From Scytolyngbya sp. HA4215-MV1 (GTDB lineage: Bacteria; Cyanobacteriota; Cyanobacteriia; Leptolyngbyales; Leptolyngbyaceae): 64,000 bases of DNA. The DNA lies in assembly GCA_019359045.1 (NCBI GenBank), contig JAHHIA010000004.1, forward strand, positions 434,001 through 498,000. The letters are read 5' to 3'. The notes under the pieces are model-generated. The model did no database searches, was not told where the DNA came from, and saw only the letters and a list, made by a program, of their open reading frames with translations. Shown here in pieces: positions 1 to 64,000 of this stretch. Numbering within the stretch: the first letter of the stretch is position 1; the number at the start of each line of letters is the position of its first letter. The translations under genes and the position numbers were made by a program.

Positions 1-1598
1 TTGGTTTCTTGCAAGGAAACCCTACCGACCTCCAGGTTAGAAGCCTTTAAGATGTCATTGATCAAAGAAAGTAAATGCGTTCCACTACGATAGATGATTT
101 TGATGTTTTCCGACTGTTGGGGAGTGAGCGAAAGGTCCTGTTTCAGAACCTGAGAAAAGCCCAGAATAGCATTGAGTGGAGTTCTCAATTCGTGACTCAT
201 GCTGGCAAGAAACTCACTTTTGGCACGATTGGCATCCGCACTGCGGACGGCTTCGTGCAAGGCGATTTCTTTGGCTTTGGCTAGCTCTTCTGTGCGCTGT
301 TCCACTCGATTTTCGAGTTCGGTGAAGGATGTTTTTAATTTGGCTGCCATACGATTGAACGATTGGGCGAGGAGTTGTAGTTCGCGCGCACCTTTCACAT
401 CAATAGCGTGGTCGAGATCATTGTTAGAGATGGCTTGGCTGGCAATCACCAATCGATGAATCGGGTGGGTAATCCAACGAGAGGTGATTAAGCCGGATAG
501 GGTTGCCAGTGCCAGCGATAAGAAACACAATAGGATGGTTGTGCGAGTGTTGGTGTTGATTTGCTCCATGAAGTCGGATTCTGGCACCACCACCACTACG
601 AGCCAGTTCAACCCGAGCGCGTTTCGCCAGGGGGTAACTTGCACAAATTTGTGTTTACCCCCGATCGCAAACTCCAATTGTTGGCTAGTTTGAATGCGAT
701 CGAGACTTTGAAAGTGCTGAGTGAGGAAAGTGGCAGTCGATTGGATTAAAGGATCAGAGCTGGCGATCGCTTTCACCCGATGGGCATTACCATTTGTCAC
801 ACTGAAAGGGAGGCTTTGACCGGAACAAGCAACCAGCAATCCATTTCGCTCCAGGATAAAAGTTCGGCTAGAGGGGCTAATATTCAACGTTTGAAGATAG
901 GTGCCGATTTGAGACAAGATCAAATCCACCCCAACCACACCAATGATTTGCTGCCGAGTGTCGAACACAGGATAACTGGCAGAAATGGAAAGAACTTCAG
1001 GTTTGTCATCCCATTGATAAATTTGTGTCCATAAAGGTTTTTTAGCTTTGACCGCATCGGTATACCAGGCTTCGACCATTGGTGTGTAATCTTTCACGGC
1101 AATCCGACGGGTGCGATCGCCCTGCTGATTCGTTTCATACACATATAACTGCCCGCCTGTCCGTTGGTGCGAACGTTCATTAATCAGCAAGCTGCCATTG
1201 TCCAGCCGCTCGACCCCTATAAAATCTCCCTGAGTATTCGCAAAATTGACATATCCCACATTAAAGATTTGCATTTGCTTCCAAAAGAAAGTACCCACTT
1301 GTTGGAAATTTTGTAAATCTAATAATTTTAAGTTGATTGCTTCAAGATTAATTTGATTAATCACCAGGGGCTCTTCTAATTCTTCTTTCAAGAATTCCGT
1401 GACTTGAGAACTGGCTTTGACGCGCAACTGCATTGCCAAAACGTTCACTGCTTTTTGTCCATGCTGTAAGGAAAACCAACCTGTTAAACCGACTGCAGCA
1501 AAAATTTGTAGAACAAATGGAACGACCAAAACAAGCCGTAACGGTGTTTTCCCTAAGGTTTTAAAGACAAGAGTAGAAAGGGCGGAAGAGCGTTTCAC
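1..1598 (-). CDS. Cache-HAMP sensor histidine kinase (3' end outside window)
   Basis: The minus-strand frame is open from a GTG at 1598 to the window edge, so the C-terminal part is missing. The N-terminus is basic, followed by a membrane segment (LRLVLVVPFVLQIFAAVGL). A long extracytoplasmic region follows with dCache features, including FDTRQQIIGVVGVDLILSQI and FILERNGLLVACSG. A second membrane helix (TTILLCFLSLALATLSGLI) leads into a HAMP linker (SRWITHPIHRLVIAS), a coiled coil ending ERTEELAKAKEIA-like, and then HisKA with the phospho-acceptor motif [16 protein letters not shown]. It is a membrane sensor kinase that reads a periplasmic small ligand of unknown identity. It is probably the last or near-last gene of the signalling run, 149 bp after the CHASE2 kinase. 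No ATG lies upstream in frame before a TGA, so GTG is the best start. Any HATPase, REC or tail domain lies outside the window. Confidence 0.88.
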   Translation of the reverse strand, partial: MKRSSALSTLVFKTLGKTPLRLVLVVPFVLQIFAAVGLTGWFSLQHGQKAVNVLAMQLRVKASSQVTEFLKEELEEPLVINQINLEAINLKLLDLQNFQQVGTFFWKQMQIFNVGYVNFANTQGDFIGVERLDNGSLLINERSHQRTGGQLYVYETNQQGDRTRRIAVKDYTPMVEAWYTDAVKAKKPLWTQIYQWDDKPEVLSISASYPVFDTRQQIIGVVGVDLILSQIGTYLQTLNISPSSRTFILERNGLLVACSGQSLPFSVTNGNAHRVKAIASSDPLIQSTATFLTQHFQSLDRIQTSQQLEFAIGGKHKFVQVTPWRNALGLNWLVVVVVPESDFMEQINTNTRTTILLCFLSLALATLSGLITSRWITHPIHRLVIASQAISNNDLDHAIDVKGARELQLLAQSFNRMAAKLKTSFTELENRVEQRTEELAKAKEIALHEAVRSADANRAKSEFLASMSHELRTPLNAILGFSQVLKQDLSLTPQQSENIKIIYRSGTHLLSLINDILKASNLEVGRVSLQET

Positions 1599-1620
1599 GA
1601 TGCAACCATTTAAAAGGCTA

Positions 1621-1644
1621 AAAATGAGCCATTTAGCTCATTTT
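1621..1644 (-). terminator. stem-loop between kinase genes
   Basis: A perfect 9-bp inverted repeat (AAAATGAGC / GCTCATTTT) with a 6-base loop lies in the 149-bp gap between the CHASE2 kinase and the Cache kinase, only about 20 bases before the latter's GTG. Read on the minus strand it ends in a short T run. It could be a weak terminator or attenuator that sets the level of the last kinase, or an RNA-processing hairpin. The stem is AT-rich, so strength is doubtful. Confidence 0.4.
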
Positions 1645-1747
1645 GACGTTGAACGATCGATAAGAAAAGCGGCAAAGTAGGGACTATGTGAGGAAGATTT
1701 TTTGAAAGTGTACAGGATCAAAAACATCTCACTTTTGCGATCGAGTA

Positions 1748-4700
1748 TTAATCCATAAACTGTTTCGTTAGGTCTGTGATTTTATCAAAACGGAATTCAT
1801 GGCTCCAGGCAGCTAACGTTGTGGCTAGCAAAGACTGGGTCTGAGGAATTTGCTCAATTAACTGAAGGATTTGATGATCAAACCCTTTCACCGCTGCCTC
1901 ATGGAGTTGGTTGATCCATTCAGCGGGCATTTGAGCAAGATAAAGATGCAGCGTCGAGACACCTGCTATTTCTTCATTCTTCCCAAAATGGGGCTCCTTT
2001 TTTCCAGTTGTATTTTCGTAGACATATTGTGCCCCAAGATGCTTCGCTAGCTTGGCGAGTAACTTTTCTTCTTCGATCGGCTTACGAAGAAAATCATCGC
2101 AACCTGCGGCTAAAGCCGTTAGCTGGGTATCTTCAAAAACGCTGGCAGTCAGCGCGATAATTTTAGTGGGAGTCGTTCTTAAAGTTTTATCCATTTGTTC
2201 CATGGCTCGGATGCGGCGAGTGGCTTCATCCCCGTTCATCACTGGCATCCGCATATCCATCAAAATCAAATCGGGTTTCCAACTTTGCCAAAGTGCCACA
2301 CCCACTTCTCCATTCGGGGCTTCACGAGTCACAAACCCCAAACGGGATAATAACTGAACCACTAGTTGACTATTTTCCCAGCGATCTTCCACAATCAAAA
2401 TACGATAGCCGGGTTGCGTAGGCACTAAAGCAATGATGGGATGATTTTCCAGAGCAGGCAAAATGTCTTTACTGCTTGCAGCATCGACCCAAATCTCAAA
2501 CTTGAAAATACTTCCGTAATGCATTCGACTGTGAACTGTAATATCACCTCCCATCAGGCTGACGAATTTACGGCTGATGGTAAGACCTAGACCTGTTCCT
2601 TCATTCGCTTGACGACCCGTAGTGGTTTGGACAAAAGGACGAAACAAATTTTGAACCTCTTCAGGGGCAATCCCAGGACCCGTATCTTCGACCTCAAAAA
2701 AGAGTCGGATAATGGGGGGAGATGGAGCTGAGAGCGCAGAGGGCACGGTGGGCTGTGTCCGTTCCTGGGTCGGGGCAGTTTCGCCTGCCCAACCCTTCCC
2801 ATTTCTTTCTTCTGCGCTTACCCGCAAAATCACCTGCCCTTGGGATGTAAATTTGATGGCATTGCCTAATAAGTTAAGCAAAACTTGACGAAGTTTATTT
2901 TCGTCCGTGGTGATGTATTGGGGAAGATTGGCGGCGCATTCAAAGCATAATTGAAGTCCTTTTGCCGTCGCTTTGACTTGCATCATCTCTTCCAGGGTCT
3001 GCAAAAGATGATAGAGATCAAAGCTGGCGATATTGAGCTTAATTTTACCGGCTTCAATTTTGGACATTTCCAGGACATCGTTGATCAGTTCTAGAAGATG
3101 GTGTCCGCTGCGATTGATGATATCAAGGTATTTCTTGTTTTCTTCGTTTAAGGATTTGTCATGTCCCATGACCTGGGTAAAGCCAAGAATGGCGTTGAGG
3201 GGAGTTCGCAGTTCATGACTGATGTTTGCCAGAAATTCGCTTTTGGCGCGGTTGGCATTCTTGCTACGAAGGGCTTCTCGAATGGCAGTTTCTTTGGCTG
3301 CTTGAAGCGCAATTTCGGTTTGCTTGCGTTCTGTAACGTCTTCTAGCAAAAGCAAAAAGCCCTCTAATTCGTTGAGGGGGATGTTGGATGGGTTGACTGT
3401 GCTCTGCTGGACGATCGGTTGTAAGACAATATCGAACCACTGATCCTGGTGGTGCAGATCGTTGTGCTTCACAGGGTGACCCGTTTTTAGGGATGCCAAA
3501 CTTGTTTGCCATTGTTCGGGGCTGAGCCAGAGGGGAACCATCTGATGGCTTAATTGACTGCCGACTTTTACCCGTAGCCATTTTGAAGCGAGTGGGTTAC
3601 AAAACCAGATTTTTCCTTGCAGGTTGGCGGCGAGCAGCCCGATCGACAAACTCTGGGCGATCGTCGCTTGCGTTGATTGGGAACGGGCAAATTGTTCTGC
3701 CAGATCTGCCAACTGAGCAATCCCCCAAAAACCGTCTTGCGATCGGGGACACTCGAGTCTCTGAACTGGCAGAGTGGAAGCAGCAGTATAGACAACCAAA
3801 TCTTGATGATATTGTTGCCAGAGTTGGGCAATTTGTTGATGCAGTAAGTGGTTTTCTCTCAGCCGCTCACTCAGGGTAACCGCACCAGCGGTTACCGAAA
3901 CGAGAATGATGGGAAAGGTGATCGGCGGCAGATAATTGTTTTGTAGCAAGAGCAAGCTGATCATGCCCCAACTAACACATACGCCAACGACCACAATGAT
4001 TTGTTGGCGTGTATTCCAACCCACCATAACCCAGCTCAGCCCTGGCCCTCCCATCAATAGAATCAGCCATAGCCAATAGCGGCTCAGGGGATGCAGACTA
4101 TTTTGTTCGAGAAGATTTTGAATCACGGTGGCATGGAGATACACGCTACTCGCAGGGGGATTGCGGTCAAACGGGGTGATCAGCGAATCCAATGCTGTAG
4201 CAGTGACTCCAACTAGAACGATTTTGTGTCGAAATGCCTGGGCTGGCACTCTGCCCTGAACCACATCAGCAAACGAGTATTGTTGTAGTTGTTTGGCTGA
4301 GCCAACCCAGTTAATCCAAAATGGTTGGTCATCTTTGGGCAGTGGGATGCGAGTACGCACCAGGCTGTAAGCTTCGACTGCAACCACCGATAGAGCAGCC
4401 TGCCCTTGCACTTGCAAATCGATTTGTCGCACTAGCCCATCAGTATCTGTACGAGTGAGGACATGCCCGGTCGCGATCGCAGCAGATTCTAACTCAGGGA
4501 CGGGCCACAAGGGCGTGCCGGTCATATCCCAGGCTTGAGCCAGCACCACTCGCCCCTGCTCCATAATGGCTTGTGCTAATTGAGCATCATCGGGGCTGGG
4601 TTCCGACCAAATGAGATCCATCACAACGACGCTGGCTTCCGAGGTTGAGAGGGTATCCAATAATTTGAGATATTTTTGTCGCGACCAGGGAAATCGCCCC

Positions 4701-4903
4701 AATTGTTTTAGGCTATCATCGTCGATCGTGATCAGTGCTAAACGATTGTCCCAGGCGACAGGACCTCTGAGCCGAAACAACGTCTGGTAGGCAATTTGTT
4801 CCAGGGGTTGAAACGCTTTGAGCCCCAAAAAAGCAGCGATCGCTAGCGCAGTTAGACTACCGGGCAAAAAGCGCCACCTGTGCTTGCGGAGATACTTTCT
4901 CAT
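1748..4903 (-). CDS. CHASE2 hybrid histidine kinase (CHASE2-3TM-PAS-HisKA-HATPase-REC-tail)
   Basis: 1051 aa. An N-terminal membrane helix (about residues 13-30) is followed by an extracytoplasmic CHASE2 sensor (about 40-270, with LALITIDDDSL and FPWSRQKYLKLLD). Three closely spaced helices (YWLWLILLMGGPGL, IIVVVGVCVSWGMI, ITFPIILVSVTAGAV) form the standard CHASE2 exit. A PAS domain (about 405-520) precedes HisKA ([16 protein letters not shown], His near 563). HATPase_c shows N (NLLGNAIKF), G1 (DTGPGIAPEE) and G2 (GTGLGL) boxes. A REC domain follows with its acceptor Asp in LMDMRMP and Lys in RKPIEEE. The last 60 residues are the tail also found in four neighbouring kinases. The ATG overlaps the stop of the upstream FecR gene by 4 bases, so the two are translationally coupled. 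The variable loop before the G1 box is expanded and Pro/Ser-rich here. Confidence 0.95.
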   Translation of the reverse strand: MRKYLRKHRWRFLPGSLTALAIAAFLGLKAFQPLEQIAYQTLFRLRGPVAWDNRLALITIDDDSLKQLGRFPWSRQKYLKLLDTLSTSEASVVVMDLIWSEPSPDDAQLAQAIMEQGRVVLAQAWDMTGTPLWPVPELESAAIATGHVLTRTDTDGLVRQIDLQVQGQAALSVVAVEAYSLVRTRIPLPKDDQPFWINWVGSAKQLQQYSFADVVQGRVPAQAFRHKIVLVGVTATALDSLITPFDRNPPASSVYLHATVIQNLLEQNSLHPLSRYWLWLILLMGGPGLSWVMVGWNTRQQIIVVVGVCVSWGMISLLLLQNNYLPPITFPIILVSVTAGAVTLSERLRENHLLHQQIAQLWQQYHQDLVVYTAASTLPVQRLECPRSQDGFWGIAQLADLAEQFARSQSTQATIAQSLSIGLLAANLQGKIWFCNPLASKWLRVKVGSQLSHQMVPLWLSPEQWQTSLASLKTGHPVKHNDLHHQDQWFDIVLQPIVQQSTVNPSNIPLNELEGFLLLLEDVTERKQTEIALQAAKETAIREALRSKNANRAKSEFLANISHELRTPLNAILGFTQVMGHDKSLNEENKKYLDIINRSGHHLLELINDVLEMSKIEAGKIKLNIASFDLYHLLQTLEEMMQVKATAKGLQLCFECAANLPQYITTDENKLRQVLLNLLGNAIKFTSQGQVILRVSAEERNGKGWAGETAPTQERTQPTVPSALSAPSPPIIRLFFEVEDTGPGIAPEEVQNLFRPFVQTTTGRQANEGTGLGLTISRKFVSLMGGDITVHSRMHYGSIFKFEIWVDAASSKDILPALENHPIIALVPTQPGYRILIVEDRWENSQLVVQLLSRLGFVTREAPNGEVGVALWQSWKPDLILMDMRMPVMNGDEATRRIRAMEQMDKTLRTTPTKIIALTASVFEDTQLTALAAGCDDFLRKPIEEEKLLAKLAKHLGAQYVYENTTGKKEPHFGKNEEIAGVSTLHLYLAQMPAEWINQLHEAAVKGFDHQILQLIEQIPQTQSLLATTLAAWSHEFRFDKITDLTKQFMD

Positions 4904-5748
4904 AGTCGGATTTTGAGTGGATGATCCTGCCGCCGCCCGAGCGGAGTAACGACCGTTACTTGAAGAGTTTGATTCAAGATGGCAGGGAGCAAGAGTTCAA
5001 ACCGTCCATTGCGATCGGTGGTTTGTGGCTTTTCGCCGAGGAAAACAGTATTCACCGGATCAACTTGACCAATTAATCGAATTCGACGATTGTTGCCGAC
5101 CAGTTCGCGCTCAATTCGATAGTTTAACGTAGTGTCATCTTTCAGGGGGACAGCGGGCAAAGGGGGTTCCCCAGGAATCGTGAGGTTTTGAAATCCGGCG
5201 GGTACCGCAACAGTCTTGCCCTGAGCCGTTGTAATTACTTTTCCCGCCCGCGTCGCTAGCCCAGTTTTACCATCAGGTTGTACACCAATGCCAAACTGCG
5301 TGCCTCGTACCGCACTCACCCCGGCTGGAGTTTGAATCTCCAGATTTGATCCGCGACGGGTAAATCGCCGGATTTGTAAACGAACTTGCCCTTTTATAAC
5401 GTTTAAGCGGGTAATCCGTCCGGTGTCTGGAGCAACCTTTAACCATGCCACCTTAACCTGTGTATTTTCTGCAACATTGACAAAGCCAATGCCAGTGTCA
5501 ACTTCTAAAGTCGTCGCAGAATGTTTGCCCGTACTCACACCATCGCCCACTGTCTGCAAGCGATCGCCCGATTGAGCAGAGCGAGGTGCTGCCCCTTGTC
5601 TCAGATAAGTGACATTGCCCAGAATTTGCCTGATTGCCAACCAGCGCTCGATCCGCACAGAAATGGGCTGTTGAGCAGCACTTTGCCAACCCAGACCGAG
5701 CAGCAACAAAGACGCCAGCGTTGTAATAAGCGGAAGAGTCAGTTTCAC
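4900..5748 (-). CDS. exported FecR-domain protein coupled to CHASE2 kinase
   Basis: 282 aa starting at GTG, with a clear signal peptide (LPLITTLASLLLLGLGWQ, cleavage likely after SAAQQ). A FecR-type domain follows at about residues 55-190, with GDRLQTVGDGVSTG, VIKGQVRLQIRRF and TPAGVSAVRGTQFGI, the usual repeat of short beta strands. The C-terminal third (about 210-282) looks like a small beta sandwich (RIRLIGQVDPVNTVFLGEK). The stop overlaps the start of the CHASE2 kinase by 4 bases. FecR domains sense or transmit envelope signals. The coupling suggests that this periplasmic protein presents a signal to, or modulates, the CHASE2 domain. That role is inferred from gene order, not demonstrated. 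Confidence 0.88.
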   Translation of the reverse strand: MKLTLPLITTLASLLLLGLGWQSAAQQPISVRIERWLAIRQILGNVTYLRQGAAPRSAQSGDRLQTVGDGVSTGKHSATTLEVDTGIGFVNVAENTQVKVAWLKVAPDTGRITRLNVIKGQVRLQIRRFTRRGSNLEIQTPAGVSAVRGTQFGIGVQPDGKTGLATRAGKVITTAQGKTVAVPAGFQNLTIPGEPPLPAVPLKDDTTLNYRIERELVGNNRRIRLIGQVDPVNTVFLGEKPQTTDRNGRFELLLPAILNQTLQVTVVTPLGRRQDHPLKIRL

Positions 5749-5822
5749 AATAAATTTTCTTTAGGAGAAATTTTTGCTTAGCTAGAAACCAATTTTTGCG
5801 TCAGGAATTGCCCACCACTCGA

Positions 5823-8800
5823 TTATTTTTCTAACTGAAGTGCCTGAGCAGAATTTTCAACGGTTCGAGTCAGTTGAATCAGCTTTTCAAAACAAAAGTT
5901 ATTAACTAAGTTTTCCAACGCTTTGCCGATCGTCCTATGGCTAACCGGAATCTGTTGAATTAGCTCAAGTAGCTGATAGTCTCTGCCTTCAATTGCGGCT
6001 TGATGCAGTTTGGCAATCCATTCATCAGGCATGACTTGTAAATGCTCAGGAGTTAACCAATTGTCTCCCATTTTTTCGGCGACCGGATTTTGTACCCCCG
6101 ATCGCGATTCATTTTCTTCGTAAATAAATTGAACCTGCAAATATTCAGTCAATTTGGCAAAAATAACCGCTTCCTGAAAAGGTTTGCGGATAAAGTCATC
6201 ACAGCCAACCTCCAGAATGGTTGAGCGATCTTCTTCAAAAGCGCTACTGGTGACAGCAATGATGATAGTCTCTTTGCCTGTCATCGTTGCTTTAATGTGC
6301 TTCGTCGCCTCATAGCCACTCATCACCGGCATTTGCATGTCCATCCAAATTAAATGAGGATGCCAGCTTTGCCATAAGGCAATTCCTTCCTGCCCATTGC
6401 GGGCAACTTTGACCTCAAACCCGACCGGCTCCAGAAGCTCCATTAAAAGCAAGCTGTTTTCCCACTTATCCTCCACAATCAACAGTCGATAGGTTGGCTG
6501 ATTGGGCTGACACCCAATCACACGAGGAGCCACACCCAAACTTGAAGGCAGTGTGATTGGCGCTAAAGTGGTTTGGATATCAAAGCAAAAACGACTGCCA
6601 TAACCAGGGGTGCTCGTCACGACAATGGCTCCCCCCAAGAGTTCAACAAATTTATGGCTAATTGCCAGTCCCAACCCAGTTCCCTCCGAAGAAGTTAGCC
6701 CAGAGCGAGTTTGGACAAACGGTTTGAAGAGGCGTTGGATTTCTTCAGGTGCGATCCCCGAACCTGTATCTTCAACTTCAAAAAATAGTTTGGTAGGTGT
6801 AGAGAAAGCCGGTGAGGAAGATAGCGCAGGAAGAGCAGTGGAATCTCCCCCTGCTCCACGCTGCCGCGTCTCCGTGTCCTCGTGTCTCCATGTCCCCGTG
6901 TCTCCCCGTCTCTGGGTCTGTCGATCGCTGACTTCCTCCTCCACCCTGACTCGCAATATCACGCCGCCTTCAGCTGTAAACTTGATGGCGTTGTCCAGCA
7001 AATTGAGGAGGATTTGACGGAGTTTATTTTCATCGGTGGTGATGTATCTTGGCACTCTCGTGCTGCGCTCGAAGCTGAGGGTTAAGTGTTTGGCGATCGC
7101 CTTCACCCGAATCATCTCTTCCAAACTGTTGAGTAAGTGGTATAGATCAACGTTGGTGGGGGTGAGCTTCATGCGACCCGCTTCGATTTTGGACATTTCT
7201 AACACATCGTTGATTAAGCCCAACAAGTGATGCCCACTACGATTAATGATTTCGAGATGTTTTTGATGATCTGGATTGAGTGTGTGGTCATGGCTCATGA
7301 TCTGGGTAAAGCCCAGAATTGCATTCAGGGGGGTGCGTAGCTCGTGGCTAATATTTGCCAAAAATTCGCTCTTGGCATGGTTAGCGGCTTCTGCTGCATC
7401 TCTCGCTTTTTCGAGATCGGCAGATTGCTTTTGGGTTTGAGCGAGCAGTTCTGCCTGTTGCAGGGCTACTCCCAACTGGGTGCTAATGTGCACAACTAGC
7501 CCAGTTTCAGTGCTTTCCCAATGGCGTGGACCCGAATTTTGATAGCTTGCTAGTAGCCCCCAAAGCTTCTTCTCCTGAAAAATAGGCACGATGATGTAGG
7601 CTTTAGCGTGAAAATTTTCGAGTAGTTGGAGATATTGCCCATCGAGCTGCGCCTGGGAAACATCAGAAACACAGCGATAGCAGAGGCTATGGCTGAAATC
7701 AGAACTAAAATACTCTTCCGAACAGGGTGCCGATGCTGACCTATCTTGGGTTTGCCAGGTTTTGACGATGCAGCGATCGTCAAAACAGGCTTCATCCAAC
7801 AAGGCAGGATCGCGAACACACATTTCAGTCAGTGAGCTCCACGGGCTGGCAACCGATTCTGCTACACAGGTGCCTTGTTTCGCGGTATCAAAGCGATAAA
7901 TAACCACCCGATCGCAATTTAAGACCTCTCGCATTTCATCCACAGTAGCGTTGAAGATCTGCTCCATGTCGAGGGTACGGCGCATCCGCTCCACTACTCT
8001 CAACGCTGCTTTTTCGCGCTTTGCAGCTTCACGCAAAGCATTTTCTGCCAGTTTGCGATCGGTAATATCTGTAGCAACCCCCAGCACCAGAGCTGACTGG
8101 TCATGGACGGAAAAAATAGGTTTTTTAATGGTTTGGAAGTAGCGACTTTCGCCTGTTGCAGAAGTCACCTTTTCTTCGATCAACTTAGGTTGCTGAGACA
8201 AGATGACAGCTTGATCATCTGCCAAAAAATGCTCGACTTCAGCCGGATTGGGGTTAAAGTCGGCATCGGTTTTACCAATCAGGTCTTCAACCGTAGTACC
8301 GTAAATTTCTGCAACCGCTTGATTGGCTAAGACAAATCGCCCATACCAGTCTTTCGCAAAAATTAAGTTAGGCGGTCCATCAATAACACTGCGTAAGAAA
8401 ACTTGCTGTCGCCTGAGCACACTTTCTGCGTTCTTTAACTCACTGATGTCGGTATGAGAGCCAACCATCCGAATGGCATTGCCTTGCTCATCCCAGAGCG
8501 CTTGCCCACGTCCCAAGATCCATTTGTAGCTCCCATCTTTACAACGCAGACGATATTCTTCCATGAAGAAGGGAGTTTCTCGGTTTAAGTGTGCCTGGTT
8601 GGCTGAGATCACCCGATCGAGATCTTCGGGATGAATGCGACTGGACCATTCAACATTATGGGTGTCAACTTCATCTTTGTCATAGCCCAACATTTCGCTC
8701 CAGCGCTCGGAATGGAAGGCTTCTAAGGTTTTGAGATCGACATCAAAAATGCCATCGTTGCTGCCTTTAATTGCCAATTGCCAGCGTTCTTCACTGGCTT

Positions 8801-10205
8801 TGAGTTTGGCTTCGGCTTGTTTGCGATCGGTGATATCGCGCTGCACACCAAAGTGCCCAGTGATGTGCCCATGGGCATCGTAAAGACAAATGTAATCACC
8901 TTCGATCCAAATCGGGGTGCCATCCAGCTTGCGTTCATCCGTTTCAACGTGCAATCGTCCGGCATCAAAAAGCTGCTGCCAGAGGTCTCTACCGTAAGCA
9001 AGATTGTGCTCAAAAAAATCATTGGGGGTCAACCCTAAAAACTGCTCCCGTTCAGCCCCGTATTGCTTCAGGATGGCACTGTTGACCTTAGTAAAGCGCT
9101 GATGGGCAAACACATAATCGAGCACTTGTTCTTTATCCACGGTGTCATCCCATTGCACGGGTTGATCCAGCATCATGAAGAAAAAACCGTCTAAAGATTG
9201 CGAGAAGAAAAGTTGCAGATGTTCTTCCGCTTGCTTGCGTTCGTGAATTTCTCGCCGAAGTTGAATATTTTGCTGATCCAACAATTCTCGTTGTCGTTTT
9301 TCGCGCTCCAGTAGGCTTACTTGCGCCAGAGCAATTCCTGCCTGGGCTGCGATCGACTCGATCACGTGGATATCATGACTGGTCCACTGGCGAAACCGAT
9401 CGCACTGATTGAGCACTAATAGACCATTCGGCATGCCTTGATAGGATGTCCGAATCATTAATACTGACTTTAGCTCAATCTCTTGAAAGAGCGGTTCTAA
9501 GTCCTGGAAAAGCGGATTGGCATAAACATTTGGAACTGCCATTGCCCGTTCTTGATGGAATATTTGCATCCAGGGAAAGTTTTTTTTAATCGGCAATATC
9601 CTGCCTGTAATGGGAGCATATTTGGACTCCACATACTCTGCCACAACTGGCAACCGTCGGGTTGGCTTTTGAGTATAAGCAAATAAGATACAACGATCGA
9701 CTCCGAAGGCTTGCCCAACTTGAAAAACTATCGTTTCAAAGAGTTGTTGAGGATCAAGTTGAGCCCGGATAGCATCAGTGATTTTTTGCAGCAGCAAAGC
9801 CCGTTTGAGTTGGCGTTTAAGGGCGTTTTCTGATTGTTTGCGATCGCTAATATTTTGAACAGTTTTGATAAAATGCTGAGGTTCGCCTTGTTGATTACGA
9901 ACCAGTGCAATCGAAGTCATCACCCAAATAGAGGAATGATTTTTATTTAGGTATCGTTCTTCAATTGAACCATTGAGAACTGTGCCTTCCAATAAGGAAC
10001 TTTGGTACGTCTGATGTGCAGCGCGATCGTCCGGATGAAGGTTTTCCAGAAACGATCGCAGCATTAAATCTTCACGCGAATAGTCTAAAAGACGGCAAAA
10101 TGCTGAATTAACCATCATCCATTCACCGCTCAGACTCACTTGAGCCATGCCAACGGCTGCCTGCTCAAATAGGGAACGAAAATTGACTTCACTATCTAAT
10201 TGCAT
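5823..10205 (-). CDS. soluble multi-PAS/GAF hybrid histidine kinase (1460 aa)
   Basis: No membrane helix. Domain order: PAS (about 10-125), GAF (150-320), PAS (340-470), PAS (475-600), PAS (605-725), GAF (735-940), HisKA with [16 protein letters not shown] (His near 955), HATPase_c (about 1060-1240; [16 protein letters not shown]), REC (about 1245-1365; Asp in [10 protein letters not shown], Lys in RKPF) and the shared tail. The second GAF resembles cyanobacteriochrome GAFs ([18 protein letters not shown]), but Gln-Tyr replace the bilin-binding Cys-His, so covalent bilin attachment is unlikely; an EACF motif remains. The loop between the N and G1 boxes carries an insert encoded by a heptamer-like repeat (nt about 6850-6930). 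The ATG has a strong purine-rich SD (AAGGGGGG). The gap to the next gene downstream (FecR) is 74 bp and to the gene upstream only 11 bp. Confidence 0.95.
6850..6930 (-). repeat. STRR-like GGAGACACG repeats inside a kinase gene
   Basis: On the minus strand the sequence is a degenerate run of units such as GGAGACACG, GGGACATG, GAGACACG and AGGACACG. It stays in frame and codes for a polar stretch ([19 protein letters not shown]) in the HATPase loop before the G1 box. Similar purine-rich repeats lie in noncoding DNA at about 60855-60930, which fits a short tandem repeat of the cyanobacterial STRR kind that has entered a permissive loop. Confidence 0.7.
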
Positions 10206-10216
10206 AACAGCCCCCC

Positions 10217-11881
10217 TTAATCCACAACGGGTTGGGTTAACGCCAGAATTTGATCGAACTGAAAATTATGCGTCCAGTCTGTCAATATCTCAGCAATAAA
10301 AAGATGCGTTGGAGGAATTTCTTGAATTAATTGTAAAATTGGTTGGTCGAATCCTCGAATCGCTGCTTGATGCAACAAGGCGATCCACTCCGCTGACATC
10401 AAGGTTTTCAGCAGTTCACTAGTTAAATTTTCAGATCCTTTTGAGAGGGGAACAAACTGAGTTGAAAGATGCACTGGCTGCGGTTCATTGGCAAATGGGA
10501 AAGACGATCGGGTAGATAGATTTTCTGTCAAGACCGCATCTGCTGATACAGATTGCACCCGGATATAGAATTGGGCAGTGGTTCCCTGCCCTAAGCGACT
10601 CTCCAACGAAAGATCGCCCCCCATCCATTGAACAAATTTGCGACTAATCGGTAAACTTAGCCCCAAACCTTGCTCAGACTGACGTCCCGTCTCTGTTTGA
10701 TAAAAGACTGAAAATAATTGATCGACCTCTTCAGGAGCCATTCCAGGTCCCGTATCTTGGACTTCAAACAGAAGATGCAACCAGGAAGATTGAAGTTTTT
10801 CTGTAAATTGAAAATTGGCTTCCCCGGTTTCTGATGGGGGTTGCCCATCGCTTTCGGTTTGAATTGGCTCTTGACTCTCCACTCCTACATTACCCTGCCT
10901 GACTTGTAACGCCACTCGCCCAGTTTGCGTAAACCGGACGGCATTGTCTAGCAAGCTAGTTAAGACCTGACGCAGTTTGTTTTCGTCCGATCGCACATAG
11001 CGGCTTAAAGATTGAGAACGTTCTAGCGAAAACCGCAATCCCTTCGCTCGCGCTCTTAACTGCCAAAAGGAAGAAAGATTTTCAAGCAAGTCGTACAGAT
11101 CAAAACAACTTTCGTGCAAGGGAGGCTTGCTCGCTTCAGCACTAGCAACCGTTAAAATATTGTTGATTAAGTTAAGTAAATGTTGACCACTCCGATGAAT
11201 GGTCGCTAAATAATCTTGTTGTTCAGCCGAATTGGATAGCCCGCGTTCCAATAATTGGGTAAAGCCCAAAATGGCATTTAGAGGAGTGCGGAGTTCGTGG
11301 CTCATGCGTGCCAAAAACTCGCTCTTGGCATAATTTGAAGCTTCAGCTAATTCTTTTGCAATTTGCAACTCTGCCTCAATCAGACTACGTTTATGAATTT
11401 CTTGGTGTAAGGAGGTTTCAATTTGTTTGCGATCGCGAATCTCTTGTTGCAGTTGTTGATTTTGCATAATCAGTTGTTTCTGTAATCGCTGAATCACCAA
11501 CTGATGCTTAACCCGTGCCAAAACTTCCTCGGTTCGGAAAGGTTTTGTAATATAGTCCACTCCCCCCACTTCAAAAGCTTTGATTTTGTCGGTTACATCA
11601 TCTAAAGCACTGAGGAAAATAATAGGGATATATTGAGTTTGACCATTGGCTTTTAATGCTTGACAGACCTCATAGCCATTCATAATGGGCATCCGGATGT
11701 CGAGCAAAATCAAATCTGGCGGAGATGTCTGAATACCGATTAATGCCATAGAGCCACTTTTGACACAACGCACAGTGTATCCTTGCTCAATCAACGTGCT
11801 CGACAAAACGCGCAAGTTGTCTGGCGAGTCATCAACAATGAGAATGTCTTCTTTAAGCGGGGTCTCTAGCTCACGGTTCAT
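10217..11881 (-). CDS. REC-HisKA-HATPase sensor kinase with shared C-terminal tail
   Basis: 554 aa from the ATG at 11881, which overlaps the TGA of the preceding gene as ATGA. A longer frame to 11938 exists but would run 60 bases into that gene. An N-terminal REC domain ([18 protein letters not shown]; acceptor Asp in [16 protein letters not shown]; Lys in ITKPFR) is followed by a coiled coil (about 130-195), HisKA ([18 protein letters not shown]) and HATPase_c ([10 protein letters not shown]). The 60-residue tail ([14 protein letters not shown]) closes it. There is no C-terminal REC. The G2 box reads EQGLGLSLP instead of the usual GTGLGL, so the ATP lid may be altered. Architecture suggests a kinase whose activity is gated by phosphorylation of its own N-terminal receiver, possibly by the neighbouring hybrid kinases. 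Confidence 0.93.
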
Positions 11882-14800
11882 TCTGAATGCTGCTGAACGA
11901 AATGGATGATTTGATCGAACTGAAAGTTGATAACCCAATCTTTCAGGGTATTGATGAGCACCGTTTGCGTTACAGGGATTTGCTCAATCAGTTGTAGGAT
12001 GGGTTGATCCGAACCTCGAATCGCTGCTTGGTAAAGTTGCTGAGTCCACTCTGGAGACATGCCTGTGAGAGTGGCCGGAAACAGTGCAGATGAAGAACTG
12101 TCTGGGTCGCGAACTGTTGTTTGGGCACTTAAGGTATCTTCGTAGATATAACTTGCCCCCAGATGTTCTGAGATTTTCTCCAGAATGACTGCTTCTTGAA
12201 AAGGCTTGCGAACAAAGTCGTTGCAACCGACCGCCAAAACTTTCGTCCGATCTTCTTCAAAAGCGCTGGCAGTAAGGGCAATGATCACGGGTGGCGGAAA
12301 GGAATTGCAGAACTCTGTTGGCAGATCAGAGGACGTATTCTGCATCTTTCTAATTTGCTGAGTGGTGTTATAACCATCCATGATGGGCATCCGCATATCC
12401 ATCCAAATCAGATGGGGATGCCAGGTTCGCCAACAGGCGATCGCAGCTTGACCATCACTCGCTTCTTGCACCTCAAACCCAATACCTTGCAGTAAACGAG
12501 CTAATAGCTTGCGACTATCTGGATGGTCGTCTGCCACCAAAATGCGGTACGTCGGTTGCCCTGGCGCTAACGCGATCGCCCGTTGTCTAAAATGAGAAGG
12601 ACAATCGCTTGCTTGAGCAACTTGAATCCGAATTCCAAAACGAATCGATGTGCCCATTCCCGGTGCACTTTGGACTGCAATATCTCCCCCCATCAGCTGG
12701 ACAAATTTTTGGCTGATGGGCAACCCTAAACCGGTGCCTTCGTGACAGCTTTTGATATAGCTCGATTGAATAAATGGCTCAAATAATTTTTCCAGTTCAT
12801 CGGGATAAATCCCTAAGCCAGTATCTTCAATTTCAAAGTTCAAAAAGCCGGTTGTTGCCTCATCAAGAACCTCATCGATCCCGGTCGATCGGGGTGGTTT
12901 TGGGGTTTTCTGACAGAGCTTCACCCTTAAAGTCACCCCCCCCTCAGTAGTAAACTTAATTGCATTTCCTAATAGATTAATCAAAACTTGGCGTAGCTTC
13001 CCTTCATCGGTTTTAATGTACTGAGGAATTGGAGTAGCCGTATCAAAAATCAATTGCAACCCTTTAGATTTGGCTTTTAGCTGAAACATTTCTTCCAGGT
13101 TGCTGAGCAATTGATGCAGATCAAAACTCTGGACATTTAACGAAATGCCACCTGCTTCAATTTTGGACATCTCCAAAACATCGTTGATCAGGTTCAACAA
13201 ATGTTCACCACTTCGACCAATAATGCCGAGATACTCATGAATGGAGCTGTCAATTTTACATTCGCGACTCATCAGCTGTGTAAAACCCAGGATGGCATTA
13301 AGGGGTGTGCGCAATTCATGGCTCATATTTGCCAAAAATTCACTCTTAGTTCGGTTGGCGATTTCAGCAGCTTCTTTGGCTCGCTGTAACGCAACCTCGG
13401 CTTGCTTCCGTTCGTGAATATCCTCAATCACGCCAATAAAGTATTGAGGAATGCCAACGGCATCGCGTAAGAGAGATGCCGTCAGGTTGACCCATCGCAG
13501 TTGACCATCGTGGCAAATGTAGCGCGTTTCGATCGAATAGGTCTGGATTTTGCCCATCAGCGCTTGGTGCGTATATTTCAAGTTCTCATCCAGATCTCCA
13601 GGATGAGTGATTGATTGAGCCATCATCGTCAACAGGGTGGACTCCGAATACCCCAATAAATCGCAGAGTCGTTTGTTGACTCGAATGAGTTTCCCCTCAG
13701 TGGTCGCTAGGGCTATGCCGACCGCAGCTTGTTCAAAAATGGCACGAAAGCGCTCTTCACTTTCTCGGAGTGCGGCTTCTGCTCGTTTGCGATCGCTAAT
13801 ATCGCGGGCAACCAAAATGACAGAATTGTCGGAAATGGGTGAAATATTTGCAGATAACCAGACATCTCGCCCTGAGATGGGGAGATGATATTCCAGATTA
13901 ATCGTTTGTAGATCGGACAAACTGGTCTGGATTCCCTCCAAAATCAAGTCAGCCGTAGGCTGGGGCAAGGTTTCATGCAGTGTCTTACCCAACATTACCG
14001 ATTCGGGATGGTATAGATTGGGGCTCGTCGGAGACAGTTTGAGGCAGCGCCCATTAGTATCTCGTACAACTACCACATCTGTCATGGCAGTAAATAACGC
14101 GCGTAATTCGGCTTCCGCTTGCTTCTGAGCCAGTACACTGCCTAATTGAGTGGCTAAAGCCGATACCAGTTGAGTGAGCCGTTCATTTTGAGCACAAGAT
14201 TCTTTTAAGAAAAAGACCAGAACTGCTAAAACCTTTGCCTGACACGGTGTTTCAACATCTGGAGTATGGCTGATGGATCTGACTGGGCGATCGTTCGTAA
14301 CCAATATCGGCACACCAAAGTGAGCATTAAAGTCACCATGAGCAAGCGCGATCGAACCCTCATCTAGGCTAACGTTGACCTCCCTGGAGGCAACGGCGGC
14401 TTCTAGTTCTACATCGATTGCCCACTCTGTTTTTTGCTGACTCCACACCCGTCCGGCAATGCCTTCATTGGGGCGAAACGTAACGTGAGTAATCTGCTGG
14501 CGCAATTGCTTCAAGCGATCGGTGACATCTGGCGTTGCAACCGACTGATTACAGTACCAGATCGGGCTACATTCCAAAACGCTGCCATCTGCCGCAGGCA
14601 ACCAAACTTCTCCATACAGCCAGCCAGTTGCCTCACACAATCTGCCTAACGCCACCTCTAATGCCTGATCAAAATCTGAGGCAGCCGTAATTGACTGGGT
14701 AATATCTAATAAGAGTTGAACTTCTTCTTCGGCTTGTTTGCGTTTGGCATCGGTTTGGTGAGCTGTAATTAACTTACCAATGCTTTGCGCCATCAACTCA

Positions 14801-16203
14801 ATAATTTCTTTTTCGTGATTCTCGAACCCTTCTTGTCTAATTTCTTGAGAGAAGAAGCAAAGGGTGCCATAAAGCGCTCCGTTTACAAAAATTGGAGTTC
14901 CTAAGTAAGACTCTAGTTTGAGCGATCGGTATAGCGGATGGCATTGCATGGCAGCCATTTGCCCAACCTGGGTGAAGGCAGTGGTTTTACCAGCTTCAAC
15001 GACTTTGCCGCAGTAAGCATCCGCCAAATTAACGGTTAAGGTGGGAACAATTCCCTCAATCTCAGTTTTGACCGCCACAAAAGTGTAATGGTCGTCCTGT
15101 ACCCGACCGATCGCCCCACTGGCAAAATTGAGTACTTCACACCCAGTTTTGAGATAATCTGTAAACATCACCTCAAAACTTTTGAAATCCGTCATGTTGA
15201 GACGATGCAACTGTTTCAGGCTGGTGCTAAAGGTTGCCAATGCCTGCGTTTTTTTGTGCAGCTCTAGCTCTGAGGCTCTGCGAACCGTGATATTCTGCGC
15301 CACCCAAATAATGGTATCGGAGGAAAGGGGAGAGATCCGAGCACTAAACCAAGTGGTTTTTTCCCCTAAAAGCAAATGATATTCACAATCAAGAGTTTGT
15401 TGGGTTTGCAAAGATTGTTGAATGTAGCTCAATAATCGATTGGCTTCTTCGGTCGGAAAAATGTCTTGTAACGTTCTTCCCAGCAGTTCATGACTCGATC
15501 GACACACCTGATCTAGGTTGGTCGGCGCGATCTTGAGATAACATCCTTCACTATCGAGGACCAAAACGACATCCGTCATTGCTGCAAACAGGCCTCTCAG
15601 TTCTGCTTCAGAGGCTTGTAGTGCTTCTTCTGCCTGCTGCAATTCATTTAATGCGCGATCTCGTTTGCGAATTTCTTCTTGAAGTTGCTGATTTTGTTGA
15701 ATGAGTTTTACTTGTTGTTGTTGCAGTTCTTTTTGGAGCTTCAAAAGTTGAAATTGATGTTCAATACGGACTAAGACCTCTTTGACCCGAAAGGGTTTTG
15801 TAATATAATCGGTTCCCCCCACAGAAAATGCCTTAATTTTTCCTTCGACTTCTTCGATCGCACTCAAAAAAATGATGGGGATGTTACTCGTTTGCTCATC
15901 TGCTTTGAGTCGTTTACAAACTTCATAACCATCCAACCCCGGCATCATAATATCTAACAAGATTAAATCTGGCGGATCAATTTTTGCCATCTCTAACGCA
16001 GACAAACCATCCGCAGCACAGTACAATTCGTAGCCGTGCTTAGCCAACATCTTAGCTAGCAGATCAAGATTTTCGGGCGTATCATCTACGATTAGAATGT
16101 GACCTCTAGAAGTGTCAGATAGCTCGGTATTTATTTTGGAATCTACATCATCTAAACTCACTGGAGTATCCGTTAATTTCCAAATGAATGAGCCGAAAAT
16201 CAT
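11878..16203 (-). CDS. REC-PAS-GAF-GAF-PAS-PAS hybrid histidine kinase (1441 aa)
   Basis: Soluble protein with receivers at both ends. N-terminal REC ([19 protein letters not shown]; Asp in [16 protein letters not shown], Lys in ITKPF), coiled coil (about 155-205), PAS (205-315), GAF (335-490), GAF (505-690), PAS (700-810), PAS (820-940), HisKA ([16 protein letters not shown], His near 962), HATPase_c ([16 protein letters not shown]), C-terminal REC (Asp in [11 protein letters not shown] near 1267, Lys in RKPF) and the shared tail ([15 protein letters not shown]). Neither GAF has a recognisable bilin-binding CH motif, so the signals are unknown. The ATG overlaps the upstream stop by one base (TAATG), and the TGA overlaps the start of the REC-kinase gene. 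This tight packing points to cotranscription and coupled translation. Confidence 0.95.
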
Positions 16204-19200
16204 TAATCAATAGAATGAGCAGGGAAGGATTCAATTGCAGTTTGTGTGACTGACAGGATTTGTTCAAAATCAAAATTATAGACTTTCTCCTTTAAACTCT
16301 GAGCTAATTCAGCATGGTCTTCAGGAATCTGTTGAATCAAAGCCAGAATCTGTTGAGGATCGAGTTGCATAGTGGCGTGAGAAAGTTGAGTGAGCCATGC
16401 GATCGGCATGACTTGCAAAACGGACGGCAAGAGAATCGAACAGCTTTCTGATGAAGGTAAAGATTGAACCAGCGAAATTGAGTTGGCGTGGGTGGATAAT
16501 CCTGATCTCTCTTGATAAAGATATTCAACGCCCAAATAGTGTGCCATTTTTTCAAGAATAATGCTTTCTTGAAAAGGCTTGCGGACGAAGTCATCACAAC
16601 CACAACTCAAAACTTTGGTGCGCTCTTCTTCAAACGCACTGGCAGTGAGGGCAATGATTTTGGTCGAATTGGGCAACGCAGGAGGGCGAGAGGTGTTTGC
16701 AGCCATAGCGATCGCCCGCTTTTTGGCAATCACTTGCTCCTTGGCGCGAATCTGCCGAACCGCCTCGTATCCATCCATTTCGGGCATTCGGATATCCATC
16801 CAAATCAGATGGGGTTGCCAAACCTCCCACAAAGAGACGGCTTCACGACCATTGGTGGCTTCTTTGACCATAAACCCCATCGGTTTCAACAGACTGAGCA
16901 AAAGTTGGCGATTTGCCCAATTATCTTCTACCAAAAGAATTCGATAGCTGGGCTGCTGAGGGGCTAGCGCGATCGCTTGTCGATAAGGAGAATGGTTTGG
17001 CAAAACTATTGAAGTAGCCAACTCAACCGGAATCTCGAACTTGAAAGTTGCTCCCTGGTTCAGTTGACTCTCTACTGTTATTTCGCCCCCCATGAGATGC
17101 ACAAATTGTTGGCTAATCGGCAACCCCAATCCAGTGCCTTCGGGATGGATTGTGTTGTTTTTGGATTGGACAAACGGCTCGAATAAACTTTTGTGTTCTT
17201 CGGCATCTATCCCAGGACCCGTATCCTTCACTTCAAAGCAAAGGTGGAAAAAGTGGGAGGCTGAAACAGAAGCTGAAAAACATCGCTCAGAGCCTTTGAC
17301 ACGCAAAGTCACATGACCTTTATGTGTAAACTTGATGGCATTTCCCAATAAGTTAATTAAAACTTGGCGAAGTTTATTTTCATCCGTTTTGATGTATTGC
17401 GGCAGGTTGGCAGCCCGATCGAAAAAGAGCCGCAATCCTTTATTTTCTGCCCGTAATTGGAACATTTCTTCGAGCGTATCTAGCAATTGATACAGATCAA
17501 AATCGGACACATTAAATGTGATGCGCCCCGCTTCGATTTTGGACATTTCCAGAATGTCATTGATGATGTTGAGTAAATGTTCACCGCTGCGATTGATGAT
17601 ACCGAGATGTTCTTGATGATCTCGGCTCAAGGATGAATCACGCACCATCAATTGGCTAAAGCCCAAAATTGCATTGAGTGGAGTTCGCAATTCGTGGCTC
17701 ATATTTGCCAGAAAAACGCTTTTGGCACGGTTTGCTTCAGCACTGCGACTGGCTTCGCGCATGGCAGCTTCTTTGGCTTCTTTAAGAGCAAATTCAGTTT
17801 GTTTGCGATCGGTAATCTCCTCAACCACACCGATGGTCATCTGAGGCTGATTGGCAGCATCATAAACTAAAGAGACTGTCAAATTCCCCCAGAAAAAGGA
17901 ACCATCTTTGCGGATAAACCGTTTTTCTATGCAAAACGTAGGCAGTTCCCCAGCAAGCATGGCTTGAAAACAGGCAGAATCTTGGGAATAATCTTCTGGA
18001 TGAGTAATTTCTTGGACTCCAATGGTGGTCATCTCTGCCAAGGTGTATCCCAGCATGTCGCAGTATTTTTGGTTAACCAGCAAAAACTGCCCACTCAGAT
18101 TGGTATAGCCCAGTCCTACCGCTGCTTGTTCAAAGATATTTCGGAAGCGCCCTTCACTTACTTGCAGTTCGGCTTCCACTTGCTTGCGATCGGTAATATC
18201 CAGTCCGGTTCCCACCAACTGGATCACCTGCCCTTGGGCATTCAAGACAGGCTCTCCCTTGCTCAGCAAATAACGGATGGAGCCATCGGGTCGAATAATG
18301 CGGTGTTCAATTTCGTAGGGGGTGCGTTGTGTGATCGCCTGCTGGATGACATCGGCATGAATTGCCATATCTTCGGAAACATTTTTTCGCTGCCACTCCA
18401 GATAAGTGGGTGTAGGCCCGGTCGGCTCTAGCCCATAGATACGAAAGAGTTCTTCAGACCAGATGATTTTCTGGGTGGCGATGTCAAATTCCCAACTCCC
18501 GATATGGGCAATGCGCTGAGCTTGGAGCAGACGTTCTTCGCTTTGGCGCAGTTTTTCTTCTGCCTGTTTACGATCGCTAACATCCTGCACCAAGGAAAAC
18601 ATGGCAGTAATATTGCCAGCTTCATCCAGAAGCACCGAGTTAAACCATTCGCAATAAACGACCGAGCCATCCTTACGATAGTTGCGATTGTGACAGATGC
18701 ACGAATCGACAGCACCATCCAACATTTTTGTGGCAGTTTGATTAATTTTGTCTAAATCCTCTTCAAATAAGAATTTCCACTCGTACATGCTCTTGCCGAG
18801 TACTTCTTCCGCTTGCCAACCAAAAATTTCTTCAGCGCATTTTGACCAGCTCTGTACCCGAAATTCCTGATTCCAGCGGATGGTGGCAAGGGGGGTGTTC
18901 TCAACCAGATAAGTCAATTCTCGGTGAGCCAGATCCAGAGCTTTTTCGGTTTGTTTGCGATCGCTAATATCTTCTAAAACGCCCAGCAAATATTGACAAT
19001 CGCTCGTGGGATCGCTGATCAACGATACGGTCAGATAGCCCCATCGCACTTCCCCGTTCTTACAAAGAAAGCGCTTCTCCATAGAGAATGTCGAAATTTC
19101 ACCCGCCAGAACACGTTGGGTTTGTGTCAGATCGAGGGTTAAATCATCGGGGTGGGTAATCTCCTGAAAGGTCAGATTGCGTAATTCTGCTTCGGTATAT

Positions 19201-21641
19201 CCGACAAAATTGCAATATCCCCGATTGACATTGATGAATTGACCTGCTGCCGTGATCTGGGTGATGCCGACAGCAGCATGGTCAAAGATGGCACGTAACC
19301 GAGCTTCGCTCGATTGCAAAGCAAATTCAATTTGTTTGCGATCGGTAATATCCGATGCCACGACTTCCAAACACTGATCTTCCAGATTCAACCAAACTGA
19401 GAAGAGGCCCCAACGAATCGAACCATCCAGATGACGATATTGGGATTCGTAGTTGGTTAGCCTGCCATGTTGGCGAAGTTCCTGCAATATCCATTGACGA
19501 TCGCCAGGATTGACATGAAATCCTTCACTTAGCTTCTGTCCGATAAACTCTTCTGGAGAATGCCCCCCCACCAGTTCTGCAAAGCGTTGATTGCAATCTA
19601 TAAATAAGCCATCACTGATAGACGTGCGGAAGATCGCAACTTGAGAGCCTTCATAGAAGCGGCGATACTTGAGTTCACTGCGTTTCAGTGCTTCTTCTAT
19701 TTGTTTGCGATCGGTAATGTCGAGGCAATAACCCAAATAACCCGCAAAATTGCCTTCTAAATCATAAAATGCCTGTCCACAGTCCAGTAACCAGCGATAC
19801 TCGCCACTGTGGTGCCGCAAGCGGTATTCCATCTCAAATGGCTGACGGGCGGCAAAGGCTTGGTGATAGGTCTGGAGGCAAGCGTCTAAGTCTTCGGGAT
19901 GAACTCCAGCCCTCCAGCCTTCTCCCCTTTCTTGTTCCAGGGTGCGCCCGGTAAATTTCAACCAGGACTGATTGAAATAGTTGCATTGAGCATCGACGCC
20001 TGATCGCCAGATCAACGCTGGGAAAGATTCAAATAAAGTCAAATAAAAATCGCGAGACTTTGCCAGTTCTTGCTCTGCCAGTTGTCGTTGTTTCTGGCTC
20101 TCGGCAAACTGAAGTGAAAAAGCCATGAAATCAGCAATCTCAACAAGCATCTGGATTTCCTGCTCGCTCCAGGAACGAGGACGATCGCAGGTTAGGCTCA
20201 ATAGCCCCATGTACTCGGAAGATTGAGTCAGGGGGATTGCCAGCATCGCTCGAATCTCAATCTGGGTTAACAGGTTGGCAACCGGAACCAATTCCGGCAC
20301 TTGAGTGATATCTGGAGAAACGAAAACTTTGCCCGATCGCAGCATTGCCAAATAATTGGGAACCAGCCGCAGGTCAAACTGCATTCCCTGGCAATCGGAC
20401 ATGGAAATTGGTTGAAAGGAAACGCGTGTTTCCAGTTGATCGAAACGATCAATCACACAATACCGCACCCGTAAATCGGGAATGAACTGATGAATCAGGT
20501 TGGGAATCCGCTCCATGAGCTGTTCTACAGTTAAGTGAGTAACCCGATCAACAGTGATGGCGTTAATCAGCTGTAAACAGGACTGGCTTTCCTTCAAAGA
20601 TTTTTGCGTTGCCTGGTGCTGCAAAATCTCTTGTTGGAGAGCGGCATTAGTTCGTTCAAGCTCCGCAGTACGTGCCTGGACTTTCGCTTCGAGTTGCGTG
20701 TTCAGCCCTTCAAGTTGTTGATAGAGTTCTGACTGCTGGATGGCGATCGCAACGGGTACGGTCAGTTGATTGAGTAACTCGGTTTCAGTTGCCTGCCAGG
20801 CACGCGGGGCAGCACACTGGTGTGCAATCAGTAGTCCCCAAAGATGAGTTGTCGCATTCCCAATCACCACAGGCACGACTAGATAAGCTTTAACCTGAAA
20901 TTGTTCAAGTAGCTGAATATGACGGTCTGCCAAATTTGCTTCATAAATATTGTCTATGGCTTGCGTTTTCCCTTGGGTGTAGTCTTTTGTGACCTGAGTG
21001 TAGAAGCAGGTATCTTGCGGCTGCTCAGCTAAACCACACTGCCAGGGTGCCACGACCGACTCTGCAACAATTTTGCCGGTCATATTGGCGCCAAACTGAT
21101 ACATAAATACCCGATCGACGTTGAGTAACTGCTGTACTGCAGTCACCGTCGTTGTCAAAATATCCTGCAAATTGAGGGATTGACGAATCTGCTGGGTGAT
21201 TGCTGCAATGACCTGTTGTTGTTGTTGCTGCTGTGCAAGCCGTTGTTGCAACCTAAACTGAGTGATGACTGAGCGAACCGTGCGACATAACTGATCGGGT
21301 AAAAGCTGCCCTTTTATCAAATAATCTTTTGCCCCTTTTTTCAGCGCTTGTATTGCGATCGACACATCCTCCTGCCCAGTCAACATCACCACTGGCGCCA
21401 TTTGCTCGCCAAACCGCAGCATCAGTTCTGTTAGGACTTCTAAACCATTGAGATCAGGCATCAGATAGTCCAGCAAAATCACGTCCGGCTGGGCTTGCTC
21501 ACACCATTTCAGTGCCTCAATCGCGGAGTCGGTCTCTACAATGTTGTAAGCATAATGAGTGTCACTATCGAGAAAACGGCGATACATTTCCCGATCTTCG
21601 ATAGAGTCATCAATGAGCAAAACAGTCGGAGAGACACTCAT
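16203..21641 (-). CDS. giant hybrid kinase: REC-GAF-GAF-6xPAS-HisKA-HATPase-REC (1812 aa)
   Basis: N-terminal REC (Asp58 in [12 protein letters not shown]; the conserved Lys is in YLIKGQL, not KP) is followed by a first GAF (about 150-320) with cyanobacteriochrome features: Asp210-Thr-Cys212-Phe (a DXCF motif) and [20 protein letters not shown]. The canonical bilin Cys is replaced by Arg240, while His241 is kept. A second GAF (about 365-520), six PAS domains (about 535-1290, several ending in DITDRK), HisKA ([16 protein letters not shown], His near 1315), HATPase_c ([16 protein letters not shown]), a C-terminal REC ([14 protein letters not shown]) and the shared tail follow. It starts 2 bases after the Rcp gene's stop, so it is probably in the phytochrome transcript. 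A phytochrome-Rcp signal could enter through the N-terminal receiver; this is inference. Confidence 0.95.
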
Positions 21642-21643
21642 AA

Positions 21644-22096
21644 TTACGTCGTTTCAGTGTGAGGAAGAATGTTTAGTTCCAACCAATAGCGAAAAAAATC
21701 TTGAATCGTCTGCTTTAATGCCTGGAGTCCGATCGGTTTGATCAAGTAGCTATTGATGCCGTAGCGATAACAAATATTGACATCTCGGCTATTGGAAGAA
21801 GTGGTCAGAACGACGATCGGAATACTCTTGAGATCTTCATCCTGCTTCACCTGTTGAATCACATCTCGTCCATCGGTTCCGGGCATATTGAGATCCAGTA
21901 AAATTACAGATGGGCGGGGAGATGCACTGGGATCGGTATAGATTCCTGTCCGGTAAAGGTAGTCCAAGGCTTCGTCTCCATCACAAACTCGATGAATGGG
22001 GTAGACACAACCAAGATTCTGCATAATTCGGGTAAATGCTGCAAAGTCTTCGTCACTATCTTCTGCAACTAGAATCATGGAATTAGAAGTCATCAT
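21644..22096 (-). CDS. Rcp1-type CheY-like response regulator
   Basis: 150 aa when started at the ATG at 22096 (a second ATG follows at 22093; a TTG start overlapping the upstream stop is also possible). It is a single receiver domain with the acidic pair EDSDED, acceptor Asp in VILLDLNMPGTDGRDV, Thr in VVLTTSS and Lys in YLIKPIG. The LNMPGTDGR signature and the extended C-terminal helix (TIQDFFRYWLELNILP) match the Rcp family, the partners of cyanobacterial phytochromes. It lies immediately downstream of a phytochrome kinase gene, so it is almost certainly that kinase's phosphotransfer partner. It has no output domain. Confidence 0.93.
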   Translation of the reverse strand: MMTSNSMILVAEDSDEDFAAFTRIMQNLGCVYPIHRVCDGDEALDYLYRTGIYTDPSASPRPSVILLDLNMPGTDGRDVIQQVKQDEDLKSIPIVVLTTSSNSRDVNICYRYGINSYLIKPIGLQALKQTIQDFFRYWLELNILPHTETT

Positions 22097-22098
22097 GC

Positions 22099-24450
22099 TC
22101 AAACAGGTAACGTGAAATAAAAGGTACTTCCTTCACCCGGGGAGGACTCGACCCAAACAGTGCCTCCATGCCGTTCGACAATTTTTTTGACGATCGTTAA
22201 TCCGGCTCCTGTCCCGCCGCGATATTTACTGGGAGGGTGCAGTCGCTTAAAAATTCGGAAGATCGTATCCAGATGCTTTTCTGGAATGCCAATTCCGTTA
22301 TCCCGCACATAAAAAGTCTTCAATGGGGGCTTAGAGACTTCATCAGCAACTGGAGCAGGGGGACAATCTTCTTCTAAAAAGTTAACTTCTACCCATTTTT
22401 CAGATGCGTCATTGTACTTCAATCCATTGCCAACTAAATTGATCAGAACTTCCTCAATTAGAATGCGATCGCCCCGAATCATGGGCAGCGATCGGGGGAT
22501 CCGAATTTCAACTGCTTCTCCCTTGAGACTCATCTGAATCACTTCAGTAACTGCCTCTACAAGTTCATTCAAGCTAATCGATTGAAAATCCAGATCTTGT
22601 CTGCCTAAACGAGAAAAATGTAATAAGGCATTAATTAAATCCTCCATGCGTTTGGTCAACCGTACCAGCGTCTCTAACTTGCTAACTCCTGCACTCTCTA
22701 GAACATCACCATAATCTTCTAATAAAAATGTGGCATAGTTGTGAATACCTCGTAGGGGTTCCTTCAAATCGTGAGACGCAATATAAGCAAACGCATCCAA
22801 TTCGCTGTTGCTGCGTTCTAATTCCAGATTCAAGAGCGCTAATTCATCGACTTTGCGAAGAATAATTCCCACAATGGCATTTCGCAGTTCGATCGCTCCC
22901 TCCAACTCACAAGGGAGCCAGGGCAAAGACTTGAGCTGTACCGTTTCTTGCCACAGAGCGAAAGACTTGCGGGGAAATAGCGTGAGTGTGCCATCTTCTT
23001 CGAGCCGACCCGGTTTATCGGGATTGCCTGCCCAATTCACCTTTTGAAGAATTTCTGGACGAAACCACAGCACATTATTTTGTTGAATCTTAGTAATTGA
23101 TAATGCCAGCAAGCCACTCCCCACTGCCTTAAACGGAGTCGCAGCAGGATAAATGGTTGCCAAAGAATCGGTCACAAACAAATAATTCTCAAATTTATCC
23201 TGCAACCAGTCCAACAATTCATAGATTTCAGCTTCGGTAGGAGTATTGCCGACCAAGGTCAGATGTCCATTGGTGCAAATCGCTGCTCCTTCTGCTCCAA
23301 CCAAATTTAGGAGTCTGGCGCTTTCTTGTAACAAAGCCTCCGTAAAGTCCTCCGCCTGAATGAGAGCATCCATAAACTGAGATTGAAGCGACTTTAATTG
23401 CACTTTGTAGTCCAGGTTCTCATTGTCCTCCTTGGCAGCAAGTTCCAACGAGGTCACCTGTCCCAAAAACTCACAAACTGTCCGAATTTCATAAGGAATA
23501 AACCGGGTTGTGTAATGGTGACAGGCGATTAACCCCCACAATTTGCCTCCCTTCATCAAGGAAATTGACATTGAGGCTTGCACGCCCATATTTCTCAGGT
23601 ACTCAATATGAATTGGCGAAACGCTACGGAGAACACTGAAACTGAGATCGAGAGAGGGATCGGTAGCAGCCTCAATGGGTGAATTTTTTAGGTTTTCTAC
23701 TGGATTTTCTGGATTTTCTACTTCAGAAGTAGCGGTTGCTTGGGTCAGAATTTTTGCTGGCTGGTAGTCAATGTCTGGAATGAGTCTGAGCCAGTTCTGG
23801 CTATAGAGATGTTTTGCCTGTTTGGGAATGTCGGAGTCGGGATAGTGTAAGCCGAGGTAGGACTCTATGTTGTCGGCTCTGTGTTCGGCAATTACGGTAC
23901 CTGCCCCTTCTGCGTCAAATTGATAGATCATGACACGATCGAACTGTGTGAGATTTCTGACCTCGGTCACGATCAGCCTACACAGCTCTTGCAGAGTGGT
24001 GGTCTTCTGAATTTGGGTCAGTGTCCCTCGCGTCAATTGATAGAAATGAAAAAAGTTTTTTTCTTCGGATGAGTCCGCGGGTTCCAGTTCTAGAATGATC
24101 TTGTTTTGAACGGAACGATGAAGGATGCCATTGAATGCGATCGTTGCTACTGAACCTCGAACTTGTAACCGAAGCGGGTTCATCTGCTCAAAACTTCCCT
24201 GTAAGCAGGCTTGGATGGCTGCCACCTGTTGAGATTCGAAAAAATTAGTTAAAGATTTTCCTAAGCATGTTTGCGGTAAGAGTCCAAGCCAGATTTCAGT
24301 ATTATCACTGATTTGTTGAATTTCCAGCCCTGGCTCAGATAAAACCATCAATAATCCATGCGGTTGAATCAATCCAGGAATATGAATCGGTTCGCGGTCG
24401 CAATTGGTTAAATTGACTGGATCTAGAGAACTCAGTTCGCTCAAGGGCAT
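22099..24450 (-). CDS. bacteriophytochrome histidine kinase (biliverdin-type, CphB/BphP-like)
   Basis: 783 aa from the ATG at 24450, which has GGGAGAG a few bases upstream; a longer GTG start at 24501 lacks this. PAS-GAF-PHY photosensory core: the N-terminal NCDREPIHIPG motif puts Cys17 where biliverdin attaches in bacteriophytochromes. The GAF domain has the YPDSDIP motif and SPIHIEYLRNMGV, with Ile at the position of the phycocyanobilin Cys of Cph1. The PHY tongue has PRKSF. HisKA (SHDLKEPLRGIHNYATFL) and HATPase_c (DNGIGIPEKH, GTGAGL) complete a red/far-red-responsive kinase. The next gene is an Rcp regulator. Known biochemistry of the family predicts biliverdin as chromophore, made by heme oxygenase (a gene at 28687). 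The spectral properties cannot be read from sequence. Confidence 0.95.
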   Translation of the reverse strand: MPLSELSSLDPVNLTNCDREPIHIPGLIQPHGLLMVLSEPGLEIQQISDNTEIWLGLLPQTCLGKSLTNFFESQQVAAIQACLQGSFEQMNPLRLQVRGSVATIAFNGILHRSVQNKIILELEPADSSEEKNFFHFYQLTRGTLTQIQKTTTLQELCRLIVTEVRNLTQFDRVMIYQFDAEGAGTVIAEHRADNIESYLGLHYPDSDIPKQAKHLYSQNWLRLIPDIDYQPAKILTQATATSEVENPENPVENLKNSPIEAATDPSLDLSFSVLRSVSPIHIEYLRNMGVQASMSISLMKGGKLWGLIACHHYTTRFIPYEIRTVCEFLGQVTSLELAAKEDNENLDYKVQLKSLQSQFMDALIQAEDFTEALLQESARLLNLVGAEGAAICTNGHLTLVGNTPTEAEIYELLDWLQDKFENYLFVTDSLATIYPAATPFKAVGSGLLALSITKIQQNNVLWFRPEILQKVNWAGNPDKPGRLEEDGTLTLFPRKSFALWQETVQLKSLPWLPCELEGAIELRNAIVGIILRKVDELALLNLELERSNSELDAFAYIASHDLKEPLRGIHNYATFLLEDYGDVLESAGVSKLETLVRLTKRMEDLINALLHFSRLGRQDLDFQSISLNELVEAVTEVIQMSLKGEAVEIRIPRSLPMIRGDRILIEEVLINLVGNGLKYNDASEKWVEVNFLEEDCPPAPVADEVSKPPLKTFYVRDNGIGIPEKHLDTIFRIFKRLHPPSKYRGGTGAGLTIVKKIVERHGGTVWVESSPGEGSTFYFTLPV

Positions 24451-24853
24451 AAATACTCTCCCATAAGGATAATGAAATGACGCGATGGCTTGCCTGACCA
24501 CTCTTTATAGAATTCCTCAACGACCCATTGTCATCTCGGCTTAAATACGGGTTGTTTGCCTCAATTTGTCCTGTGCTCTCAGTGTTTAGCCGAACCAGGT
24601 CGTGATGAACGAGCAGCGAAAGAATCGAGAACGCCTCCCCCTAGCGATTCCCAAGCTACGCTGCATTCTGACAACCGATCAATCAAAAATGCCTTTACTA
24701 TGAAAGGAATCGATTCCAGAGAAATCTACTCAATCAGTATCAAAAATATTACTAAGCGCTCAAATCCGAGAATATACGGGTTTAAAGCAGGGAATTTACT
24801 GAGGAGTTTGGGCAAAATTAAAGTGTAAGTGTGTTGGTGCAATCTGGGACAGC
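24451..24853. promoter_or_regulatory. divergent intergenic region between phytochrome and REC-Hpt-GGDEF genes
   Basis: About 400 bp separate the starts of two divergent signalling genes and must hold both promoters. The only SD that stands out is GGGAGAG before the phytochrome ATG. I see no convincing gene, hairpin or repeat here; the 90-codon plus-strand frame at 24556-24828 has no protein-like pattern. Confidence 0.5.
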
Positions 24854-27184
24854 ATGAGAATTTTAGTAGTCGATGACGATGAACTCTTAGCTCAAACGCT
24901 GGTCACTCACCTGACAGCGCAATATTATGCGGTGGATGTGGCGACCGATGGTGAAGCTGGGTGGGACTATGCCGAGGCAGCCACCTACGACCTGATTGTG
25001 TTAGATGTCAACTTACCGAAACTCAATGGGATTCGTCTATGCCAAAAACTGCGTCAGGCAGGCTACAGCGAACCTATTTTGCTCCTGACTGCAAAAGGAG
25101 AAAGTTCTGACAAGGTGATTGGGTTGGATGCGGGCGCAGACGATTATGTCGTTAAACCTTGCACGATTGAAGAACTGGGCGCTCGGATACGCGCCCTGCT
25201 GCGTCGGCAGACGGCATCCCCCAATCCTGTTTTGACATGGGGCGAGCTACGCCTCAACCCCAGCACTTGTGAAGTCACCTATCAGGAGTCTCCGCTCTCC
25301 CTTTCTCCTAAAGAATATGGTTTATTAGAACTCTTTCTCCGTAGCCCTCAACGTGTCTTTAATAGCAGCTTGATTCTGGAACACCTCTGGGGGTTTGAAG
25401 ATTCTCCAGGCGAAGAAACGGTGAGAACCCATATCAAACGATTACGTCGCCGGTTGAAATCGGTAGGTGCAGAAGATGTCATTGAAACGATCTACGGCAT
25501 GGGATATCGGCTGAAACCCCCGATCGAACCGCCGATCGAACCGCCGGTTTCCCTCCCCGATCAAGCACGGAATGCGGCAATGGAAGCTTGGGAATATTTG
25601 AAGGGGACGGTTTTAGAACGTCTTGTGATTTTAGATCGGGCAGTCGAGGCTTTTCAGGCAGGCAATTTGCCAGAATCGATTCGATCGGATGCGGAACAAG
25701 CAGCTCACAAATTAGCAGGATCACTGGGAATGTTTGGATTTCCAGAAGGATCGCGGTTGGGGCGAGAAATTGAACGCTGGTTTCAAAACCCCAACTGGTT
25801 GGAATCACCGCTTCATTTGCAAACGATAGTGACAAAGTTGCATCAAGAATTGCAGCGTCCTCCCAGTCCTGTAAGTGATGGGTTATTTAGCGATCCCGAA
25901 GTGGAAGAGGTACCTTCTCCTCAAGGCAAGACTCCCGTTCTGTTAATGATTGATGATGATGTCATACTGTTACAGCAGTTTCAGCAATCGGCAACGCTCG
26001 CCGGTATCCAGGTTGAAACTGCCTTAAGTGTAACGGAAGCCAGAATGAGAATTGCGCAACGTGTGCCGGACATTGTGTTGTTGGATCTGGGGTTTCCAGA
26101 TGCCCCTCCCCAGGAGGGCTTGGTGCTGTTGGAGGAATTGGGCGATCGCTTTCCTCGGTTACCCATTTTGATTTTTAGTGTGAGTGATCAGTTTCACGAT
26201 CGGCTGGAAGCCGCCCGGCGCAGTAAGCATCGATTTATTTCCAAATCGACTCCGCCCGATCAAGTCTTAGATTTTGTGCGAGAGGTGCTCAAAAATAGCC
26301 AGCCCGATGAAATTACAGTGCTGGCAGTGGATGATGACCCACTCATTCTAGAAACACTCAGACAGTTTCTACCCCGTTGGGGCATTAATTTAGTCACGTT
26401 GAGTGATTCCCAACAGCTTTGGGAAACCCTCACCACTACCATGCCCGACCTCCTAATTTTGGATGTAGAGATGCCCAATGTGAACGGGATTGAACTGTGT
26501 CAAGTGATTCGGAATGATGGCAACTGGAATCAGCTGCCTATTCTCTTCCTTTCAGCGCTCCGAGATTCGGAAACGGTACATCACATCTACAGTGCAGGGG
26601 CAGATGACTATATCTCTAAACCTTTTGTGGAACCAGAACTGGTGACCCGCATTTTCAATCGCTTGGAGCGCAATCGGTTACTCCGCAATCTGGCAGAAAC
26701 TGATCAACTGACCGGCATCGCCAATCGACGACAGTCGATGAAAGAGTTCAATCGTTATCTCACGCTGTCTCAGCGCTATGTTCAGCCGCTCTGTCTGGCT
26801 GTTTTAGATTTGGATCATTTCAAGCAAGTGAATGACCAGTATGGGCATGACTCTGGCGATCGCGTGTTAAAACGCTTTGCTCAAATTTTACGAAATGTAT
26901 TTTGTAATGAAGAAATTGTGGGACGTTGGGGGGGCGAAGAATTTTTGGTTGGTCTGTATGGATTTACTAAGCAACAAGCAAAACTACGATTTGACCAAAT
27001 TTTTCAGCTCATGCGCCAAGAAAGTTTTATTTCTTCAGAAAATGCCGTCTTTAAAGTAACGTTTAGTGCTGGTTTAGCACAGGCTCCGATCGATGGAGCT
27101 GATTTTCACCATCTCTATCGGGTTGCGGATGCTGCGCTTTACCAGGCAAAAACTTCTGGACGCGATCGTTTAATTTGCGCATGA
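24854..27184 (+). CDS. REC-wHTH-Hpt-REC-REC-GGDEF regulator/diguanylate cyclase
   Basis: 776 aa. The N-terminus is a complete OmpR-type regulator: REC (Asp51 in IVLDVNLP, Lys in VVKPCTIEE) and a winged helix (about 130-225; EETVRTHIKRLRRRL, YGMGYRL). A Pro-rich linker (IEPPIEPPVSLP) leads to an Hpt domain with His285 in AAHKLAGSLGMFG. A second REC (Asp411 in LLDLGFP; SKS replaces the usual KP), a third REC (Asp537 in LILDVEMP, ISKPF) and a GGDEF domain (RWGGEEF, 693-697) follow. The GGEEF signature is intact, so c-di-GMP synthesis is likely. The RxxD inhibitory site is absent (CNEE at that place). It lies divergent from the phytochrome operon, whose hybrid kinases lack Hpt. It could therefore receive phosphate from them and drive both transcription and c-di-GMP; that link is inferred. 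Confidence 0.95.
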   Translation: MRILVVDDDELLAQTLVTHLTAQYYAVDVATDGEAGWDYAEAATYDLIVLDVNLPKLNGIRLCQKLRQAGYSEPILLLTAKGESSDKVIGLDAGADDYVVKPCTIEELGARIRALLRRQTASPNPVLTWGELRLNPSTCEVTYQESPLSLSPKEYGLLELFLRSPQRVFNSSLILEHLWGFEDSPGEETVRTHIKRLRRRLKSVGAEDVIETIYGMGYRLKPPIEPPIEPPVSLPDQARNAAMEAWEYLKGTVLERLVILDRAVEAFQAGNLPESIRSDAEQAAHKLAGSLGMFGFPEGSRLGREIERWFQNPNWLESPLHLQTIVTKLHQELQRPPSPVSDGLFSDPEVEEVPSPQGKTPVLLMIDDDVILLQQFQQSATLAGIQVETALSVTEARMRIAQRVPDIVLLDLGFPDAPPQEGLVLLEELGDRFPRLPILIFSVSDQFHDRLEAARRSKHRFISKSTPPDQVLDFVREVLKNSQPDEITVLAVDDDPLILETLRQFLPRWGINLVTLSDSQQLWETLTTTMPDLLILDVEMPNVNGIELCQVIRNDGNWNQLPILFLSALRDSETVHHIYSAGADDYISKPFVEPELVTRIFNRLERNRLLRNLAETDQLTGIANRRQSMKEFNRYLTLSQRYVQPLCLAVLDLDHFKQVNDQYGHDSGDRVLKRFAQILRNVFCNEEIVGRWGGEEFLVGLYGFTKQQAKLRFDQIFQLMRQESFISSENAVFKVTFSAGLAQAPIDGADFHHLYRVADAALYQAKTSGRDRLICA

Positions 27185-27302
27185 TACCGATTTGGCAGAA
27201 TCAATCGGAGAGTATAAATTTGTATACAAAGTTATTCTGTACAATTCATCTGAGAGTTGTTCTAATGAGCCAGCCGTCTAAGATAAGGAAGCGTTAGTAC
27301 TC

Positions 27303-27686
27303 ATGTCCGAGAAGTGCATTCTAGTCATTGATGATGAGGCAGACATTCGTGAAATTGCCAAAATGAGTTTGCAAATCACCAAAAACTGGGAAGTGCTGAC
27401 GGCAGCTTCTAGCAACGAAGGGGTTGCGATCGCCGAAGCCAAGCAACCGGATGCCATTTTATTAGATGTGATGATGCCCGGTGTAGACGGTTTAGCGACT
27501 TTGCAAAATCTCGGCAAAAATCCAGCGACACAAAATATTCCCGTTATTTTACTTACTGCTACTGTAAAAGTTGTCACACAGCGGCAATATGTCCAATTAG
27601 GGGCGAAAGCAGTCCTGATCAAACCTTTCGATCCAGGATTGCTCGCTAGCCAAATTGAAAAAGCCCTGGGTTGGGATGCCAAATAG
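27303..27686 (+). CDS. single-domain CheY-like response regulator
   Basis: 127 aa, one receiver domain: acidic pocket (VIDDEAD), acceptor Asp55 in ILLDVMMPGVDG, Thr in ILLTAT and Lys in LIKPFDP. There is no output domain. AAGGAAG lies upstream of the ATG, and a hairpin terminator follows directly. It sits 118 bp after the REC-Hpt-GGDEF gene on the same strand and may be cotranscribed with it, acting as a phosphate shuttle or sink in the same pathway. Its cognate kinase cannot be assigned. Confidence 0.92.
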   Translation: MSEKCILVIDDEADIREIAKMSLQITKNWEVLTAASSNEGVAIAEAKQPDAILLDVMMPGVDGLATLQNLGKNPATQNIPVILLTATVKVVTQRQYVQLGAKAVLIKPFDPGLLASQIEKALGWDAK

Positions 27687-27690
27687 CGAC

Positions 27691-27713
27691 AAAGCTGAGT
27701 CAGCTTTTATTTG
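27691..27713 (+). terminator. rho-independent terminator after REC gene
   Basis: A 7-bp perfect stem (AAAGCTG / CAGCTTT) with an AGT loop runs into TTATTT, five bases after the stop of the CheY-like gene. The position and T-rich tail fit an intrinsic terminator, although the stem is short. Confidence 0.6.
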
Positions 27714-27809
27714 CCTTTCAGCCAAAACTCATTTCGCTGATTCACACTGGAAGTTGAACAGATGTTGAGCAAAGTTGATTGTTGAGCAATCAGCAATTGC
27801 GTTATAGAT

Positions 27810-28319
27810 ATGAAAAGAAGGCATTTATTCATCGTTGCAACCACAACGCTTGGGATCACCTGGCTATCGCGTTACTTACCTGGAAGAGCGAATCATATGG
27901 CATCCAAAAAAACTGAAGCAACCAACCATCCCTTCGAAATCACCAAGAGTGAGGACGAATGGCGCAAGACTTTGACCCCAGAGCAGTTTCGTGTCTTACG
28001 GCAACATGGAACCGAGCGTGCTGGCACTAGCCCACTCGATAAAGAACACGGCAAAGGCACTTTTGTGTGTGCGGCTTGCGATCTGCCTCTATTTGCATCG
28101 GAGACTAAATTTGACAGTGGCACAGGTTGGCCCAGTTTCTATGCCCCGATCGCAGATGCAGTAGAAACCTCGATCGATCGTTCCTTTTTCATGACCCGTG
28201 TCGAAGTCCATTGTCGCCGCTGCGGGGGACACCTGGGTCACGTTTTTGATGATGGGCCCGCCCCGACAGGTCAACGTTACTGCATGAATGGCGTTTCGCT
28301 CAAATTCGAACCTGCCTAA
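27810..28319 (+). CDS. msrB: peptide-methionine (R)-S-oxide reductase, exported form
   Basis: 169 aa. MsrB reduces the R-epimer of methionine sulfoxide in proteins. The zinc site is visible as CAACDLPLF and [12 protein letters not shown], the substrate loop as [10 protein letters not shown], and the catalytic Cys in [11 protein letters not shown]. The first about 30 residues ([19 protein letters not shown]) form a basic, hydrophobic leader. The twin basic residues with a short hydrophobic stretch suggest export or membrane anchoring, so this copy probably repairs periplasmic or lumenal proteins. An internal ATG at 27897 (MASKK) would give a cytosolic form, so the leader should be tested. It is a monocistronic-looking gene between two terminator-like hairpins. 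Confidence 0.94.
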
Positions 28320-28349
28320 GTAACTGGGCTAAATTAAATTAAAGATCTT

Positions 28350-28370
28350 TTTGGGGGCGCAGCCCCCAAA
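28350..28370. repeat. GGGGGC-GCA-GCCCCC hairpin
   Basis: A perfect 9-bp inverted repeat (TTTGGGGGC / GCCCCCAAA) with loop GCA lies 30 bases after the msrB stop. It may terminate msrB transcription, or be a copy of a GC-rich dispersed palindrome of the type common in cyanobacterial intergenic DNA. There is no long T run after it, so factor-independent termination would be imperfect. Confidence 0.55.
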
Positions 28371-28497
28371 CTCCCTTCTTACCGCTAATTAGGGCTACCT
28401 AATTAATGGTACAGGTTGAACTGATGTCTGTTTAATTAGGAGCGATTCTCATAAGCTTCTAGTTGATGGGATAGAAAATGATTGCTCAAGAACGTAC

Positions 28498-28535
28498 AAG
28501 GTGGGCAGGATCAATCTGATCCTGCCCACCTTTTT
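28498..28535 (+). terminator. strong 16-bp hairpin with T run, upstream of ho1
   Basis: A perfect 16-bp stem (AAGGTGGGCAGGATCA and its complement) with a 3-base ATC loop ends in TTTTT at 28531-28535. This is the most convincing intrinsic terminator in the window, yet it lies 179 bp after msrB and 150 bp before ho1. It may be the second terminator of msrB, the end of a small RNA transcribed from about 28400-28500, or an attenuator in the ho1 leader. Confidence 0.8.
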
Positions 28536-28686
28536 GAAGAGGGGTAGAGCCTTCAAAATTTTTAACAAAATCTCTCATCAAATCGGTCTAATCTAGCAAA
28601 TTAGGTGGTTTTTTAGCCCTACCGAAAGTTCGGTGCCTCTACAGGCAAACCCTTTTCTAGTTCAAACCTCACTCGAGAATTTTAGG

Positions 28687-29403
28687 ATGAGTAGTAATTT
28701 AGCGACCAAACTGCGTGAGGGCACGAAAAAGTCCCACACAATGGCCGAAAACGTTGGCTTTGTAAAATGCTTCTTAAAAGGAGTTGTTGAGAAAACCTCT
28801 TATCGGAAGTTGGTGACCAATCTCTATTTCGTTTATTCCGCTATGGAAGAAGAGATGGAGAAGCTGCGGCAGCATCCAATTGTTTCAAAAATTTACTTTC
28901 CTGAACTCAATCGCAAGGAGAGCCTGGAAACAGACCTGTTTTACTACTATGGTGCCAACTGGCGTGATCAGGTTGCCCCTTCTAAAGCTTGCGAAGAATA
29001 TGTTCAGCGCATTCGAGAAGTGGCTGCCAATTGCCCTGAATTGTTGGTTGGACACTCTTATACACGCTATTTGGGTGACCTATCGGGTGGGCAAATTCTC
29101 AAAGGCATTGCTCAGCGGGCAATGAACCTGACTGATGGCGAAGGCACTGCTTTTTACGAATTCAAAGATATTCCGGACGAAAAGGCATTTAAAAACACCT
29201 ATCGTCAGGCGATGGATGATTTGCCTATTGATGATGCGACAGCCGATCGCATCGTCGATGAAGCCAATGATGCTTTTGGCATGAATATGAAACTGTTCCA
29301 GGAATTGGAAGGCAATTTGATCAAAGCGATCGGTCAAATGCTGTATAACACCCTGACTCGCCGCCGGACTCGTGGCAGCACCGAGTTAGCAACCGCAGAT
29401 TAA
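28687..29403 (+). CDS. ho1: heme oxygenase (biliverdin-forming, ferredoxin-dependent)
   Basis: 238 aa from the ATG at 28687 (MSSNLATKLREGTKKSH); a frame open further upstream to 28633 lacks family similarity. HO1 opens heme to biliverdin IX-alpha, CO and iron using reduced ferredoxin, the first step of bilin synthesis for phycobilisomes and phytochromes. Proximal heme ligand His17 sits in KKSHTMAENVGF, and the distal helix shows YTRYLGDLSGGQILKGIAQ. Length is close to the roughly 240 aa of the family. It would supply biliverdin for the bacteriophytochrome encoded at 22.1-24.5 kb as well as for phycobilins. It appears monocistronic. Confidence 0.96.
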   Translation: MSSNLATKLREGTKKSHTMAENVGFVKCFLKGVVEKTSYRKLVTNLYFVYSAMEEEMEKLRQHPIVSKIYFPELNRKESLETDLFYYYGANWRDQVAPSKACEEYVQRIREVAANCPELLVGHSYTRYLGDLSGGQILKGIAQRAMNLTDGEGTAFYEFKDIPDEKAFKNTYRQAMDDLPIDDATADRIVDEANDAFGMNMKLFQELEGNLIKAIGQMLYNTLTRRRTRGSTELATAD

Positions 29404-29602
29404 CCTTGTTTACTTGATCCTGTGCAACCACTCTGCTATGGGTCAGTTGCCAGTAACGAGTAAACGCTTTCCATACCACACAATTTTGGGGCACCCCTGA
29501 AGACTTGGTGATAGCATTTGTTCCCATCAAGTTTTCAAGGGTGCTGTTTGCATCTCAGGTTTGGGTTGTAAAATACCTGAACTAACTCACAATGCGTTGA
29601 CC

Positions 29603-30679
29603 ATGCCTGCAAAAATTCCCGTCACCATCATCACTGGTTTCCTCGGTAGCGGTAAAACCACCCTCATCCGCCACCTCCTTCAACACAATCAAGGTAGACG
29701 GATTGCTGTTCTGGTGAACGAGTTTGGCGAATTGGGCATTGATGGCGATCTGCTCAGGTCTTGTCAGGTTTGCCCCGATGATGCAGCCGTCTCAGAGCCG
29801 ATCTCCAGCAACATTGTAGAACTCACAAACGGCTGCCTTTGCTGTACCGTGCAGGAAGAGTTTTTGCCTACCATGTTGGAACTGTTGAAAAGGCGCGATC
29901 AGTTGGATTGCATCTTAATTGAAACCTCTGGACTGGCATTGCCCAAACCCCTGATCAAAGCATTTCGCTGGCATGAAATTGCCCATGCTGCAACGGTAGA
30001 CGGCGTCGTTACGGTGGTGGATTGTGAAGCGGTGGCTTCGGGAACCCTCGCTGCCGATCTGCAAGCTGTCGAAACGCAGCGGCAGGCAGATCCCAACTTG
30101 GATCACGAGACCCCGTTGCAAGAGTTATTTGAGGATCAACTTGCCTGCGCTGATTTGGTGATTTTGAACAAGACTGACCTGGTGGATGCCGAAGCACAAG
30201 CAAAGGTAGAATCCCTGGTGCGGCAAGAGTTGCCTAGAGCGGTCAAAATGGTGACAAATCACCATCACAGCGCAGATTCTACGGCGAGCATTCATCCCGA
30301 TTTACTACTTGGCTTCAATGCAGCCGTAGAAGACAATTTGTCAGAGCGTCCCAGCCACCATGACCTGGAAGAAGACCATGACCATGATGATGCAATCACA
30401 TCAACGCATGTCATTCTCGATCGCTCCTTCAACCCAGATCATCTTCAACAACGCTTGGAAGCACTCGTGCAGCAGCAAGAAATCTATCGGATTAAAGGGT
30501 TCGTGTCGGTGCCTAATAAGCCAATGCGGATGGTAATGCAAGGGGTGGGTAAACGATTTGAGCGATTTTACGATCGTCCCTGGCAACCCCAAGAACCGCG
30601 CGAAACTCGTCTGGTTTTTATTGGTCGCGATCTGGATGGCGGAGCAATTACCTCACAAATTGAGGCTCTGGCAGGATAA
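29603..30679 (+). CDS. CobW/COG0523 family metal-associated GTPase
   Basis: 358 aa from the ATG at 29603 (MPAKIPVTIITG); an in-frame TTG start 14 codons earlier is less likely. G3E-family GTPase: Walker A GFLGSGKTTLIRHLL, the metal-binding CxCC motif in NGCLCCTVQ, NKTD for guanine recognition, and a His/Asp-rich loop (HHDLEEDHDHDD) before the CobW C-terminal domain. Members deliver Co, Zn or other metals to target proteins. Which metal applies here is not readable from sequence, as there is no cobalamin gene or Zur-type neighbour. A long-loop hairpin terminator follows. Confidence 0.92.
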   Translation: MPAKIPVTIITGFLGSGKTTLIRHLLQHNQGRRIAVLVNEFGELGIDGDLLRSCQVCPDDAAVSEPISSNIVELTNGCLCCTVQEEFLPTMLELLKRRDQLDCILIETSGLALPKPLIKAFRWHEIAHAATVDGVVTVVDCEAVASGTLAADLQAVETQRQADPNLDHETPLQELFEDQLACADLVILNKTDLVDAEAQAKVESLVRQELPRAVKMVTNHHHSADSTASIHPDLLLGFNAAVEDNLSERPSHHDLEEDHDHDDAITSTHVILDRSFNPDHLQQRLEALVQQQEIYRIKGFVSVPNKPMRMVMQGVGKRFERFYDRPWQPQEPRETRLVFIGRDLDGGAITSQIEALAG

Positions 30680-30718
30680 AGGAGCAGATGAGTGTTGGTT
30701 TGATTCCAGATTAAGACC

Positions 30719-30784
30719 AAGCCCTCGTCCCTCTTCACATTCCTTGCCGATGCTGGGAACGTAGAAGGGCACGAGGGCTTTTTT
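30719..30784 (+). terminator. terminator after CobW-family gene
   Basis: A 10-bp perfect inverted repeat (AAGCCCTCGT / ACGAGGGCTT) with a 42-base loop ends in six T residues at 30779-30784. It separates the GTPase gene from the convergent ugd gene. The T run is present only in the plus direction. Confidence 0.65.
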
Positions 30785-30824
30785 GAGAGGTTGCTGTCAA
30801 CCGCAGGAATTCGCTATCAAAGTT

Positions 30825-32228
30825 TTAGCGTCCGATCCCAACGTAGCGGAAGCCAGCTGCTTCGATCGCTTCTTGATCCAAGAAGTTGCGACCGTCAATC
30901 ACCACGGGCGTTTGCATCAGTTTGCCCATTTTGACATAGTCCAAGTTACGGAACTGCTGCCAGTCGGTAACCAGTACTAGCGCATCGCAACCATCTGCCA
31001 AGCGCTCAGGATCGGTTTCTACAATCACATCCGACAGACCATGACGTAGTCCAGTTTGGGACACGATCGGGTCATAAGCTTTGACCTTGGCACCCAGACG
31101 GGTGAGTTGCTCGATTAGGTTGAGGGCGGGGGCATCGCGCATATCATCGGTGTCTGGCTTAAAGGTCAGACCCAACAGCCCGATCGTCTTGCCTTTCAAG
31201 ATCTTTAATACCTGCTGGAGCTTCTCAACCGCAATTAAGCGCTGCCGCTCATTTACAGTGACAGCTGCTTTGAGCAGTTGGGCTTCGTAGCCATAATCAT
31301 CCGCAGTATGGATGAGTGCTGACACGTCTTTGGGGAAGCAGGAACCGCCCCAGCCAATCCCAGCTTGCAGGAACTTGCCACCAATGCGCGAGTCTAGCCC
31401 AATGCCCTTGGCAACTTCTACCACATCTGCGCCGACACGATCGCAAATATTGGCGACCTCATTGATAAAGCTAATTTTGGTTGCCAGAAACGCATTAGAG
31501 GCATATTTGACCATTTCGGCAGAACTTAAATCAGTCACCAAAACAGGCACGGGAGACAAGGATTTATCTTCTGCAAATTGACGCTCCACGATCGGGGTAT
31601 AGAGTTCCTTCATCAGTTCGATTGCGCGCGCGCTGTTGCTACCCAGCACAATGCGATCGGGGTTGAACGTGTCATACACCGCCGAGCCTTCCCGCAAAAA
31701 TTCTGGATTGCTGACCACGTCAAAATTGGGTTCTACTTCGGGATGAGACGTTACTGCAACACCACCAACCCCTGCCAAAACAGGTTCGCCTGTCGCCGCT
31801 TTACGTTCAGCGATGCCATCCATCACAATCATCCGCACCCAATCACCAGACCCGATCGGCACGGTTGACTTGTTCACAATGACCTTATAGCCACCATTCA
31901 GGTTGGCACCAATACCACGCGCCACTGCTTCAACATAACGAGTATCACTTTCACCCGTCGGCAAAGGAGGCGTTCCCACTGCAATAAACAAAATTTCTCC
32001 GTGGGTGACACCGGCATTCAGGTCAGAAGTGAATTCAATCTTGCCCGTTTGAATCGCAGCTTGCATGATTTCTGAAAGCCCTGGTTCAAAGATGGGAGAC
32101 TGACCAGACTTCATCAACTTCACTTTTTCTTCATTATTGTCTACGCAGATCACATGGTGACCAATATGAGCCAGGCAAGCGCCCGTGACCAGACCTACAT
32201 ACCCAGTGCCGATGACACAAACACGCAT
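30825..32228 (-). CDS. ugd: UDP-glucose 6-dehydrogenase
   Basis: 467 aa. It oxidises UDP-glucose twice with NAD to UDP-glucuronate, a precursor of extracellular polysaccharides. The NAD-binding Rossmann start is MRVCVIGTGYVGLVTGACLA. The central domain has EMVKYASNAFLATKISFINE, and the catalytic Cys is in GWGGSCFPKDV. The C-terminal UDP-binding domain has GLTFKPDTDDMRDAPAL. Length is standard for the family. TTGAGGA lies upstream of the ATG. The preceding gene, 126 bp upstream on the same strand, encodes the next enzyme of the pathway, so the two probably work together in making UDP-xylose. Confidence 0.96.
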   Translation of the reverse strand: MRVCVIGTGYVGLVTGACLAHIGHHVICVDNNEEKVKLMKSGQSPIFEPGLSEIMQAAIQTGKIEFTSDLNAGVTHGEILFIAVGTPPLPTGESDTRYVEAVARGIGANLNGGYKVIVNKSTVPIGSGDWVRMIVMDGIAERKAATGEPVLAGVGGVAVTSHPEVEPNFDVVSNPEFLREGSAVYDTFNPDRIVLGSNSARAIELMKELYTPIVERQFAEDKSLSPVPVLVTDLSSAEMVKYASNAFLATKISFINEVANICDRVGADVVEVAKGIGLDSRIGGKFLQAGIGWGGSCFPKDVSALIHTADDYGYEAQLLKAAVTVNERQRLIAVEKLQQVLKILKGKTIGLLGLTFKPDTDDMRDAPALNLIEQLTRLGAKVKAYDPIVSQTGLRHGLSDVIVETDPERLADGCDALVLVTDWQQFRNLDYVKMGKLMQTPVVIDGRNFLDQEAIEAAGFRYVGIGR

Positions 32229-32354
32229 AGGAATATCCTCAAAAAAGTAAATGATTTAGAGAAATAGTGAACGAATCAAACCACCTTTCAAACTGGATAA
32301 ACAACACGTTCTCAGCCTAGAAAGTGGCAAGAGGCAAGCTCTTGTGGGTTTAAA

Positions 32355-33329
32355 CTACGCATTCGGAGACGAAACCACATGCAGGGGGTTTTCCGTTGTC
32401 TCCGTATTCATACGAGTGCGAAAATCTTCGATTGTGCTCTTTAGCCCTTCGCGCAAGGGAACCGTTGGTTGCCAATCTAACCAGGAGCGAGCCCGAGTAA
32501 TATCCGGTTTGCGGCGGCGAGGATCATCCTGGGGTAACGGTTCAAACCGCAACTCTGAGTCTGGGTTAACCATTTCCTGTACGGTTTGAGCCAGCTGTAG
32601 AATGGTGTATTCTTCAGGGTTTCCTAGATTTACAGGTCCGATATGTTCCCCATTCATTAACCGCATTAACCCTTCCACCAGATCTGAAACATAGCAAAAA
32701 CTGCGGGTCTGGGAACCATCTCCATAAATAGTCACAGGCTTGCCTTTCAGTGCCTGGGCAACAAAATTGCTGACGACACGTCCATCGTTTTCCAGCATAC
32801 GAGGACCGTAGGTATTGAAAATACGAGCAACTCGGATTTCTACATCATTTTGACGGTGATAATCGAATGCCAGAGTTTCAGCAACTCGTTTTCCTTCGTC
32901 GTAGCAACTGCGAATCCCGATCGGGTTCACATTCCCTCGATACTCCTCAACTTGAGGATGGATTTCGGGATCTCCATAAACCTCTGAGGTTGAAGCTAGC
33001 AGAAATCTTGCTTTCACTCGTTTTGCCAACCCCAACATATTGAGTGTACCCATCACATTGGTTTTGATGGTTTTAACGGGGTTGTACTGATAGTGAACGG
33101 GCGATGCCGGACAGGCAAGATGATAGATTTGATCAATTTCTAGCCGAATCGGATCAGTCACATCATGGCGAACCAGTTCAAAATATGGATGGCTGAACCA
33201 CTTCAGGAGATTCGCTTTGTTGCCAGTATAAAAGTTATCCAGACAAATGACTTCATGCCCTTGAGACATCAGTCGATCGATAAGATGTGAACCGATGAAA
33301 CCAGCACCACCTGTGACCAGAATTCTCAT
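32355..33329 (-). CDS. UDP-glucuronate decarboxylase (UDP-xylose synthase)
   Basis: 324 aa, extended short-chain dehydrogenase. The NAD motif is [10 protein letters not shown] and the catalytic YxxxK is in [16 protein letters not shown] signatures include [29 protein letters not shown] and [13 protein letters not shown] converts UDP-glucuronate to UDP-xylose with bound NAD. It lies upstream of ugd on the same strand, a pairing that makes the assignment stronger than the generic epimerase label. The product probably feeds xylose-containing exopolysaccharide or sheath. A dTDP-glucose-dehydratase-like function is less likely given the ACPASP motif. Confidence 0.93.
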
Positions 33330-33623
33330 ACTTTCAGGGGAGTTTAAGGTTAAGAGTGAATGGATTGAGGCTCAAGACACTGAACTCAAAAAAATGTCAG
33401 ATGACATTGATGAGATGCAGCTTGACTGGTAGCTCCGTTAATCTCTACAAACCCATTGAGTGGACTTCCAGAGAACAGCACTCACTTTTCAGCCAACACC
33501 CAGTTTATTGTCGGTCCCTCTTTATTTTGAGTTCACTGCTTGCTTCAGTAAAGTTAACAGACATCCACCTAAAACGAAGCCGGGTCTTTTTAGAGTTCAC
33601 CGAATCTTCAAAGCGACCTGTCA

Positions 33624-33672
33624 TTCAGTAAAAAATCTAAAATCCACCGAAATCTGCCCTTTTTTTACTGAA
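33624..33672. repeat. 12-bp inverted repeat with A/T tracts
   Basis: TTCAGTAAAAAA (33624-33635) and its exact complement TTTTTTACTGAA (33661-33672) flank a 25-base loop. A second pair, GAATCTTCA (33602-33610) and TGAAGATTC (33669-33677), overlaps it. The structure is in the 747-bp region between the UXS gene and lepA. Its role is unknown; it could be a terminator on either strand or a mobile-element end. Confidence 0.4.
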
Positions 33673-33867
33673 GATTCATCTTGAATTTGCCAGCTATCTT
33701 TCGGTCTTGGTAGATTTTACCCATCTTTTTGACGATCGCTACAATACTTTGCTGAAAGCGCTCCATCATTGCTTCTAGGAGACTAACAAAACTTTGTAGA
33801 CTGCTGCTGAAATCTTTCGTATTACAGACACAAACGGTCTACGCGGATTACGCATCGGTTTAATCAT
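33665..33867 (-). pseudogene. short protein-like minus-strand remnant
   Basis: Between the UXS gene and lepA, a minus-strand frame (33838-33665) reads as a plausible helical C-terminus (SLLEAMMERFQQSIVAIVKK, then QDRKIAGKFKMNLQ and a stop). It is preceded in another frame by an ATG at 33867 (MIKPMRNPRRPFVSVIRK). This fits a decayed gene with a frameshift, but I do not recognise the family. Apart from this, the hairpin described separately and the repeat element at 33911, the 33330-34076 interval shows nothing I can support. Confidence 0.3.
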
Positions 33868-33910
33868 TGGCGCAGGATGACTTCGTTGGTATTGCAGGGG
33901 TTGCCAGCTA

Positions 33911-33995
33911 GTAGAACTTGGCGGAAATCTGCCTACCATTCTGACTCCTGACTCCCTCAGAATGGTTGCCTAACTTACGCCCCAAAGTACTAGTC
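33911..33995 (-). repeat. left copy of ~90-bp repeat element flanking lepA
   Basis: This 85-bp segment is nearly the exact reverse complement of 36458-36549: three substitutions plus one 7-base unit fewer. Each copy contains CCATTCTG...CAGAATGG, which can form a hairpin around tandem AGGAGTC heptamers (two here, three in the other copy). Such heptamers are typical of cyanobacterial STRR repeats. The two copies face each other across lepA and a small gene. Confidence 0.85.
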
Positions 33996-34076
33996 CGTGC
34001 TCAAGCTTTGTTAGTTAATCAAAGGTTTTTGTCGATCTAAGGATAGGAAAGAGTCGCATGAGGACCCTTAAGTAAG

Positions 34077-35885
34077 CTACTGATCGAGCCGGAGTACTGC
34101 CATAAAAGCTTCTTGTGGAACATCGACCGTCCCAACGGATTTCATCCGCTTTTTGCCCTTGGCTTGTTTTTGCAACAGCTTTTTCTTGCGAGAAATATCG
34201 CCGCCGTAACATTTTGCCAACACGTCTTTTCGTAGGGCTGGAATATGTTCGCTGGCAATTACCTTGCTGCCGATCGTTGCCTGAATCGGGATTTTGAACT
34301 GGTGCCGAGGAATCAGTTCTTTCAGCTTTTCAGTGAGTGCGCGCCCGACGCCATAGGCTTTATCACGATGGACGATCGCTGCCAATGGATCGACTGGGTC
34401 GCCATTAATCAAGATATCCAACTTCACCAAAGGATTCTCGCGGTAGCCAATCAGTTGGTATTCCATACTGGCATATCCCCGCGATCGGGACTTCATCTGA
34501 TCAAAAAAGTCTGTCACCACTTCTGCTAGAGGCAACTCGTAGGTGAGCGTTGTGCGTCCTGGGGTCAGATATTTCATATCTTTGAACACCCCGCGCCGAT
34601 TCTGGCTGAGTTCCATCAACGTTCCCACATATTCCTGGGGGGTGATCATATCCACCTGAACATAGGGTTCTTCAATTTGTTCCCGATGCTGCGGGTCAGG
34701 CAGTTTGCTGGGGTTATCGATATACAGTACTTCCCCTTTGAGGGTGGTCACTCGGTAAATCACCGAAGGCGCTGTGATGATCAGATCCAGGTTATATTCT
34801 CGCTCCAGCCGTTCTTGCACAATTTCCATGTGCAGCAGCCCCAAAAAGCCACATCGAAAACCAAACCCCATCGCACTCGAGGTTTCTGGTTCATAGTTAA
34901 GCGCTGCATCATTGAGTTTGAGCTTTTCCAGGGCTTCTCGCAAATCTTCGTACTGATCCGCATCGGTGGGAAACATGCCACAAAATACCATGGGTTTGGC
35001 TTCGACATAGCCGGGTAGTGGAGTGGTGGCCCGGGCATTTGCCAGCGTAATAGTGTCGCCAACGCGAGCATCGGTCACGGCTTTGATGGCGGCAGCTAGA
35101 TAGCCCACTTCTCCCGCGTGGAGTTCATTGACTTGAACCTGGTTGGGAGACAAGACGCCGAGTTCATCGATATCAAACTCTTTACCTGATGCCATTAAAC
35201 GCACCCGATCGCCTTTCTTTACCGTGCCATCCATCACCCGAAAATAGACGATGACCCCGCGATAGCTGTCGTAATAGCTATCAAAAATCAGCGCTCTCAG
35301 CGGATCGTTGACCGTGTCCTGGGGGGCAGGCACCAGATGGACGATCGCTTCCAAAATTTCGGGAACGCCAATTCCCTCCTTCGCAGACGCAAGAATTGCC
35401 TGACTACAATCCAGCCCAATAATTTCTTCGATTTCTTGTTTCACCCGTTCCGGTTCTGCACCAGGCAAATCGATTTTATTGAGAACAGGAATAATTTCTA
35501 AATTATGTTCGAGCGCCAAATAAACATTTGCCAGGGTTTGTGCTTCTACACCTTGGGAAGCATCAACGACTAACAATGCTCCTTCACAAGCTGCCAGCGA
35601 TCGGGATACTTCATAAGAAAAATCGACATGCCCCGGTGTATCAATCAGGTTCAGTACATACGGCTGGCCATCCTTCGCCGTATAGTTCATCCGGGCTGCC
35701 TGAAGCTTGATCGTAATGCCACGCTCACGCTCCAGATCCATATTGTCGAGAAATTGCTCCTTCATTTCGCGATCGGTGACGGCACCAGTGACCTGTAAGA
35801 GGCGGTCTGCCAGCGTAGATTTGCCGTGATCGATATGGGCAATGATGGAAAAGTTGCGAATTCGGGAGACAGGTACGTCGGTCAT
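34077..35885 (-). CDS. lepA: elongation factor 4 (LepA) GTPase
   Basis: 602 aa from the ATG at 35885 ([23 protein letters not shown]); a GTG five codons earlier is possible. It is a ribosome-associated translational GTPase that acts on stalled or mistranslocated ribosomes. G1 [10 protein letters not shown]2 RERGITIK, G3 DTPGHVDF and G4 NKIDLPGA are all present, as are the LepA-specific C-terminal domain and its basic end ([24 protein letters not shown]). Length matches the usual about 600 aa. The gene stands alone and is enclosed by the inverted repeat pair. Confidence 0.97.
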
Positions 35886-36232
35886 AGAATGATTGGGCAC
35901 GCAAAAGGATGGGACAGCGAAGGAAGAAGTAGACGACTTCTTAAAGTATTTTAATGCTTTCGTCAGACCTCACTTAATAAAAGCTTCCGATGTGATGTCA
36001 GTTACAGCATCGTACAATTGCAAGTGCTGTAAATTGATTTGGGCTTCCAGCCTTTTGCTCTATGGGAGAGCAAGGGGAGCAAAGGCTAAAATAGTCTCAG
36101 GTAATGCCCATCCAACGAATAGAGGCTTGACCGAAGTATCGCCATTTGACGGTATCTCCCAGCAGTTCAGGTTCGTTAAGATGATCGACCTGCTTTTCTT
36201 GTGCTGTTCTTTAAGATGACCAACTTTTCCCT
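35886..36232. other. intergenic region upstream of lepA
   Basis: This 347-bp spacer divides lepA from the divergent small gene. It contains one imperfect stem, AGCCTTTTGCTC (36049-36060) against GAGCAAAGGCT (36077-36087), with a single bulge. No coding frame with protein-like composition is visible. Both promoters should lie here. Confidence 0.4.
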
Positions 36233-36463
36233 ATGAATGAACCTGCCACCCAGCCAGACCTAACCACCCATAAAGTGGAAATTTCAATTCAACTCGATTC
36301 CGATCTGCTGAGCCAGATTCAGCATCTCACAAACGATCCCAGCAAGGTCATTGAAGTCGCGATCCGGCGTTGGCTCAGAAACGAGTTTCGTCGAGAAGAT
36401 GAGTTTAGCCGAGACTTGCCAAGAAATCCACCGGTCCCCCCCCGAGGCGAGTGGAATGACTAG
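36233..36463 (+). CDS. small ribbon-helix-helix-like protein, conserved cyanobacterial type
   Basis: 76 aa. The N-terminal half has a beta strand (VEISIQLDSDLLSQIQHL) followed by two predicted helices (DPSKVIEVAIRRWLRNEF), the layout of a CopG/Arc ribbon-helix-helix DNA-binding fold. The end is charged and Pro-rich (RNPPVPPRGEWND). RHH proteins of this size are often antitoxins or small repressors, but no toxin gene follows; the next 338 bp are repeats. The stop codon TAG is itself inside the first bases of the right copy of the inverted repeat. Function is not known; assignment rests on fold pattern only. Confidence 0.7.
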   Translation: MNEPATQPDLTTHKVEISIQLDSDLLSQIQHLTNDPSKVIEVAIRRWLRNEFRREDEFSRDLPRNPPVPPRGEWND

Positions 36464-36549
36464 TACTTTGGGGCGTAAGTTGGGCAACCATTCTGAAGGA
36501 GTCAGGAGTCAGGAGCCAGAATGGTAGGCAGATTCCCGCCAAGTTCTAC
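36458..36549 (+). repeat. right copy of ~90-bp repeat element flanking lepA
   Basis: This 92-bp segment is the inverted partner of 33911-33995. It differs at three positions and by one extra AGGAGTC-type heptamer. It starts exactly at the last sense codon of the small RHH-like gene. The copies are about 2.46 kb apart and could support inversion of the enclosed lepA segment by recombination. Confidence 0.85.
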
Positions 36550-36578
36550 TTGTTGTCACAAGTTCTACTCGTTGTCAA
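36541..36578 (+). repeat. 19-bp tandem duplication
   Basis: Two adjacent copies of AAGTTCTACTTGTTGTCAC-type sequence (36541-36559 and 36560-36578), differing at two positions, begin within the right end of the lepA-flanking repeat. The rest of the 36464-36801 spacer is AT-rich and shows no gene; it must contain the promoter of the kinase at 36802. Confidence 0.7.
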
Positions 36579-36801
36579 TAGGATGACGCAGAAATTGTGG
36601 AATAATTGTGTTATTTCTCAGAAGAAAAAACTTGATATCATTTGATAATGTCTCAAAGTTTGGCTTTTCGTTGGTTTTTGTTGTAGGCTCTGAGCAGGAA
36701 GTGGTTGCATCACCTCAATGTTGTTGATAGGTAGATTTCTTAAAATTGTTATTCTGCGAGTGATCTGATTTTCTCAATCTTGCAGTTCTATTACCATTCC
36801 G

Positions 36802-38640
36802 ATGAATTCTCCTGCTGATTCTCCACGGCTTGTTACAACTTCTAATCCTTTGCCCTCAGTTGTTGGAAGAGATGATTCCTCAGCGTTGGCAGCAAGTTTG
36901 TTTTTTATCCAGGAGGCATCAGGACGGTACTTATCTTTCTATTGGCGAGAGGGAGAGCGGTACGGTATCCAAGCGGAACGGGTCGTTGGCTCGTTGGTGA
37001 GCGATCTCTTTGGTCCTATGGCTTCGGAAGTTTACCTGGATGTGGTGCGTAGAGTCCTAGATGCTCAAACGCCCAAGCAATTCAAGTGCCTCTTTCGCTA
37101 CGAAAAGTACACCTTTTTATTTGAGTTAATTGTCAATCCCATCTTGTTGCCCGGGGGAATTGGTTCGGTCGTTTCGGTGGTTGGAAATTTTCTGTCTGAG
37201 CTAACACCCTCTACCCATGTGGTTGGATTGGACGATGAAATTACTTATCCGATCGCCTCTCCCAGTTTCGATCGCTATCAAGAATTGCTCACTCAAATTG
37301 CCTGGAATATTCGCCGCACGCTTGATCCAGGAACGATTTGGCAGCAAACAGTAAATGGGCTGGGGCAAGCATTAGAGGTCACCCGATGTATTATTTGCCC
37401 CTACAAAGGTAAAAGTTCAACCGTCAAGGTCGTGGCTGAATATTCTCAAGAGCCACTCAACTCGATGCTGGAAACTGAGTTAGAGCTTGAGAAACTCCCT
37501 TACCTGAGTCAGGCGATTTCAACCATGCAGCCAGTCAGCCTGGAAGGGGTAGAAGTTGAGTCGGGAGCGAACCTTTGCAAATCTTCCCGACAATCGATTT
37601 TGGCAGTTGCGACGTCCTACCAAGATCAACCCAATGGGCTGATTATTCTTTACCAATGCGATCGTCCTCGTTCCTGGAGCGAGGCGGAGCTGGAATTTAT
37701 GCAAGAATTGGCAGATCAGGTCGGTACCGCGATTGCTCATGCCACCCTGTTTACCGAGAGCCAAAATCTGGCAACCGAGCTGCAGCGAGTCAACGTGAGT
37801 ATGCTGCAAAAAAACCGCGAGTTGGAAGATGCTCGCCAACAAGCAGAGGAAGCGTCTCGGTTAAAGAGCGAGTTTCTGGCAAATACTTCGCATGAATTGC
37901 GCACGCCCCTGAATGGCATGATCGGCTTTCTAAAGCTGATTATGGATGGCATGGCAGATGATCCGAAAGAACAAGAAGAGTTTTTGTCAGAAGCCTATCG
38001 ATCGGCATTGCACTTGCTGAACATCATTAATGATGTGCTCGACATCGCCAAAATTGAAGCTGGCAAGATGCAGATTGAGCTAAGCCAGGTGAGTTTGGAC
38101 GAGCTGCTCAATGCGGTTGAAAACTTCACCCGTAGCCAGATTCAACAAAAGAATTTGAGTTTTGAAATCCAGAAGTTGCCAACTCACGATGAAATTATCG
38201 TCTTGGGCAATTACCAGCGTTTGCTTCAGGTCATGCTGAACTTAGTGGGGAATGCAATTAAATTCACCCATGAAGGTGGTATTACCATAAGCATTGAGTT
38301 GAGCCGTCGTAAGCCCGAAAGCCCCAGTTTAGTGAGAGTACGCGTCGCTGACACTGGCATTGGAGTTTCGTTGGATAAACAAGATAAGCTGTTTCAGTCG
38401 TTCAGTCAGGTCGATGGTTCCCGTACTCGCCAGTACGGCGGCACAGGATTGGGTCTCGCCATTTCTCAACGACTGGTCGAGGCGATGGGTGGCGAAGTGA
38501 ATTTTTACAGTATGGGCGAAGGTTTGGGTTCGACCGTGACGTTTACGGTGCCCTTGCATCGAGAGCCTGTATTGATTACCTCGGCGGCGCAGCCACCGTC
38601 TGAAGTGCTGGAACTACTGATTCAGCAAAATCAAAAATAG
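36802..38640 (+). CDS. PAS-GAF sensor histidine kinase
   Basis: 612 aa, soluble. A diverged PAS-like N-terminal domain (about 25-140, SLFFIQEASGRYLSFYW) is followed by GAF (about 160-325, CIICPYKGKSSTVKVVAEY and [21 protein letters not shown]). A coiled coil leads to HisKA ([21 protein letters not shown]) and HATPase_c (NLVGNAIKF, DTGIGVSLDK, GTGLGL). The GAF has no bilin-binding Cys-His motif. There is no receiver and no shared tail, so it belongs to a different subfamily from the cluster at 1-22 kb. It converges with the next gene, with one base between the stops. Signal and partner regulator are unknown. Confidence 0.93.
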   Translation: MNSPADSPRLVTTSNPLPSVVGRDDSSALAASLFFIQEASGRYLSFYWREGERYGIQAERVVGSLVSDLFGPMASEVYLDVVRRVLDAQTPKQFKCLFRYEKYTFLFELIVNPILLPGGIGSVVSVVGNFLSELTPSTHVVGLDDEITYPIASPSFDRYQELLTQIAWNIRRTLDPGTIWQQTVNGLGQALEVTRCIICPYKGKSSTVKVVAEYSQEPLNSMLETELELEKLPYLSQAISTMQPVSLEGVEVESGANLCKSSRQSILAVATSYQDQPNGLIILYQCDRPRSWSEAELEFMQELADQVGTAIAHATLFTESQNLATELQRVNVSMLQKNRELEDARQQAEEASRLKSEFLANTSHELRTPLNGMIGFLKLIMDGMADDPKEQEEFLSEAYRSALHLLNIINDVLDIAKIEAGKMQIELSQVSLDELLNAVENFTRSQIQQKNLSFEIQKLPTHDEIIVLGNYQRLLQVMLNLVGNAIKFTHEGGITISIELSRRKPESPSLVRVRVADTGIGVSLDKQDKLFQSFSQVDGSRTRQYGGTGLGLAISQRLVEAMGGEVNFYSMGEGLGSTVTFTVPLHREPVLITSAAQPPSEVLELLIQQNQK

Positions 38641-38641
38641 T

Positions 38642-41600
38642 TTACCAGGGGCTGCCAATAAGGGTGAAAGCTGCCCAATAAAAGGGATGACTCAAATTTG
38701 CCTGACGATGCTCGAATTCGGCAGGTAGGTGGAGTTTGTAGGGTTGCCATGGACCCTGAAGCTCGCCATCTTCGAGTTTAATTTGTCCAGTTAACATAGC
38801 AATTTGAGCTTTCTGCAAGGCTTCTGCTTTGATCCGAGCAGTTTTCAATTGTCGATAGAACTCGGTCATTAGCCCCAGAGTGCCCTCATCACTCACATAC
38901 CAAAGGCTTGCCAAAACCGACTTGACCCCTGCCTGAAAAGCAATACCCGCAAATCCTAGTTCTGCTTGCTCATTGCCAAACGCAGTTTGACACGCACTTA
39001 GAACGAGCAACTCAACCGGAGGATGGCTCCATCCTAAATCGCGCAATTGGTTAAGTTGCAATTGGGTATCCCAAAGCTGAATGTAAGAGTTACGAGAATT
39101 TCCACCTTGAAACTCACCATGAGTTGCTAAATGGATGATTTGGTAAGGTCTTTCTTGACGTTGAAGCTTTAAATTTTTGAGGGTGAAGGTTTGGTTGAGA
39201 AAAATTTCTCCATCCCAGAGATTATGGGTGATGCTGGATAATTCGACAGGAACCGCTGGCAGAGGGGGCTGATCTCGAAAAGTGGACGCGCCCATTGCCA
39301 AAACCTGGGCATTGGTCAAGGGTTCGTAGTGAGTGTTGGTTAAGCTGAGACTGGGAATGAGGGCAAGGCGATATTTTTGTACCAAAAACTGGTGTCCATC
39401 ATGAAGGGCTGCCATGGGAATACTACGTAACCCGTTATCCATGGCAAAGAGGAGTGTATCAATATTTTGGGCTTGTAGGTCTGCTGCGATCGGAGCGATC
39501 ATCCAGCGGTAAAGTTGTTGTGCAGAAGCTAGATAACTTGTGGTGCGAGTCTTTCGCGGATCGGAAACTTCTCGAACGAAAGTTTTGACGACGGCCATTA
39601 ATGTCTGGTGGTCTGCAACAGGTAGATTTTTGCTGATGGGTTTCATCCCTGGCATAAAGAGAACCAGCTCTAACTGTTCATTGTGGGCAAAGACATAGAG
39701 GATGGCGGGTCGGGTTTGAGTTTGTTGGGTGATATTATCCAGGGTTTGGGTAATGTTCTGAGCTGATAGCGGCTGGAAGTCTGATGCGTTTCCTAGATAT
39801 TGGGCAAATTGTTTTGAAAAGTTCTTTTCAGGCGTTGAAAGAGAACTTTCCATTGGGGGCGGGGTGGTTGCGATCGTTGTGTTGGGAATGAGTGTTTGAA
39901 CCGGGAGGAATATCTGCATGGGCTTAGGTACAACCTTCTGCGGTTCGGGCGGGTCCTGAGTCAAGATCCGAATGTTGTTTTGGATAATGCTACGGCTGTA
40001 GGATTGGGTTGGGGCGATCGTGTTGTCCGCGCTGCCGGTGATTGCTCCAACGGTGCCGTTGTTGCTGGGGTTGCCAATATTGAAGGCAACTGCATTGGAC
40101 CCCCCATGGTGGATAGTAATCGAGCCACCTCTGGTTCCTCCTGCTGTCGAAATACTGGCAAGAATGCCGTTGCGATCGACAAAGCTGCCTGTTGCCAAAA
40201 AGAAGCGATCGGTCGAGATATCGACATTGCCCCCCACCCCATTAGCACCCCCCTGAGTGTTGATCGAGTGCACGACGATATTGCCGTGCGGGTCGAGCCA
40301 GACCGATCCCCCATTGCCCACAGAAGCACTGGAATCGACTCTGCCCAGGGTAATGCTGTCTTTTGCCTGGACGATGATGGGTTGTCCTGGTGCACGCAGA
40401 TGATGGGCGGTGAGGGTGGCATCGCTGCTCAGCGCAATTCCACCCTCGGAGAAGACATCTTCCAGTCTAATGGCGTCATCAGCCGTGAGCAAAACTGGGG
40501 CATTTTGCCCGATTAGGGTACCTGTGGCTGTGATAGACCCCGATCGGGCAACGATCGCGGCGCTCTGGGTCAGTGTGGTGGTGCTATTAAGAGTAATGTC
40601 TCCGTGGGTCGTCACTTGGTTCGTAAAGAAGGCATTTTGGGCAGTGATCGAGAGTCCTTGCAGAGGTGTTTCATTGCCGATCGCTCCCTGAAACAAGAGC
40701 GTGCTGTTACTGGCATTAAAAGTCAAATGGTGAGCGCCGTTGATGTTGCCAGCAAAGGTAAGAGGGTTCGTACTAGTTGCCGTAATGCGAATATTTGCAT
40801 CTAGTTGAATGTTGCCAAAAAAGGTGAGCGGATCAGCCGTGGTGATATCGGTGGTCAGTAAGGTTGTGGGAAGTTGACGACTGGCAAAACTGGCACTGCC
40901 ATTGTCCTTGAGCGACAATCCTCCAGTCAGGGTAATGTTGCCATTGGGGGTGCTAAAAAGGGTGGGATCAGTTAGGACAATGGAGGCGATCGTCATATCC
41001 CCTGTTCCATTATTTCGGCCGATTTGCACCAGGCTAAAACCATCTGCTAGCGCTAACCAGTCAGTCGTGTTGAGATCCAGACTGCGGGTGTTGTTGCTGG
41101 CACCGACTCGAATCGACTGATCTGGGTCAAAGGGTTGCAAGAGTAGACTACCGTTGCCTCTTACAGAACGGCTTCCCCCCACTAAATCGATTTCGTTACT
41201 CGTCAGGGCAATGTTGCCAGTGCCAGCACTGCCTTGGGCTGCTACGCCACCCACAATCAGACGGTCACGAGCGGTGAGCGCGATCGTTCCTCCACTCCCC
41301 ACCGTTCCTGCCTGAGTCATTGACGCTGCACTAAAGTGATTACCCTGGATGGCAGCTCCATTCAACCAGAGCGTTCCTGCGTTACCCGCCATGCCAGTCT
41401 GACTGCTGGAATTGGCATTGAACTGGTTGCCCCCAATGGTGTTGGCGTTGAGCAGAAGCATGCCGCCTGCACCCGCTTGCCCAGATTGGCTGTTCGCAGA
41501 AACATCAAAATCAGTGCCAGTAATGCTGTGGGCAGTGAGATTGATGAAGCCCCCTGCTGCCGCAGTCCCCGCGGCTTGAGTAATAGAGGTTGCCGCAAGG

Positions 41601-44600
41601 TTGCCTTGCAGGACGATCGACCCAGTGGCATTGAGAGAAATTGTGCCCCCGTTCGCTGCATTGCCTACTCCCGTGGGCACCCCATTTGCCGCAGAGACGC
41701 GGCTCGAAGCATTGATTTCACCCGTGGTAATGTTACCCGTTTGGGCGATCAGGTGAATATTGCCGCCCAGCCCAGCATTACCATTGGCATCATTGATCGA
41801 AAAAGCAAGAATATTGCCAGTAGTCAGGTTGCCTATGGCATTGAGGCTAACCGTGCCAGCATTGCCGATCGTTTGCCCGGGTGCACTAGCCTGAGTTACC
41901 GCCGATAAGTTACCTGCCATGATGTCACCATCGATGGCAACCAGAGAAATTGCGCCTGCATTGCCCAATCCAGTCGGCGGATGACTGGTGTTGATATTGC
42001 CCACATGTAGACCAGCCGCCTGCAAGCTCACATTTTGTCCCCAAGCTTGAATGTCTTGAGTTTGAAGCAATTGGCTAGCGATTAAGTTCACTGGCCCCGC
42101 AACGTCGATCGCGCCATCAAAAACCACATTTTGGCTGGACACCGTTAAGCCTGTCCCAAAAATGCTGCCTCGAAAAGTACTGGTGCCTGTGCCAGCCAGT
42201 TGGGTGAAACCATTCAGCACCGAGCCGTTAACCGTTACATGATTGGCTTGGGTCACAAGCGTATTGGGGGTAAGATCTGCCGCCACGAACAAGTTACCGC
42301 TGCCTAAATCGAGGGTCAGCGTGTTGGCAACTTGTCCATGATTGCCCACGGTGCCGTTAAAGTTGAGATTGGCTCCCCCAGTGCGCAGAGTGATGGGAGC
42401 ACTGATTTGCCCATTGGCATTGAGATTGAAATTGCCACCCTGACTATCCAAATCGTTGAAGAAATCGTAAACGCCTGCAATGGTGATATCACCCCCGTGG
42501 GATGATACTTTGCCAAAGTTGGCAAATTGCCCAGTGGGGCCGGTCTGGATGTTAATGTTACCTCCTCCCGTCGAGAGGACGTGACTGGCAATGGTGTTGC
42601 CAATGAGGGTGAGGTGACTGGTACGTCCCTGCCCGAGCAGCGGAAAGCTTAGATTGAGTGTGCCTTGGGGCGATCGCAAGGTCAGTGGATCAAAAAAGTT
42701 GATCGCACTTGCCATGCCGAGCATTCCACTGCCATCTATTCGCCCGATCGTGATATCGGCAAAGCCATCTTGAAGGGCAGCAAAATCACCCATGGTCAGG
42801 CTCAGGGTACCGGGTGTGTTACCAGTTCCCCCCAGCGTTATAGGGCGGGAGGCGATCGTTGGCTGTAACGTGAGCGTACCTGATCCGGTCACGGAATTGG
42901 CACCGCCCCAAAAATCAATGCTGTCGGCAATGATGGTGAGATGATGCGCCCCTGCCGAGATACGACCAAAGCCCCAACTGGTGGCATTGGGTCCTCCAAA
43001 AATGGCATCACCTATCAGTTCGATCGGACGAGTGATTTGATATGCCCCATTGGTGATGTAGCCCCCGGCAAACCGATAGAGGCTGGCAGTCCAGTTGGCT
43101 CCAGCTAAGGGGGTAATGCCACCCACTAAGCCATTGAAAGTGACAATCCCATTGCCAGCATTAAGCGAGAGAAAATGATTGCCATTAACCGTGCCGTTGA
43201 ATCGAATGTCAATGTTCGTGCTGTTTTGGTTGGTCAAGATGACATCCTGATTCAGCAGATAGGCACCCTGGACGACGATCTCGTTGTTATCGGTGGCAAG
43301 ATTGCCCGTTGAAATACTGCCATTCCAGGCATTCAGACTGACTTTGCCGCCCACGCCTGTCAGGTTGCCATAAGCAGCGATCGATCCTGTCAAAAGATTT
43401 CCTTGGCTTGCAATGAGGGTGACATTGCCGCCCCCACCATTGGCGAGTGAAAACGATGCCAGATTACCCGTGACGATCGAGCCATTCTCACTGATCAGAC
43501 TGATCTCGCCTCCGAAACCATTGCCACTTAGCGCATTGATATTACCGATTTGGAGATTGCCACCTGCGTAGATGGTAACGTTGCCCCCATTGCCACTCGG
43601 AGCCGCTGGAAAAAATGCCAGGGTGTTGATATCGCCTGTGGTAATTGTGCCGGGAGCCGATAAGATCACGGGTCCCCCATTGCCGGGTTGGGCTTGGGCT
43701 GAGGTAGCGATCGTCCCAGTCACTCTAATATTGCCAGGAACCACTGTGGGTGAAGGCGCAACAGTTGAACCACTACCCTGGGGCGGCACCAAGCTGCTCA
43801 ACACCGGTACCCCCGCCCGTAAAATGAGCGCCTGGCTACTTGTCAAAATTGCGGTGTCTGGATTGGGACTTCCCAGGGCAGCATCTGCACCGGTGATGGT
43901 GAGATTGCCCCCGACCAAGATGCTACCCATCGCTTCGACTTTGAGGGCAACGCCGATATAGTCTCCCAAGATGACATCTCCCCCAGCGCTAATCATGGGG
44001 GCATAAAAACTAGCAAATCGTCCTGGACTGCCTGCCAAATTGAGCAGAGAAAAATTACCGCCGCTCGAAAAAAAGGAATCGCCAAAAATCACCCCATCAC
44101 TGACCAGGTTCAATGCACCCCCACTTTGAAACGGCGTGATGGAATGATTGAACGCCAGAATATCAATGCCCTGGTTGCCCTGAATGTACAGATTTCTTCC
44201 CGCTTTTGCGAGAAAAGGCGTCGTGACACTCTCTCGAATTCGCACCATGTTGGCAGCCAGCAGGGTCAAATCTTCCGTTGTCTGGAGTTGGCTTTCGACC
44301 AGGGTTAGGTTTTGAGTTGCCGATAGCCAGGCAGTTTCGCTATTCACTGCTTTGGCAACAATGTCTCCAGTTGAGACCGCAAGACCTGAGCCGGTTAGTT
44401 CTACCTGCCCGCTGGCAGTGAGGGTGAGTCCAGTAGCATGGGTAATGTTGCCCCCAGTCAGCAATTGCGGCAAGCTCAGAGAAGGAATGGGTAAAGCGGA
44501 GGCTGGGATGGGTTGTAGATCCAGGCTCAGCAACCCCCCGACCTGACTAATCCGTACCTGACTGCTACCAGGAACCGTGGCGATCGTCACTTGCCCTGCC

Positions 44601-45241
44601 GGAGCCGAGAGCCGCCCCGTACTGACCACGGTGCCTCCGATCAAGGTTAAATTTTGCTGATTAGGAACCGCTAAATCGCCGGAATTAACGATCGCCCCTG
44701 GTTGTGCCATCGCAAACCCAAATCCAGTCGGAGTGCCAATCAAAGTGGAGCTATCGTTTGTACCAATCCAAGTAAAATCGCCCGCGCCAAATCCAATGCT
44801 GTTGGCGGTGGTAGCAGTAAATGATGCGGGCACATTTAAGCGGGCATTGGCACCAAAGATAATACCTGCCGGATTCATGAGATAGAGGTTCGCATTGCTA
44901 CCCGTGACCTGAATCAAGCCCTGAATCACCGATGCATCGCCACCAATTACTCGCCCCAAAATATTTTGAATCGAAGGGGCTGAGAGAAAATTGGCGATTT
45001 GTCCCTGGCTCAACCCAAAGCGATCAAAACTTTGGAAAAGGTTAACCCCATCGTTGGAAACACTGCCGCCGCTAATATCAAAGCGATTGCCATGAGCAGT
45101 TACCAGGGTGCCAATGCCATCGTTTGCTGGGGTAATCGATTGCGCCCATCCCGGCTCAACCGCCGCAATTTCTAGCCAAACGGGTACGGTACCCAGCAGC
45201 ACTCCTAAAATACCGATCGCTGACTTCATAGGAAAATACAT
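38642..45241 (-). CDS. secreted haemagglutinin-type (TPS) protein with C-terminal CHAT protease domain
   Basis: 2199 aa. A signal peptide (AIGILGVLLGTVPVWLEIA, ending near GWAQS) is followed by a two-partner-secretion domain (about 37-160) with GGSVSNDGVNLFQSFDRFGL, NLYLMNPAGIIFGANARL and SFTATTANSIGFG. From about 250 to 1780 the protein is a long repetitive Gly/Asn/Thr-rich beta-helix (NGGTISLNATGSI and variants). The last ~350 residues form a CHAT domain of the caspase clan: the His in HLATHGEF (near 2038) and the Cys in VLSACQTAFG (near 2083) are both present. An ATG at 45229 (MKSAIG) is an alternative start; neither has a clear SD. The expected TpsB transporter is not in the window. It would be a surface or secreted protein with a potentially active protease end. 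Confidence 0.92.
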   Translation of the reverse strand: MYFPMKSAIGILGVLLGTVPVWLEIAAVEPGWAQSITPANDGIGTLVTAHGNRFDISGGSVSNDGVNLFQSFDRFGLSQGQIANFLSAPSIQNILGRVIGGDASVIQGLIQVTGSNANLYLMNPAGIIFGANARLNVPASFTATTANSIGFGAGDFTWIGTNDSSTLIGTPTGFGFAMAQPGAIVNSGDLAVPNQQNLTLIGGTVVSTGRLSAPAGQVTIATVPGSSQVRISQVGGLLSLDLQPIPASALPIPSLSLPQLLTGGNITHATGLTLTASGQVELTGSGLAVSTGDIVAKAVNSETAWLSATQNLTLVESQLQTTEDLTLLAANMVRIRESVTTPFLAKAGRNLYIQGNQGIDILAFNHSITPFQSGGALNLVSDGVIFGDSFFSSGGNFSLLNLAGSPGRFASFYAPMISAGGDVILGDYIGVALKVEAMGSILVGGNLTITGADAALGSPNPDTAILTSSQALILRAGVPVLSSLVPPQGSGSTVAPSPTVVPGNIRVTGTIATSAQAQPGNGGPVILSAPGTITTGDINTLAFFPAAPSGNGGNVTIYAGGNLQIGNINALSGNGFGGEISLISENGSIVTGNLASFSLANGGGGNVTLIASQGNLLTGSIAAYGNLTGVGGKVSLNAWNGSISTGNLATDNNEIVVQGAYLLNQDVILTNQNSTNIDIRFNGTVNGNHFLSLNAGNGIVTFNGLVGGITPLAGANWTASLYRFAGGYITNGAYQITRPIELIGDAIFGGPNATSWGFGRISAGAHHLTIIADSIDFWGGANSVTGSGTLTLQPTIASRPITLGGTGNTPGTLSLTMGDFAALQDGFADITIGRIDGSGMLGMASAINFFDPLTLRSPQGTLNLSFPLLGQGRTSHLTLIGNTIASHVLSTGGGNINIQTGPTGQFANFGKVSSHGGDITIAGVYDFFNDLDSQGGNFNLNANGQISAPITLRTGGANLNFNGTVGNHGQVANTLTLDLGSGNLFVAADLTPNTLVTQANHVTVNGSVLNGFTQLAGTGTSTFRGSIFGTGLTVSSQNVVFDGAIDVAGPVNLIASQLLQTQDIQAWGQNVSLQAAGLHVGNINTSHPPTGLGNAGAISLVAIDGDIMAGNLSAVTQASAPGQTIGNAGTVSLNAIGNLTTGNILAFSINDANGNAGLGGNIHLIAQTGNITTGEINASSRVSAANGVPTGVGNAANGGTISLNATGSIVLQGNLAATSITQAAGTAAAGGFINLTAHSITGTDFDVSANSQSGQAGAGGMLLLNANTIGGNQFNANSSSQTGMAGNAGTLWLNGAAIQGNHFSAASMTQAGTVGSGGTIALTARDRLIVGGVAAQGSAGTGNIALTSNEIDLVGGSRSVRGNGSLLLQPFDPDQSIRVGASNNTRSLDLNTTDWLALADGFSLVQIGRNNGTGDMTIASIVLTDPTLFSTPNGNITLTGGLSLKDNGSASFASRQLPTTLLTTDITTADPLTFFGNIQLDANIRITATSTNPLTFAGNINGAHHLTFNASNSTLLFQGAIGNETPLQGLSITAQNAFFTNQVTTHGDITLNSTTTLTQSAAIVARSGSITATGTLIGQNAPVLLTADDAIRLEDVFSEGGIALSSDATLTAHHLRAPGQPIIVQAKDSITLGRVDSSASVGNGGSVWLDPHGNIVVHSINTQGGANGVGGNVDISTDRFFLATGSFVDRNGILASISTAGGTRGGSITIHHGGSNAVAFNIGNPSNNGTVGAITGSADNTIAPTQSYSRSIIQNNIRILTQDPPEPQKVVPKPMQIFLPVQTLIPNTTIATTPPPMESSLSTPEKNFSKQFAQYLGNASDFQPLSAQNITQTLDNITQQTQTRPAILYVFAHNEQLELVLFMPGMKPISKNLPVADHQTLMAVVKTFVREVSDPRKTRTTSYLASAQQLYRWMIAPIAADLQAQNIDTLLFAMDNGLRSIPMAALHDGHQFLVQKYRLALIPSLSLTNTHYEPLTNAQVLAMGASTFRDQPPLPAVPVELSSITHNLWDGEIFLNQTFTLKNLKLQRQERPYQIIHLATHGEFQGGNSRNSYIQLWDTQLQLNQLRDLGWSHPPVELLVLSACQTAFGNEQAELGFAGIAFQAGVKSVLASLWYVSDEGTLGLMTEFYRQLKTARIKAEALQKAQIAMLTGQIKLEDGELQGPWQPYKLHLPAEFEHRQANLSHPFYWAAFTLIGSPW

Positions 45242-45587
45242 TAAGTAGATGCATTAATTAAGTAAATGCATTAAAAGAATTTGATGGGCTAGAACATTGT
45301 CTCTGGAAAGAATAATAAGATAACCACTGAATTGGGTGAGATCTCTGGAGAAGGCAGTGATTTCTCTGGAGCACGGTAATCGGATCGAAATGATTGATAA
45401 TTTAAGATGATTTAAAGGAACTCGTTGTCACGTTAGACTATCCGTCGCTCCATCGCTTCCGGGTGAAGGAATAATCTGTCGAGTTAAAAAAGTTACTTCG
45501 GTACTGCCATTCAAGTCAGGAAGGCGAACAAACACCCAAAGTTACAAACTCAAAATAGATAGAATGTTTTGCTTTAAAGGCACTTGA
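45242..45587. promoter_or_regulatory. divergent spacer upstream of TPS-CHAT gene
   Basis: The 346 bp between two divergent genes starts with two near-identical 17-bp tandem units, AAGTAGATGCATTAATT and AAGTAAATGCATTAAAA (45243-45276), directly before the TPS-CHAT start. TCTCTGGAG occurs twice further on. These could be regulator sites or leader sequence. AAAGG precedes the ATG at 45588. No additional gene is visible. Confidence 0.4.
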
Positions 45588-46457
45588 ATGCAAACCTATT
45601 TCCGTTACGTTCGTGTCCTTTTTGCCTGCCTTCTCGGGATAAGTCTGTTGTGGATCGGCTTATTTGGGGGAAATGTTGCCCAGGCAGGGGAGTTAGCCGA
45701 TCGGATCTCTACTTTTCCTAGCTGGCAAACCAAACCGCCTGTACAGGCAGCAGTTGGTGATCTCTTCTATCCGGAATGGTTTAGGGGGAATTGGACGGTG
45801 ACCAGCACGCTCATTGATCTGGTTGCGCCTCTCTCTCCCAAAATTGTCACTCCTGGGTTCGAGGGTAATCGCCAGTATCTCGACCGTCCTATGACGTTCC
45901 AGGTGCGGTTTATCACCCCTGTTCCTAGTCCAGGACTAGCAAGTTTCCCCTTTCTCCAACCGATAAGAACTCAGTCGAAAGGAGTGGTCTCCGATCGTGC
46001 CTTCAACAGCTTAAGTCTGGCACGAGCCTACCTGGGAGAAACAAAGGATAGTCCTATCATTGATGTCAAGGTTGATCCAGCCTCTCCAAACCGCCAAATT
46101 ACCTTGCTCAAAGGCGATCGACAACTGGTGTCGATCGTTACAGGACGTGCTACTGAAACTCCAGCACCTGGCCAATTCATTACCACTGAGATGTTTCAGC
46201 AAGTTTTTCGGGGATTACCCCAACCTTATTTAAACCAGGTAGAAACCACGACTGCTTATCAAAAGATGTCTGGCTCAAACCCCAGGTTTCAAGCTGACCA
46301 GATCACGGCGATTTACCTATCTCCTCAAGATCCCAACTATTTCCAAACTGGGCAACCCACCTTCGGTCTGCAAAGCAATTTTCCTTTGGAAGTGCTTCAA
46401 GAACGCCCCGTTGCCCTTTACCGTTATCACCTGGTATTTTCCCAAACAACCCATTAA
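45588..46457 (+). CDS. exported cyanobacterial protein of unknown function
   Basis: 289 aa. A signal peptide (VLFACLLGISLLWIGLFGG, cleavage near NVAQA) sends it to the periplasm or thylakoid lumen. The mature part has WFRGNWTVTSTLIDLVAPL, IVTPGFEGNRQYL and DRPMTFQVRF, a pattern I associate with a protein family conserved in cyanobacteria and plastids (possibly DUF6816; I am not certain of the number). No catalytic motif is visible. It stands alone with an AAAGG ribosome-binding site. The fold may be lipocalin-like or another beta barrel, as most segments are predicted strands; this is a guess. Confidence 0.75.
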   Translation: MQTYFRYVRVLFACLLGISLLWIGLFGGNVAQAGELADRISTFPSWQTKPPVQAAVGDLFYPEWFRGNWTVTSTLIDLVAPLSPKIVTPGFEGNRQYLDRPMTFQVRFITPVPSPGLASFPFLQPIRTQSKGVVSDRAFNSLSLARAYLGETKDSPIIDVKVDPASPNRQITLLKGDRQLVSIVTGRATETPAPGQFITTEMFQQVFRGLPQPYLNQVETTTAYQKMSGSNPRFQADQITAIYLSPQDPNYFQTGQPTFGLQSNFPLEVLQERPVALYRYHLVFSQTTH

Positions 46458-46699
46458 AGGCATACAAGGCATGTATAGGGTTTCTCATGCAGCTGAGATC
46501 CGACTAGGTAAAAAAGAGAGCCTGGGAACTCTTTTTCCTATTCAGAATAGATTGCTGTATCAGTTTCGATCGTCAACAGGGCAAACTTGTGATTAAGAGA
46601 TAGACTGTATTTTCAGCGTGCTATTTCTACCTACAGACACGATCTCAATTCTGTGTCCATTGCTGCTGAAGCCCGGTCTTGTCTAACGTAACGTGAGGA

Positions 46700-49579
46700 G
46701 TGCTGATAAATCTTGATTCGTCACTCAATTCTCCAATGGGCATAATTTCTCCGATCAATCTCGAGCAGCCCATGCCATCGGACAAAACGTTTGGAGTTCT
46801 TTCACAAGTCACATTTAACCACAGTTCAAACGGAATTTTTATTGTTGAACTTGAACCAAAAACGCCTGCTCTTGCCGAGCCAGTCACATGGCGTTTTGTA
46901 TCAACGAATGCAGCTTATGTTCGTCTGTGGTTATTGCCAAGCGTCAATCTACGAGGGCTGAAATTGCATGAAGTGCTCCCAGCAACGGTTGCTGCTCCTA
47001 CGCTGGTTCATCTACAAGTGTGCCGGCAGCAGCAACAAGCGGTGAGTTATCAAGTAACAGTTGAGTCGATCGAACTCGACATTCGGGTACTGATCCGGCT
47101 GTTTCCAGGATTGGATCACCAGGGCAATGTGACCCATATCACTGGGATCTGCCAGCATATTTCTGCATCGCCGCGAGGGATTGAACTCGCGCTCCCATCG
47201 GATACAGTCGGCACAGGCAGTCAATTGAATCTGGAAACCGTTGTGACAGAGAGCGATCGCCCGTCTTCTGAAACCACCTTCCGCCATGCTGAAGAAAAGT
47301 ATCGTAGCATTTTTGAAAACGCAGTTGAGGGGATTTTTCAGACCACACCCGATGGATATTACCTGACTGCTAATCCTATGCTGGCAAGGATCTATGGCTA
47401 CGATTCGCCAGCAGAATTGATAGCAAGTTTGACTGATATTCAGCATCAGCTTTATGTCAACTCATCTCGACGCAACGAATTTCGTCGCCTCATGCAAGAA
47501 CAAGAGGCAGTCTGGCGGTTTGAATCGCAAATCTATCGTAAAGATGGCAGCATTATCTGGATTTCAGAAAGTGCGCGAGCGGTTCGGGATGCCAGCAATC
47601 AGGTGATTATCTATGAGGGCACCGTAGAAGATATCACCGATCGCAAACTGGCAGAAGTCGAACTGCACAAGCGCGAAAGTCTCTTGCAGGGTGTGGCTAG
47701 AGCCACTAGCTATCTATTAACGGATGAGGATTACCAGGTGGCAATCGCTAAAGCCTTGGCAGCTCTAGGCAATGCTGCAGGGGTAGATCGGGTGTATATC
47801 TACGAAAATCACCCCCATCTTCAGACAGGTGAGATTGCCATGAGTATGCGGTATGAGTGGGTGCGACCAGGCATCCCAACCAGCATCGATCAGTCGCACT
47901 GGCAAAATCAACCCTACAGCGCCTTCGGCATGACTCGCTGGTATGACTTATTGGCAGGCGGGCAGTCTGTCCGGGGCATCACGCGACAGTTACCGCTGAC
48001 CGAGCAAGAAATTTTGGGACTTGATGCAATTCAGTCAATTTTACTGGTGCCGATCGCGATTGACGATACTTTCTGGGGCTATATCGGCTTTGATGATTGC
48101 CATTCGGAGCGGTGCTGGTCAAAAAGTGAGGAGTCGATTTTGGTGGCAATGGCAGCCAGCATTGGGGGGGCTTTGAAACGGCAACAGGCAGAAGCCACCA
48201 TTCGCTATCAGGCATTTCACGACTTGCTCACCGGGCTGCCCAATCGCATGTTGTTTAGCGATCGCCTGCCCCTGGCGCTGGCAAATGCTCAACGCAATGG
48301 GTCCATGTTGGCGGTGATGTTTCTCGATCTCGATCGTTTCAAAACCATCAACGACACTCTGGGACATGCAGTAGGCGACCAACTGCTGCAAACCGTGGCT
48401 CAACGCCTGAGCAGTTGTTTACGTGAAGGCGATACCATCGCCCGTTGGGGCGGAGACGAATTCACCATTCTGTTGCCTCATGTGCATCAAGCTGAAGATG
48501 CTGCCAAAACTGCCCAGCGCATTTTGGACGCGCTCAGACCCGCTTTGCAATTGGAAGGGCATGAACTGTACATCACTAGCAGCATTGGTGTGGCGCTCTA
48601 TCCTTACGATGGCGAAGATTGCCAGACGTTGCTCAAAAATGCAGATGCCGCTCTTTACCGGGTCAAAGAGCAGGGTCGTAATGGCTTTCAAATCTATACT
48701 CCAGCAATTAACTCGAAAGCCTCAGAATTGCTAGCCCTGGAAAGTGGACTTTATCAGGCACTCGAACGCAACGAATTTTCACTGTACTATCAGCCCCAAG
48801 TCAACATCAGCACCGGGGAAGTCACGCGGATGGAAGCCTTGCTGCGCTGGCAACATCCAGAGTTGGGAGAAATTTCTCCCAAAGCTTTTATTCCCATTGC
48901 GGAAGAAAACGGTTTGATTGTGGCGATCGGGGAATGGGTCTTGCGAACTGCCTGCGCCCAAAACCAATGCTGGCACGAAATGTTTTGTCTATCGACCCAT
49001 GCAGCACCTTTTAAACCGTTACGCATTGCTGTGAATCTCTCGGCTCGCCAGTTTCAGCAGGCTCATTTGGTCGATCTGGTGGCGCAAGTGCTTGCAGAAA
49101 CCGCACTTGATCCTTGCTTGTTAGAACTCGAAATCACCGAAACCACTGCCATGCAGGATGTGGATTTTACCCGTGCGACCCTTCAAACCTTGCGAATGAT
49201 GGGGGTTCATTTATCGATGGATGATTTTGGCACAGGCTATTCTTCCCTCAATTATTTAAAGAAATTTCCCCTTCACACTCTCAAAATCGATCAATCTTTT
49301 ACCCGAGATCTGGCAAGTGACCCCAATGATGCCACAATCGTTGCGGCTGTTATCGCTCTCGGTCGCGGACTCAACCTCAGTGTTGTAGCCGAAGGCATCG
49401 AAACGGTTGAACAAATGGAATGTTTGCGATCGATGCAATGTCAGGAAATGCAAGGCTACCTCTTCAGCCATCCCATGTCGGCTTCAGTTGCTACGCAATT
49501 CTTACGAGAAAGCTGTGTACAATCTCGGTGCTATTTGCCTTGGGCGGTCGAGTCTAAAGTTATTCCACGATCGGCCTGA
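46700..49579 (+). CDS. PAS-GAF-GGDEF-EAL c-di-GMP turnover protein
   Basis: 959 aa from GTG at 46700 (ATG starts at 46736 or 46772 are alternatives). An N-terminal PAS-like region (about 20-160), a PAS domain (about 195-315, ending EDITDRK), GAF (about 330-490), GGDEF (about 500-665) and EAL (about 680-940). GGDEF has RWGGDEF with an RxxD inhibitory site five residues before it (REGD). EAL has the catalytic set: MEALLRW, VNLSARQ, ELEITET, MDDFGTGYSSL, LKID and VVAEGIET. Both activities therefore look possible, with direction set by the sensors. It has no membrane segment. It converges with pheS (9-bp gap). Confidence 0.94.
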   Translation: MLINLDSSLNSPMGIISPINLEQPMPSDKTFGVLSQVTFNHSSNGIFIVELEPKTPALAEPVTWRFVSTNAAYVRLWLLPSVNLRGLKLHEVLPATVAAPTLVHLQVCRQQQQAVSYQVTVESIELDIRVLIRLFPGLDHQGNVTHITGICQHISASPRGIELALPSDTVGTGSQLNLETVVTESDRPSSETTFRHAEEKYRSIFENAVEGIFQTTPDGYYLTANPMLARIYGYDSPAELIASLTDIQHQLYVNSSRRNEFRRLMQEQEAVWRFESQIYRKDGSIIWISESARAVRDASNQVIIYEGTVEDITDRKLAEVELHKRESLLQGVARATSYLLTDEDYQVAIAKALAALGNAAGVDRVYIYENHPHLQTGEIAMSMRYEWVRPGIPTSIDQSHWQNQPYSAFGMTRWYDLLAGGQSVRGITRQLPLTEQEILGLDAIQSILLVPIAIDDTFWGYIGFDDCHSERCWSKSEESILVAMAASIGGALKRQQAEATIRYQAFHDLLTGLPNRMLFSDRLPLALANAQRNGSMLAVMFLDLDRFKTINDTLGHAVGDQLLQTVAQRLSSCLREGDTIARWGGDEFTILLPHVHQAEDAAKTAQRILDALRPALQLEGHELYITSSIGVALYPYDGEDCQTLLKNADAALYRVKEQGRNGFQIYTPAINSKASELLALESGLYQALERNEFSLYYQPQVNISTGEVTRMEALLRWQHPELGEISPKAFIPIAEENGLIVAIGEWVLRTACAQNQCWHEMFCLSTHAAPFKPLRIAVNLSARQFQQAHLVDLVAQVLAETALDPCLLELEITETTAMQDVDFTRATLQTLRMMGVHLSMDDFGTGYSSLNYLKKFPLHTLKIDQSFTRDLASDPNDATIVAAVIALGRGLNLSVVAEGIETVEQMECLRSMQCQEMQGYLFSHPMSASVATQFLRESCVQSRCYLPWAVESKVIPRSA

Positions 49580-49588
49580 AAATCTGCA

Positions 49589-50590
49589 CTAAAACTGACG
49601 CAGAAACCTTAAATCACTGGTGAATAAGCGACGAATGTCATCAATTTGGTGTAACACCAGCGCTAGCCGTTCCACCCCAAACCCTGCCGCAAATCCTGTG
49701 TAAACTTCCGGGTCATAGCCCACCGCTTTAAGAACATTGGGGTCTACCATGCCACAACCCATCACCTCTAGCCAGCGCCCTTTCCACTGAACATCCACTT
49801 CTGCAGAAGGCTCGGTGAAGGGAAAGAAACTGGGGCGGAAGCGAACAGGAATGTCGCCAAACATTTCTTGCAAAAAGACTTTAACCGTTCCCTTTAAGTC
49901 AGTGAAGGTCAATCCTTCATCTACTGCTAGAATCTCAATTTGGTGGAATACAGCAGCATGAGTGGCATCCACCGTATCACGACGATAGCAACGACCAGGC
50001 ACCGCGACTCGGATCGGTGGATCGTTGTTTTCCATGTAACGAATCTGGACGCTGGAAGTGTGGGTGCGCAGCAAATTCCCATCGGGTAAGTAAAGCGTAT
50101 CTTGCATATCCCGCGCTGGATGGTCTGCCAAAAAGTTCAGCGCTTCAAAATTGTAGTAGTCGGTTTCCATTTCAGGTCCTTCGGCAACCGTGTAGCCCAG
50201 ACCCATGAAGATATCGAGCGCTTGATCGATCGTACTGTTGATGGGGTGAACCCGTCCCTGGGGATAAAAAATGCCCGGCATTGTCACATCCAGCGTTTCG
50301 GCTTCTAGTTGTGCCTGAATTTGCGCTGCTTGCAAGGTCGATCTTCGCTGCTCTAACTCGCTTTGGAGTGCTTCTTTGACTTCATTTGCCAGTGCACCAA
50401 TGCGGGGGCGCTCAGTCGGGTCTAGTTTACCCATGCCACCTAAAACCTGAGGAATGGGACCCTTTTTGCCGAGGTATTTCACCCGAAGTTGTTCTATATG
50501 GTCGAGGGTTTGGCTGGTGGCGATCGCCTGTTGTGCTTCTAGGCGAATTGCCTCTAATTGAGCCTCAAGATTGCTAAGCTGAGCAGTCAT
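49589..50590 (-). CDS. pheS: phenylalanine-tRNA ligase alpha subunit
   Basis: 333 aa. It forms the alpha2-beta2 enzyme that charges tRNA-Phe. The N-terminal coiled coil (about 1-90) is followed by the class II core: motif 1 region ([22 protein letters not shown]), motif 2 ([13 protein letters not shown] with [12 protein letters not shown]) and motif 3 ([12 protein letters not shown]). The [13 protein letters not shown] and [10 protein letters not shown] segments are characteristic. Length is typical for bacteria. pheT is not adjacent, a usual arrangement in cyanobacteria. It is divergent from surE across 137 bp. Confidence 0.97.
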
Positions 50591-50727
50591 AACGGGGAAT
50601 GTATCAACAAAAATTCAAACTGGGAATGGATGAGAAAAGTGCACCGCACTCCTACCAGTTTAGAGGCTACAGTGGTCAATGGTTTAGTAAACAAAAGACA
50701 ACGATTCATTCCTAACGACTCAACTCA

Positions 50728-51525
50728 ATGAAACTGTTGATTAGCAATGATGATGGCATCTCTGCACTGGGGGTCAGATCGCTGGCAAACGCACTGGCAG
50801 AGGTTGGGCATGAGGTAACAGTGGTGTGTCCCGATCGCGAGCGATCGGCAACTGGACACGGACTTACCTTACACCAACCCATTCGTGCCAACCCGGTCGA
50901 AGTAGGCTTTCATCCAGAAGTCAAAGCCTGGTCTTGTTCTGGCACCCCTTCAGATTGCGTGAAGTTGGCTCTTTGGGCACTCCTCGATCGTCCCCCTGAC
51001 TATGTCCTTTCCGGCATCAACCACGGCTCCAATCTGGGTACAGATGTTCTATACTCCGGTACGGTTTCGGCTGCAATGGAAGGAGTCATCGAAGGCATTC
51101 CTGGCATTGCCTTCAGTCTTGCTAGCTTTGCCTATAACCAATTTCAAGTGGCAGCAACTTTTGCTCAAACCCTGATGGCTTACCTGGAAAAAGACCCCCT
51201 GCCAGAGTTGGTGATGCTCAACGTCAATGTGCCCCCTGTTCCCCAATCCGAAATTGCGGGCGTGGCATTCACTCGGCAGGGAATTCGCCGTTACATTGAC
51301 GTGTTTGAAAAACGAGTTGATCCCCGAGGCAAAGTGTATTATTGGCTGGCAGGGGAAGTGCTCGAAGAAGTTGCCGAACCAATGAATCCAGCCCTGCCAG
51401 AACCCAAACTAACCGATGTGCAAGCGATTCGTGCTAACTACATCACGATTACCCCGCTACAGTACAACCTCACCTGCCAATCGGGACTGAACAATTTGCA
51501 AGCCTGGAAATTGAACTTTCCCTAA
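50728..51525 (+). CDS. surE: 5'/3'-nucleotidase SurE
   Basis: 265 aa. A metal-dependent nucleoside monophosphate phosphatase. The N-terminal metal-binding pair is in [13 protein letters not shown], Ser/Asn ligands are in [13 protein letters not shown] and [10 protein letters not shown], and the substrate loop is [11 protein letters not shown]. Length matches the family. It acts in the cytoplasm on nucleotides and possibly short polyphosphate. It stands alone. A weak stem (TCCTACC 51537-51543 with GGTAGGA 51562-51568) follows the stop and might terminate it. Confidence 0.96.
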
Positions 51526-52072
51526 TTGCTATTTCGTCCTACCAGGGAAACGGATTTAAAGGGTAGGATAGTGTGAACTTGAAAATCACAATATTTTTTG
51601 AGGAAAGCTTAGGTAAATCGATCGAGTTGAATTGATTCTCTAGACAGGGAATCGCTATTTTCGGTAAAGTCTTTTCTCGGAAAGCTGTTTGTCTGAATCA
51701 GGTTGAGCTACTTTATAGTGATCACATCGCATTGATCTTATGAAATCGGTGTATAGTTGATCAATTTTTGATGGGTGGTTCGCATCTGCCTAATGTTTTT
51801 AGGGTTCCTCTTTTTCCAAATCGTCTAATACTTAGGGCATAGAGGTTAGTTCCAGAAAGTTTCTAGCCTCATTCTGTTAACGACATCCAAGTAAGTGACA
51901 GGATCACCCAGTCGTGAGACGTTGATCACCGACGATCGTAGGATTTGAGGTGAAACTAGGAGACTAGTCCTTTTTGGATTCTTTTTTGCTATCCTGATGC
52001 AGACTGGTTTCGGTTAACGCTGGAATTTATGTCCTAACGGGAGGTTCGCGAAGCGACTTGAAAGCAGCAACC
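51526..52072. other. 547-bp spacer without a supported gene
   Basis: AT-rich DNA between surE and the metallo-hydrolase gene. Apart from the weak stem after surE and a small GACTAGTC palindrome near 51963, I see no gene, RNA or repeat. The promoter of the downstream gene should be in its last 150 bp. Confidence 0.4.
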
Positions 52073-52987
52073 ATGTCTAGAACGCAAGACCAGTTCACAA
52101 TTCACTTTTGGGGCGTGAGGGGAAGTATTGCCTGCCCAGGACCGGGAACGGTTCGTTATGGTGGTAATACCCCTTGCGTTGAAATGCGCATCGCAGGGAC
52201 TCACCTCATTTTTGATGGGGGAACCGGCATTCGAGTCTTGGGGCAAGAATTGCTGCGCGAGACACCGCTAGAAGCCTATCTATTCTTTACGCATTCTCAC
52301 TGGGATCACATTCAAGGGTTTCCCTTTTTTGTCCCCGCCTTTATCAAAGGTAATCGCTTCAATATTTACGGGACGATCGCACCCAATGGAGCCACATTGG
52401 AGCAACGTCTGAATGATCAGATGTTACATCCCAATTTTCCAGTGCCTTTGCAGATTATGGCGGCTGAACTGCGGTTCCACAACCTGAAGGTGAGGCAACC
52501 CGTCCACATTGGAGACATTCTAGTGGAAAATGCTTTGTTAAATCATCCCGGTGAGGCGGTCGGCTATCGAGTTAGCTGGCGAGGCTGCTCAGCAGCTTAT
52601 GTGACTGATACCGAGCATTTCCCCGATCGCTTGGATGAAAATGTCCTTTGGCTAGCGCGAGATGCGGATGTGCTAATCTACGATGCTACTTATACGGACG
52701 AAGAATATTACTCAGAGAAATCGAGCAAAGTGGGATGGGGACATTCCACCTGGCAAGAAGCGGTCAAAATCGCTAAAGCTGCTAATGTTAAAAAATTGGT
52801 GATTTTTCATCACGACCCCTTACACAATGATGATTTTATGGATGGGGTAGGTAAGCAGGTGGCTGAAGTCTTTCCCGACAGCATCATTGCTCAAGAAGGG
52901 CGAGAGATCGAATTAGAAGTCATCTCAAATCCCTCTAAAACTGAGGTCGTTCCTGGGGTTCAGGTTTCTGCAGGTGGCATTCTTTAG
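52073..52987 (+). CDS. metallo-beta-lactamase fold hydrolase
   Basis: 304 aa from the ATG at 52073 (MSRTQDQFTIHFWGVRGS); a TTG five codons earlier is less likely. The start FWGVRGSIACPGPGTVRYGGNT and the metal motif FTHSHWDHIQGFPFF are those of the RNase Z/PhnP-like branch of the fold. Further ligands are in LLNHPGEAVGY, YVTDTEH, YDATYTDEEY and FHHDPLHNDD. Substrate is not identifiable: relatives act on cyclic nucleotides, phosphodiesters or RNA ends, and some are fused to signalling domains. A tandem 11-bp repeat (TTTAGTGTCAA, 52983-53004) overlaps the stop. Confidence 0.9.
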   Translation: MSRTQDQFTIHFWGVRGSIACPGPGTVRYGGNTPCVEMRIAGTHLIFDGGTGIRVLGQELLRETPLEAYLFFTHSHWDHIQGFPFFVPAFIKGNRFNIYGTIAPNGATLEQRLNDQMLHPNFPVPLQIMAAELRFHNLKVRQPVHIGDILVENALLNHPGEAVGYRVSWRGCSAAYVTDTEHFPDRLDENVLWLARDADVLIYDATYTDEEYYSEKSSKVGWGHSTWQEAVKIAKAANVKKLVIFHHDPLHNDDFMDGVGKQVAEVFPDSIIAQEGREIELEVISNPSKTEVVPGVQVSAGGIL

Positions 52988-53053
52988 TGTCAATTTAGTG
53001 TCAATATTGATGGTTAGTGTCGCACATCATTACCTCTTGAGGCTATCTGTTAT

Positions 53054-53962
53054 TCAAGACTGCTGCCAGATTTTAATCTTGCCACCCCAACAACTGCTCA
53101 CCAAAATTTCGCCACTGGGACTAAACGCAACCGACCAGACCCAATTGTCGTGATCCAGCAATGTTTGTAATAGAACGCCAGTCGCCAGATCCCAGATGCG
53201 TACGGCTTTATCGTTGCTACTGCTTACCAGGGTGCGCCCATTAGGACTGATGCTAACGGACGAAATGGCTCCCGTTTCTTGCGCTAGGGTATGCAACCTT
53301 TTCTTGGTGGGCAGGTGTCGAATCAAAATAGTGCCATCTTCGCTACCGCTGGCAAGCCATTGACTATCTGGGCTGAGGGCAATGCAGTTGACAGAGTGGG
53401 TATGGGCGGTGATGGTATAAAACCATTGTTGGGTGGTGAGATCCCACAATTGAATGGTTTGGTCTCGGCTACTGCTGACTAGGGTTTGTCCATCTGGAGT
53501 GATGGCGGTTGCCAGAACCCAGTGGTGATGTCCGGTCAAGGTACAGAAGTTTTGCCCGGTTTCAACTGTCCAGAGTTTGATGGTTTTATCCTGACTGCCG
53601 CTGGCAAGGGTGCAGCTATCTGGACTGAAGCTGACCGATCGTACCCAATCGGTATGTCCGATTAAGGTCTTCAACAACCCGCCTGTTTGCAGATCCCAAA
53701 GCTTGATAGTGCGATCGTTGCTACAACTCGCCAATAATTTCCCATTGGGGCTAATGGCGATCGCGCGTATCCAGGCAGAGTGCCCTTCCAGCGTATAGTG
53801 CAACGTTCCAGTTCTCAAATCCCAAAGCTTGATCGTTTTATCGCCGCTGCCACTGGCAAGGATTTGGGCATCTGGGCTAATGGCTACCGATCGCACCCAA
53901 GTTGCATGAGCATTAATGGTTTGAACACATTTCCAGGTGAGCGTTGAGGGCTGAGAAGACAT
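53054..53962 (-). CDS. seven-repeat WD40 protein
   Basis: 302 aa from the ATG at 53962 (a TTG two codons upstream is an alternative). Seven WD40 blades of about 42 residues are visible, ending KLWDL, KLWDL, KLWTV, QLWDL, LIRHL, RIWDL and KIWQ, with SISPDG and GH spacers. This is enough to close one beta-propeller. There is no kinase, NACHT or other fused domain, which sets it apart from the large cyanobacterial WD40 proteins. It probably acts as a protein-binding scaffold; partner unknown. It is divergent from the tocopherol cyclase gene with a 55-bp gap. Confidence 0.93.
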   Translation of the reverse strand: MSSQPSTLTWKCVQTINAHATWVRSVAISPDAQILASGSGDKTIKLWDLRTGTLHYTLEGHSAWIRAIAISPNGKLLASCSNDRTIKLWDLQTGGLLKTLIGHTDWVRSVSFSPDSCTLASGSQDKTIKLWTVETGQNFCTLTGHHHWVLATAITPDGQTLVSSSRDQTIQLWDLTTQQWFYTITAHTHSVNCIALSPDSQWLASGSEDGTILIRHLPTKKRLHTLAQETGAISSVSISPNGRTLVSSSNDKAVRIWDLATGVLLQTLLDHDNWVWSVAFSPSGEILVSSCWGGKIKIWQQS

Positions 53963-53975
53963 CGGCAAATGCTGA

Positions 53976-55133
<1,158 letters not shown>

Positions 55134-55140
55134 GCTGCGA

Positions 55141-55245
55141 TTAGGGTTGAGCAAACAGGCGTAAGCGATCGCCAATCTGTTTCAAGATCGGCAAAACCTT
55201 ATAGAGGTAGTTGCGCCCCAGCAATAGCAGTAAAATTTCTAACAT
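55141..55245 (-). pseudogene. C-terminal remnant of the interrupted nuclease-like gene
   Basis: A 34-codon minus-strand frame (MLEILLLLLGRNYLYKVLPI, then LKQIGDRLRLFAQP) matches the typical end of the nuclease-like family encoded at 55343-55765, whose copy here stops early. The intervening ~95 bp look like an inserted MITE. Removing the insert brings the two parts into a single frame except for one TAA. Confidence 0.5.
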
Positions 55246-55246
55246 A

Positions 55247-55341
55247 CTATAGCGATCCTATCTGGATCGTAAGAAAGGAGTCTGCTGGAATCCTTTCTCA
55301 CAAAGTCCCTTAATCTCATAACTGATTTAGGACTGCTATAT
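55247..55341. mobile_element. ~95-bp MITE-like element
   Basis: Imperfect terminal inverted repeats TATAGCGATCCTA (55248-55260) and TAGGACTGCTATA (55328-55340) match at 11 of 13 positions. The interior has a perfect 8-bp palindrome, AGAAAGGA (55272-55279) and TCCTTTCT (55291-55298), and CGATCC/GGATCG. TA dinucleotides lie at both borders, as expected for IS630/Tc1-type targets. There is no coding capacity. It separates two parts of a nuclease-like gene. Confidence 0.6.
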
Positions 55342-55342
55342 A

Positions 55343-55765
55343 TTACGGTTCGGGTTGTTGCACCAGTTTGATGAAGCCATAACTACTGTCATTGGTGATT
55401 AGCCCGTAAGTTGGCAAGGTTGAGCAAGGGTTTGCCAACATATCTCCTAATGCTTGTGAAATTGCCTGATCGATCCCAAAGGCTGCGCCTTTAGACTCAA
55501 TCACCAGTGTCCAAAGTTGCTCTTGAATCACGAGTGCATCAATCCGTCCGCGCCAGATGTCACCTGCCTCAACCAACTCCAGTTGAACGGGTTCTTCTAG
55601 CCTCACTTCAAACGGGGCGCGATAAAACCCAGCCAGGTGCAAAAGCGGGGCAATGATGACCAGCTTTACAAGTCCTTCAGAGATTTTGCCGCGTTTCATT
55701 TGGTCAAAATAGTCTTGCTGCACCTGATCAAGAAATCTCATTTCCTCAGCATTCAGTTCAGGCAA
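55343..55765 (-). pseudogene. PD-(D/E)XK-like restriction endonuclease subunit, truncated at both ends
   Basis: 140 codons from a TTG, with a TGA immediately upstream. Family features: LVIIAPLLHLAGFYRAPFEV, GRIDALVIQEQLWTLVIESKG (the D...ExK pattern of the nuclease core), QALGDMLANP and TYGLITNDSSYGFIKL. Members usually have about 35 more residues at the N-terminus and about 40 more at the C-terminus (YxxL...VLxxLKxIG). The missing end lies at 55141-55245, beyond a small MITE. The protein may still be made, but it lacks the terminal helices. This cyanobacterial family is annotated as HsdR_N-like; a true restriction role is not established. Confidence 0.65.
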
Positions 55766-55872
55766 GGATATTTGTCATTCTGAAAAGAATTTTAGATTGT
55801 TGATGAGTTGTAGATGCTGTTTTTCGACGAGATCTGGCAGGGTAAGGTTGCCGATCGCAACTGTATTCACTA

Positions 55873-56275
55873 TCAGAGATCCTCTCCTAAATCATCCTCT
55901 TCTACTTCGCTTTCAGGAGATCCCTCATCAAACAAGGACATCTGCTTGCCCATCGCTTCCTCAATTTTGGTCAATAAGATTCGTTTCCGTGAAGCAATAA
56001 AGCTTTCAAAATCACCTGCCGAAGTATTTTGGGGTCGATACGATGAGTCACTAGAACTGCATCCATACCTGCGTCATCTAATTGAACGGTTGGGTGAGTT
56101 TAAAGTCTCTTGCACCTTCATGTTGAACCAATACACTAATTCCCTGATAGGCAGCGCTCTTTCTAGATCGTAGAGTCTCTAGACGGCTTGGTTGAAAACT
56201 AGCCTCGCGAGTGGTTGCAAGTTCCTAAAAATTCCCTTTAATCCATTCTACGAGTTCCTAAATATCAAGAGCCAT
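55873..56275 (-). pseudogene. decayed gene with in-frame TAG codons and a frameshift
   Basis: On the minus strand an ATG at 56275 begins MALDI, then TAG (56260-56258), ELVEWIKGNF, TAG (56227-56225), and a long protein-like stretch (ELATTREASFQPSRLETL, SAAYQGISVLVQHEGARDF, KLTQPFN) up to TAG at 56080-56078. A shift of one frame then gives SAGDFESFIASRKRILLTKI, EEAMGKQMSLFDEG and an acidic end closing at TGA 55875-55873. All three TAG codons could be CAG (Gln) to TAG changes. I do not recognise the family; the C-terminal part resembles ends of restriction-type proteins. It lies between the substrate-binding protein and the broken nuclease, on the same strand. Confidence 0.5.
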
Positions 56276-56321
56276 GGCCGTTTCAACGACACCACCATAA
56301 ATTAAATTTTACCGTAAAAAA

Positions 56322-58004
56322 TTAACCCTTTTTGAGTGTCCAGAAAGGAACTTTTTGCGTCGGTTCTAGCCGTACGCCGGAAATATCTTTTTGAGCGAAG
56401 AAATATTCCTTACTCTGCCAGAGAGGGATGAAGGGGACATCTTGCGCCAGAATGTCTTGGATTTCGCTAAAGATCCCCTGGCGACGTTGGGGATTTTGTT
56501 CTTGCCGCTCCTGGTCGATCAGATGATTAATGCGATCGTTGTAATAAAACGATCCTTGTAACTTGCTGGCTCCCTCTTCGCAGCCTTTTTGGGGAGAGCC
56601 TTTGGTGCAACTGAGGAAAGGTTGTAGATAATTATCGGGGTCAAGGAAGTCGGGGGTCCAATCCAGCATGAAAACGGGATACACCCCCTTATCGAGATTG
56701 CTGTAGGCAGTTGCCGACTCGACCCCATCCAGATTTATCTGCACAGCGCCTTCGGAGCTTCGTTGAATAGACGCTTTGAGAGTCACAGATGCTAACTGGT
56801 TGCTTGTCAGGTTGGAGCGATACCAAAAATCGACGGATAAGGGAGGCAGGGGGTCGCGATCGCTCCGCTCCGCCATCAGACTATGGGCTTTTGGTTGATT
56901 GATCTGAGCTGTCTCGGCACGCACTAAGGTGGTTTGAGAGGTTTCAGTCGGGGTTTGGAAGACGGGTTTGTAAGCATCCAATGACGTCGGAATCAGGCTA
57001 TAGAGCGGTTCCACCTGTCCCTGAAATACCCGCTTTTGCAACAAGGGACGATCGATGAGCGCTGCTAGTTGCTGTCGCACTTCTATCCGATCGAGCGGGG
57101 GCGATTGCAAGTTGAGCGAGAGGTAATAGATGCCTGCGCCTGCACCTTCGATGACTTGCCAGCCATTCTGGTTTGCACCCTGTTGCAAACTCCGCACTTG
57201 ATCCAAGTCCAGGTTTTGGTAAGCTGCATCCACTGCACCTGTTTTGAAGGCAGTGAATAAATTGGCTGAGCTGGAGAAAAATTGGATATCAATGCCCCGA
57301 TTGGCAGGTTTTTCGCCCCAGTATTGGTCAAATACATCCAGTCGCATGGAATCACTACCGGAGTGGATGAGTTTGTAGGGACCAGTACCGACAAACTCAT
57401 CCGATTTGAACTTATCCTTGCCAATTTCATAGACATTGGGAGAAACAGCGCAGGCTCCGGTAAATGCCAGCACCGATGGGAATGCCACAAAAGGCTTTTG
57501 CAATTGGATGGTGAGTTCGTATTCGGCAGTAGCCTGAATCGACTTCACAACATCGGTGAGCAAAGCGACGGGCGCACCCCCGTTTTGCATGAAGCGATCG
57601 AGGGAAAACGCCATTGCTTTGGCATTAAATGGAGTGCCATCGTGAAAGGTAACGCCCTGGCGCAGGGGGATGGTGTAGGTCAAGCCATCTGGGCTGATTT
57701 TAGGCAGGGCAGTCGCTAGTTGGGGAACGAGTTCGGTGGTGCCGGGGGCATAGGTATAGAGCCGATCGCCCAAGTTATAGAGCAAGTTACCCGAAAACAA
57801 TTCATAGGCATCTGCCGGGTCGATCGTCCGAATCACTGCCGTGGTACCCAAGACCACTCGTTCAGAGGAGGGAGACTGAGCGGACGATCGGTGAGCAAGT
57901 TGGGGATTGCAGCCCACCACCAACACACTGGAGAGACAAAATAGGATGAAACAGACAATCAGCGATCGACGAATCTGAGAGTTCCAGTGCGTAATCCAGT
58001 GCAT
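56322..58004 (-). CDS. ABC transporter substrate-binding lipoprotein (peptide/nickel family 5)
   Basis: 560 aa. A lipoprotein signal peptide ends in the lipobox LVVGC. Family SBP_bac_5 (DppA/OppA/NikA) features: YTIPLRQGVTFHDGTPFNAKAM, FKSDEFVGTGPYKL, RIEVRQQLAALIDRPLL and MLDWTPDFLDPDNYLQPFL. It captures oligopeptides or a related solute in the periplasm for a permease that is not in the window. The gene starts 19 bp after hisH on the same strand, so the two are probably cotranscribed. The ligand cannot be predicted from sequence. Confidence 0.93.
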   Translation of the reverse strand: MHWITHWNSQIRRSLIVCFILFCLSSVLVVGCNPQLAHRSSAQSPSSERVVLGTTAVIRTIDPADAYELFSGNLLYNLGDRLYTYAPGTTELVPQLATALPKISPDGLTYTIPLRQGVTFHDGTPFNAKAMAFSLDRFMQNGGAPVALLTDVVKSIQATAEYELTIQLQKPFVAFPSVLAFTGACAVSPNVYEIGKDKFKSDEFVGTGPYKLIHSGSDSMRLDVFDQYWGEKPANRGIDIQFFSSSANLFTAFKTGAVDAAYQNLDLDQVRSLQQGANQNGWQVIEGAGAGIYYLSLNLQSPPLDRIEVRQQLAALIDRPLLQKRVFQGQVEPLYSLIPTSLDAYKPVFQTPTETSQTTLVRAETAQINQPKAHSLMAERSDRDPLPPLSVDFWYRSNLTSNQLASVTLKASIQRSSEGAVQINLDGVESATAYSNLDKGVYPVFMLDWTPDFLDPDNYLQPFLSCTKGSPQKGCEEGASKLQGSFYYNDRINHLIDQERQEQNPQRRQGIFSEIQDILAQDVPFIPLWQSKEYFFAQKDISGVRLEPTQKVPFWTLKKG

Positions 58005-58023
58005 CCAACCTTTTCCTTTTTCC

Positions 58024-58668
58024 TTACCCGATCGTCACCAACCGACGCTGATTGACCCACTGCACAAAATTCGACAAAATCTGCAATCCTGCTGTCGAAG
58101 ACTTTTCTGGATGAAACTGCACTGCCATTAAATTGTCGCGGGCAATGGCAGCAGTGATGGTCTGGCTACCGTGAGTAATTGTCGCAGCTTTCACGTCCTC
58201 CTTGACTGGATCGACGTAATAAGAATGGACAAAATAGACCCAGGGTTCCGATGGCAAGTGTTGCCAGAGGGGAGATTCGGGTTGGTGGATTTGTAGCTGA
58301 TTCCAGCCCATGTGAGGAATCGTAATACCTGGTTCTGACCGAAATCGCCGCACCATGCCGGGAATAATGCCCAAACCAGGTTCTTTGCCTTCTTCGCTGG
58401 CATCGAACAAAATCTGTAAACCTAGACAAATGCCCAAAAAGGGCTTGCCACTGACGATCGCTGCCTTAATCGGTCCCTCTAACTGGCGCGAGCGAATATG
58501 CTGCACAGCCGGATCAAAAGAGCCAACCCCCGGTAGAACGATCGCATCTGCCTGTTCTAATGCTTGGGCGGAATCGGTAACTTTTGTGGTAGCGCCTGCA
58601 TTCTCCAGCCCTTTACAGGCAGAATGCAAATTCCCCATGTCATAATCAATGACTGCAATGACTGGCAT
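58024..58668 (-). CDS. hisH: imidazole glycerol phosphate synthase, glutaminase subunit
   Basis: 214 aa. HisH releases ammonia from glutamine for HisF, which makes imidazole glycerol phosphate and AICAR in histidine biosynthesis. The class I amidotransferase triad is visible: Cys in GKPFLGICLGLQILF, and His and Glu in VQFHPEKSS. The start MPVIAVIDYDMGNLHSACKGL and VLPGVGSFDPAV are characteristic. Length is normal. hisF is not adjacent, as is common in cyanobacteria. The downstream neighbour encodes a peptide-type binding protein. Confidence 0.96.
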   Translation of the reverse strand: MPVIAVIDYDMGNLHSACKGLENAGATTKVTDSAQALEQADAIVLPGVGSFDPAVQHIRSRQLEGPIKAAIVSGKPFLGICLGLQILFDASEEGKEPGLGIIPGMVRRFRSEPGITIPHMGWNQLQIHQPESPLWQHLPSEPWVYFVHSYYVDPVKEDVKAATITHGSQTITAAIARDNLMAVQFHPEKSSTAGLQILSNFVQWVNQRRLVTIG

Positions 58669-58827
58669 TGCCCAACCCTCGCTGTATGATTTCGGTTATT
58701 TAAAGATTGTATAGCGGGATTGTGAGAGAACCGGGAGAATCGTAAGACAACTTTCTCTAGCGGAAAGTTGCGCTCTATCCAAAATGAACGGCGATCGATT
58801 AAATTTCACACATCCCTTTTGGAGCCG

Positions 58828-59355
58828 ATGGCAAGCAAACTGTTAATCACCTCCTTTAACACCTGGGAAGCCCATCAACCCTCCAATGCAGCAGATGATT
58901 TGTTGGCTGAAGTTCTGCGCCGTAATGGGTTTCACGATCGCATTCATCTACTGCGTCAACTGCCCGTGGATTTTCAGTTGGCACCCGCTGCCGTGCTCGC
59001 CCAAATTGCCGCCCTACAACCCGATGCCGTAGTATGTTGCGGCATGGCAGAAACCCGCACTTGGCTAACGGTCGAAACCAACGGCAAACATCAGCAGGAA
59101 ACCTGCTTCACCCCCTTCCTCGTGCCAGATCTGGTCAAAGACCTGCCCTGTACCCGCATCAGCCACGATGCTGGAAACTTTGTCTGCAACCATCTCTACT
59201 ATTCACTCTTGAAGCAGTTTCAGCCCTCTGCGTTCTCATTGCCGTGCCTGTTCGTTCATGTGCCAAGATTGCATGAGGGCAACTTGCAGCCCATTTTGTC
59301 TGACTTTGTGACCCTACTTCAGCGAATTGAGTCGCAAATAGAGTTGCAAATATAG
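58828..59355 (+). CDS. C15 (pyroglutamyl-peptidase I)-like protein
   Basis: 175 aa from the ATG at 58828 (MASKLLITSFNTWEAHQPSN); a longer frame to 58768 has no family similarity. The fold is that of C15 peptidases, which remove N-terminal pyroglutamate. Putative triad: Glu in TWLTVETNG, Cys in DAGNFVCNHLYYSLL and His in CLFVHVPRL. The canonical GxGGR segment is changed to GMAETRT. This points to a diverged cyanobacterial branch whose substrate may differ. The length is slightly below the roughly 200-215 aa of classical enzymes. It is divergent from hisH and monocistronic. Confidence 0.85.
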   Translation: MASKLLITSFNTWEAHQPSNAADDLLAEVLRRNGFHDRIHLLRQLPVDFQLAPAAVLAQIAALQPDAVVCCGMAETRTWLTVETNGKHQQETCFTPFLVPDLVKDLPCTRISHDAGNFVCNHLYYSLLKQFQPSAFSLPCLFVHVPRLHEGNLQPILSDFVTLLQRIESQIELQI

Positions 59356-59505
59356 AACGATCGGGACTAATTCTATCCCCTTAACCTCACATCGAACGTT
59401 GATACAATCCAATCGAAAATTGATTCATCGTAGGGGCGGATTGTATTCCTACAGAAAAATGCCGATGTAATTAATTTTTATTCTTTGCAATTCTTCTGGT
59501 TCACT

Positions 59506-60849
59506 ATGTTTTCCTTCCTTCCCCTGTTCACTCTGGCACAAGCAACCCCTACCCCACCCCCTCAAGAAGTCTTTCAGCCCCAGGAAGTACGTCCTCTGCC
59601 GGGGCAACTGGATTCGGTGCTGGTCTTCAATAGCAACAGTCCAGAACTGGTGTTGAAAGAAGGCATTTTGCTTTCTACCTTTCCGCCAAAAGGTAAGACA
59701 TTTCCTGCCGCCCACCTGAATCAGCCGCTATCAGGACGGTTTGATGTTTTTGCCCATCACATTGCCAAAGCCCCAACACCCGAAGATCTTCGTACGCTCT
59801 ATCTAGGGGTGTTGCTCTACAATCCCGGCAAGCAGGCAATCACGATCGACATTTTGCAAGCTGCCAGCTACCTGAGTCAACCCGATGCTCCCTTTATCGA
59901 TCTCCCCCCAATGGTGGACGATCCTCAGGGAACCGTTTACGCGGGTCCGGGCAGTCGTGCCATGGGCGACATTCTGCGCGGTCGGCGACAAGCTGGTTTT
60001 CCCCCACAGGTGATAATTCCCCCAGGAGAAAGCCGCTTGTTGATGAATCTGCCGATTCCCGTTAAAACGCTGACTCCTCCGCTGAATGGACGATCGACCT
60101 TGATTCGGGCACGTAGCAATGGCACCTTCTATGCTGCCAGTTTGGCGATGTTTGCCAAACCCACTGCTGAGGGCAATGAGCGTCCCCCCACGCTGGAAGA
60201 ATGGCAGAATTTGCTGGAAACAGGGGATTTAGCCAGTCCCCGCGATCGTACTCCGACACCACCGGGTGCTAAAGGACAAATTGTCTACGGGCGGGTTGCT
60301 GGAGTGGCACGTGGTTCGGCATGGGATGCCCAAATCTTTACTACCTCTACCTATCACCTGCCCATTCCCCCGACAGGGCAAGCCTATTCTTACGGTTTGA
60401 GTACCTTGTTAGGCGGTAAATTGGGCACTGGGCAAGACCAAACCGCAGATTTGATTGCCCGCTATCCTGACACAGCGTACAAAACCCATGGCAACTACGC
60501 CATCCAGTACAATCTCACCCTGCCGCTGCAAAACCCGACCGATCAGCCCCAAACTGTGACGTTGACGATTCAAACCCCCACTAAACAGGAACAAATTCAG
60601 GGGGGACTGAAGTTTTTTGATCCGCCGCAACGGCAGGTCTTCTTTCGAGGCACGGTACGATTTCGCTATAACGACGATTTGGGTGCGCCCCAAACTCGCT
60701 ATGTGCATCTGGTACAACGCCGCGGACAACAGGGCGAACCGATCGTTACACTCACTATGCCTCCCGGCAGCGATCGGCTTGTGCAGGTCGATTTTCTTTA
60801 CCCCCCCGACGCCACGCCGCCCCAGGTGTTGACGGTCAGAACTCAATGA
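59506..60849 (+). CDS. DUF3370-family exported cyanobacterial protein
   Basis: 447 aa from the ATG at 59506 (a TTG seven codons upstream is in frame). A short signal peptide (MFSFLPLFTLAQA) is followed by a Pro-rich segment and a conserved module with VLVFNSNSPELVLKEGILLS, TFPPKGK and FDVFAHHIA. The sequence is almost all beta strands, without enzymatic motifs. I assign it to DUF3370 from memory of this NSPEL...EGILLSTFPP pattern. Location should be periplasmic. The role is unknown. A long perfect hairpin lies after it, before the convergent fabG. Confidence 0.82.
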   Translation: MFSFLPLFTLAQATPTPPPQEVFQPQEVRPLPGQLDSVLVFNSNSPELVLKEGILLSTFPPKGKTFPAAHLNQPLSGRFDVFAHHIAKAPTPEDLRTLYLGVLLYNPGKQAITIDILQAASYLSQPDAPFIDLPPMVDDPQGTVYAGPGSRAMGDILRGRRQAGFPPQVIIPPGESRLLMNLPIPVKTLTPPLNGRSTLIRARSNGTFYAASLAMFAKPTAEGNERPPTLEEWQNLLETGDLASPRDRTPTPPGAKGQIVYGRVAGVARGSAWDAQIFTTSTYHLPIPPTGQAYSYGLSTLLGGKLGTGQDQTADLIARYPDTAYKTHGNYAIQYNLTLPLQNPTDQPQTVTLTIQTPTKQEQIQGGLKFFDPPQRQVFFRGTVRFRYNDDLGAPQTRYVHLVQRRGQQGEPIVTLTMPPGSDRLVQVDFLYPPDATPPQVLTVRTQ

Positions 60850-60935
60850 GAAAGACGCCGGGAAACGGGGATGGGGAGACGTGGGGATAGGAAGATGTGA
60901 GGGCATAGAGAGACGCAGACGCAGAGATGGTAAGT
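60850..60935 (+). repeat. purine-rich STRR-like stretch
   Basis: Degenerate GGGGAGACG/GGGATAGG units follow the DUF3370 stop. The composition and unit type resemble those of the repeat built into the kinase gene at 6850-6930, on the opposite strand sense. It is noncoding. Confidence 0.5.
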
Positions 60936-60998
60936 CCATGGTGATTCTTTATTCTTCGCGTCTCTCCTTCTCTGGGACAGTCGGTTATGTTGTAGACA

Positions 60999-61055
60999 TG
61001 TTGTGGGTATTTTTGAAAGCTTTACTGAGCAAAGCTTTCAAAAATACCCACAACA
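60999..61055. repeat. 25-bp perfect inverted repeat hairpin between convergent genes
   Basis: Bases 60999-61023 (TGTTGTGGGTATTTTTGAAAG...) pair without mismatch with 61031-61055, leaving a 7-base loop (ACTGAGC). It lies between the convergent DUF3370 and fabG genes, and could be a bidirectional terminator or a foldback element. A/T tracts near the middle of each arm give T-rich RNA in both directions. Confidence 0.85.
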
Positions 61056-61110
61056 CCTTTGAAGCACTACCGACAGTCTTAGGAGATTTCTAGCAAACAA
61101 ATTACCCGCT

Positions 61111-61158
61111 GGCTTCGGCTCCGCTCAGTCAGCTTTTGCCCTGAGCAAAGTCGAAGGC
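61111..61158. repeat. GGCTTCGGCTCCGCTCAG / CTGAGCAAAGTCGAAGGC hairpin
   Basis: An imperfect inverted repeat of two 18-base arms (61111-61128, 61141-61158) around a 12-base loop. The CTTCGACTCCGCTCAG-like core is a widespread dispersed palindrome in cyanobacteria and other bacteria. It is in the same gap as the 25-bp hairpin, 70 bp before the fabG stop. Confidence 0.6.
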
Positions 61159-61226
61159 AATGGCAGAGGGTAAAATCTTCCCTGGAAATTTCCTTAGCGA
61201 CTTGGCTCAGCATTCATGCGTCTGGC

Positions 61227-61991
61227 TCAGGCCATCACCATACCGCCATCCACATTGAGCACCTGCCCAGTGATGTAAGCCGCTGCGGGATCAGCTGCCA
61301 AAAAGCGGATTGCTCCGGCTACATCTTCGGGCTGCCCATAGCGCCCCAAAGGAATTTGCTTCAGGATGGGCTCGGCATTTAACTCGCTGGTCATGTCAGT
61401 AGCGATGAAACCAGGTGCCACAGCATTCACAGTGATGCTACGGGTTGCTAACTCGCGAGCAACCGTGCGGGTAAAGCCAATGACCCCCGCTTTGGCAGCG
61501 CTGTAGTTTGCCTGTCCTGCGTTCCCCACCTGTCCCGACACCGAAGTGATATTGATAATGCGCCCAGACTTTTGCTTCAGCATAATTTTGCTGGCAGCGC
61601 GGGTGCAAAGAAAGACCCCGGTCAGGTTTAGGTCAATCACAGCTTGCCAATCTTCTATTTTCATCCGCAGTAGTAGGGTATCGCGAGTAATCCCGGCATT
61701 GTTCACCAGAATATCTACTCGTCCCCATTTCTCTAACGTTGCTGAAAACAGACTCTCAACTTGTTCAGCTTTTGCGACGTTGGCAGCCACACAAATCGCT
61801 TCGCCCCCAGCACTGGTAATTTCTTCAGCAATTTTCTCGGCTGCACCACTGGAACTGGCATAGTTAATGACGACTTTTGCGCCTTCCGCTGCCAATGCTA
61901 GGACGGTTGCCCGACCAATGCCCCGTGAGCCACCGGTGACGATCGCCACCTGTCCTTTGAGTTTTTGCAGGGCTTCTGGCAGTTGTTCCAT
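61227..61991 (-). CDS. fabG: 3-oxoacyl-ACP reductase
   Basis: 254 aa from the ATG at 61991, with AGAGG about ten bases upstream; an in-frame TTG at 62012 is less likely. It reduces 3-oxoacyl-ACP with NADPH in fatty-acid elongation. The SDR features are complete: TGGSRGIGRA cofactor loop, NNAG (LVNNAGITRDTLLLRM), catalytic Ser in ITSVSGQVGNAGQ, YSAAK, and the C-terminal TGQVLNVDGGMVM. RDTLLLRM is typical of true FabG. It stands 113 bp downstream of the SirB1-like gene on the same strand. Confidence 0.95.
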   Translation of the reverse strand: MEQLPEALQKLKGQVAIVTGGSRGIGRATVLALAAEGAKVVINYASSSGAAEKIAEEITSAGGEAICVAANVAKAEQVESLFSATLEKWGRVDILVNNAGITRDTLLLRMKIEDWQAVIDLNLTGVFLCTRAASKIMLKQKSGRIINITSVSGQVGNAGQANYSAAKAGVIGFTRTVARELATRSITVNAVAPGFIATDMTSELNAEPILKQIPLGRYGQPEDVAGAIRFLAADPAAAYITGQVLNVDGGMVMA

Positions 61992-62104
61992 ATCAACGAA
62001 AACCTCTATCAATGTAGCTTTCTCATCATAAATCGTGTTGGGGAGCAGAGCGTTGAGAATTAGCGATGGGGGATGGGAGATGGGTGTTTTTCGGCTCCTG
62101 ACTC

Positions 62105-62926
62105 CTACTGCGGCTCCATCTGCTCTAACAACTGACGGATTACAGGTTTGTCTTCGGCGGTAGGCATCAGTGTCAGATAAGTTTCGAGATCTTGGCGAGC
62201 CTGGTTCCAGTGATTGAGGCGAAAGTGCAGAATGCCCCGATCTCGCAGCTCTAGCGGGGCATTGGGCACCGTGAGCAGGATACGATCGAGGGTGGCGAGT
62301 GCTCGTGGAAAATCGCCCCGATTGAAATAAATCGCTTTTAAGTTTGCCAGCATGCGGATGAGGAATTGCCGCGGTGTCACGATCTGCAAGAACTCAGGCT
62401 TGAGCGCTACGGGACGACCATACACTTCGGTCAGCCTTTCTTGACAATCTTCGGGAAATAGCACTTCTCCCTGGTTGAAGGGATCTACAAAAATTTCCAT
62501 CTCTGCCACATTGGGGCGGATGAGGAAGTGTCCGGGCATACCGATGCCCACCATGGGAAAGTCGATACGGCGGGCAACTTCCAGGTACACCAGCGAGAGC
62601 GAGATAGGAATCCCTGTGCGACGATCGATCACCTCGTTCAAAAAACTATTGCGCGGATCGTAGTAATTTTCTTGATTTCCCTGAAAGCCGAGATCCTCGT
62701 ACAGGTAGCGATTGATCACTTGAATCACTCGCAAGGGATAAGACACGGGGGGGAGCCGTTCTTGCAGTTCAGCTGCCATGGTATCCAGGCTGTTGAGATA
62801 TTCTTCAACATCCAGATTGGGATATTCACTCAAACCCATGTAAAGTGCAGCTTTTGCTAGATCAATTTGGGGATCTGGCTGAAGCACTTCCTGGGCAAAG
62901 AGCTGTTGTGCTTGTAAATCATCCAT
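62105..62926 (-). CDS. SirB1/transglutaminase-like protein with TPR end
   Basis: 273 aa. The transglutaminase-like N-terminal domain (about 20-180) has YYDPRNSFLNEVIDRRTGIP, ISLSLVYLEVARRI and GIGMPGHFLIRP. The His and Asp positions of the fold are in PGHFL and FVDPF; the nucleophilic Cys is absent (Ser-Leu-Ser at that place), as in most SirB1 relatives. The C-terminal about 80 residues contain one or two TPR-like helix pairs (FNRGDFPRALATLDRILL). It is unlikely to be an active transglutaminase; a protein-interaction role is more plausible. It starts 5 bp after the cyclic-nucleotide-binding gene's stop, so the two are coupled. Confidence 0.88.
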   Translation of the reverse strand: MDDLQAQQLFAQEVLQPDPQIDLAKAALYMGLSEYPNLDVEEYLNSLDTMAAELQERLPPVSYPLRVIQVINRYLYEDLGFQGNQENYYDPRNSFLNEVIDRRTGIPISLSLVYLEVARRIDFPMVGIGMPGHFLIRPNVAEMEIFVDPFNQGEVLFPEDCQERLTEVYGRPVALKPEFLQIVTPRQFLIRMLANLKAIYFNRGDFPRALATLDRILLTVPNAPLELRDRGILHFRLNHWNQARQDLETYLTLMPTAEDKPVIRQLLEQMEPQ

Positions 62927-62931
62927 GCTGA

Positions 62932-63474
62932 TTAGCGGACCTGCCGCAAGGTATTCAAGAGCCAGTCCAGTTTGGCTTTTGCCAGTTCTAAGCTGGCAAG
63001 TAGCTGGGGATTGTCGCTATCTGCATTGGGGTCTTGTTCAGTCTGGTTGCCTCTGCTGTAGCCAAAACGGCTGACCGTGCCGCGTAAGCGATCGGAAAGA
63101 AAAATAGCGATCGCATGATAAAAGTGAGACGCAAAGGCGGTGTCTTGAGAGAGCTTTGCAGCCAATTGGGGACGGGGAATTGCCCAGACCAGTGAATCTT
63201 CCAAGGCTTTGACCGTTGCAGAGGGGGGTCGAGAATCGACGAACGACATTTCTCCCACCACTTCACCACTTTCCAGGCGAGCCAGTTCTTCGTCGCCCAA
63301 TGCCTCGGCAAATACGGTGAAGGTGCCTTCCAAAATGATATAGAGAGCATTGGTTGGTTCTCCTTCCCGAATTAGCATCCCACCTGCCGGAATCTCCTTT
63401 TTCTTCCCCTCCGAAATCAGCCAATTGAAGTCGCGATCGCTCAACTCTGCCAGGATGTAGAGTGCTTTTTTCAT
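62932..63474 (-). CDS. cyclic nucleotide-binding domain protein
   Basis: 180 aa. A single CRP-type effector domain (about 15-130): IPAGGMLIREGEPTNALYII, LEGTFTVFAE, ESGEVVGEMSFVDSRPPSAT with the phosphate-binding cassette GEMSFVDSRPPSATV. The Arg and Glu that bind cyclic phosphate and ribose are in place. No DNA-binding helix-turn-helix follows; the end is a helix (LELAKAKLDWLLNTL). It may be a stand-alone cAMP/cGMP sensor that controls a partner. The SD is excellent (GGAGGTGA). It is likely cotranscribed with the SirB1-like gene. Confidence 0.92.
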   Translation of the reverse strand: MKKALYILAELSDRDFNWLISEGKKKEIPAGGMLIREGEPTNALYIILEGTFTVFAEALGDEELARLESGEVVGEMSFVDSRPPSATVKALEDSLVWAIPRPQLAAKLSQDTAFASHFYHAIAIFLSDRLRGTVSRFGYSRGNQTEQDPNADSDNPQLLASLELAKAKLDWLLNTLRQVR

Positions 63475-63594
63475 CTTCGCTCACCTCCAATCTAAAGCCC
63501 ACTGGAAAAACAAATCAGCGATGCACCATCAAGCTCAGTCTTGGTCGAAAGTCAGTTTTGGTCGAAAGAACGATTGTATCCTCAGTCAGCATCA

Positions 63595-64000
63595 TCATTT
63601 GTGAGAATAATCATTGCCTGAACCATATTGCCATGCTTCGACCTGACGGTTCAGGTAATATGGCTGCGCGGCAGCAGTTTTGTTCCATCGAGCAACCAGA
63701 CGTTTGCCCAGTGGATAAAGTAGCGTGTATCCCGCTAGATTGACATAGTGAACTGTCCAATCCAATAGAGCGGGCAATCCCACTTGGGGAATCACATTCA
63801 CCACTAGCCCTGGATGCGTTACCGCAGTCCGCATCAACGTCTTGAATAGCCCCGGAAACTGCACTACATCCTGAAGAAAGGGTTTCAGAACGGGATCACC
63901 CAATTGCACCATTTCCTGGAACACCCCAGTCAAGAGGTCATTGATCTGATTCGGTGCGATTTTTTGATTGACTCCCACACTCATGGCCCGCTGAAATAGC
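63595..64000 (-). CDS. C-terminal part of a probable CruP-like FAD-dependent protein
   Basis: The frame is open to the right window edge (LFQRAMSVGVNQ...), so only the last 134 codons are visible. PNQINDLLTGVFQEMVQLGD, LKPFLQDVVQFPGL, VIPQVGLPALLDWTVHYVNL and GYTLLYPLGKRL are reminiscent of the C-terminal end of the CruA/CruP lycopene-cyclase-type flavoproteins. I base this on memory of the family's tail; the FAD-binding half is out of the window. An alternative is another FAD-dependent oxidoreductase of cyanobacteria. It is followed downstream, across 120 bp, by the cyclic-nucleotide-binding gene on the same strand. Confidence 0.5.
   Translation of the reverse strand, partial: LFQRAMSVGVNQKIAPNQINDLLTGVFQEMVQLGDPVLKPFLQDVVQFPGLFKTLMRTAVTHPGLVVNVIPQVGLPALLDWTVHYVNLAGYTLLYPLGKRLVARWNKTAAAQPYYLNRQVEAWQYGSGNDYSHK

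What the first reader, a model, noticed from the sequence alone, without database searches (positions are those of the whole stretch)
38642..45241. TPS-secreted beta-helix fused to a CHAT caspase-like domain
The protein has a signal peptide, an N-terminal haemagglutinin secretion domain, a ~1500-residue repetitive beta-helix and an apparently intact CHAT His-Cys pair. CHAT proteases are usually cytosolic and linked to cell death or defence; here one would be carried on the cell surface or released. It could be a contact-dependent effector, a processing protease for the fibre, or a sensor. No TpsB partner is in the window.
Basis: partly seen in the sequence, partly recalled or inferred. Interest (0 to 1): 0.62.

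Follow-up and report, generated by a model that had tools for sequence, protein, structure and literature searches.

The report
Exported caspase-like protease on cyanobacterial fibre
A giant cyanobacterial surface-fibre protein ends in an apparently intact caspase-like protease domain, and it is one of a sizeable family of such proteins that look built to carry a protease out of the cell's interior, though neither export nor cutting has been tested.

Summary
The 2199-aa minus-strand ORF has a signal peptide, a TPS secretion domain (43-236), a repetitive beta-helical region and a C-terminal CHAT domain (1905-2197) with His2041/Cys2084. It is not a one-off: this cyanobacterial genome holds six TPS-CHAT ORFs, and the CHAT subfamily occurs in 65 of 291 sampled Cyanobacteriota genomes. 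His and Cys are kept in 94 of 94 rows. The CHAT module models at pLDDT 93; the best solved matches are Csx29/TPR-CHAT and separase. Cys2084 is the protein's only cysteine. In 59 fused relatives the catalytic Cys is the sole Cys in 33, and 54 have odd counts: this fits an exported protein with one unpaired, functional thiol. TpsB genes lie elsewhere in the genome, two beside paralogues. The premise that CHAT proteases are usually cytosolic does not fit this genome: 14 of 19 CHAT ORFs without TPS also have a signal-like segment near the start. No immunity gene is linked (6 of 54), so a CDI-type toxin is unlikely. Export, activity and substrate are untested. Three of six own-genome paralogues lack a clear signal peptide.

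The parts
38642..45241 (-). TPS-beta-helix-CHAT exoprotein gene, 2199 aa
   Evidence: ORF; Pfam TPS and CHAT
45137..45241 (-). signal peptide, about residues 1-35 (inferred cleavage near GWA-QS)
   Evidence: h-region mean hydropathy 2.27 (13 residues) and 2.45 (11 residues); heuristic only
44534..45115 (-). TPS secretion domain, residues 43-236
   Evidence: PF05860, 143 bits; model matches the secretion domains of HpmA, HxuA and FHA
39875..44533 (-). repetitive beta-helical region and linker, residues 237-1789
   Evidence: for residues up to 594; composition only beyond; linkers of the relatives printed show no shared motif by eye
38645..39874 (-). CHAT protease module, residues 1790-2199 (two-part, separase/Csx29-like; Pfam CHAT 1905-2197)
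39119..39121 (-). catalytic His2041 codon (HLATHG)
   Evidence: role assigned by homology
38990..38992 (-). catalytic Cys2084 codon (LSACQT), the only Cys of the protein
   Evidence: role assigned by homology

Best explanation
The gene encodes a TpsA-type exoprotein that carries a separase/Csx29-type cysteine protease at its extreme C terminus. The chain leaves the cytoplasm through Sec, is recognised through its TPS domain by a TpsB encoded elsewhere in the genome, and is threaded to the surface as a beta-helical stalk with the CHAT module last. The CHAT module folds outside the cytoplasm and, when its active site is switched on, cleaves proteins of the cell's own envelope or of its neighbours. 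Shown by computation: domains, fold, conserved dyad, the single Cys, TpsB genes in the same genome, wide distribution in Cyanobacteriota. Inferred: export itself, proteolytic activity, acting in trans. Unknown: substrate, trigger, and whether the CHAT end lies on the surface or stays on the periplasmic side of the TpsB pore.
For: TPS and CHAT domains. Model pLDDT 93.0, pTM 0.93. VIA-align: Csx29/TPR-CHAT Z 27.6 (rmsd 3.1, 328 aligned), separase Z 25.8 (rmsd 3.0, 316), gingipains 18.1-18.7. H and C in 94 of 94 rows. The catalytic Cys is the only Cys of the window protein and of 33 of 59 fused ORFs; Cys counts are odd in 54 of 59, and on average in 20.4 of 21 random representatives of 75%-identity clusters, 27.7 of 30 at 85%. 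In this genome 6 of 6 TPS-CHAT counts are odd and 8 of 8 TPS-only counts even, Fisher P 3e-4. A hydrophobic segment precedes TPS in 56 of 59 fused ORFs by threshold and, counting two more by eye, in all 58 with an intact 5' end. TpsB in 65 of 65 genomes with this CHAT subfamily, against 152 of 226 without. In the tree the nearest own-genome CHAT group has five members, each with a TPS or TpsB gene beside it or one gene away. Stand-alone relatives with signal-like N termini fit action in trans.
Against: No export or activity data. Of the six own-genome paralogues, three (C14, C17, C11) lack a clear signal peptide near TPS. No TpsB gene is linked to this copy. The Cys argument assumes pairing; disulfides were not measured, 5 of 59 fused ORFs have even counts, and one cluster of 14 near relatives supplies most of the rows with three Cys. 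Genomes are related, so counts are not independent.
Confidence: 0.58

Rival explanations
1. Self-processing: the CHAT module is a built-in release protease that cuts its own linker or another part of the fibre after translocation, shedding the beta-helix as SphB1 does for FHA or LapG for CdrA.
For: The chain ends with the CHAT module: the last Cys lies 114-137 residues from the C terminus in 59 of 59 fused ORFs, so no further domain follows. TPS proteins without CHAT in this genome carry a Cys pair within the last ~120 residues in 6 of 8 cases, like the disulfide anchor described for HMW1/HxuA, whereas none of the six TPS-CHAT proteins has a pair behind the CHAT: CHAT takes the place of the anchor. 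Passages of PMC5422565 describe release proteases and anchors.
Against: Linkers are variable, often Pro-rich, with no shared motif by eye in the six own and 30 other sequences printed, though orthologous Craspases are reported to cut a non-conserved site (PMC11106740, title and start of abstract in the listing). Stand-alone relatives have no fibre to release.
Confidence: 0.22
2. Contact-dependent toxin: the CHAT module is the C-terminal toxin of a CDI or polymorphic-toxin system delivered into neighbours.
For: C-terminal-most caspase-like domains are proposed as toxin domains in polymorphic toxins (PMC3482391, section 11 read). PMC3501461 speculates on fratricide for extracellular metacaspases (passages).
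Against: No consistent downstream gene: 6 of 54 fused loci have a same-strand ORF of at least 80 aa starting within 120 bp, and these differ in length (genes further away not examined). In the window the next gene is convergent, with one base between the two stop codons. All six paralogues end in the same CHAT type instead of swapped C termini.
Confidence: 0.1
3. Non-proteolytic module: the CHAT fold serves as a structural plug or binding head.
For: Some caspase-like repeats in polymorphic toxins lack catalytic residues (PMC3482391 section 11); here no activity is shown.
Against: H and C invariant in 94 of 94 rows, while other Cys are rare in the chain.
Confidence: 0.1

Closest known systems
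Csx29 / TPR-CHAT of type III-E CRISPR (Craspase)
   Same: Same two-part CHAT fold over 328 residues (Z 27.6, rmsd 3.1); His-Cys spacing 43, as H615/C658 in PMC10028731 (passages).
   Different: Csx29 is a CRISPR partner with an N-terminal TPR region; here a signal peptide, TPS domain and beta-helix precede the module, and no TPR family was matched. About 13% identity.
Separase
   Same: Fold match Z 25.8 (rmsd 3.0, 316 aligned), His-Cys dyad.
   Different: Eukaryotic cohesin protease; about 13% identity.
Gingipains (RgpB, Kgp)
   Same: Caspase-fold cysteine proteases (Z 18.1-18.7); that they work outside the cell is recalled.
   Different: Other family and secretion route (recalled); no TPS domain.
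TPS exoproteins HpmA, HxuA, FHA, EtpA, HMW1
   Same: TPS domain matches the secretion domains of HpmA (Z 20.2, rmsd 2.5), HxuA (17.2, 3.3) and FHA (16.8, 2.3); longer matches to EtpA, HMW1 and HxuA have rmsd 8.9-15.4.
   Different: Recalled: none of these ends in a CHAT protease.
LepA of Pseudomonas aeruginosa
   Same: A TPS-secreted protease is already known (PMC5422565, passages).
   Different: Recalled: not a CHAT protease.
HetF
   Same: Cyanobacterial CHAT protein, putative protease; mutating the conserved active site abolishes function (PMC8406250, passages).
   Different: CHAT at the N terminus with TM and TPR segments; a divisome protein.

Membership tests
Two-partner secretion exoprotein (TpsA, type Vb) | Sec signal peptide | tested here: met
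   (hydropathy and cleavage-like GWA-QS; heuristic, no dedicated predictor)
Two-partner secretion exoprotein (TpsA, type Vb) | N-terminal TPS domain | tested here: met
   143 bits, cut-off 33.5; Z 20.2 to HpmA, rmsd 2.5, 183 aligned
Two-partner secretion exoprotein (TpsA, type Vb) | Beta-helical passenger | tested here: inconclusive
   beta-solenoid for residues 35-594; the rest not modelled
Two-partner secretion exoprotein (TpsA, type Vb) | TpsB transporter in the genome | tested here: met
   five PF03865 matches over cut-off; none beside this gene
Two-partner secretion exoprotein (TpsA, type Vb) | Outer-membrane translocation | not testable with these tools
   needs fractionation
CHAT protease | CHAT profile match | tested here: met
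   PF12770, 241 bits, positions 2-289 of 289
CHAT protease | His-Cys dyad | tested here: met
   94 of 94 rows; for the window
CHAT protease | Separase-like two-part caspase fold | tested here: met
CHAT protease | Proteolytic activity | not testable with these tools
   needs an assay
CDI / polymorphic toxin | Cognate immunity gene directly downstream | tested here: not met
   6 of 54, lengths unlike; the window's neighbour is convergent
CDI / polymorphic toxin | Variable, swapped C-terminal toxin domains | tested here: not met
   all six own TPS-CHAT paralogues end in the same CHAT subfamily, the other five 56-70% identical to the window's; C termini of the eight TPS proteins without CHAT were checked only for Pfam families in six of them, none of which showed a toxin family
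Craspase (type III-E CRISPR) | Fixed partner Cas7-11/gRAMP | not tested
   no targeted search; the seven neighbouring ORFs scanned are other families

The most novel reading that the evidence does not exclude
An outside-in protease switch: the beta-helix is a surface antenna, while the folded CHAT module stays on the periplasmic side as the plug that replaces the usual C-terminal disulfide anchor. Contact, pulling or a redox change on the lone thiol would then activate the protease, which frees the fibre or cuts envelope proteins. This would make TPS-CHAT a cyanobacterial extracytoplasmic counterpart of Csx29-type conditional proteases.
Probability: 0.13. Interest if true: 0.8.

Novelty: new variant of a known kind. 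Interest (0 to 1): 0.5.

Why it matters
CHAT proteases are mostly discussed as intracellular switches of defence and death. A broad cyanobacterial family that exports them with an intact dyad would mean that caspase-like proteolysis is also an envelope or community function in these phototrophs. The single-thiol design makes clean tests possible: one Cys-to-Ala change, or one thiol label, addresses the whole 2199-aa protein.

Tried and rejected
Literature: of the ten searches made, eight bore on CHAT, TPS or caspase-like proteins in cyanobacteria. The listings of those eight showed no paper on a TPS-CHAT protein; the three that asked for both parts together gave 0, 3 and 0 papers, and the three, by title and abstract start, are on other subjects. 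Not all listed papers were opened. This is open-licence PMC only and no proof of absence; the architecture may well be visible in domain databases. The other two searches were on DUF928 and Csx29. PMC9895726 (passages) lists a Nostoc CHAT protein with peptide SLSLLGGTVV, which resembles the stretch LTLIGGTVV here. It is one short peptide with listed value 0.012 in a water extract, so I do not use it as proof of secretion.

Sequence search of PDB chains with the CHAT alignment gave nothing useful (best E 0.47); the fold comparison was needed. PADLOC gave only a weak BovA match (28.7 bits); I do not read it as a defence gene. Phage records: no match of the CHAT module. Plasmids: 143 records with relatives, all under 60% identity; only the best place was opened, a 1353-bp gene, too short to be a TPS fusion.

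A linked operon was expected but not found in the window: the flanking genes are a convergent histidine kinase, a divergent DUF6816 gene, a GGDEF-EAL protein and pheS. DUF928 genes abut several CHAT genes elsewhere in the genome, but DUF928 appears in only 3 of the 80 loci, so I do not make it part of this system.

A first count of cluster representatives (23 of 23 odd) was biased, since the rows had been sorted by Cys count before picking.

TPS-only ORFs of the 80 loci were considered as a further cysteine control and dropped after I had seen them: six complete ones had 0, 0, 1, 3, 0 and 5 Cys, so three are odd. Each has a CHAT ORF without TPS behind it in the same locus, and some hold undetermined residues, so they look like split fused genes. 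The own-genome control (8 of 8 even) rests on few genes. Five own CHAT ORFs were left out of the tree (four divergent, one truncated), and 87 relatives were thinned to 38 at 78% identity, rows with X skipped. The tree is a quick one, rooted at the midpoint, with low support inside the fused clade and warnings about long branches among the other own CHATs.

Active-site distance could not be measured: no model coordinates were found in the Python box.
Full report
What is there. The ORF at 38642-45241 (-) encodes 2199 aa. Pfam finds the TPS secretion domain at 43-236 (143 bits) and CHAT at 1905-2197 (241 bits, profile positions 2-289 of 289). A hydrophobic core at residues 9-21 is followed by GWA-QS. 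The catalytic candidates are H2041 (HLATHG) and C2084 (LSACQT).

Fold. With 44 sequences (A2) AlphaFold models residues 1790-2199 at pLDDT 93.0, pTM 0.93. In the second look at Foldseek's PDB matches, Csx29/TPR-CHAT chains come first (7y84_C, Z 27.6, rmsd 3.1, 328 aligned), with separase close behind (5fby_A, Z 25.8, rmsd 3.0, 316 aligned) and gingipains at 18.1-18.7. The best alignment spans model residues 4-410, so both the pseudo-caspase half (CHAT1) and the active half (CHAT2) described for Csx29 seem present. H2041 to C2084 is 43 residues, as H615 to C658 in Csx29 (PMC10028731, passages). Residues 35-594 (A3, 25 sequences) model as an all-beta structure at pLDDT 78.5, pTM 0.55, with a poor stretch at 192-258 of the model. 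Its first ~210 residues match the secretion domains of HpmA (Z 20.2, rmsd 2.5), HxuA (17.2, 3.3) and FHA (16.8, 2.3); residues 256-560 match unrelated beta-solenoids (best Z 14.9, rmsd 3.4, 217 aligned). Matches over the whole length, to EtpA, HMW1 and HxuA, have rmsd 8.9-15.4 and only suggest a shared architecture.

A family, not a singleton. In the same genome PF12770 gives 27 matches, PF05860 14 and PF03865 (TpsB) six, five of them over cut-off. These fall on 25 CHAT-bearing ORFs, six of which also carry TPS. A profile of the six CHAT modules scores them at 602-628 bits and the other own CHATs at 252 or less (the six built the profile). Two of the six lie head-to-head with a TpsB gene (C31 and C14). 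Of these 80 main ORFs, 53 contain TPS, 12 are cut by the end of the locus and 15 contain no TPS. Of the 15, eight are 452-619-aa stand-alone CHATs with a signal-like start by eye; the others look like broken fusions. In 291 Cyanobacteriota genomes the subfamily is found in 65, in 44 of 112 genera (at most 7 candidates scored per genome). Of the 150 listed matches that I transcribed, 111 lie in open frames of at least 780 aa, 35 in frames of 430-669 aa and 4 between; the listing was cut.

Is it an enzyme? H and C are present in 94 of 94 rows, six of them from this genome. The cysteine pattern points the same way. The window protein has one Cys in 2199 residues, the catalytic one, against 0.90% Cys in other ORFs of the fetched regions. 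Of 59 distinct fused ORFs in the loci, 33 have the catalytic Cys as the only Cys from the TPS start on; the others have 3 (19 ORFs), 4 (3), 2 (2) or 5 (2). Of these 26, 23 hold a pair 5-8 residues apart, 14 of them in one cluster of close relatives. Counts are odd in 54 of 59, and on average in 20.4 of 21 random representatives at 75% identity (27.7 of 30 at 85%). In this genome all six TPS-CHAT proteins have odd counts (1, 3, 3, 3, 3, 5) and all eight TPS proteins without CHAT even ones (0, 0, 2, 2, 2, 4, 4, 4), Fisher P 3e-4. I read this as paired structural Cys plus one free nucleophile in an oxidising compartment. It is an inference; disulfides were not measured, and six TPS-only ORFs from the loci, three of them with odd counts, were set aside as split genes.

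Is it exported? In the loci, 56 of 59 fused ORFs have a hydrophobic segment before TPS by a fixed threshold; two of the three misses look like signal peptides by eye and the third is the only one with a cut 5' end. In control stretches of the same proteins 28 of 1180 passed. In the window's own genome only three of six are clear (window, C31, C15:142); C17 has a weak segment at its start, C11 none that I saw, and C14 has a hydrophobic stretch behind an N-terminal glycosyltransferase domain, some 200 residues before TPS. All 65 genomes with the subfamily have a TpsB match at E 1e-8, against 152 of 226 others, P 3e-10; relatedness is not corrected for. By eye in the truncated listings, seven further genomes have a TpsB match within about 6 kb of a CHAT match (G019, G108, G113, G123, G189, G207, G270).

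CHATs in this genome look mostly exported. By hydropathy, 14 of 19 CHAT ORFs without TPS have a signal-like segment in the first 90 residues of the called ORF; four do not and C7 is unclear. In the tree (58 rows, quick method) the fused and stand-alone forms make one supported group (98), next to a group of five own CHATs (98), C23, C19, C16, C31 and C25. Each of these five has a TPS or TpsB gene beside it or one DUF928 gene away. So the fusion seems to have grown out of CHATs that already worked with TPS systems.

How it may work. I favour an exported, conditionally active protease on a fibre. Csx29 is held inactive until a region next to its CHAT moves (passages), so a CHAT on a beta-helix could be gated by what the fibre binds; this is analogy. 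Self-release is the main rival: six of eight TPS proteins without CHAT here carry a Cys pair within their last ~120 residues, like the anchor described for HMW1/HxuA (passages), and the six CHAT proteins have none behind the CHAT. Four of those six do have a Cys pair 345-431 residues from the end, in or just ahead of the CHAT module. A CDI-type toxin is disfavoured by the missing immunity gene (6 of 54) and by uniform C termini.

Novelty. Both parts are known kinds, and a TPS-secreted protease exists (LepA). I found no paper on TPS-CHAT in the searches named under Tried and rejected. I therefore call it a new variant of a known kind, interest 0.5: a widespread export of CHAT proteases would be surprising, but the window copy is one of many.

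Noticed in passing
L051:6569-13012 (-) (own genome C14:124568-131011): A paralogue in which a family-2 glycosyltransferase domain (6-165) is fused in one ORF ahead of TPS-CHAT, with a hydrophobic stretch between; it lies head-to-head with a TpsB gene.
   Followed up: partly
L048, L049, L057, L059, L062, L073 (own genome): DUF928 genes lie directly beside CHAT ORFs at six places (C31 twice, C16 twice, C15, C25); DUF928 has 20 matches in this genome, 19 over cut-off.
   Followed up: partly
own genome TPS proteins without CHAT (L060, L062, L064, L068, L069, L070): Six of eight have a Cys pair within the last ~120 residues, like the anchor described for HMW1/HxuA.
   Followed up: partly
stand-alone relatives L124, L148, L150, L160, L171, L172, L173: They keep a second Cys 264-266 residues from the C terminus, absent from the window protein; unexplained.
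   Followed up: no
window 1748-27184: A dense run of sensory genes: hybrid histidine kinases with CHASE2, PAS and GAF domains, a phytochrome and a multi-receiver GGDEF regulator.
   Followed up: no
window 38638-38644: The stop codons of the convergent histidine kinase and of the TPS-CHAT gene have one base between them.
   Followed up: no
L161:2318-4177 (+): A relative of 619 aa with a Cys-containing N-terminal extension behind a signal-like start; it resembles COP23 (recalled, not searched).
   Followed up: no
L058:14956-17115 (-) (own genome C10): A Peptidase_C14 caspase-domain protein lies near two CHAT genes and a partial CHAT match with a stop inside.
   Followed up: no
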